DNA of 31,924 nucleotides from a virus. Made by a program: the position numbers and the translations under genes. The notes below the pieces were generated by a model that searched no databases, had not been told where the DNA came from, and saw only the letters and a program-made list of their open reading frames with translations. The stretch lies in IMG/VR virus record IMGVR_UViG_3300032331_003047, positions 1-31,924 of that record; one strand, written 5' to 3'. Shown here piece by piece: positions 1 to 31,924 of the stretch; the stretch's first letter is position 1, and each line of letters opens with the position of its first letter.

Positions 1-3000
1 TACAAGTAACAAAAACAGGGTACGGATACACGCAACCTCAAGTTGCTGGGGTCTTTCAAGATCACATTTACGCTTGGTGGCTTGGGGATGTTTCTGGTTC
101 TGTGCTTCAGTATTTTAATGTTTTTACATTAAACTCTCAAAATCCTGTAAATATATTAAATGGATCAGTAATTACGTACACGCCATGTTCTGTTGGTTGT
201 AATAGCCAATACACAACATTTACAAATGCAGTAGTAAACGCAATTAATTCAGCAAGCGCCACTACGCTTTACTACGCAAGATCGTGGAGGGATTTTGTTG
301 ATCAACAGATTGATGTTGTTCCTTGTGTTAAATTCTCAGTGTCTTCAATTGGAAGTACTGGAGATACACTTCAGTCTATTTCTCTTAGATATTTGAGTAA
401 TGGGGATCCGAACATATCTGAGTCTGAATTTGAAATTCTTCCAACAGCCGGAGTTGCTCAGGTGTCAGGAGACACAACATCTGTATTTGCATCTAGAATT
501 GCTTCAACAATAAATAGTTTTGCTCAAAGCCAAAATACAACAACTAACAATGTTACAAATTCAAGCACAATAACAGTAACAGGCCCTCTTACTGCAAAGT
601 TTGTTGTTGGTAATAGGATTTCAAATATCTTTAGCACAAACCCTGATAATCCGTCTTTCTACAATCAAAGTGTTTACATAAAAAGTATATTAGGAACTGT
701 CTTGACTCTTGAAAGAGGATATCGAGGAAGCGGAAATCTTGCGGCAGTAACAGTTTTGTCCGGGACTGTTTTAACGGCAACAACAGATGTGTCGGCCGTT
801 GCTGTTGGATCTGATGTAATAATTAGACCTGATAACTTTGTTCAGTCATTGAATTATCAGCAAAACACAACTAGACTTGTGTTTACTTACAAGTTGCCGG
901 ATTATCCAATTTTAGCGCAGATTAATTCTAGTTTTTTAAATGGCGGATACCAGCTTGCAACTATTCCAGTCGTTCAAACAATACCAACAACTGGGGTTGT
1001 GTCGTCTGTTGACCTTTCTCCAATCGGATCCGGGGCATCTATAAATGTTTCAATAAATTCAATTACAAGCACAATAAATGGAGCAACAATTGCATCAACA
1101 GGATCAGACTACCAATATCCGCCAAGAGTTACAATAACTGCACCAAATACACTTTACCCTACAATACAGGTAACATCATATACATCAACCGCATCTATAA
1201 ATACAATAAATGTTGTTCAAACAAATTCAACAACAGTTGAATTGCTCAAAGGAACATCAATAGGGGCTCCTACATCACTTGCTGATGCGGCTTCAAAAAT
1301 TGTTGCTGGAATTAACGCAAAAACCTCTCAATCAGGGTACTCCGCAGCAATTTCTGCTGAAAGCAATGATACGGTTGTTTTGTATCCTCCAAGTGGAATT
1401 AGAGTTAAACAGATAAACATTTCTACTTCTGGTTATGTGTTTAACTTTATTGTTCCCACACAGGCCTTAGCTTCTGTTGGGGTTACCACGTCAAGTGTTA
1501 TAGGGTACACTATTGTAGAGTCTGGATCCGGGTATACAACAGCGCCTGCTGTAACAATTAAGTCTACAGTTGGATCAGGGGCAAGTGCGGTGGCTGTAAT
1601 TGACGAAAATGGTATTGGATCTGTAGCTGTGACATCTGGTGGCAGTGGGTATCCAAGCATACTGAATATTAAATTTATTGACGCATCTGGAAGTGGTTCT
1701 GGGGCTACTGGGTCCGTGAAAGTAGTCAATGGGTCAATCACTGAAATCACCGTATTGACACCGGGGAAAGGGTACATTCAGCCCCAGATTGTTCCGATCA
1801 ATCCAAACGGGTCTCAGATGGGTGTCGGCGCTCAGTTTTCGTTCACCAAAACAGGCGTTGTGACAAACGTGAACCCGGTGACAGAAGGTACTGGGTACAC
1901 AAGTCCTCCTACTGTTACTCTTCAGCCATCAACTGGCATCTTCGTTCAATTCTCTAGCACCGGAACGCTGCCATCTCCAATCGTTCAAGGTAACGTATAT
2001 CGGGCAGAGAATCCATCTAGCGGCTCGAGTTTCACGTTGAAAAACAACGATTTCACCGAGGTGAACATCACGTCTACCGGTTCCGGGACAATTTACCTAG
2101 TACTTTCTCGGGCGTTTTCCATTGGATTCACTGGGAACTGGGCTGGAGAGTTTGCCGGAATTTCCACAGCGACAATCCGACTCCAAACAGACTACCAACT
2201 ACCGGTAACAGCCCCTTCTACCGATACCCAGACAGCGTACACGCTCACAAAAGTCAGCGACACAAGAGCGATTATACGGACGGTGTCTCCGGTTGTGCAG
2301 GTTATTCCGACCCAGCTTGGAGTTGGCCAGTCGTACTTTGCGATCCCCGTGCTGGCCACGGTAAACGTGTACAACAATCAGATCTTGCCATCGTCAACCC
2401 AATACCTGACGAGCGGAATGACGGTTCAATTCTCGTCTTCCAGTGGGACATTGCCGGCTCCGCTGGCGCTGGCCACTGACTATAAAATCTACCCATCTGG
2501 CAAGGTTCTGACTGTGAAGACAGTTGGCGGATCCAATATTGTTTTCACCAGCCTAGGCAATAGTCAGCTCTACATGAACATCATCCGTCAGTTCACGCCA
2601 AAGCCGGCAACGACGGTGATCGTAAACAATTGCATCTTTGAAACTGGAGACAAAATCAGCGTTCGCCCATCGACCGGCGACACGCTGCCCTCTCCGTTGC
2701 AAAACACTTCAACGTATTACGTCAGCAGGGCTGGAGATGATTTGATTCGGATCTGTTCAAGTGCCGCAGCCGCAATTGCCGGAAATCCTGTGTCCTTGTA
2801 TTCTATTGGGAACACTGTCGATTCGCAGTTCATCATCGACTCAATCAAGGACCCAACGCTAGTAAGAGCGATCTACCACATTCAAAAGCCTCTGACCCTT
2901 GGGTATGTTAGCCTTTATGCCTTTGACTACGGGCGCTCGAACGACATGGCCCTGATCGGCCAATACCACCCGAGCGAAGTGAACCCGAAGTACCGGCGAA

Positions 3001-3290
3001 TCCGAATTGGAAAGCCGTGTGCGTGGGTGAGAATGGCGTACCGCGTCAAGCCGGTTGATGTGGCTTCGGACGCTGATTACATCCCGCTCGAGAATGAGCG
3101 AGCTGTTCTTACTGCGCTGCACGCAATTGACCTTGAGGACAAAGATTTCGTTGAGCAGTCACAGAGGTATTGGGGTGTCGCCTACACTTATTTGAAGCAG
3201 GAAACTGAATCAATGGACGGGCACGCAATGCAAGTTCCGCAGATCAACAATTTGGTCTACGGCGATGGATCTGACCCAATTGTAAACTGA
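1..3290 (+). CDS. Repeat-rich phage tail/virion structural protein, 5' end outside window
   Basis: The reading frame is open to the left edge (first full codon at position 3), so this is the C-terminal part, over 1,090 residues, of a longer protein. The GTG at 102 is not its start. The visible N-terminal third is Ser/Thr/Asn-rich. It is followed by about five Gly-Tyr-Pro repeats (GSGYTTAPAVTI type) and then three repeats of a VQFSSTGTLPSPL type, both kinds common in phage tail and fibre proteins. The last 150 residues are different, rich in charged and aromatic residues and probably globular. The gene overlaps the next start by one base (TGATG). GC content is low in the left part (23 of 60 bases at 181-240) and normal in the right part (30 of 60 at 2581-2640). 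Structural role is inferred from repeats and neighbours; whether it is fibre, appendage or tail tube is not visible. Confidence 0.75.
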   Translation, partial: QVTKTGYGYTQPQVAGVFQDHIYAWWLGDVSGSVLQYFNVFTLNSQNPVNILNGSVITYTPCSVGCNSQYTTFTNAVVNAINSASATTLYYARSWRDFVDQQIDVVPCVKFSVSSIGSTGDTLQSISLRYLSNGDPNISESEFEILPTAGVAQVSGDTTSVFASRIASTINSFAQSQNTTTNNVTNSSTITVTGPLTAKFVVGNRISNIFSTNPDNPSFYNQSVYIKSILGTVLTLERGYRGSGNLAAVTVLSGTVLTATTDVSAVAVGSDVIIRPDNFVQSLNYQQNTTRLVFTYKLPDYPILAQINSSFLNGGYQLATIPVVQTIPTTGVVSSVDLSPIGSGASINVSINSITSTINGATIASTGSDYQYPPRVTITAPNTLYPTIQVTSYTSTASINTINVVQTNSTTVELLKGTSIGAPTSLADAASKIVAGINAKTSQSGYSAAISAESNDTVVLYPPSGIRVKQINISTSGYVFNFIVPTQALASVGVTTSSVIGYTIVESGSGYTTAPAVTIKSTVGSGASAVAVIDENGIGSVAVTSGGSGYPSILNIKFIDASGSGSGATGSVKVVNGSITEITVLTPGKGYIQPQIVPINPNGSQMGVGAQFSFTKTGVVTNVNPVTEGTGYTSPPTVTLQPSTGIFVQFSSTGTLPSPIVQGNVYRAENPSSGSSFTLKNNDFTEVNITSTGSGTIYLVLSRAFSIGFTGNWAGEFAGISTATIRLQTDYQLPVTAPSTDTQTAYTLTKVSDTRAIIRTVSPVVQVIPTQLGVGQSYFAIPVLATVNVYNNQILPSSTQYLTSGMTVQFSSSSGTLPAPLALATDYKIYPSGKVLTVKTVGGSNIVFTSLGNSQLYMNIIRQFTPKPATTVIVNNCIFETGDKISVRPSTGDTLPSPLQNTSTYYVSRAGDDLIRICSSAAAAIAGNPVSLYSIGNTVDSQFIIDSIKDPTLVRAIYHIQKPLTLGYVSLYAFDYGRSNDMALIGQYHPSEVNPKYRRIRIGKPCAWVRMAYRVKPVDVASDADYIPLENERAVLTALHAIDLEDKDFVEQSQRYWGVAYTYLKQETESMDGHAMQVPQINNLVYGDGSDPIVN
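1095..1935 (+). repeat. Protein-level Gly-Tyr-Pro repeats in tail protein
   Basis: About five degenerate units with the core G(S/T/K)GYxxxPxVTI occur near 1095-1140, 1519-1563, 1636-1680, 1762-1800 and 1885-1925. Each unit is followed by a short Gly/Ser turn such as GSGASA or GSGSGATG. Such units usually form repeated beta modules in tail proteins. The composition change of the gene falls inside this array. Confidence 0.7.
1938..2847 (+). repeat. Second family of beta repeats in tail protein
   Basis: Three degenerate units share the core VQFSS(T/S)GTLP(S/A)PL followed by an aromatic Y-rich strand: about 1938-2100, 2417-2583 and 2647-2847 (the last reads VRPSTGDTLPSPL). I recognise this as a common repeat in phage tail-fibre-like proteins. 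A non-repeated stretch lies between units one and two. Confidence 0.6.
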
Positions 3291-5425
3291 TGAAGAGTGC
3301 AAGCATCAGTTCTGGAAGGGCTCAAAAAGCCACGGCAGGGTGGTTCCACGGGGTCAACAGCGTCAGGCACCCGTGGACGCTTCCTGACGACCAATTTAAG
3401 TGGGGCCAGAACATTACGGTTCGTGGAGGGATTGTCCAAACACGGCCGGGGTTTGCAATGCGTTTAAGCCTCCCTCCCGGGAACTTTCAAGGCGGGATTG
3501 TCTACAACGCAAACAAGCAAGCCCGCGTGGCAAGCTCTGAGTTGAATCCCTCTGGAGTTCGCGTCATCACGCAGCAAGCCATTTACACCCCAGATGGAGG
3601 AATTTCACTTGAGTTTGAGCTTCCGTACATGGTTTTTGCTGTTGACGGGAAAGTCTACTATGCGCCGTATCCGCTGAAGCAGCCTGCAGAATGGGGGGAC
3701 TATCAATTGTCTGGTATTTCACTCGACCCAGATGCGCCTAGTGTCAATTTCTGTCTCGTAACACAATCAGCTCAAACAGCGACCGGAGGAACAATTGCTA
3801 TTGTGCCATCGCACAGAATCCTAGTTATTCAAGATGGGATTTCAAAACCGGGATGGTGGGACGGATCAAACAAAACCGGAAATCAGGTTTCTGACATTCC
3901 GATTGGATTTTGGATGGCGTATTCCGGGAGTCGCCTTTGGGTGGCAAACGGAAACGTGATTGCCGCGTCAGACTTAGCCAACCCGCTAGGATGGAGAGAG
4001 CGAGTTTCTGGTACTGGAAGGGGTGATTTTTCTGTCAGCCGCCCAATCACGGCGATGCAGGACTATGTTGGTCAAAATAACGATAGCAGGCTTTACGTTT
4101 TCACGGACCGCTCCACGTACATGCTGGCATCTGGGATCCTCGACAGAAGCCAATGGGCCACGACGACCAATTTTCAGTCGGTTCTGTACCCGAATATTGG
4201 ATGCGTGGCCGGAAAGTCCATTGCATTCCAAGCCGGGATGATGTGGTGGTATTCGCAGGGTGGCCTTGTTTCAGCCGACGTGGCAGCATCCAGCTACCTC
4301 TCAAGTCAGGTGCTCTACAAAGACATAGAGATGGCCAAGGCAAAGCGTTTGATGCCAAATGTAATCAGCGGCATCTGCTCGATTGCGTTTGAAAACTACC
4401 TTTTGTGTTCGATCCCTTATCTTGAGGTTGGCAACTCGGCCACAATGGTCCTCGACTATGCTGCAGCTTCTGAGTGGAATCAATCTCGAGTGCCTGCTTG
4501 GGCGGGTGTGTGGTCCGGAGTTCGACCAATTGAATGGGTTTCTGGCATAATTGATTCGCGGCCTCGAGTTTTTGCGTTATCCATTGATTACGCGGCGACT
4601 AACGACGGGTCACACAATCACATTTGGGAAGCATTTCAGCCTGAGCGGTACGACACGTATTTGAGTATCGACGAGGCAGGCGTAGCCACTAGCCTCATCA
4701 ACCGAATTTACTGCCAGATGGAGACTGGGCTAATGGGGGATGGGATGGACCTGAAGCAGCTTGTGTTCGCGGAGTTGGACGCCTCGCAAATTGCCGGAAA
4801 TGTGGATGTGAAGGTTTCTTACAGAGGATCCCGTGGAGCGTATGACCAAATTTTGAACACTCGTTTACTGGCGGCTACCGAAGAGTACCAGTTCAATTCA
4901 AATCCTCGGGCTAACGAGATTCGTGAGTTGGGTTTCCTTCAAACGCAGTCTCGTCGTTTGATCACAGAAACCGTTCAGCCAAACCCGCTTGCAAAAACGT
5001 GTGAAAGTCAGCACATCAACTCCATCGACAAGGCGTTTTCCTTGCTGATTGAGTGGTGTGGAGCGATGGCTATCGAAACTATTCGCTGTTATCAAGATCC
5101 GTGGCAGGACAAGAGCGTTGGGCGTGTGTCGGTGGATGAAACTCAATACTGTGTCATTGGTGAGAACGGAGAGTCGCTCTCAGTTGAGCTTCCACCTCCA
5201 CCGGAAGAGCTTAGAAGCTCGGATCCAAACGTCTTTTTTAGCACAAAATCCGCGACCGCAACATCAGTATGCCCCGGCGGCTCAAAACCCGCTGTGGCCG
5301 CTACTGCAAGCGCGTCAGCAGCATCATACATCTCACAAAGAGATGCGGATGATTTGGCTTTTGCAAAAGCGTTGGCAGAAGCTCAAGTTGCTGCCCAAAA
5401 TTACCGCCTTACAAATCCCTGCTGA
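3290..5425 (+). CDS. Probable phage tail (nozzle/hub-like) protein with C-terminal DUF5977-like segment
   Basis: 711 residues, ATG overlapping the upstream stop. The N-terminal part has the pattern DDQFKWGQNITVRGGIVQTRPGF, here split as DDQFKWGQNITVRGG (residues 33-47) then a QTRPGF turn. This resembles the opening of beta-propeller tail proteins that begin with a surplus-of-beta, xRPG motif. The middle is Trp/Tyr/Gly-rich with repeated blades (for example SRLYVFTDRSTYML). The last ~65 residues (from about 647) read FFSTKSATATSVCPGG, then SQRDADDLAFAKALA and a final NPC. This matches my memory of DUF5977, a Cys-bounded tail with an SQxDADxxA core. Function as a tail component is inferred from context and fold-like patterns; the specific T7 gp12-like role is only a suggestion. 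Confidence 0.6.
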   Translation: MKSASISSGRAQKATAGWFHGVNSVRHPWTLPDDQFKWGQNITVRGGIVQTRPGFAMRLSLPPGNFQGGIVYNANKQARVASSELNPSGVRVITQQAIYTPDGGISLEFELPYMVFAVDGKVYYAPYPLKQPAEWGDYQLSGISLDPDAPSVNFCLVTQSAQTATGGTIAIVPSHRILVIQDGISKPGWWDGSNKTGNQVSDIPIGFWMAYSGSRLWVANGNVIAASDLANPLGWRERVSGTGRGDFSVSRPITAMQDYVGQNNDSRLYVFTDRSTYMLASGILDRSQWATTTNFQSVLYPNIGCVAGKSIAFQAGMMWWYSQGGLVSADVAASSYLSSQVLYKDIEMAKAKRLMPNVISGICSIAFENYLLCSIPYLEVGNSATMVLDYAAASEWNQSRVPAWAGVWSGVRPIEWVSGIIDSRPRVFALSIDYAATNDGSHNHIWEAFQPERYDTYLSIDEAGVATSLINRIYCQMETGLMGDGMDLKQLVFAELDASQIAGNVDVKVSYRGSRGAYDQILNTRLLAATEEYQFNSNPRANEIRELGFLQTQSRRLITETVQPNPLAKTCESQHINSIDKAFSLLIEWCGAMAIETIRCYQDPWQDKSVGRVSVDETQYCVIGENGESLSVELPPPPEELRSSDPNVFFSTKSATATSVCPGGSKPAVAATASASAASYISQRDADDLAFAKALAEAQVAAQNYRLTNPC

Positions 5426-5426
5426 C

Positions 5427-5669
5427 ATGCCTACAATTACGCAACTGTCTGAGCCTGTGAATGTTTTCCCAAACATTTACATTTCTCCATACGGGAACGA
5501 CGGCGTGATTCCACTGTATTCCAGTGTTCCAATCAACAATTTCACTTCCGGGAATTGCTTGCCTTGCGTTGTTTGCGGGAATTCAAAAACACGCGCTCAA
5601 ATCCTTGCAGATCAACTAAAATCTAATCAATACAAACCAAAATCACAAACCGAACTTGTGAAATACTAA
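5427..5669 (+). CDS. Small Cys-containing hypothetical protein
   Basis: 80 residues from the ATG at 5427, one base after the stop of the previous gene. A longer open frame extends upstream inside the tail gene, but this ATG fits the tight packing. The middle carries NCLPCVVCGN, three Cys spaced C-x2-C-x2-C, and the C-terminus is Lys/Gln-rich. The Cys-rich segment directly after a DUF5977-like tail could mean a partner of the tail protein. No family recognised. Confidence 0.6.
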   Translation: MPTITQLSEPVNVFPNIYISPYGNDGVIPLYSSVPINNFTSGNCLPCVVCGNSKTRAQILADQLKSNQYKPKSQTELVKY

Positions 5670-5670
5670 T

Positions 5671-6057
5671 ATGCGTAAATCAATACAATATAAAAGAGTT
5701 TATGCCGGAACACCGGAGTTTGCTGATCTTCAGCAATTTGCTGATTCTTTTAATCATCAGATTCATCCAAGCCCAACAACAAACGTGTTTGCACATTACA
5801 GGGACGGTGTGTTATTTGGGTATTCGGATCATGTTTTTGTTCCGACATGCTATCCCGCATTTCATCCATCCTTTACAAAACCGGCAGATGTGATTCAAGT
5901 AATGTCTGACTGGAAGGCGCATATGCAATTGGCTGGTAATGTTGGATACATAGCTGTACCTTCTAACAACAATGACGGTAGAGGGAATTTTCCTGATTCC
6001 GTCATGGAAAAGTTGGGTTTGATAAAACTAAACCGAGAGCTTTACTGGCCATCGTAA
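5671..6057 (+). CDS. Hypothetical phage protein, 128 aa
   Basis: ATG one base after the previous TAA, ending three bases before the next gene. It looks globular with mixed alpha/beta character (YRDGVLFGYSDHVFVPTCY near residues 43-61, GNVGYIAVPSNNN near 90-102, and a C-terminal MEKLGLIKLNRELYWPS). The order of strand, loop and late helix is a little like a small GNAT acetyltransferase-type fold, but no acetyl-CoA-binding motif is clear, so I give no function. It sits among virion genes. Confidence 0.65.
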   Translation: MRKSIQYKRVYAGTPEFADLQQFADSFNHQIHPSPTTNVFAHYRDGVLFGYSDHVFVPTCYPAFHPSFTKPADVIQVMSDWKAHMQLAGNVGYIAVPSNNNDGRGNFPDSVMEKLGLIKLNRELYWPS

Positions 6058-6060
6058 ATT

Positions 6061-6876
6061 ATGGGCTATTCTGTTGACGCTTCAAAAATGTTGTCTACTC
6101 CGGACACAACCGTGCCGGCCGCTCAATTGGCAATGCAGAGCGAGCTTGGGCGGCAACAGTTGGCTCAGCGCGACAGGCTCCTTGGGTTGACTGCTAAGAT
6201 GCCGCTTGAAAGCTGGACTCCTGATATCTGGGGTCGAGACGGCATGCAGGCTAAAGCCGCCCAGATTTCTGCCATCAATGCGTTCAAATCTAAGCAGCTT
6301 GAGCAGCAGACAAACCCGGCAATGGCTGCTCTTCGGGAAAAAGTTCCTCAAATGATGCTTGAAGATGCTCAGGGGAATGCTTGGCAAAAGCAGATGAGCG
6401 ATTGGGCAAAGACAACCGGCCTCGCAAGAATGCTTTCTACGGGTCTTCAGGAGTCTACTGTTGGCAGGTCTGGGCTCTTTGATGAGGCCACACTACAAGG
6501 ACAGGCGTATAAGCAGGCTCAGCTTCAGCGAGCCAGAGACTATGCTTCAAGCGCCCCGGCTCCACAAGGCGGACTAGATGTTGGGTCCATACTTGGCGCG
6601 GAACAATCTGCAAGTGCCAGAAACCTGCAGCAACGAGAAGGTTTCCGCAACGCAATGCTTGGTCAAGTTCAAGGCGCACAGCAGGGTACTACCGATTGGA
6701 TTAACAAAATGCTAGCATCCACAAGCACTGCCGCTGAGGGGAATAGGCAAGATTGGCAAAACTACCAGCAAGCAATGTTGAAAGCCGCTCAAGATAAAGC
6801 GGATTCCCAGAATGCCATGCTTTCAGCCGGAATTCAGGCGGGCGCAAAACTTGGATCCGCTTTTATTGGAAGATGA
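6061..6876 (+). CDS. Gln/Ala-rich helical protein, probable internal virion protein
   Basis: 271 residues, almost entirely predicted helical, with high Gln, Ala and Met (for example AAQLAMQSELGRQQLAQRD near the N-terminus) and a Gly/Ala C-terminus (LSAGIQAGAKLGSAFIGR). No catalytic motif. In short-tailed phages the genes between tail proteins and a giant virion protein often encode ejected internal core proteins with this composition. That role is inferred from composition and position only. Confidence 0.65.
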   Translation: MGYSVDASKMLSTPDTTVPAAQLAMQSELGRQQLAQRDRLLGLTAKMPLESWTPDIWGRDGMQAKAAQISAINAFKSKQLEQQTNPAMAALREKVPQMMLEDAQGNAWQKQMSDWAKTTGLARMLSTGLQESTVGRSGLFDEATLQGQAYKQAQLQRARDYASSAPAPQGGLDVGSILGAEQSASARNLQQREGFRNAMLGQVQGAQQGTTDWINKMLASTSTAAEGNRQDWQNYQQAMLKAAQDKADSQNAMLSAGIQAGAKLGSAFIGR

Positions 6877-6889
6877 AATAATTTAAATT

Positions 6890-7372
6890 ATGGGTGGCAA
6901 AACTACAATTAACGCTCCAAAGCCGGATTACGGTCCGATGCTCAAGGTCATCCAACAGATGAGGGAGGATCAAGCCCTAGCCGCTCAACAGTCTGCTCAG
7001 GCTCAAGAGCGTGCCTTGGCGCAATCTCAAGACGCTGCAGCGCAACTTGCCATGAAGCAGTCCGGAGAAGCTGCAATGCAGGACTTACAGCGTCAACAGC
7101 AATACCAGCAATCCCTTGATGCTGCCGCAGCTCAACAGCAGGCGGCTGCGTCGTCAAATACTGGTCGTGACATTGTCGGGCCTTCCTTTGATGTTAATGC
7201 TGTAAACCAAGCAAAGCTAGCCGGACTTGGAGAGGTTGCAGCGCAAGTAAATCCAACGCTGACGAATTACCCGTTTTTGGGGTTTGATTTTTTAAGCTCT
7301 TATGCTCAAAAACCTAAAAAAACACTAAACAAATTCACTTTACCACAACAAACAACAGAAGGAGAAATGTAA
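6890..7372 (+). CDS. Gln/Ala-rich coiled-coil-like protein
   Basis: 160 residues. Residues 20-85 are an almost uninterrupted Gln/Ala/Glu helix (AAQQSAQAQERALAQSQDAA), followed by a short hydrophobic stretch (YPFLGFDFLSSYAQ) and a Lys-rich end. It begins MGGKTTINAPKPDYGP, a pattern I have seen at the start of small phage virion proteins. It probably acts with the flanking proteins in the virion interior. No enzyme motif. Confidence 0.65.
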   Translation: MGGKTTINAPKPDYGPMLKVIQQMREDQALAAQQSAQAQERALAQSQDAAAQLAMKQSGEAAMQDLQRQQQYQQSLDAAAAQQQAAASSNTGRDIVGPSFDVNAVNQAKLAGLGEVAAQVNPTLTNYPFLGFDFLSSYAQKPKKTLNKFTLPQQTTEGEM

Positions 7373-7373
7373 T

Positions 7374-7835
7374 ATGGGCTTTTTATCAGGAATTTTCAAA
7401 GGGGTTAAAAAACTATTTAAACCAAAAAATCTTTTTAGGATTGCAGGCGCTGTTTTGGGTGGTGTCCCCGGATTGTTAATTGCAAATAAGTTAACAAAAA
7501 CGTCTAAAGCTAGCAACTCTGCCGGGCCTGTATCAGAAGATGCAACAAAGGCTGTCACGACATACACAACCCAGTCTAGTGCAGCTCCTCCATCTCAACT
7601 GCCGGCGCCAGCATCCGTCACAACTAATCCTGCTGTGGCGTCCGGTGGCGCCCAACCTCAATTCGGAACAAGCGGAGAACCGATTGCGATGAAGCTGCAA
7701 CAGACTGCTAGCCCATACGGCGGAGCTGCGGCTATGGCCGCTCAAGCCGCTCAAGCAAAAGAAGCTGAGCAAGTTAGGCCGACTAATCAATTTTTGGCTC
7801 CATCGATGCAGGGCATTACTTTTGGAGGCGCGTAA
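7374..7835 (+). CDS. Small protein with N-terminal basic/hydrophobic segment
   Basis: 153 residues; the start is supported by AAGGAG at 7359-7364, nine bases before the ATG. The first 40 residues are basic-amphipathic then hydrophobic (FKGVKKLFKP, then AGAVLGGVPGLLIANKL), so membrane contact is possible. The rest is Ala/Pro/Ser/Gln-rich and probably disordered, ending QGITFGGA. The N-terminal segment could help a virion protein meet the host membrane during ejection. That is inference. Confidence 0.65.
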   Translation: MGFLSGIFKGVKKLFKPKNLFRIAGAVLGGVPGLLIANKLTKTSKASNSAGPVSEDATKAVTTYTTQSSAAPPSQLPAPASVTTNPAVASGGAQPQFGTSGEPIAMKLQQTASPYGGAAAMAAQAAQAKEAEQVRPTNQFLAPSMQGITFGGA

Positions 7836-7838
7836 AAC

Positions 7839-9851
7839 ATGGAAGGCTACCTCAGGTCTGCTGGAATCCCGGTCAATATTGTGGCTCCAGATCTAAGCTC
7901 TGGGGGTCTCTTGTCCCGTGTCCAGCCAATTCAGTTTGGTGGATCTGCGCCCGTGCAAATCCACGCACTGTCGCAATGGCAAGTACCGACTCCAAAACAG
8001 TATCTCCCTGAGGGACTCAGTTCTGCATTTGGATCTATCGCTTCTGGAATTGAGGCAAGAACAAAGCGCAAACAGGAGGAAGCTGACAAAAAAGCAGAAC
8101 GTGAATTTAAAGCCACTGAAGCAGAGAAGGAACGGCAAGCAAAACTGGAACATTACAAGCTGGACGCTCAAACTAAGAAGGAAATCTACGAGGCTCGGGA
8201 GCGAATAAAAGGCGCTTCAGCGACAAAGCAAGGGGCGGCCGATGCCGATGATTTCTTTAGCGCATCAATGGGCGGTATTGGTAAAATTGGAGAACCTGAA
8301 AGCACTGAAAGCAGTGATGGTGAAGAGGACTCTGAAAAGCTAGAATCTACAAATGGCACTGACGGCTCGGCGGATGGAGAGCCGTATATCCCGGATCCTG
8401 AAGACAACAAGCCACACAGCGGCCCCGGGGCGGATCCAAGACTGCTGTTAATACCTTCGCCATCAACAAGGCAGAACAAAGTGTCATCGCGGCGGACTGG
8501 TTCGGGTGATTTGAGCCAGACTTCAGTTGGGACTCCTGTTGAGATCCCTGTTCCTTCTGCAGCGCCTTCTGCAGCGCCTTCTGATGTTCAGCGTGTAACT
8601 GTTGTTGGCCCGCTTGAGAGAAGCCTAATTCTCGCTTCTTCAGTGCCTAAAGCAGTACCTGTTGATTCCGAGGGGAAGCCAAATATTGTTTCCCAGCAGT
8701 CTGGTTTACTTCAAGACGCAAAACCTCTTGAAGAAAAACAAGTTCCGCATGGCAGAGGTGAAATGGGAGAACCAAATCTCCGGGCTGAATCAACTTCTGG
8801 GCCTTTAAAGTACCCAATGACATTTAGGGATATGAATCAATACAATCGTATTAAGCGATTTATGGATACAAGTCCTGAGTATGGCAAAACATTGTCGGGT
8901 AAGCCAAAATACGACCCAAAAACAGGTTTACTGATAGATGTCAACTATGTTGATAAGTCTGAAATAGAGGCAAAGAAACTTGAATCTATCCAAAAACAAA
9001 AAGACAAAGAATCAAAATTTGCTACAGAAAGCCGAGAGCACGCTGAAAAGATTTCTCTTCAAGAAGGTAGATCAATAATGTCTCATCCTGCTTTTAAGAA
9101 TTTTGAAGGACTAGGCGGCTACCGTCCAATGACTAAAATTTTCATATCAGCATACGATGTTGTAAAGAAAAACCCAAAAGTTGCAGGTATTTCAGACATG
9201 GAATTAATTGATACTTATGTTCGCGCCGCTACTGGCGGAAAGCCAACTGAAGCTCAATTCCATTCAGCCGAGCGCGGGAAGAGTTGGGGAGAAATCCTTG
9301 GTCTAACATTAATAGACAAGCCAATGTCTGGAGCAAAACTGTCGCAAGGACAGCGAGATCAAATGCTCAGAACTATGCTTGAAAATTACAATACTTCTGC
9401 AGAAATTGCGAACGACATGTTTGATACAGCTCGTCAAAAAATGATCAAAGCAGGTCAGACTGATGAAATACATCATCCAAAAGACTACGTTGTCGACTTA
9501 ATGCTTAAATCAGATGCTGAAAATAAACTTATTGAAAATAGCAGAACTCTTAAATCACTTCAAGAGTCTAAAAAAGAAGCAATTAGAAATAACGACAAAG
9601 AAGAATCTGATTTAATAGACAATCAAATTGCCGAGCTTGCATCTGAATCAAATAGTATTAGTAAAAGGCTAAAAAAAGAAAAGTATAGCGGAAGTCAAAT
9701 TCTTGGCATTAAAGACTTTAAGCATAAAAAACAAGGTTACGTTGGTGGTGCTGGTGGGTTTATTGATTTTGGAGCACTTCAAGCGCCAGCACTTCAAGCG
9801 CCGTCTGAACAACCTCCGGCGCAAGTAAATATTGTCCCAGACAATCGTTAA
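7839..9851 (+). CDS. Large charged helical protein, probable internal virion protein
   Basis: 670 residues; GGAGG at 7824-7828 supports the ATG. Residues 60-125 form a long Lys/Glu/Ala helix (RKQEEADKKAEREFKATEAE). Residues 140-320 are acidic, Ser/Pro-rich and low complexity. The C-terminal half is globular and helical with Lys/Glu-rich helices. The second half of the gene is more AT-rich than the first. Two short in-frame tandem DNA repeats lie in linker regions (8553-8583 and 9774-9803). The end (TAA 9849-9851) abuts the start of the giant gene. Position and composition suggest an ejected or core protein; no enzyme domain recognised. Confidence 0.65.
   Translation: MEGYLRSAGIPVNIVAPDLSSGGLLSRVQPIQFGGSAPVQIHALSQWQVPTPKQYLPEGLSSAFGSIASGIEARTKRKQEEADKKAEREFKATEAEKERQAKLEHYKLDAQTKKEIYEARERIKGASATKQGAADADDFFSASMGGIGKIGEPESTESSDGEEDSEKLESTNGTDGSADGEPYIPDPEDNKPHSGPGADPRLLLIPSPSTRQNKVSSRRTGSGDLSQTSVGTPVEIPVPSAAPSAAPSDVQRVTVVGPLERSLILASSVPKAVPVDSEGKPNIVSQQSGLLQDAKPLEEKQVPHGRGEMGEPNLRAESTSGPLKYPMTFRDMNQYNRIKRFMDTSPEYGKTLSGKPKYDPKTGLLIDVNYVDKSEIEAKKLESIQKQKDKESKFATESREHAEKISLQEGRSIMSHPAFKNFEGLGGYRPMTKIFISAYDVVKKNPKVAGISDMELIDTYVRAATGGKPTEAQFHSAERGKSWGEILGLTLIDKPMSGAKLSQGQRDQMLRTMLENYNTSAEIANDMFDTARQKMIKAGQTDEIHHPKDYVVDLMLKSDAENKLIENSRTLKSLQESKKEAIRNNDKEESDLIDNQIAELASESNSISKRLKKEKYSGSQILGIKDFKHKKQGYVGGAGGFIDFGALQAPALQAPSEQPPAQVNIVPDNR
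8553..8583 (+). repeat. 12-bp tandem repeat, about 2.6 copies
   Basis: CCTTCTGCAGCG occurs at 8553-8564 and 8565-8576, followed by a partial CCTTCTG. It stays in frame and encodes the linker PSAAPSAAPS, so copy-number change would alter linker length without breaking the frame. Confidence 0.85.
9774..9803 (+). repeat. 15-bp tandem repeat, two copies
   Basis: GCACTTCAAGCGCC(A/G) is present twice in tandem and encodes ALQAPALQAP near the C-terminus of the 670-residue protein. The repeat is in frame. Confidence 0.85.
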
Positions 9852-9852
9852 A

Positions 9853-12800
9853 ATGCCAACTCAAGAGGAATTAGAGGCTATAATCAACGGCGCTGCTGAC
9901 GCTGTTGTTGAATCAAGGCGGAAGCGTGGAGAACCAGTCCAAGAGAATGAGAAGTTCCTTACTGGGATGCCTTCAATGGCATTGGGGATGCCTGCATATA
10001 AGCCTGCTTCAATTATTACTCAGGAACCTAAAAAACCTGAACAAAAGCCATCTAACCTTGGGTACGAGCCTTCTAAAGAAGAAAAAGAGAACGCCAAAAA
10101 AATTGAAGATGCAGCAAAGCAGGCTACAGCTTTGCGTTTGCCTGCAGCGCCTGCTGCAACATCTGAATTTCCGGCAATCGAAAGCCGTAAACAGGCCATT
10201 CTTGGGGCCGTTGAAAGTGCAGCAAAAGCTGTCTCATTTGAAGAGCCTGCGCCGATTCAGTACGACTCATCGAAAGAACTGCACTCGCTTACGCCGGACA
10301 AAGTCACTTCGGAGATCCTAGAAAAATACAAGAGCGTCCTTGATCCCAAGGAACTTGAATCTTGGCCAGAGTGGTTTCCGAAAACAAAAGAGCAGCACCG
10401 AGCTGTTTTTGATCAAAAACACGCCGACACTAGCGCCAAGGATGTTTGGAATCTTGGGGTGAAGACTGCCAAGGCGTTTGCGGATACGCTTGTGCGATCT
10501 GAATCTGGCGTTGAAAAAGCGGCTTCGATGGCGTTGTTTGAAGGCCCGGGTGCTTACGGCAGCATTACGGATCCGAAAGAGTGGGCACGCTATGGCGGAA
10601 ATCTTACCAAACTGGCGACGGTCCCGGCCGTGACCGCTGTTGAAGCGGCCGAAAACGTAGTTCAAACAGCGACTAATGCGGGGCTGAATGGTCTTCGAGT
10701 GACCGATTGGCTTCAGGAGAAGGCATACAACCTCACTGGGCACGGGATCACCCGGGACGAGGCGTTTGACAGGTACTACAGACGGGCAAAAGCTAACGAG
10801 TATTGGGCCCACCAAAAAGTCTCCGATCCGAATGTTTTCACGCGAACACTGTTTGGAGATCCGTTGGGTCGATATATCGGCGAGAACCTCGTGTATTCGG
10901 TCAACTCGGTTATATCTCCCAGCGTTGAAGATCGACTTGCACGCCACAATGGCGACCGGGAAGCGGCGCTTCGTGAAAAACAGTTGGACGACCTACAGTC
11001 CACTCAAGAAGTGATTGCGAACTTCCGCAAGGACGCGGCGCAACAGGTTCCCGATACTGACATCTCCGAGTTTGTGTCTTTCACCCCGGCCGGGATGATG
11101 TCGTTTGACATCTACGGCAGAGCACTTAGAGCTGGGCTGTCCGCCGCGTCGAAGGCCCGCAGGTTTGCTCAGACGGCTGGAAAAACAAGGGAAGAAATTG
11201 CTGCAATCGACAACCAAGCTGCACGAGATGCACTTGCTAGTGAACTTCGGCAAGTTCGAGCCGCAAGAAAGCCCGGGGCAATTGAATCTGGACTTGGAAA
11301 AGCTGCTGATAAAATTGAAGCTGCCAAAGAAACAGTTACTGGAATCTTAGAAGAGGTGCCTGTTCCATTTAAGGCCGTTGGCTCAGCTTTAGGCGGTGGC
11401 GCTGTTGGCGCACTAACGGACGAAGAAAGTGCGATCAAGGGGTTTGCTAAAGGAGCTGCTGTTGGAATTATGGGCTATCCAGTCGCTAAGGCTGCTACAA
11501 AAGCCGCCGGGATTGCGGCTCAGGCGCCCCGTCTTGGGCAGGCGTTCCTTGAGGGCAGGAGGCTGGCTGGAGGAGAAGCCAAAACCGTTGCTGGGATTTC
11601 TTCTGCGATCAAGAAGGCAGAAGAACTTGGCATGGATCCGATCATTGCCAAAAAATTGGCAGACAAGGGGATCCCAGCCGCTAGGGCGATGGATTGGACA
11701 GCGCAGAATGTGTTGGACATGGCGCGTGGAAATGTGCACGGAGCCACGTTGGCGGCTGCTGTTGGGATTCTTGAAAACAAGGATCCGGAACAGATCGCTG
11801 AAATGATGGGCCAAGGGGTCTTTTGGCACATGAGCGGCGAGGTGATGAAAAATCTAACTGGCGTTTCTCAGAGCAGGCTGGAGTCACACCGCAAACGTCA
11901 AAATGCGGCGGCAGTGAAGTTTTATGCTTCGCTCGACCGTGAAAGCAGAAATCATCTTGGAAAACTGACTGACTGGAATGTCTACACGGCTTCCGTCCGG
12001 AACTTTGCAGATCAGGCGATTTCAGAAAACGCAAACGCCAAGGTCGAGTTGGCAACCGGCATGAATGCTGAGTTGCCTCCTGAACAAATTCAAAAACTCC
12101 AAGATCGGGTTACTGAAACGGAACGCATTGCGACGATTCGGAAAGCTCAGCTTGCAAACGCTGAAGCGGCGGGCCCGGAAACGGCAAAGATGTACGGTGA
12201 CCAGATCCGTTATGGCCTTGCCGACATGATGAATTCCATCAACGGGTCAATGACACCCGGAAAGAATGTCGAGTTGAAGTTTCAAACGCAAAAACAGCTT
12301 CTAGAAGACGTGTTGTTCAACAACCGCGACAAGATGCTCACACCGCTCGAAGAGGCCGAGTTGAAGAACATCGTTGAAGGACTTTCTGGGCAGCGTGCCT
12401 TCCATGCGAGAAATGGCGGAGAATACCAGCTTTCGAGCGGGAAGGTCGTCAACCTATTCAACCCCAACAAAACCCGCGTCAACATCAACATGGATCGGGT
12501 GTTCAATCGAGTGTTGGCCGGGGAATCTGTGCTGAACGCGGCAGCCCACGAAATTGGGCACGCATTCTGGGAGTCAAAAGAGTTTCGCGAACAGAACGCC
12601 GAAGTCATCAATAGGCTGTTTGGCACCCAGCGGTTTGATGATGCGGGTAGGCTGATGGCTGGTGAACCCGGGCTGTTCTCAAATGAAGCTCTGGTTGATC
12701 GATTCAAGTCGGATTACGCAGCAGAAGCGACCGGAGGCGTGGAGCACACTGCTAAACTTCTTGGTCTTTGGGATCCGGCAACAAACGATGTCGATCCGAA

Positions 12801-15800
12801 AAAAACCGCCGACTACATGCGGGCGGAGATCATGGCCGAATTGGTGCAGGGAGGCGCTCAGGGAGGGATCAAGCTGGGAGACGGTCCGAAAGCGTGGCTG
12901 GCTCCACTTGTGGATTGGGCAACCATCAAGCACAAGAACAGCGCCGCAGCAAAAACGCTTCGCGAGTTTGTTGGTCTGAAGGGCGCGAAGCCTTGGCAGT
13001 CCGAATTGCTGGGCCAACAATTTTCAGGCGAGGACATTGAGGCGACCAAGAAAGCTCTCAAGTCGGTGGCTGACCTAAATGGGGACATCAGCGCGGCAGA
13101 GACAATTCCACACCGCAAAATCTCCGAAACCGAAATCCGTTCAAATGAAGCCGTGGCGGATCAATTCAAAGACGGTCTGTTTGCGACCGAGAAAGTGGCG
13201 ATGGTGGTCGATTCGGAGGGAAATCCGGTCGTGGATAAGGTCACTGGACAGCCAGTTCCTGCAATCCCGCTTTCTGACCAGAATGTATTTGAGGGAGTTT
13301 GGGAGAACCGCGAGAACGACCAAGGCGAGCCAACGATGACCCAAACATCTGGCTACGGTACGTTCCCAAAAGAGGTCTCTGACACTCTTGGAGACATTCC
13401 TGTGCCTCAAGGTGGTCGAATTGTTGTCACGACGCGGCTGAAACGTGATTCGTCTGGGTCATTGCAAATGCTCACACCTGAGCAGGCCCGGGTGCTTAAT
13501 AGAGAACGCGGAAATCTCATTCGGCAAGCGATGGAAGGCGCTCCAGATCGCGATTACCCGGGTCGTTTGTCTCCGCAGAGCGCGGACAGGCTAAGTTTTG
13601 GCGGGGTGCTATCTCCTGAACAAGTGAAAGCTCTGAAAGCTCTTCCTGAAACGGTCATCCCATACTCATTGAAGCGCCGAATCATCGAATTCAACAACCT
13701 GCTGCTTCGCGATCAGGGAGATGGCATGGTCGGGCTTTACGCTCAGGCGATGGACGCCAAGGGGCGCTACCAATCATTTGCGCCGAAGATCGTGGACTTT
13801 GTTCCGATCGGTCTGAATCTATCGAAAGACGGGAACTTCTTGTTCAACATGTTCTCGAAGACAGGGATGCGTGAAAAGCTGCGTCTTTGGGAGCGAGACA
13901 CCCCTGAGCGTTTGTCGCTTTGGAAAGGCGATAAGGATGCCTTCATGGACGACCTCAAGAAGGTCCTTGAAAATTGGAAGCCAACTCCTGAATTGCCAGC
14001 CGGCAAGCCCGGTGAGACTGGACTCGACGCCGATCCTGCGATTGCTATCTCGAAGAAGAACCGGATCAACGACTACCTAAACATGTACAGGAAGACCGAA
14101 GAGGCTTCGCTGTACGCCACCCCCAACCGAACGACCCTCAGGAGGCCGATTCGCCGGATGACCAAAGAAGAGAAGCTCGACAAAGAATCGAGCGACCCGA
14201 ACACACTCATTCGCTCGTATCGTGCCGATCGCTTTCACGACCTCGCTGCAACGTCTGACGAGCCGCTGCGGGTCAACTACGGCAAGGCATTGTACAACTT
14301 ACTGCCAGAGGGTCGCGAGCCCCAAGAAGATGCTCCTCGCGTGTTTGGTCCGGGGATTAAACGGGGGCTGCAAAGATTCCGGTTCATGCCGGCTAATTTT
14401 GCTCCTGAGCTTCGCGAGAAAGAAATGGTTACGGACGCAGTTTACGTCAATCCCAGAACTGGAGTCATTAGCAGCGGGAAGACTCATCTCGAGGCCAACG
14501 TAAACGCACCAAAAGAGCCTACAGACCGCGAGTCTGCTGCTTATCAGTTCAGGACCTCCACAGGCCGTCTAGTGAGCCGAGAAGAGGCGTTTAAGCTCGC
14601 TCAGGAGGCTGGACAGCTAAAAGAGCCAGTCACTGCCGAAGACAAGTTCAACACAGAGCGAGGTGTGCTGCATGCTGGGATGTTTGAGCCGCCAGCAATC
14701 AAACCAGTGTCTGCTAGTGTTAGTTTCATGCCGTCCGACGCCGAACACGCAGCGGCGCATGAGGCTGGGGATGGGGAGAAGGCTCGGGAGATGGTGCGGA
14801 AGGCTGCGGAGAAGGCTGGTGGAAGACAAGTAAAACCTACAGCAATAGTTTCGCCGCAATATATTTCTCCTAGAAATGAAATAACAAATGAATCTCAATT
14901 TGAGCTAAATAAATCTAATTTTGAGAAAAATGGATGGACTGGAAGACCGCTGCTTGTTGCTGAAGATTTTAATGGGGATCAGGCAATCACTGGATCTCAC
15001 AGACTTCTTGCGGCAAAAGATGCTGGTGTAGAAAAAATTCCAATTGTAAAAATTGATTTAGAACAATATCAAGAATGGCTTGATAAAAATCCTAGCGCGA
15101 TAGTAGTAGATGTTGATGGTTTTTTAAACAACACAAGAGAAGGAGATCAACTTGCTGCATTGCGGGAAGCTAAAAAAGAAGGATTTAAAGCTGATTGGCT
15201 ACAGCCTGCCATTGACCTTCTGCACATTGAAGATGAATCAAATTGGCAATCTGATTACAAATCTAGCTTATCTAGTTCTCCTTTTATTGTTGGAAAAGAA
15301 ATCAAATCCGCTGATCCATTCACCTACGACGACTCAGGAAAACTGATCCCCCTCTCCGAACGGTTCAACCCAACTTCAAGCGACATCCGCTTCATGCCGG
15401 AGCTGGCTGTTGTTCCTGAGAGGTTTACTGGAACAAAAGAAGAAGACCGTAGAGGCAAATATGTTGAACCTCCAAAATTCTTTAAAAAGTTTAACATTTC
15501 TCAGTATGAAAAAGGCGGCAAATTCTTCGATGCTGAAACCGGAGATGATGTTACTAACAAAACTTACGAGAACGCCAGCATAGCTGTAGTCAACGGAAAA
15601 CCTTCTCTTGTAGCAAATAATGAGTCTGAAAATATAGGATCTGGGCCTCTATTTAAGACAAATTTATTTAAACAAAAAGCCGGCTGGAAATGGGTTTCTG
15701 AAAATGCTCCAGAAACAAGTACAATCGTGTCAGTTGAAGGGCAAGGGAAGCACTTATACACTTTACAAGCTGATTTTCAAAATGGAGTAACAATGGCTCG

Positions 15801-18800
15801 CTACCCGGATAAAGTTAGCGAGCCAAGACTTCGCCCGACTGGCCGGGGAAATTTAAGTTTTGGCGAACAAGTTGGAACAATCGATATTCGAGGGAAGCAG
15901 CATCCTGTTTACGACAGGATAACAATTGAAAGAGCACCTGAACTTCTGTCTGGCATTCAGTTCATGCCGGAAAAGAAGGCTGCTCCCGGGGCGCTGGAGG
16001 GCATCAAAATGGAGACCAAGGAGGAAGAGCGCAGGTTCTTCTTCACCACCTCCACAGAACGTGACGCAGCAATTGCAGAACTGGTTGCAGATGGAGCTGA
16101 AAAAGACATCGAGCGCCTGAACCGCAACTCAATCTTGCATGCCATGACCGGCATCAAGGACATCGACATCAGCATCGAGAATTCTCGTGGGGTTTACAAA
16201 GGCGACAAAGAAGTGTCTGCCATTACGACCGTCAAGGCCAAGCGTGGAGCCGACATGGACGCTGTTCGGAGCCGTTTCATGGACCTTGCAAAAATCTTCA
16301 AGCAGATGGAGGTGCTGGAAGAGAAGGTTGGAGGCGGAAAAGAAGAACTTCTTAACACTGTAGACGAGGATGGATTTAAGCACGTTCACTCTGCTACAAT
16401 TCAAATTGGCAAACTCAAGCCAGAGATAATTGAAGAAGCTAGAAAAAAAGCTGGAATTGAAGGCTTAACTTTGGCAAATGGACGTGTTGAACTAATAAAC
16501 AGAGGAAACGACAATGAATTCATCCAACGACAAAACGCTTTCAGAGAAGCAATCATTGAGCTTGGAGGAGATGCACGAAGCATTGAAAGCGGTGTGGCAG
16601 CTATCAGGAGATTCAGCGAGAATCCGGAGAAATACGCCGGAACCGTCGGATACGACGACCCATCGCTTCACCTTCAGACGGAGCGAGGTGCCGGTGGAGC
16701 TGAATACGGACGACTCAACACGCCTCTCGCAAGAAAGTTAGCTCAACTCGGGGCGTTTGACGCTCCAGCAGAGGGCAAGAGGAACTTCTTTGAGGCAAAA
16801 GACGTAACCAAAGAGCAGGCCAAATTTCAGGCGGAAGTTGCCAAAGTATTCGACAGTCTGCCGGACAACGACATGCAGAGTGGGCTTACCCAAGAGGCAT
16901 ACGCGGCTTTGGTAAAAGAAATCAAAGAGCAGTATTTAATTTTGACGTCTGGACCGGACGGCTTGAAATTTACATCCAAGTTGTACAGTGAGGGCGGCGA
17001 GCCATACAAAAATTCAGATGCAGCCATACGCGACATCCGCGAAAACAACCGGCTGTACTTCCTGAAAACAGATGCGGATGCCTTTGGCCCTCCCGGTGCC
17101 GATTTTAGTGGGCACCCACTTTTGAAGGATTCTGGACTGAAAGACGCAAACGGCGTTCCGCTGTTGTATAACGATCTGTTCCGGGCTGTGCACGATACAA
17201 TTGCTCACGGGATGTTTGGGTCGTCATTCGGTCCGGTTGGAGAGGAAGGCGCCTACCACGTCCATGTGCGAACGATTCAAAACCCGTTGGCGCGTTGGGC
17301 CATGATGACCGAAACGAGAGGTCAAAATTCTTGGGTGAATTACAGGCCGGAAATGCTCAAGAAAAACGGCATGCCCCTTCAAAAGGGAGACGCTGGATAC
17401 ATTCCGCTCCAAGAGCGAGGCTTCGCAGTCCAGAAAGCCGCGCTGTTGCCGCTGGAATATGCCCTGACCGGAGACAAGGAAGTGGACAAGCCCATCATGG
17501 ACCTGATGAAGACGCTTGGCACTTATGCCAGAGGCAGCCGACCTGCAACTAAGCAAGAACTAGCAATAGAAGCTCGTGTCAAAAAAGGAGTAATTGCTGA
17601 ACAAAAAGAGGCCAGCGAATTTGTAAAAGGAGCAAAGGGAATTATAACCGACTCCATCTTTGTTGACGGGAACAATAAGGTCAAAACAAGCGTTGAAGAC
17701 GTTCCGCCATATTACCTGATGTCTCTCGGTGTTAGGCCGTTGCCTAACATTGAAATGGTCAAGGAAAAGGGGCAAAAAGGCGGAACTCCAAAAGACCTGC
17801 TCAAGCTCGCTCAGAGCCCAGAAAAATACGACGCATTTGCCAAACGGCTAATTGCTTCTGCCGATACCCTCTCCGCTGATCCGGGGCGTTTTGTTAGTCC
17901 AAAAGGGTATTCTGAATTCATGCGGGAGAACGGGATCACAGGCACAGTCTTGTCGCCGCCTTCGATGTTGAAAATGCTGATAGAAACACCACAGCAATAC
18001 CTCGACCTGCTGACCGGTGGTTTCCATGAAGAGAAGACCGTAAAAGGCGGATGGGAGGCCGCCAACGGTGGACTCAACGGCGTGATGGAAATGAGGGCAC
18101 TGTGCGGGCCAGAGGGGCCGCCACTCATGGTCACCGCGTTGCATCATCTATGGGGCACCTTGTCCAAACAATTGCCACCGCTTGACCAAGAAGCCTGCTG
18201 GCTGCGGTTGATTTCAGACAAGCGTGTCCTTGGGGCCATTCAAAACTCGATTGACGGAACCTTTGATCCGCTCACCGGGGGCTGGAGGGAGATTGTTGCG
18301 TCCCGCTTGGCAGAGACAAACAACGATTCGACTCAAAAATTTGGAAACAACGCCAAATCCAACGCTAACAGCTTTTTGTTAATGTTGTCGCGCCACAATG
18401 GAAGGTGGAACGAAGTGTCCGACCTTTACAAGACCGACGACCCGGCAGTTATGCGGACGCAGTTCTGGGGACTGAATCATGGACCCAGCGGGATCAAAAA
18501 CAAAGTGCAGGGGTTTATCGGTCTGACTTTCGGAGTAAAGGCTGCCGTCCTTGACCGGTGGCGTTGGGTAGAGCTGCATTTGCCAATGGCAATGAAGCTG
18601 GCAGGAAAAAGCCGTCCCAAAGATTATTTTGAGTACACCGGCGTCAAAAAGGACACGCCCCAAGACCCGACCGGTATTTACAAAAACTACGGAACAGCGG
18701 AAAGCTCGCACCCAGCATACTCAACCACGCTTTACACCGGTCTTGAGCGGGCTACGAATGCGGCAATCAACAACTATGCACCTCTACGTGATTATTTGGG

Positions 18801-19041
18801 GGCTCACGCGGATGCTGGCGGTTTGCATTGGCACGTTTGGAACGCGATCAAGAATGAAAGCGTAGGCCACTCTTCCCTCGATCTTACTAAGTCGTACCTC
18901 CAGAAGTACGGTCGAAACATGACTCCAGACAGTTTTCATCAACATCTGATGAATTCTGCTGCTTATGTTGAAGGTGAAAATAATGGGCAAATTGTACGCC
19001 TCATAATGACAAACGGAGAATTTAAGGTAGAAAGACAGTGA
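9853..19041 (+). CDS. Giant phage polyvalent protein (3,062 aa) with metallopeptidase-like, ParB-like and other modules
   Basis: The ATG at 9853, one base after the upstream stop, is preferred over an in-frame TTG at 9832 that lies inside the previous gene. Visible parts: disordered N-terminus; helical region; Gly/Ala hydrophobic segment near 505-545 (GSALGGGAVGALTD); HEIGH at 899-903 with a later EIMAEL helix that could supply a third zinc ligand; unassigned modules; a ParB-like module (about 1660-1745, GSHRLLAAKDAG with His 1716); a module ending SGKLIPLSERFNPTSSDIRF; a module from 2037; and a conserved-looking region at 2310-2530 (FRAVHD at 2443-2448, His 2452, ETRGQNSWVNY from 2487). The pattern xFMP marks joints at 1511, 1625, 1847 and 2037. 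This mosaic is typical of large polyvalent proteins that phages package and eject. No RNA polymerase or primase motif is evident. Confidence 0.85.
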   Translation: MPTQEELEAIINGAADAVVESRRKRGEPVQENEKFLTGMPSMALGMPAYKPASIITQEPKKPEQKPSNLGYEPSKEEKENAKKIEDAAKQATALRLPAAPAATSEFPAIESRKQAILGAVESAAKAVSFEEPAPIQYDSSKELHSLTPDKVTSEILEKYKSVLDPKELESWPEWFPKTKEQHRAVFDQKHADTSAKDVWNLGVKTAKAFADTLVRSESGVEKAASMALFEGPGAYGSITDPKEWARYGGNLTKLATVPAVTAVEAAENVVQTATNAGLNGLRVTDWLQEKAYNLTGHGITRDEAFDRYYRRAKANEYWAHQKVSDPNVFTRTLFGDPLGRYIGENLVYSVNSVISPSVEDRLARHNGDREAALREKQLDDLQSTQEVIANFRKDAAQQVPDTDISEFVSFTPAGMMSFDIYGRALRAGLSAASKARRFAQTAGKTREEIAAIDNQAARDALASELRQVRAARKPGAIESGLGKAADKIEAAKETVTGILEEVPVPFKAVGSALGGGAVGALTDEESAIKGFAKGAAVGIMGYPVAKAATKAAGIAAQAPRLGQAFLEGRRLAGGEAKTVAGISSAIKKAEELGMDPIIAKKLADKGIPAARAMDWTAQNVLDMARGNVHGATLAAAVGILENKDPEQIAEMMGQGVFWHMSGEVMKNLTGVSQSRLESHRKRQNAAAVKFYASLDRESRNHLGKLTDWNVYTASVRNFADQAISENANAKVELATGMNAELPPEQIQKLQDRVTETERIATIRKAQLANAEAAGPETAKMYGDQIRYGLADMMNSINGSMTPGKNVELKFQTQKQLLEDVLFNNRDKMLTPLEEAELKNIVEGLSGQRAFHARNGGEYQLSSGKVVNLFNPNKTRVNINMDRVFNRVLAGESVLNAAAHEIGHAFWESKEFREQNAEVINRLFGTQRFDDAGRLMAGEPGLFSNEALVDRFKSDYAAEATGGVEHTAKLLGLWDPATNDVDPKKTADYMRAEIMAELVQGGAQGGIKLGDGPKAWLAPLVDWATIKHKNSAAAKTLREFVGLKGAKPWQSELLGQQFSGEDIEATKKALKSVADLNGDISAAETIPHRKISETEIRSNEAVADQFKDGLFATEKVAMVVDSEGNPVVDKVTGQPVPAIPLSDQNVFEGVWENRENDQGEPTMTQTSGYGTFPKEVSDTLGDIPVPQGGRIVVTTRLKRDSSGSLQMLTPEQARVLNRERGNLIRQAMEGAPDRDYPGRLSPQSADRLSFGGVLSPEQVKALKALPETVIPYSLKRRIIEFNNLLLRDQGDGMVGLYAQAMDAKGRYQSFAPKIVDFVPIGLNLSKDGNFLFNMFSKTGMREKLRLWERDTPERLSLWKGDKDAFMDDLKKVLENWKPTPELPAGKPGETGLDADPAIAISKKNRINDYLNMYRKTEEASLYATPNRTTLRRPIRRMTKEEKLDKESSDPNTLIRSYRADRFHDLAATSDEPLRVNYGKALYNLLPEGREPQEDAPRVFGPGIKRGLQRFRFMPANFAPELREKEMVTDAVYVNPRTGVISSGKTHLEANVNAPKEPTDRESAAYQFRTSTGRLVSREEAFKLAQEAGQLKEPVTAEDKFNTERGVLHAGMFEPPAIKPVSASVSFMPSDAEHAAAHEAGDGEKAREMVRKAAEKAGGRQVKPTAIVSPQYISPRNEITNESQFELNKSNFEKNGWTGRPLLVAEDFNGDQAITGSHRLLAAKDAGVEKIPIVKIDLEQYQEWLDKNPSAIVVDVDGFLNNTREGDQLAALREAKKEGFKADWLQPAIDLLHIEDESNWQSDYKSSLSSSPFIVGKEIKSADPFTYDDSGKLIPLSERFNPTSSDIRFMPELAVVPERFTGTKEEDRRGKYVEPPKFFKKFNISQYEKGGKFFDAETGDDVTNKTYENASIAVVNGKPSLVANNESENIGSGPLFKTNLFKQKAGWKWVSENAPETSTIVSVEGQGKHLYTLQADFQNGVTMARYPDKVSEPRLRPTGRGNLSFGEQVGTIDIRGKQHPVYDRITIERAPELLSGIQFMPEKKAAPGALEGIKMETKEEERRFFFTTSTERDAAIAELVADGAEKDIERLNRNSILHAMTGIKDIDISIENSRGVYKGDKEVSAITTVKAKRGADMDAVRSRFMDLAKIFKQMEVLEEKVGGGKEELLNTVDEDGFKHVHSATIQIGKLKPEIIEEARKKAGIEGLTLANGRVELINRGNDNEFIQRQNAFREAIIELGGDARSIESGVAAIRRFSENPEKYAGTVGYDDPSLHLQTERGAGGAEYGRLNTPLARKLAQLGAFDAPAEGKRNFFEAKDVTKEQAKFQAEVAKVFDSLPDNDMQSGLTQEAYAALVKEIKEQYLILTSGPDGLKFTSKLYSEGGEPYKNSDAAIRDIRENNRLYFLKTDADAFGPPGADFSGHPLLKDSGLKDANGVPLLYNDLFRAVHDTIAHGMFGSSFGPVGEEGAYHVHVRTIQNPLARWAMMTETRGQNSWVNYRPEMLKKNGMPLQKGDAGYIPLQERGFAVQKAALLPLEYALTGDKEVDKPIMDLMKTLGTYARGSRPATKQELAIEARVKKGVIAEQKEASEFVKGAKGIITDSIFVDGNNKVKTSVEDVPPYYLMSLGVRPLPNIEMVKEKGQKGGTPKDLLKLAQSPEKYDAFAKRLIASADTLSADPGRFVSPKGYSEFMRENGITGTVLSPPSMLKMLIETPQQYLDLLTGGFHEEKTVKGGWEAANGGLNGVMEMRALCGPEGPPLMVTALHHLWGTLSKQLPPLDQEACWLRLISDKRVLGAIQNSIDGTFDPLTGGWREIVASRLAETNNDSTQKFGNNAKSNANSFLLMLSRHNGRWNEVSDLYKTDDPAVMRTQFWGLNHGPSGIKNKVQGFIGLTFGVKAAVLDRWRWVELHLPMAMKLAGKSRPKDYFEYTGVKKDTPQDPTGIYKNYGTAESSHPAYSTTLYTGLERATNAAINNYAPLRDYLGAHADAGGLHWHVWNAIKNESVGHSSLDLTKSYLQKYGRNMTPDSFHQHLMNSAAYVEGENNGQIVRLIMTNGEFKVERQ

Positions 19042-19042
19042 T

Positions 19043-19222
19043 ATGCCAACCTATCCATCAGATACAAGTGAAGTGATTCAAGATCACAGCGAAGACCAGC
19101 AACTCGTAATAGAAATGTATGAGGAACGACTGGGCCGACCATTAACGCCTCAAGAGCTTTTGAAGATCTCAACGATGTTTAACTCTGAGGTCGGTGAGGA
19201 TCCTTTTTTATCAACTGAATAA
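19043..19222 (+). CDS. Small acidic hypothetical protein, 59 aa
   Basis: ATG one base after the stop of the giant gene, ending TAA two bases before the next ATG. It reads MPTYPSDTSEVIQDH and continues to an EERLGRPLTPQELLKI helix, so it has an acidic N-terminus and a helix-loop-helix look. Tight packing and absence of internal stops support it. No family recognised. Confidence 0.65.
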   Translation: MPTYPSDTSEVIQDHSEDQQLVIEMYEERLGRPLTPQELLKISTMFNSEVGEDPFLSTE

Positions 19223-19224
19223 AT

Positions 19225-19494
19225 ATGCCAAAATCCGTTAAGCTATCCGTATCCAAAGGCGACAAGCTCCCTGTCTCCCGGGGCGCCGGCCTGACCGCAA
19301 AAGGCCGCGCCAAAATCAACAAGGCCACCGGCTCAAACCTCAAGCCGCCGGCGCCTAACCCGAAGACCAAGGCTGACGCCGGTCGCAAGAAGTCGTTCTG
19401 CGCCCGGATGTCTGGGATGCCGGGGCCGATGAAGGACGAGAAAGGTCGCCCAACCCGGAAAGCCGCAAGCCTCAAACGCTGGAACTGCCGATGA
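19225..19494 (+). CDS. Small basic protein, DUF6321-like
   Basis: 89 residues, very Lys/Arg/Pro-rich. The pattern GLTAKGRAKINKATGSNLK (residues 22-40) followed by KKSFCARMSGMPGP and a final ALK-type RWNC end matches my memory of DUF6321, a short family found in phages and aquatic viral genomes with no known function. Two conserved Cys (in SFCARM and RWNC) might bind metal or form a disulfide. It overlaps the next gene by ATGA. Confidence 0.7.
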   Translation: MPKSVKLSVSKGDKLPVSRGAGLTAKGRAKINKATGSNLKPPAPNPKTKADAGRKKSFCARMSGMPGPMKDEKGRPTRKAASLKRWNCR

Positions 19495-19652
19495 AAGAAG
19501 GACTCTACGCCAACATCCACGCCAAACGGAAGCGCATCAAAGCCGGGTCTAGCGAGAAGATGCGGAAGCTCGGAACTAAAGGGGCTCCTACCGCGAAGGC
19601 ATTCAAGCAATCCACTAAAACCGCCAAACCAGTTAAGAAAACAAAGAAATGA
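19491..19652 (+). CDS. Very small basic protein, 53 aa
   Basis: ATG overlaps the upstream TGA, and its own TGA overlaps the next ATG. The sequence opens MKEGLYANIHAKRKRI and continues KMRKLGTKGAPTAKAF to a Lys-only tail. I recall near-identical short proteins in other phages, usually beside the DUF6321-like gene. Strong positive charge suggests nucleic-acid or virion contact, but the function is unknown. Confidence 0.7.
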   Translation: MKEGLYANIHAKRKRIKAGSSEKMRKLGTKGAPTAKAFKQSTKTAKPVKKTKK

Positions 19653-20929
19653 ACGGACTAAAAGATCCGAGCGATGTGACGTGTTTAGTGGTTGACAATG
19701 GTCTATTTTGCGAGTTGGCCATCAAACTCGCCAAAACCTTCAAAAAAGTCTACTACTACGTCCCGTGGGAGAACGCATTCCCGCGACTGAACCTTGCTAG
19801 GATCGGGCACGGAATCGTAGAACTTGAGCTTGTGGACTCCATCTACGGTCCGCACTTCGATGAGATCGACCTCTTCTGCTTTCCAGACATTTATTTTGGC
19901 TGGGAACAAGAGCACCTAGTCAAAATGGGGAAGACCGTGTGGGGATCCCGTACTGGAGAGTGCTTGGAGTTGGAGCGCGAGGGAATGAAACAGATCCTCA
20001 GGGAGTTGGATCTTCCAGTAGGCAAATTCTGGCACGTCACCGGTATGGCAAACCTTCGGGATTTCTTGAGGGATCACCCGAACGTCTACGTCAAGACAGA
20101 CAAATACCGTGGCACGTTCGAGACTTTTCACTCCATCAACTACGATTTGGTGGAACCAAAGCTCGATGAGGTTGAGTGGTCGCTTGGTCGGTTCAAGGAC
20201 ATCATTGAATTCACGGTGGAAGCAGCACTGGAGGACCGTGTTGAGTTTGGGACAGACGCTTGGACGATTGATGGCCAATTCCCGGGCAAGCTCATCTCTG
20301 GGCTGGAAATCAAAGACTGCGGTTTCGCCTCGGTTTTCAAAGACTACGCTGACCTCCCTGAGCCTTTGACGCGATTCAATGACCGTATGAAACCGGTGTT
20401 CGAGGCTTACGGATACCGTGGGTTCTTCTCGACTGAGATCCGAATCGGGAAAGATTACGAGCCCTACATGATCGATTTCTGCGCTCGGGCGCCGAGTCCG
20501 CCGAACGAGTTGTACCAAGAACAATACAAGAACCTTGCCGAGTGCATGTGGGCGGGCGCGAACGGCATTGTGATTGATCCTGAGCCGGTTGCAAAATACG
20601 GGGCCGAGATCATGCTCCACTCGTCGTTTGCGGATAAAAACTGGCAGCCTGTGACGTTCCCGGAAGAAATCCGAGACTTTGTAAAGCTGCGGAATATCTA
20701 CAAAGACGACCGTGGCTACTTCGTCGTCCCGCAGTCATGCGGCCTTCCGGAAATCGGAGCTGTTGTGGGCCTTGGTAACACTCTGGAAGAGGCGTTTGAT
20801 CATGCTCTAGAGAACGCGGGGCTTGTGGACGGGTACTACCTCGAGTGCAAGACTGGAGCAATCGATCAGGTGAAGGAGCAAATCCAAAAAATGGCAGACC
20901 TCGGGCTGTCTGTGTTCGATGAGGATTGA
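19649..20929 (+). CDS. ATP-grasp enzyme, PurD-like (phosphoribosylamine-glycine ligase family)
   Basis: 426 residues. The N-terminal 110 residues look like a Rossmann-type preATP-grasp domain (VTCLVVDNGLFCELAIKLA). The ATP-grasp part has a nucleotide-binding Lys near 149 (VYVKTDKYRG), a metal-binding-type pair Glu263 (STEIRIG) and Asp276 (PYMIDFCAR, Arg280), and a C-terminal domain with GLGNTLEEAFDHALENA, as in PurD-like proteins. It is known that several phages carry isolated PurD-like ATP-grasp genes; their substrate is usually untested. No other purine gene is present, so a role other than purine synthesis, such as ligating an amino acid to another target, is possible. It overlaps both neighbours. 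Confidence 0.7.
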   Translation: MNGLKDPSDVTCLVVDNGLFCELAIKLAKTFKKVYYYVPWENAFPRLNLARIGHGIVELELVDSIYGPHFDEIDLFCFPDIYFGWEQEHLVKMGKTVWGSRTGECLELEREGMKQILRELDLPVGKFWHVTGMANLRDFLRDHPNVYVKTDKYRGTFETFHSINYDLVEPKLDEVEWSLGRFKDIIEFTVEAALEDRVEFGTDAWTIDGQFPGKLISGLEIKDCGFASVFKDYADLPEPLTRFNDRMKPVFEAYGYRGFFSTEIRIGKDYEPYMIDFCARAPSPPNELYQEQYKNLAECMWAGANGIVIDPEPVAKYGAEIMLHSSFADKNWQPVTFPEEIRDFVKLRNIYKDDRGYFVVPQSCGLPEIGAVVGLGNTLEEAFDHALENAGLVDGYYLECKTGAIDQVKEQIQKMADLGLSVFDED

Positions 20930-21620
20930 GTTTAAAGTTGTTGAGCCGGCCGCCATGCGGTACCCAACCGCTGGCGACTGGGAGTGGCTCCCTGACGGCG
21001 CTCTGAAACTAACGGTGCCCGATTACGGTACAACGGAGTCCGGAGCACTGCTCATCCTGATGCACGAGCTGCTGGAGGCTTTTTTGTGCAAGCGGGACGG
21101 GATTTCAGATGAGGCGGTCACGAAGTTTGACACCGAGAACCCGAAGCTCGAGGAGCCCGGGGATGATCCTCGGGCGCCGTATCACCAGCAGCATCTGGTC
21201 GCAATGGCCGCTGAACGGAATTTGGCGGATGGGATGGGTGTTGACTGGGACAGTCACAACCACTGGGTGATGATTGCCGGCAACGAGGTTGAGCGGCTCG
21301 ACTCGCTGGGTGAGTTGCAGGAGTCCCGGATCCTCATGGAGGGGCCTCGCTACTGGGCGGAATTGCATCTCTACGCCCTCCGCAACGAGGGCAAAGGCCG
21401 AGACATGGTTCCTTGGGTGCTGGACTGGTTTTCGGACCTTCCGTTTGAAGGATGCCCTTGCAAAGAACACGCCGAGAAATGGTTTCGAGAAAACCCGCCT
21501 GATAATCAAAACCTGTTTGAGTGGTCTGTGCTATTTCATAACGAAGTAAATTCAAGGAACTTCAAGCCATGTCTGTCTATTGATGCCGCTCGCAATTTGT
21601 GGCAAAACAGGTTGTTTTGA
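20919..21620 (+). CDS. Fusion of an HELLE-motif domain with an Erv/ALR-like thiol oxidase-type domain
   Basis: 233 residues; ATG overlaps the PurD-like gene by 11 bases. The N-terminal domain (1-120) carries MHELLEAFLCKRDGISDEA with HELLE at 49-53 and a later DDPRAPYHQQH, a pattern I have seen in phage proteins of unknown function; it may bind metal. From about 140 the sequence follows the Erv/ALR plan: GPRYWAELH (Trp146, His150), then CPCKEHAEKW (Cys179, Cys181, His184), ENPPD, and HNEVNSRNFKP from 207. In known Erv/ALR enzymes the active site is CxxC and the HNxVN helix contacts FAD. Here the first Cys is shifted to give CxC, so oxidase activity is uncertain. Fold call moderate, fusion clear. 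Confidence 0.65.
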   Translation: MRIEFKVVEPAAMRYPTAGDWEWLPDGALKLTVPDYGTTESGALLILMHELLEAFLCKRDGISDEAVTKFDTENPKLEEPGDDPRAPYHQQHLVAMAAERNLADGMGVDWDSHNHWVMIAGNEVERLDSLGELQESRILMEGPRYWAELHLYALRNEGKGRDMVPWVLDWFSDLPFEGCPCKEHAEKWFRENPPDNQNLFEWSVLFHNEVNSRNFKPCLSIDAARNLWQNRLF

Positions 21621-21629
21621 TTTATAAAT

Positions 21630-21854
21630 ATGGCTCGAAAGAATTTTCCAGTATTCCCGGTTTCTCCCTTTTCGGGGGATGAAAATAACCCTCCTCACAG
21701 AGGAAATACAGGCATTGGAATTTATGAGATGGCAATGCTTGTTGCTATGCATGCCCTAGTTACTAGGGGTGTGAGCAGCCACAGCCCAGAAGCGGTTATG
21801 GAGTTAGCTGCAAGTTTAGCGACTTCTTATGTGTCAAAGATTTTAGACAAATGA
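21630..21854 (+). CDS. Small hypothetical protein, 74 aa
   Basis: ATG nine bases after the previous stop and no clear Shine-Dalgarno site. The N-terminal 30 residues are Pro/Gly/Asn-rich; the rest is one long, fairly hydrophobic helix (YEMAMLVAMHALVTRG, then AVMELAASLATSYVSKIL). It overlaps the next start as ATGA. No family recognised. Confidence 0.6.
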   Translation: MARKNFPVFPVSPFSGDENNPPHRGNTGIGIYEMAMLVAMHALVTRGVSSHSPEAVMELAASLATSYVSKILDK

Positions 21855-22045
21855 AAAGCAAACCCAGTTCAGCAGCGGCGCTGGTCATGCCTGATTCTGA
21901 AATTCGAGTCGGCATTGAAGCAGCGAAGAAACCCATGAAATCCTCCACAAAAAAGGCAGATCCCAAGGGCAAAATGACCGGGGAAATGCCGGAAATGAGC
22001 GAGTACATGCAGAAACGTAAAAACATCCCAAAACGCAAAAAATGA
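21851..22045 (+). CDS. Small basic protein, 64 aa
   Basis: ATGA overlap at both ends. Lys/Met/Pro-rich and probably disordered (KKPMKSSTKKADPKGKMTGE, tail QKRKNIPKRKK). Composition resembles the other basic microproteins of this stack. No family recognised. Confidence 0.6.
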   Translation: MKSKPSSAAALVMPDSEIRVGIEAAKKPMKSSTKKADPKGKMTGEMPEMSEYMQKRKNIPKRKK

Positions 22046-22236
22046 TCGATCAATTAAAAGATATCGTCGATAAGACGATTGCTGATGTGAACCTTGAACA
22101 CGTTAAGGTTGAAGAGGTTGTAAAGGATTTAGTGGAGAATTCCCGGTTCTTCGCTTTTCGGATCTTAGTCGCTTCTAGGATCCTTGAAAAAACTCTTTTG
22201 GCTCAAGAACAACCACCGCAAGACCCGCCGGCATGA
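22042..22236 (+). CDS. Small helical protein, 64 aa
   Basis: ATGA overlap at both ends. The protein is almost entirely helical (DQLKDIVDKTIADVNLEHV, then FFAFRILVASRILEKTLL) and ends in a Pro/Gln tail (QPPQDPP). The hydrophobic face in the second helix suggests oligomerisation or a partner. No family recognised. Confidence 0.6.
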   Translation: MIDQLKDIVDKTIADVNLEHVKVEEVVKDLVENSRFFAFRILVASRILEKTLLAQEQPPQDPPA

Positions 22237-22418
22237 AATCGTCGAAAGCGAACGTCTATAAGCGCACTGCAAGCCCTGTGAGTGGTGCTAACGAGGCTAT
22301 GAAACCTCGTTCTCACGCTGCTCCTATGTCTCAAACAGGCGGCGCAGATAGCCGTCCGACGCGCAGGGACATGTTTCGCCGACAAATGATTTCCAATCGA
22401 AAAGAGAAGAACCAATGA
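22233..22418 (+). CDS. Small basic protein, 61 aa
   Basis: ATGA overlap at both ends. Arg/Lys/Ser-rich, probably disordered with a C-terminal basic helix (RRDMFRRQMISNRKEKNQ). It fits the series of tiny basic proteins here. No family recognised. Confidence 0.6.
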   Translation: MKSSKANVYKRTASPVSGANEAMKPRSHAAPMSQTGGADSRPTRRDMFRRQMISNRKEKNQ

Positions 22419-22579
22419 AGCCCAAAAATCCACACCTGCAGAGGCACATTGCGATCACCGAGGCGCAGCAGGAGCTTCGGAACTCGAGACTTCATCCAAA
22501 GACCAAAAAAAAGCTGAATGGCAAGATTGGCGGGCTAAAGAAGGGAATCCCTTGCCGCAAAAACTGCTGTGATGCTTGA
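22415..22579 (+). CDS. Very small basic Cys-containing protein, 54 aa
   Basis: ATG overlaps the upstream TGA; TGA at 22577-22579. The protein is Lys/His-rich with a helical middle (HIAITEAQQELRNSRLH), a KTKKKLNGKIGGLKKG stretch, and a C-terminal CRKNCCDA with three Cys. A metal-bound or disulfide end is possible. No family recognised. Confidence 0.55.
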   Translation: MKPKNPHLQRHIAITEAQQELRNSRLHPKTKKKLNGKIGGLKKGIPCRKNCCDA

Positions 22580-22778
22580 GTTTAAGTGTCCAATCCCTGT
22601 CAAAACAGATAAGGGAGACGGAATGGCTATTTACGTCACCGACTCAGGCACATTTGCAAATGATGTTTGGGCTGTGGCGCTTAACGACGGACGAGTGATG
22701 CACTTCCGCAGCGATCAAATTCGCATCGAAAAAAATCTCACATTTAACATCGACCATGTCGCAACCAATTCCGAGTAA
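22572..22778 (+). CDS. Small hypothetical protein, 68 aa
   Basis: ATG at 22572 chosen over the adjacent GTG at 22569; both overlap the previous gene. It reads as a small beta protein (GMAIYVTDSGTFANDVWAVA, then GRVMHFRSDQIRIEKN), possibly an SH3- or KOW-like barrel of the kind phages use for small regulators. The fold is a guess from alternation of strands. It overlaps the next gene by 23 bases. Confidence 0.6.
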   Translation: MLEFKCPIPVKTDKGDGMAIYVTDSGTFANDVWAVALNDGRVMHFRSDQIRIEKNLTFNIDHVATNSE

Positions 22779-22932
22779 TCAGTTTAGCCACGGGGCAGGC
22801 AAAGGACCAGAGGAGCGTCCGATTGATCGAAAGAAGTACGCTGAGAACTTCTCGCGGATCCGGTGGCAAAAATTTGTTTCTGGAAACCTAAAAAAATCGA
22901 AAAACGGCAAATCGACTTTTGTGTATCGTTGA
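22756..22932 (+). CDS. Small basic phage protein, 58 aa
   Basis: ATG within the end of the previous gene; TGA at 22930-22932. It carries SHGAGKGPEERPIDRKKYAE followed by NFSRIRW. Short proteins with a GKGDxxRPxxxxxYxxNyxxI core are common in phages, with unknown function, and this looks like one. The Lys/Asn-rich tail may bind nucleic acid. It is the last gene before a promoter-like gap. Confidence 0.6.
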   Translation: MSQPIPSNQFSHGAGKGPEERPIDRKKYAENFSRIRWQKFVSGNLKKSKNGKSTFVYR

Positions 22933-22957
22933 CAGAATCAAACACTTGCAATTCAAT
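22929..22957 (+). promoter_or_regulatory. Candidate promoter before the recombination/replication genes
   Basis: TTGACA at 22929-22934 is a perfect -35 hexamer. With a 17-base spacer it is followed by TTCAAT at 22952-22957, four of six matches to the -10 consensus. It lies at the start of the 111-base gap upstream of the membrane protein and nuclease genes. No transcript evidence; the -10 is weak. Confidence 0.45.
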
Positions 22958-22993
22958 GTGAATTTTTCTTGGAAAAAGTGCTTCGTGTTTTTG

Positions 22994-23012
22994 AGGTGGT
23001 CGTGTACCACTT
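22994..23012. promoter_or_regulatory. Inverted repeat in the gap, operator or weak terminator
   Basis: GTGGT (22996-23000) and ACCAC (23006-23010) pair perfectly around a CGTGT loop, extended outward by a G-T wobble and an A-T pair. A TTATTTT run follows. It could be a short attenuating hairpin or a repressor site between the promoter candidate and the gene at 23044. Confidence 0.45.
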
Positions 23013-23043
23013 ATTTTGTCAGTTAAATCAATAAATCAGCACT

Positions 23044-23298
23044 ATGAGACACAATTCACGAGACCCTCAGCCATACCCGCCGCTTTACGACGGCGCGGTA
23101 TTTTTTAACCACCAGCGCAAGGAGAAGCGCCACGCATGGAAGTTCGCGTTGGGCGGTCTCGCACTTTTAGCATTAGATGTTGCGCTGTTCTTTGACATTC
23201 TTAATACGGCGTCTGCTTTTGACCTCTTCACTATTTGGTGGCTGTCCTCGGCGGCAACCGGTTTGGTGTTTGAATCCATACGGAGGGCGCTGAAATGA
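23044..23298 (+). CDS. Small membrane protein with two transmembrane segments
   Basis: 84 residues. Basic N-terminal 30 residues (HQRKEKRHAWK) are followed by hydrophobic segments at about 34-53 (FALGGLALLALDVALFFDIL) and 59-76 (FDLFTIWWLSSAATGLVF), joined by a very short turn and ending ESIRRALK. By the positive-inside rule both ends would be cytoplasmic. It is the first gene after the promoter candidate and overlaps the nuclease gene by ATGA. The function is unknown; a holin or membrane anchor for replication proteins are both possible guesses. Confidence 0.65.
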   Translation: MRHNSRDPQPYPPLYDGAVFFNHQRKEKRHAWKFALGGLALLALDVALFFDILNTASAFDLFTIWWLSSAATGLVFESIRRALK

Positions 23299-24344
23299 GC
23301 GATCTTTTTCAACAAGCTGAGCTTGCCGGCCGGGCTGAAATTCCCATCGTGGACGTTGCCAGCGCCAAGGCTCACGGGCTATTTGCAGCTTGGGTGCATG
23401 CTTTTCGCCCGGTGCTTGAGTCTCACGATGTTCTCGAGGTGGAGAGTGAGTTCACGTTTCCTCTCATTAACCCAGAGACGCATGGGACTTCCCAGACATT
23501 CCTAGAGGCAGGGAAAATTGACGGAGTTCTTCGGTGCCGGCAAACCGGGGTGGTGAAGGCGCTCGAACACAAGACAACCAGCGACAGCATCGACAGCGAT
23601 TCCAACTATTGGCCAAGGCTGGTTATGGACTCCCAAGCCTCGAAGTACATCCTTGCACTCAACCAGAGGAGCGAGCGGGTCAGCACTGCGCTGTACGACG
23701 TTGTTCGGAAGCCCGCAATGAGGCTGAGCAACATTCCGATTCTCGACGCGGAGGGGAACAAGATCGTTGAAGATTCGGCAGGCAACCGGATCCGAACCAA
23801 AGACGGAAAGAAATGGCGTCAGACTGGTGACACGGAGCTTGGATACGTCGTGAAAACCCGGCTCGAGGTGTTTGATGAGCTTGCCAGCCGGGTCTATTCC
23901 GAGGTATCGGCATATCCGCAGGACTACTTCGCGCAGAAGGAAATTCCGCGCTCGGACACTGATCTCGTCGAGTACATGAACGACGCATGGTCGTTGAGTC
24001 AGCAGATCCTTTGGTTCCGTCGCAAGAACATCTGGCCACGCAACCCATCCGCATGCACGGCATTCGGCACCTGCGAGTTCTTCGACCTCTGCGCCGGCCG
24101 GGCAACGGTTGATGGGATTCGGTTCGCTGAATCTTCGTCTCACAAGGAGCTTACCCTCAAGGAGGGAGAGAAACAGCTTCTCACCAATTCACGCCTGAGC
24201 GCACTCCGGAAGTGCGCCCGGTACCACTTTCTCCGCTACGAGCAACCCACTGAGCGTGTCGGGGATCAGGAAGAGGCCCTCAAGTTAGGGACTCACTTCC
24301 ACCAAGCTGCAGATGTTTTTCTGCGGCATTTCATCAGCAAATAA
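23295..24344 (+). CDS. PD-(D/E)XK exonuclease of RecB/Cas4-like type, apparently circularly permuted
   Basis: 349 residues; GGAGG at 23282-23286 supports the ATG. Catalytic core: Asp76 (GKIDGVL), Glu91 and Lys93 (LEHKTTS), then a QASKYILAL helix. Three Cys follow (254, 260, 266 in CTAFGTCEFFDLC), as in the C-terminal iron-sulfur half of Cas4/AddB-like nucleases. The fourth Cys and the GxxxH box, which in these families open the protein, are here at the end: NSRLSALRKCARYHFLRYE (Cys307) and LKLGTHFHQA (His334/336). The N-terminus lacks any such box. In phages this nuclease usually resects ends for recombination and sits beside a Sak4-like ATPase, as here. Family call strong; permutation is my reading. 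Confidence 0.85.
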   Translation: MSDLFQQAELAGRAEIPIVDVASAKAHGLFAAWVHAFRPVLESHDVLEVESEFTFPLINPETHGTSQTFLEAGKIDGVLRCRQTGVVKALEHKTTSDSIDSDSNYWPRLVMDSQASKYILALNQRSERVSTALYDVVRKPAMRLSNIPILDAEGNKIVEDSAGNRIRTKDGKKWRQTGDTELGYVVKTRLEVFDELASRVYSEVSAYPQDYFAQKEIPRSDTDLVEYMNDAWSLSQQILWFRRKNIWPRNPSACTAFGTCEFFDLCAGRATVDGIRFAESSSHKELTLKEGEKQLLTNSRLSALRKCARYHFLRYEQPTERVGDQEEALKLGTHFHQAADVFLRHFISK

Positions 24345-24351
24345 ATACACC

Positions 24352-25233
24352 ATGAGCATCCTAAATAAAATCAAGCGAGGCGGCGCGGCGTTGCCCCCAC
24401 GCATCATTCTGTCCGGTCCCGAGGGGATTGGAAAAAGCACGTTTGCAGCGGGCGCACCAAATCCAGTGTTCATCGCTCAAGAGTCCGGACTCACCGGTCT
24501 CGACCACATTGATCGCATCACCCCTGAATCGTTTGCCGATGTGACCGGCGCAGTTGAGGAGCTGATCTCTGCTGATCACAAGTACCAGTCAGTGGTCATC
24601 GATACCACAGATTGGCTCGAGCGTAGTATCCACCAGTTTATCTGCGGAAGGGACAAGCAGCCCGGGGTTGAAGGATACGGTTTCGGCAAGGGGTACAAAA
24701 TTGCCGAGCAGGAACTGGTTCTTCTCCTGAACAAGCTGGACGCACTCCGTGATCGCCGGAATATGTTCATTATACTTCTTTCCCACGTCCAGATCAGGAC
24801 CTTCCAAGACCCTTCTGGGGAGACTTGGGATCGGTACGAAATGAAGGGGCACAAGGGCTTTTGCGGCATCCTACGGGAATGGCCAGACGCTTGTTTGTTC
24901 GCTGTCTACGAGGTCTTCAAGCAGAAGGAACGCGGCAGCAACGTCGAGCGCACGATCGGCGGAGGGCGCATCATTCACACCCAGTGGTCCCCGGCATGGG
25001 ACGCAAAGAACCGTCTCGCATTGCCAGAAACCATCGATCTCTCGTGGGAGGCGTTCAGCGAATCCTACGAAGCGAATAGGCCCGACAAATTGCGAGAGCA
25101 GTTCCGGGCGCTATTAAAGTCCGCAAACCTCACTGACGAGGTCCGGAAGAAATGGGAAACCACGCCGGTGGACTCCCTCGCTCCAGAGCGTTTGAAGGCT
25201 GGCATTGAAAAACTCACCAAGTTGCAGAAATAA
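24352..25233 (+). CDS. Sak4-like RecA-fold ATPase (phage recombinase, AAA_24-type)
   Basis: 293 residues from the ATG at 24352 (preceded by ACACC); an upstream in-frame TTG at 24313 lies inside the nuclease gene. Walker A GPEGIGKS at 22-29 (Lys28), Walker B VVIDTTDW with Asp84, and a conserved ILLSHVQIRTFQDPSGE segment are the signature of phage Sak4-type proteins. Sak4 proteins stimulate single-strand annealing with SSB. The C-terminal ~45 residues form a Lys/Glu-rich helical tail. Its neighbours (exonuclease upstream, SSB then RusA downstream) form a typical phage recombination cassette. Confidence 0.85.
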   Translation: MSILNKIKRGGAALPPRIILSGPEGIGKSTFAAGAPNPVFIAQESGLTGLDHIDRITPESFADVTGAVEELISADHKYQSVVIDTTDWLERSIHQFICGRDKQPGVEGYGFGKGYKIAEQELVLLLNKLDALRDRRNMFIILLSHVQIRTFQDPSGETWDRYEMKGHKGFCGILREWPDACLFAVYEVFKQKERGSNVERTIGGGRIIHTQWSPAWDAKNRLALPETIDLSWEAFSESYEANRPDKLREQFRALLKSANLTDEVRKKWETTPVDSLAPERLKAGIEKLTKLQK

Positions 25234-25239
25234 CACACC

Positions 25240-25809
25240 ATGACACCAATCAATACAGCGGGCACCTTTGAGTGCCGAGTTGCAGCACAGACAACCCACG
25301 ACCCTTATTTTCAGGTACGTGGACGAGACGAGACGGATTGCATTTGCCTAGTGCTCGAGACACTTGACGGTAGTCAGCACATCAAGAGCTATTCGTATTT
25401 AAGCCCCAATGCTGCTCCGTACACGAAGCGGAACCTTAATCACCTCTTTGGTGACGATTGGATCGATCGAACCGACGATGGTGAGGATCCGTTCGCCGGA
25501 GTTGAAGTGCAGGTAGTGACCGAAATTGAGTATTACAATGGTAAGCCCCAGTGCCGGGTAAAGTACCTGAACAAGCCGGGGTCATCCGGTGCGCCGATGG
25601 CTCACCGTAAAGTCTCTGCGGTGTTGCAGGCTTTGCGGAAGACTAAGTTGCCAGAGGATCGCTCTGTGCGGGATTCTGGCACCCCTGTGCCGACCGAGAA
25701 ACGATCTATGTCGATGAAGGATTTGGAAGGCCCGGGGCAGGCTCCTAGAAGGCCGGCAGCACCTGCGCTTCCAAAGCACGAAGACGAAGACGATGATATC
25801 CCCTTTTAG
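25240..25809 (+). CDS. Single-stranded DNA-binding protein with DDDIPF tip
   Basis: 189 residues. The N-terminal 120 residues read as an OB-type beta domain (VQVVTEIEYYNGKPQCRVKY near 88-107). A Pro/Ala/Lys linker follows, and the last residues are KHEDEDDDIPF. DDDIPF is the C-terminal tip of bacterial SSB that binds partner proteins. The TAG stop at 25807-25809 directly after IPF shows that amber codons act as stops in this genome. Placed between the Sak4-like ATPase and RusA, it should coat ssDNA in recombination and replication. The N-terminal domain may be the DUF669-like phage variety; I cannot decide by eye. Confidence 0.85.
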   Translation: MTPINTAGTFECRVAAQTTHDPYFQVRGRDETDCICLVLETLDGSQHIKSYSYLSPNAAPYTKRNLNHLFGDDWIDRTDDGEDPFAGVEVQVVTEIEYYNGKPQCRVKYLNKPGSSGAPMAHRKVSAVLQALRKTKLPEDRSVRDSGTPVPTEKRSMSMKDLEGPGQAPRRPAAPALPKHEDEDDDIPF

Positions 25810-25812
25810 TCC

Positions 25813-26250
25813 ATGATTGCATTCACGCTCCCGTTGGACCCGCATTCGGTGCAGCACGGCGGGAAGCGTATTGCTGTCGTGAACGGCAAGCCGAGGTTTT
25901 TTAAAACCAAGAAGGCTGCGAGTTGGGCGAATGCGGTTGGCCTGTTCGCCAATCGATACCGCCCGCCGCAGCCTTTTTCTTGCCCAGTGAGGTTATGCGT
26001 CACGTTTGTGATCCGAAGGCCTCAAGCATTGGGCGGGAAAAAGCATCCAGAGGGCCGTCTGCCGGCCACTAAGCGTCCTGACCTAGATAACCTCCAAAAG
26101 GGCCTACAAGACGCCATGAAAGGATTCTGGGAGGACGACTCGCAGATCGTTGAGCTGAACCTCAGGAAGGTTTACTCAGCGAAGGGCGAGGAACCCAAAA
26201 TTGAAGTCGAAATACATACATATGAAGAAACGAGTGAGAAAGACGGATGA
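25813..26250 (+). CDS. rusA: RusA-family Holliday junction resolvase
   Basis: 145 residues. The signature KRPDLDNLQKGLQDAM gives Asp90, Asp92 and Asp100, and WEDDSQIVEL gives Asp108/109, matching the acidic metal-binding cluster of RusA. The start MIAFTLPLDPHSVQ corresponds to the first strand of the family. RusA cuts four-way junctions symmetrically. It ends the recombination cassette and overlaps the next gene by 29 bases. Confidence 0.93.
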   Translation: MIAFTLPLDPHSVQHGGKRIAVVNGKPRFFKTKKAASWANAVGLFANRYRPPQPFSCPVRLCVTFVIRRPQALGGKKHPEGRLPATKRPDLDNLQKGLQDAMKGFWEDDSQIVELNLRKVYSAKGEEPKIEVEIHTYEETSEKDG

Positions 26251-26584
26251 CCCGGAAATATTGGTTGTGCGTCAGTTGAAAGTGAGAACCCCGGAAGAAT
26301 GGTCGGAAGTTGTTGAGGCGTTGCCGGACGACATCCGGCCGCAGGTGGCTCGGGTGATTTGGTGGGATTGGTTTGCCAAACAAGATGTGTCGGCTCGGTG
26401 GCATCACTTAGACAAATACATCAGGACAAGATCAGCTTTTGAACTCAGGCTGCAAATTCATGCAAACTGCACTCGCGATCAAATAGCTGACGCAGAGTTT
26501 GGACGAGATCTCAGTAAGGCCGAGATGACCGAGGCGCTCATCGCTTGTGGCTACCCTCCTGTTTACGCCGGCAAACGCGCATGA
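26222..26584 (+). CDS. Hypothetical protein, 120 aa
   Basis: ATG at 26222, inside the end of rusA. Mostly helical with several Trp (VARVIWWDWFAKQDVSARWH) and a final Cys-containing ALIACGYPPVYAGKRA. Basic N-terminus (MKKRVRKTDD). Location between resolvase and replication protein suggests a recombination or replication accessory, without further evidence. It overlaps the next ATG as ATGA. Confidence 0.65.
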   Translation: MKKRVRKTDDPEILVVRQLKVRTPEEWSEVVEALPDDIRPQVARVIWWDWFAKQDVSARWHHLDKYIRTRSAFELRLQIHANCTRDQIADAEFGRDLSKAEMTEALIACGYPPVYAGKRA

Positions 26585-27363
26585 ACTATTACCCATTCCA
26601 CGTTGGAGACTATGCGTTAGCGACTCGTCATTTGGGCCTCTTAGAGGATCTTGCATACCGCAGATTGCTGGATCTCTGTTACACTACCGAGGCTCCGATT
26701 CCAGACGAACTAGAGAGAGTTTCGCGTGTGATCGGCATGCGAGAGCATTCTGAAATCGTATCTGGAATCTTGTCTGAATTCTTTCTGAAATCAGATGCAG
26801 GCTGGATCCATAAAAGGGCCGAAAAAGAGATCGAAAAATACCGCAAAAAAGCGGCTTCTGCGAACGCAGCAAATGCATCACGTTGGTCGAAAGTTGCGTC
26901 AAAAAAGAAGCGATCCAACAGAATGGAATCTGAAATCAGATGCGAATCAGCTCCTAACCAAAACCATAACCATAACCATAATAACCAAAGTATATCCCCC
27001 CCTACCCCCCCTGCCGGGGGGAATGGTTGTGAATCAAAAAACGAATGGTTTGAGGGATTGCATGCTGAACTCGACACTCCGGAGTTCCGAGTCAAGTTCC
27101 TCGAGTGGATCGCATACCGAAAATCGATGAAGAAACCGGTGAACCTCGCTTCGGTTCCCGCCATCTTCCGACGGTCGGCTGAGGTTGGAGTTAGGGCCGC
27201 GATCGATGGCTTTGAGACCTCGATGGCAAACGGCTGGCAAGGCGCATTCCCACAATCCACAAAACCAAACAAAACAGCACACCGTGATGAAAAGCGAGCT
27301 AGAGAATACCCTGAGTCAGTTGAAGTGCCTTTCTTTGACCCCGGAGCGAGAGGCAGAGCTTGA
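26581..27363 (+). CDS. DUF1376-type phage replication protein
   Basis: 260 residues from the ATG at 26581. The opening YYPFHVGDYALATRHL, with LLEDLAYRRLLDLCYTTEAP and then WIHKRAEKEIEKYRKKA, is the DUF1376 (YdaU-like) signature found in phage replication initiators. A low-complexity linker (NHNHNHNN, then PPTPPAGG) leads to a C-terminal domain with FRVKFLEWIAYRKSMKKP and GFETSMANGWQG. Members usually sit next to a DnaC-like loader, as here. The linker DNA has two C7 tracts. Its 3' end overlaps the loader gene by 77 bases. Confidence 0.85.
   Translation: MNYYPFHVGDYALATRHLGLLEDLAYRRLLDLCYTTEAPIPDELERVSRVIGMREHSEIVSGILSEFFLKSDAGWIHKRAEKEIEKYRKKAASANAANASRWSKVASKKKRSNRMESEIRCESAPNQNHNHNHNNQSISPPTPPAGGNGCESKNEWFEGLHAELDTPEFRVKFLEWIAYRKSMKKPVNLASVPAIFRRSAEVGVRAAIDGFETSMANGWQGAFPQSTKPNKTAHRDEKRAREYPESVEVPFFDPGARGRA
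26963..27021 (+). repeat. CCATAA tandem units, two C7 tracts and a GC hairpin in the replication gene
   Basis: ACCATA units repeat at about 26963-26980. Seven C occur at 26996-27002 and again at 27005-27011, separated by TA. The second tract can pair with six G at 27016-27021 around a TGCC loop. The stretch encodes the linker between the DUF1376 domain and the C-terminal domain. Slippage on either C tract would shift the frame. Confidence 0.75.
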
Positions 27364-27970
27364 AGCTGAGCGTGTTTTGGAGGCTAGGCGAGTAAAGGAC
27401 GAGCGATACGCTAAAATCATCGCCAAAAGCCGGCTTCCATCTCGGTACGCCACTCCGTGCCAGAATTTGGTTGGAGACGGGTGGAAGGCCCAAGCCCGCT
27501 CGATTGCTGCGGGGTTGGGAAGTGGGTTGATGATTGCAATCTGCGGAAATAGGGGAACCGGTAAGACGCAGATGGCCACTGAAATCATCCACATCGCAGC
27601 CCGAAAGGGCCTCTCATGCCGGTACAGTACTGCGATGGATTTCTTCTTGGAACTACGTGCGAGTTTCTTAAAGTCTTCGGAACTCACAGAACTTCAAGTT
27701 GTTGATGCATTTTCGAGCCCTGCGTTGCTTGTGCTCGATGAAGCTCAGGAGCGCGGCGAGAGCGAGTGGCACGACCGCATGTTGACGATGCTTTTGGATC
27801 GCAGATACGCAAACCTTCGGGACACCATATTGGTCACAAACCAGCTTGCAAAGGCGTTTGCAGCGTCTATCGGCGACTCTAATTTGAGTCGGATCCGGGA
27901 GATGGGAGGCGTGATTGAGCTGACCGGGGAGAGTTTCCGAACACCAAAAAGAGTGAACACAAGTGACTGA
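27287..27970 (+). CDS. DnaC/IstB-like helicase loader ATPase
   Basis: 227 residues from the ATG at 27287; a GTG at 27284 is adjacent. An upstream GTG at 27185 would add 34 residues but lies deep inside the replication gene, so is less likely. Walker A GNRGTGKTQ at 87-95 (Lys93), Walker B LLVLDEAQ with Asp151, and a sensor-1-type ILVTNQ are typical of DnaC-like AAA+ loaders. The N-terminal 60 residues are a charged helix. Together with the DUF1376 protein it should recruit the replicative helicase. The gene's last codons already contain the AGTG repeats described next. Confidence 0.88.
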   Translation: MKSELENTLSQLKCLSLTPEREAELEAERVLEARRVKDERYAKIIAKSRLPSRYATPCQNLVGDGWKAQARSIAAGLGSGLMIAICGNRGTGKTQMATEIIHIAARKGLSCRYSTAMDFFLELRASFLKSSELTELQVVDAFSSPALLVLDEAQERGESEWHDRMLTMLLDRRYANLRDTILVTNQLAKAFAASIGDSNLSRIREMGGVIELTGESFRTPKRVNTSD

Positions 27971-28040
27971 TAGTGTGGTCACTGTGATTTGAGTGAAAAA
28001 AGTGCTATACATCGCACTAATCTTCACTAGAGTGAACACA
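27950..28040 (+). repeat. Phased AGTG/CACT half-site array, operator or iteron candidate
   Basis: AGTG occurs at 27952, 27962, 27972, 27992, 28001 and 28031, and CACT at 27980, 28015 and 28025. The first three copies are exactly 10 bases apart, with a TGTGA near 27983 and AGTG at 27992 keeping the phase. The 12-base AGAGTGAACACA is repeated exactly at 27950-27961 and 28029-28040, and TTCACT-AG-AGTGAA (28023-28036) is palindromic. The array spans the end of the loader gene and the gap before the next gene. Confidence 0.7.
28003..28012 (+). promoter_or_regulatory. Extended -10 promoter candidate
   Basis: TGC-TATACA at 28003-28011, followed by T, looks like an extended -10 element; no good -35 is seen at normal spacing. 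It lies inside an inverted repeat (AGTGC 28001-28005, GCACT 28014-28018), so a protein bound there would block it. The start of transcription would be about 40 bases before the ATG at 28061. Confidence 0.45.
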
Positions 28041-28060
28041 TACCAAACCAACATCGAACA

Positions 28061-28291
28061 ATGATCTCTACCGAATCTATCGCCATCCGAATCACTGACG
28101 CAATCATCGAGAGCCTGCAAACCGGCTGTGTCGCTTTAGTCCATATCCCAGAAGAAGACAACCAACGGGCAATCGCCTTCTGCAATCAGGCAGTGGATAT
28201 TTCGTTCTTCAAGGACCACGAACACGGAATTAGGGTCGTGGGATCCTCGGATGGCGACCCTGTTGAAGTGCTAATTTGCAACAATTGGTGA
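28061..28291 (+). CDS. Small hypothetical protein, 76 aa
   Basis: ATG preceded by an A/C-rich leader without Shine-Dalgarno. Mixed alpha/beta (AIRITDAIIESLQTGCVALV, then GIRVVGSSDGDPVEVLIC), probably one compact domain. It is the first gene after the AGTG array, so it is a candidate for regulation by it. No family recognised. Confidence 0.6.
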   Translation: MISTESIAIRITDAIIESLQTGCVALVHIPEEDNQRAIAFCNQAVDISFFKDHEHGIRVVGSSDGDPVEVLICNNW

Positions 28292-28319
28292 ATTTAGTGT
28301 TGAATAGTGAATCTGAGTG
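28287..28319 (+). repeat. Second phased AGTG array
   Basis: GGTG at 28287 is followed by AGTG at 28296, 28306 and 28316, the last three exactly 10 bases apart, with TGAAT between them. The array begins over the stop of the previous gene and lies 48 bases before the ATG of the next. Confidence 0.6.
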
Positions 28320-28366
28320 TGCAACACCCGTCTCCGTCAGTCAAACAACCAAACACACACAAATCA

Positions 28367-29170
28367 ATGAAACTCAAATCACTCCCACTCACCGATCTCA
28401 CTGTCACCGCCGTTGTGCACGTCTACGCAATCGACCCGACCGACGCCGACGCTGGCGCGGGTGTCGAAGTTGTCGTGTATAATCAGGCCAGCTACGACCG
28501 CTGGCAGGCCACCGGCACCGCTGACCGCGCTCGCCGTTGCTCATGCTGTGGCAAGGCTATCCGTTGGGCGTCCATCGTCGAGCATCTCCCGACCGCCACC
28601 TTCCACTCCGTGGGCAAGGCTTGTGCCGCCAAGTTGTACGAGCTTAACCAAGCATCTGCTGCAATTGGGCGGGCGTCGTTGGCCATCACCCAGCGCGTGC
28701 AGGCCGAAAAGCGCGAGCGAGCATTCCGCGCCGGTGCGACCGCTGAAACGGTGGCCGCTCTGGACTGGGCCAAGACTGGCGTCAACCGGACCGCAAAGGA
28801 TGTGGCCGACAAGATTCGCAAGTACGGCCAGCCCAGCGACGCGCAGGTGGCCTTTCTGGTCGGTCTGCACGCCAAAGACACTGCCTACCGCGCAACGCTC
28901 ACCGGAGGCCTCGTGGCGGGCAAGCAGGAGCTCGCAGGTGTGGTTGTGTCCACCAAGCAACAGGTCGACGCTTTTCACCGTGGCGCCCTTACCCGGTACA
29001 TCACCAAGGCGCTGATCCAGCTCGCCAACGGTTGCAAGGTCTGGGGCACGGCGCCCGAGGGCATCATTGCAGGCGCCTCGGTGGCCTTCAACGCCACTGT
29101 AGAACTCTCCGGAAAGGACCCTGCTTTTGGATTCTACAAGCGCCCGACCAAGTGGGTCGTGGCCGCATAA
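28367..29170 (+). CDS. GC-rich conserved phage protein with zinc-ribbon-like Cys motif
   Basis: 267 residues from the ATG at 28367; an in-frame GTG at 28307 falls inside the phased repeats and is less likely. Residues 56-86 have RRCSCCGKAIRWAS and then a GKACAAKL segment, giving Cys spaced like a treble-clef or zinc-ribbon. The middle is Ala/Arg-rich and helical with KYGQPSDAQVAFLVGL. The end (CKVWGTAPEGI, then FNATVELSGKDPAFGFYKRP) is a pattern I recall from other phage proteins and may be an OB-type barrel. No function known. Its own A/C-rich leader and a strong terminator make it a separate unit. GC content is much higher than in neighbours. Confidence 0.75.
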   Translation: MKLKSLPLTDLTVTAVVHVYAIDPTDADAGAGVEVVVYNQASYDRWQATGTADRARRCSCCGKAIRWASIVEHLPTATFHSVGKACAAKLYELNQASAAIGRASLAITQRVQAEKRERAFRAGATAETVAALDWAKTGVNRTAKDVADKIRKYGQPSDAQVAFLVGLHAKDTAYRATLTGGLVAGKQELAGVVVSTKQQVDAFHRGALTRYITKALIQLANGCKVWGTAPEGIIAGASVAFNATVELSGKDPAFGFYKRPTKWVVAA

Positions 29171-29186
29171 GTGGGGATAAAAAAAT

Positions 29187-29227
29187 ACCCCTCCTTTTTA
29201 GGCTGCCTAATTAGGGGGGGTGCTTTT
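29187..29227 (+). terminator. Rho-independent terminator
   Basis: Two stacked stems: CCCCTCCT (29188-29195) pairs with AGGGGGGG (29213-29220) with one wobble, a TT/TT internal loop follows, then TTAGG/CCTAA around a CTG loop. GCTTTT follows. It ends the GC-rich gene at 28367-29170. A-rich sequence upstream could make it work in both directions. Confidence 0.75.
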
Positions 29228-29273
29228 GAGCCCTGATTCTCACTTTTCCATCATCATTTATTCATCCATCCAT

Positions 29274-29492
29274 ATGTACGACCGCGAATACCCGTACCGG
29301 CAGGAAGCCCGCCGCGTGAACACGTCCCACCCAGAACTCGAGCCGGACTGCTGGCCGTCTGAGGTCCAGCCCGAGCTGCGCTTGGAGCGGCTCCCACGGC
29401 TTTTTTCTTACACTCACGATCTCATCGGAGACACACATCGTGCGTTACAAAAGTGGTCGCAGCGCAATCCCAACCCGTTTTCTTCTAGGTAA
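29274..29492 (+). CDS. Small hypothetical protein, 72 aa
   Basis: ATG at 29274 after a pyrimidine/A-rich leader (CATCCATCCAT); an in-frame GTG at 29220 lies in the terminator stem. It is rich in Arg, Pro and Glu (ARRVNTSHPELEPDCWPSE), with a C-terminal helix FSYTHDLIGDTHRALQKW. No family recognised. It ends one base before the next ATG. Confidence 0.55.
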   Translation: MYDREYPYRQEARRVNTSHPELEPDCWPSEVQPELRLERLPRLFSYTHDLIGDTHRALQKWSQRNPNPFSSR

Positions 29493-29493
29493 T

Positions 29494-29757
29494 ATGCTGA
29501 CAATCAAGTTCATAAACAAAGTGATTGCGCCGTACCGCATCACGCTCGTGAAAGGCGTCGGATACTTTTACTGGCTGGACGAAACGCAAAACCCGATTCC
29601 GGACTCCATGACGTGCGTTTACAATCTCAACCACTTCACTTTGCAACAATGGGTGGACGAAGCCGAATATGTGCTCGAGGAAGCCATCAAAAGCGGATGG
29701 ATTACAAGAAATGATCCAATCCCAACCATCAGAATTGCAGGCAGTTGCAGCGCCTAA
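29494..29757 (+). CDS. Small hypothetical protein, 87 aa
   Basis: ATG at 29494 directly after the previous stop. The first half looks like a beta hairpin (YRITLVKGVGYFYWLDE), the second half is helical (FTLQQWVDEAEYVLEEAIKS), and the end is RIAGSCSA. A small strand-strand-helix protein of this type is common among phage early genes, with unknown role. It is followed by a 60-base gap with an A7 run. Confidence 0.6.
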   Translation: MLTIKFINKVIAPYRITLVKGVGYFYWLDETQNPIPDSMTCVYNLNHFTLQQWVDEAEYVLEEAIKSGWITRNDPIPTIRIAGSCSA

Positions 29758-29817
29758 ATAAGCTCCTGCCAAAAAAAGTATTGCCAGCCACGGGCCGTAT
29801 CGCTTAGGGTCACCTCA

Positions 29818-30633
29818 ATGAAATCAACCTACTACATCTCCACCGGCTCCCTCGAAGTGTTTTACACGCTGCGTTACACGTTCGACGAGCCCCGTCACGT
29901 GCAGACTGAGCACGGCGTCGAATGCACGATCATCGAGCGCGACTACTTCATTCAGAACCTCGCGCTGGACCGCGACGAGGCCATTGCCAAGGCCAAGGCC
30001 CTCGTGGCCGAGCGCACGGGCGGTTTCGGCACCCTTGAGCTGGACGACACGTTCATCCTAGAGCGCCAACGCAAGGCCGCCGAGGCCATTGACTGGTCCA
30101 TTTTCCGTGGCGGCAAGTACGAGGGCCAGTCCATCCATCAGGTGGCCGAGCACGACAAGCAGTATCTGGTCTGGCTGTGCTCGCAGGACTGGACCGAGGG
30201 CTCCCAGTACCGCAAGACGGCCGAGTTGGCCGCCGCGCTGGTCGCTCACGAGCTCGAGGCCATCGCCGCAGACAAGGCCGCTGACGCCGCCGCTGCCGCC
30301 TCCCGCGTGGAGTCTTTGAAGCCGGTCGTGGCGCTGTTCAAAAACCTGCACGTGACGGTCTCTTTCATCAAGAACGGGCCGTACTTCGTGCCCTGCGAGC
30401 CTTTCCAGCGTGCGAGCTGGGGCGCCGGCATCCTCGTGGGCGACCTCGAGAAGGGCAAGGAGCCCAACGAGCGCGTAGTGTACAGCGCCGTGGAAGACCT
30501 GCTCAAGGTCGAAGGCTACAGCCGCCGTGGCAAAAAGAACGTGGCCGCCTACGACGCCCGCCACGAAGAGCTGCTGGGCCTGATCTACGGGCCGTTCCAG
30601 ACCCTAGAGAGCCTATCATCGGTCGCCTGTTAG
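29818..30633 (+). CDS. Very GC-rich protein with exonuclease-X C-terminal-like (DUF3820-type) motif
   Basis: 271 residues. Residues 91-125 read AIDWSIFRGGKYEGQSIHQVA and then KQYLVWLCSQDW, with the GKYxGxxxxxVxxxDxxYLxWL pattern found in the small domain at the end of exonuclease X and in DUF3820. That domain is thought to bind DNA; the nuclease part is absent here. An Ala/Lys/Glu-rich helix follows, then a mixed C-terminal region (HVTVSFIKNGPYFVP, EGYSRRGKKNVAAYD). GC content is extreme in parts (45 of 60 bases at 30241-30300). An A/C-containing leader and a strong terminator make it a single-gene unit. Confidence 0.7.
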   Translation: MKSTYYISTGSLEVFYTLRYTFDEPRHVQTEHGVECTIIERDYFIQNLALDRDEAIAKAKALVAERTGGFGTLELDDTFILERQRKAAEAIDWSIFRGGKYEGQSIHQVAEHDKQYLVWLCSQDWTEGSQYRKTAELAAALVAHELEAIAADKAADAAAAASRVESLKPVVALFKNLHVTVSFIKNGPYFVPCEPFQRASWGAGILVGDLEKGKEPNERVVYSAVEDLLKVEGYSRRGKKNVAAYDARHEELLGLIYGPFQTLESLSSVAC

Positions 30634-30646
30634 GCCTTGCGAGTAA

Positions 30647-30691
30647 CCCCTCTCAGAGTCTGCCACTTGGCATCCTGAGAGGGGCGCTTTT
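30647..30691 (+). terminator. Strong Rho-independent terminator
   Basis: CCCCTCTCAG (30647-30656) pairs perfectly with CTGAGAGGGG (30675-30684). The loop itself contains TGCC/GGCA that can pair. CGCTTTT follows at 30685-30691. It ends the GC-rich gene. Confidence 0.88.
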
Positions 30692-30768
30692 CCCACCAAT
30701 CACACCCGTCTGGTTATTGATTGAGCGGGCATCTTTCACCTACATAAACAACCAAGCAATCCGAATCC

Positions 30769-31149
30769 ATGAATACAAACGAAGTTCAACCTATCCAAAC
30801 TGAAGAGCCGCCCGAGCTCATGCTCATCGACGTGCGTTACCTGCCTGCCACGCCTAACCGGCCGGACCGAATCAAGCTGTCGTGGCTCGAGCGCAAGCAG
30901 ACGCGCACCATTGAAGACCGCGCAGAGCACGGGAATCCCACCAAACAGGCCGTCAGGGCCCTCAACAAGGCTGGCATATGGGTCGCGGCCATTGCGCCCA
31001 CGCACGGGCTGTCTGTGGCCGTGGAGAGCAGCGTTTGCCTGCTGGTCATTCCCCCGTCGGAGAAGGGCGCCCTGCACGCCTTCTTTTCGCAAAAAGACAC
31101 GATCACACTGCCAAGTATTAACGCACCGGAGGAGCCCGCTACTTTTTGA
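30769..31149 (+). CDS. Hypothetical phage protein, 126 aa
   Basis: ATG after an A/C-rich leader (ACATAAACAACCAAGCAA), no Shine-Dalgarno. The pattern MLIDVRYLPATPNRPDRIKL (residues 19-38) resembles small phage proteins with a RYLPATNTRGSRIK core, usually involved in nothing known. A short helix (TKQAVRALNKAGIW) and a hydrophobic strand (SSVCLLVIPP) follow. GC content is above average. Confidence 0.6.
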   Translation: MNTNEVQPIQTEEPPELMLIDVRYLPATPNRPDRIKLSWLERKQTRTIEDRAEHGNPTKQAVRALNKAGIWVAAIAPTHGLSVAVESSVCLLVIPPSEKGALHAFFSQKDTITLPSINAPEEPATF

Positions 31150-31217
31150 TCGGGGTTGGCACGACCTCGGCGGCGCCTTTCGACCTTATCGGGGGCGCTG
31201 CCACTACTTATTTATCC

Positions 31218-31403
31218 ATGAATGAAACAAGCTTAAAGGCTTACATCTCAGAGATGTATCCGGATGAAGACATCATCATTGCAGACGGTTTTGCCGAGGC
31301 CTTCATTGGCGTTGCGCAGCAGTTCCGCCAATTCTTTGCGGTCTATAATCGCAACCACTGCATCCACCTCCTGATGGAGTCCAATGCGTGGGACGAAGAG
31401 TAG
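31218..31403 (+). CDS. Small phage protein ended early by an in-frame TAG
   Basis: 61 residues from the ATG at 31218. The frame is also open upstream to about 31146 but without a good start. It has a helical AEAFIGVAQQFRQFFAVYNR segment and ends HLLMESNAWDEE before TAG at 31401-31403. The frame continues after TAG with a sequence that looks like the rest of the same domain (see next entry). It could be a broken gene, a readthrough gene or a sequence error. Confidence 0.55.
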   Translation: MNETSLKAYISEMYPDEDIIIADGFAEAFIGVAQQFRQFFAVYNRNHCIHLLMESNAWDEE

Positions 31404-31493
31404 GCCGAGGAGTTTTTCGAGTTCAACGTGACCGGCGCCTACGTAGGGGAAGCCACGCCCGCCTTTGTTACCATCCCAATGTGCTCAGAATAG
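31404..31493 (+). other. In-frame continuation after amber codon
   Basis: Directly after the TAG the same frame reads AEEFFEFNVTGAYVGEATPA and then FV, ending at a second TAG (31491-31493). The motif EEFFEFNxxGAYVGExTPxF is one I associate with the C-terminal half of a short phage protein whose N-terminal half resembles residues 25-61 of the preceding ORF. So both halves look like one gene with an amber codon inside. Confidence 0.5.
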
Positions 31494-31585
31494 GTTGCCC
31501 GATACAACCTCTACAGCACGCACAGCGACAGCCCGAAAGACTCAAGAACTAGCAACCTAAACCACTCCAACCAGAAACATAAGCA

Positions 31586-31616
31586 GAAGGCTCAGCCCGC
31601 AAAGCTGGGCCTTTTC
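31586..31616 (+). terminator. Rho-independent terminator
   Basis: AGGCTCAGC (31588-31596) pairs with GCTGGGCCT (31604-31612), one T-G wobble, around a seven-base loop. A TTT run and CGCTT follow. It ends the small-gene unit containing the amber codon. Confidence 0.85.
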
Positions 31617-31784
31617 GCTTCTCATAATCAGCACCACTCACCGCCGAAATATCAGCCACACCACACAGCAAACCAACAACAACATAAAAATATCATCAGC
31701 ACTCATCGAAGATCTTATGAGGGGTATGTTAAGGGGAGTTTTTAGGGCCTTGTGTCAAGCATGAAATGCTGTAACACTCAGAAA
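31617..31784. other. Gene-free region before the right edge
   Basis: From 31494 to the right edge no convincing gene of normal size is seen. This part is A/C-rich (for example CAAACCAACAACAACATAAA near 31669-31688), then a G-rich GAGGGGTATGTTAAGGGGAG near 31719-31738. AGCAT-GAA-ATGCT at 31758-31770 is a perfect short inverted repeat. It probably holds control sequences for genes beyond the edge. Confidence 0.4.
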
Positions 31785-31812
31785 TCGACAAAAATCAACC
31801 GCCCTATATACA
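31785..31812 (+). promoter_or_regulatory. Candidate promoter near the right edge
   Basis: TCGACA (31785-31790), five of six matches to the -35 consensus, and TATACA (31807-31812) are 16 bases apart. The same TATACA hexamer appears in the candidate at 28006. Transcription would run towards the right edge. Confidence 0.45.
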
Positions 31813-31827
31813 AGCAAAATCATCAAT

Positions 31828-31899
31828 ATGACACATTTCAACTCAGAAGCGCCAAATCAGATCAGAGGAGGATGCACTTGCACTTTTGGTAACAACTGA
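31828..31899 (+). CDS. Possible 23-codon leader peptide
   Basis: ATG 16 bases after the candidate -10 element. It encodes MTHFNSEAPNQIRGG plus a CTCTFGNN end and stops at 31897-31899, five bases before another ATG at 31904 that is open to the edge. No Shine-Dalgarno precedes it. It is short enough to be chance. Confidence 0.25.
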   Translation: MTHFNSEAPNQIRGGCTCTFGNN

Positions 31900-31903
31900 T
31901 CAT

Positions 31904-31924
31904 ATGCCGCGACTAAAGAACAGA
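31904..31924 (+). CDS. Possible start of a gene cut by the right edge
   Basis: ATG at 31904 opens a frame of seven codons (MPRLKNR) to the edge. GGAGG at about 31867-31871 is too far to serve it, but it follows closely the stop of the 23-codon ORF, so coupling is possible. Too short to assess. Confidence 0.25.

Follow-up and report, generated by a model that had tools for sequence, protein, structure and literature searches.

A gene in a metagenomic virus record, analyzed here over its full 31,924 bases (the window), very probably encodes a phage exonuclease of the RecB/Cas4-like kind (PF12705, PHROG 1218) that is genuinely circularly permuted, an identification that we hold as a single explanation together with the route and role proposed below. 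The case is built on the order of the motifs, its conservation, synteny, the cut sites, the tree, and a footprint at the DNA level in a related locus, L117. The ancestral protein would have begun with a box that carries the first cysteine (Cys1) and the GxxxH metal-site histidine, followed by D, ExK, QxxxY, and three Cys. In the window protein, a linker of about 15 residues between profile segments would connect the former C-terminus to the former N-terminus, and the new ends would have arisen by a cut in the loop that separates the GxxxH helix from the helix after it.

The gene, at 23295..24344 on the plus strand (as are all features given here), is an intact reading frame that starts with ATG and encodes 349 residues; profiles, the census described below, and AlphaFold assign it to a topology designated P1 (b1-b2-nbox). 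A GGAGG ribosome-binding site, read directly at 23282..23286, lies 8 bases ahead of the ATG. The initial annotation took it as an argument against a missed N-terminus, and that argument is strengthened by the overlap of the ATG with the stop codon of the upstream frame (ATGA, 23295-23298); the two together indicate that no N-terminal sequence is missing. Segment b1 (residues 22-85, 23358..23549) includes the strand with Asp76, motif II (23520..23522), and follows nbox in canonical relatives. Segment b2 (residues 86-275, 23550..24119), contiguous in all three topologies, contains the ExK motif III as Glu91-His92-Lys93 (23565..23573), the QxxxY motif of RecB-like nucleases as Gln114-x3-Tyr118 (23634..23648), and three C-terminal-type cluster cysteines, Cys254, Cys260, and Cys266 (24054..24092). 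The HKEL at residues 283-286 (24141..24152) is a conserved HxEL element that belongs to the C-terminal tail of canonical proteins and here lies in the fusion linker, as seen from alignments. Segment nbox (residues 290-345, 24162..24329) is the canonical N-terminal box displaced to the C-terminus, and includes Cys307 (24213-24215) and G332-x3-H336 (24288-24302). The limits of b1 and nbox come from profiles and the census, and for nbox also from the alignment of P1 proteins; the same alignment identifies the motif residues of b1 and b2, with ExK also read directly. Each motif element is present in a single copy, and their order is rotated. All residues that the initial annotation had pointed out (D76, E91, K93, Cys254/260/266, Cys307, and a GTHFH box) lie at the positions it gave. 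Its GTHFH box is present, but the residue that corresponds to canonical motif I is H336, of G332-THF-H336. The annotation had overlooked two features, QxxxY (Q114, Y118) and, within the linker, HxEL (283-286).

Profile searches find the protein in two parts. Positions 96-329 of PHROG 1218 (exonuclease) align to residues 22-266 (1e-16 for that part alone), and positions 6-54 align to residues 291-340 (9e-6 alone). Body and C-terminal box each match on their own, and the rotated order is not a product of chance. Pfam model PF12705 (PDDEXK_1) scores 31.8 bits against a cut-off of 22, again in two pieces, with positions 3-49 on residues 297-343, C-terminal to the body, and with no single collinear match; the canonical relatives L068 and L110 match positions 3-246 collinearly. 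The GxxxH, D, ExK, and QxxxY motifs of the RecB-like nuclease clan are all found in the window protein. In a 60-row alignment of P1 proteins, D76, K93, Q114, Y118, G332, and H336 are invariant, as is a one-plus-three cysteine pattern formed by C307 and C254/C260/C266, while position 91 varies conservatively between Glu and Asp, the latter being found in the Tunturi proteins.

Relatives with the same order were readily found. IMG/VR yielded 62 related loci, and in all but two of them sub-profiles for the body (residues 22-275) and nbox (residues 290-345) detect the body and then nbox in one open reading frame. The Tunturiibacter phages Tunturi_1 and Tunturi_2 are isolates with complete genomes (PMC11924767). 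Their proteins, annotated as exonucleases, share the rotated order and align to the window protein in one piece that covers 95-98% of the query, with 32% of residues identical. With these isolates included, the P1 order occurs in about 80 distinct proteins, which bears out the first reading of the gene as rotated, with each element present once, rather than truncated or duplicated. Two P1 nucleases occur in bacterial genomes, L251 in a member of the Planctomycetota and L101 in a Chthoniobacterales MAG, presumably in prophages; that of L251 is very divergent. One record, IMGVR_UViG_3300020229_000001 (94,385 bases), carries two P1 loci, L009 and L014, about 63 kb apart, and may be two joined phages or a chimera.

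The two exceptions among the 62 loci define two further topologies. L043 is canonical, with nbox first. L065 has a third order, designated P2, in which ExK, QxxxY, and three Cys are followed by Cys1 and a GxxxH-type helix, with D at the very end; when L065 and L043 are aligned without rotation, large parts of each are forced into gaps. The order of motifs that characterizes the clan (GxxxH, then D, then ExK) is thus broken in two ways, with GxxxH last in P1 and D last in P2. A census of 228 loci used iterated sub-profiles for nbox, for b1 up to and including D, and for b2 from ExK as far as the third Cys. It counted as distinct proteins 45 canonical, 79 complete P1 (three more, truncated at contig ends, are left out), and 14 P2. 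The P2 members are L065/L092, L069-L078, L080, L128, L143, L154, and L161. All census proteins share one cyclic order with three cut points, and no nuclease among the 228 loci contains a duplicated part. In P1 the chain is opened in the loop that links the GxxxH helix to the b1 helix, and in P2 in the hairpin that links the D and ExK strands; the canonical ends lie between the cysteine cluster and Cys1. Alignments show the catalytic residues and cysteines retained in all three topologies. The family thus shows the marks of a natural permutant: a shared cyclic order, each element present once, and the existence of unpermuted homologs. In a separate observation, the canonical actinophage relatives L093, L096, and L097 lack part or all of the C-terminal Cys triad, possibly a series in loss of the Fe-S cluster.

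The lengths of the connecting regions fit an end-to-end fusion. Canonical proteins have a median tail of 20 residues and a median leader of 0, to be compared with median linkers of 15 in P1 and 19 in P2; HxEL, near the C-terminus in canonical proteins, is found inside the linker of permuted ones. The four cysteines would bind an Fe-S cluster, in which Cys254, Cys260, and Cys266 together with Cys307 would keep the original termini adjacent, and because the cluster would hold them side by side, joining the old termini should cost little. Catalysis by the window protein is likewise expected.

A route to such a protein is recorded in the DNA of L117, where the P1 nuclease gene spans 4782-5864 and its 3' end overlaps the start region of the gene for a Sak4-like annealing protein; L118, from another metagenome, is 95% identical in DNA sequence. 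The body of the L117 protein is nearest to those of canonical loci L110/L113/L114 (63-67% identity, vs. 51% for the best P1 protein), as is its box (56-58%, vs. 43-45% for P1), and its Sak4 protein is also closest to those of the same three loci. The rotation in L117/L118 appears independent of that in the other P1 proteins, comparatively recent, and placed inside a canonical phage group. At the DNA level, L117 4800-5602 corresponds to L110 4788-5599 (b1-b2), L117 5660-5768 to L110 4598-4706 (nbox), and L117 5825-7406 to L110 5623-7179, which begins at the L110 stop codon and the Sak4 ribosome-binding site. Such a footprint is what one would expect of a gene that was duplicated in tandem, fused, and stripped of its outer halves, with the box gone from the first copy and the body, as far as the 3' end, from the second. 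An array of about ten 27-base tandem repeats at L117 4212-4482, roughly 300 bases ahead of the permuted gene, may be an origin or a coding repeat.

The route, then, would begin with a tandem duplication; the two copies would fuse in frame, and the box of the first and the body of the second would be lost. Tandem duplication with loss of outer halves had been proposed at the outset; L117 provides the footprint for it, while for the window's own, older clade the same route is suggested only by analogy. Fission of a nuclease gene and re-fusion of its two half-genes is a recognized alternative model (PMC3320104) and agrees with the lack of any duplicated intermediate among the loci examined, but we judge it unlikely. 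Among 266 loci, no intact duplicated, half-duplicated, or split intermediate was found (L106 and L162 are frameshifted), and with no standing intermediate among them, fission and fusion may account for older events. Yet the only separate box and body frames seen are those of L106, which overlap in shifted frames. In L117, moreover, the boundary on the downstream side coincides exactly with the 3' end of the canonical gene, and a nearly full C-terminal tail plus a nearly full N-terminus make up the linker, both as duplication predicts.

Trees were built after segments of permuted proteins were rearranged into canonical order. With outgroups, the tree has the canonical order at its root and four state changes; a careful tree likewise gave four changes, and neither P1 nor P2 formed a single group in any of its 200 bootstrap trees. 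Relatives occur in 9 of 388 bacterial genomes from the phylum of the Chthoniobacterales MAG and in 14 of 392 from the phylum of Pan216, nearly all of them canonical, and adding these loci left the four changes unaltered. On these trees the canonical order appears ancestral, with at least four changes needed. A single origin of P1 lowered the log likelihood by 40 in the first sample (AU p 0.065, borderline) and by 51 after broader canonical sampling and the removal of some long branches (AU p 0.011, a rejection). Two or more origins of P1, the second being L117/L118, are well supported. Monophyly of the main P1 clade had strong support in one tree (97/88) and weak support in another (70/33). 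P2 would have arisen once or twice: L154 appears as a second P2 origin in every nuclease tree, but that second origin is not well supported, since a single origin is not rejected (AU p 0.42, 0.26). The Sak4 tree, compatible with one or two P2 origins with respect to L154, requires six changes and agrees with the nuclease tree only in part, which indicates that the two genes are partly exchanged separately; L117 is placed the same way in both. A tentative and rather doubtful extension is that the Fe-S-stapled RecB-like fold is a permutation hot spot, with at least four events at no fewer than two cut sites. The cluster would tie the ends together, tandem duplication beside Sak4 might be frequent, and selection might perhaps act on the end that faces the annealase.

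An AlphaFold2 model of the window protein, made with 60 family sequences, has a pLDDT of 95.9 and a pTM of 0.88 with no weak segment, and predicts that the P1 protein folds as one domain of which the box is a part. By VIA-align, residues 4-269 of the model superimpose on the AdnA nuclease domain (Z 9.6, 177 residues, 3.4 A); the body also matches AddB 850-1133 (Z 7.8) and Dna2 (Z 6.8), so that the catalytic body is predicted to have the RecB-like clan fold. AddB, AdnA, RecB, Dna2, and MGME1, whose nuclease domains are similar to the modeled body in fold, have the canonical order and are mostly domains of large helicases, whereas the window nuclease is stand-alone and rotated. For P2 the model is weaker (pLDDT 84.9, pTM 0.79), and its nbox-b1 half matches AddB 777-951 only weakly (Z 3.2-3.7). 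Taken together, the two alignments would fit a box equivalent to the part of AddB that precedes residue 850, but the fold searches appear to align in chain order and did not superimpose the rotated segment. The best BFVD match is a phage PD-(D/E)XK protein, A0A6J5NSY1 (TM 0.73), in whose record name permutation is absent. Sequence alone cannot separate a box that acts in cis from one that acts in trans by completing the active site of a neighbor in a domain-swapped dimer, and the model is of a monomer. We regard such a dimer as improbable, since the monomer model is confident over the whole chain and the linker lengths suit closure in cis.

The displaced box appears to be under purifying selection as strong as that on the body: in P1 its median dN/dS is 0.11, vs. 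0.09-0.10 for the body, and the P2 box has 0.07, each from few pairs, while canonical proteins gave higher values, 0.20-0.36, from two to five pairs only. These values, with the invariance of C307, G332, and H336 in 60 proteins, make it very unlikely that the window gene joins a truncated nuclease to a residual start of another nuclease gene, with the box as junk. The splitting of both the PF12705 and PHROG matches in two is what such a fusion would give. Nevertheless, an order kept in one open reading frame across some 80 distinct relatives is neither a truncation nor a second-gene remnant, the latter having been named in advance as one of the findings that would count against permutation, and no second nuclease frame with these profiles was found in the loci or in the 31.9-kb record. 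An assembly or circular-contig artifact, conceivable for a metagenomic record, can practically be dismissed, as the same order is found in two complete isolate genomes, many separate metagenomes, and bacterial contigs (L101, L251), always within one open frame.

In the window, the permuted nuclease is followed by a Sak4-like ssDNA annealing protein (24352..25233; PHROG 124, PF13479), the partner in all three topologies, then by a probable single-strand DNA binding protein with an acidic ...DDDIPF tail (25240..25809), whose counterpart at the same position in Tunturi is annotated SSB, a RusA-like Holliday junction resolvase (25813..26250), and primosomal and DnaC-like proteins. The Sak4-like gene lies downstream in 37 of 39 canonical, 66 of 67 P1, and 14 of 14 P2 loci, and canonical relatives from actinophages and elsewhere also lie upstream of a RecA-like or Sak4-like gene. 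Judging from family and operon, the nuclease most likely resects DNA ends for the adjacent annealase and SSB in a recombination operon. Elsewhere in the window, the phage protein at 20919-21617 has a sub-threshold match to Erv1/Alr (sulfhydryl oxidase; 25.4 bits vs. a cut-off of 27.6), and the 426-residue product of 19649-20929 has no Pfam or PHROG match.

The closest known systems are the canonical phage exonucleases of PHROG 1218 and PF12705 (Cas4-family/RecB-like, from actinophages; L110, L068), which have the same motifs, precede a Sak4-like or RecA-like recombinase in the same gene slot, and in close relatives share the four-Cys pattern; they differ in that the box with Cys1 and GxxxH is N-terminal, rather than C-terminal as in the window protein. 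AddB has one N-terminal and three C-terminal cysteines, and in AddB, Cas4, and Dna2 one plus three cysteines hold an Fe-S cluster. Cas4 combines GxxxH, D, ExK, and QxxxY with four cysteines. The window protein resembles it in all of these, but matches neither TIGR00372 (Cas4) nor any other NCBIfam or PADLOC model. A phylogenomic study of Cas4 describes the four-Cys Fe-S module in all members and does not mention permutation (PMC5704561).

Natural circular permutants are well known, and permutation intermediates are known among DNA methyltransferases (PMC3320104). The GTPases YRG and cpRAS keep the catalytic domain through rotation, in two different orders (PMC2430557), and the HD domain of Cas10 is circularly permuted (PMC3150331). 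What distinguishes the present case from these is that a single gene slot of related phages holds two cut sites, one of which was used in at least two independent events, together with a DNA footprint. No literature report of a permuted RecB/Cas4-like nuclease was found, although the main PD-(D/E)XK review (doi 10.1093/nar/gks382) may mention one, nor was any biochemistry of a permuted member. Circular permutation, known in general, is apparently unreported for RecB/Cas4-like nucleases within the literature searched.

Annotation with collinear profiles misreads nucleases of the PHROG 1218 type. The P2 protein L077, for example, scores 20.5 against the TIGR00372 cut-off of 65, over positions 3-58 of the Cas4 profile only and from residue 216 onward only. 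Most inferences of circular permutation compare two distant proteins. In this case, the canonical order, two rotations, and one comparatively recent rotation coexist in one slot of related phages, so that the routes (duplication vs. fission and fusion) can be tested directly, as can the structural basis on which certain cut sites are viable.
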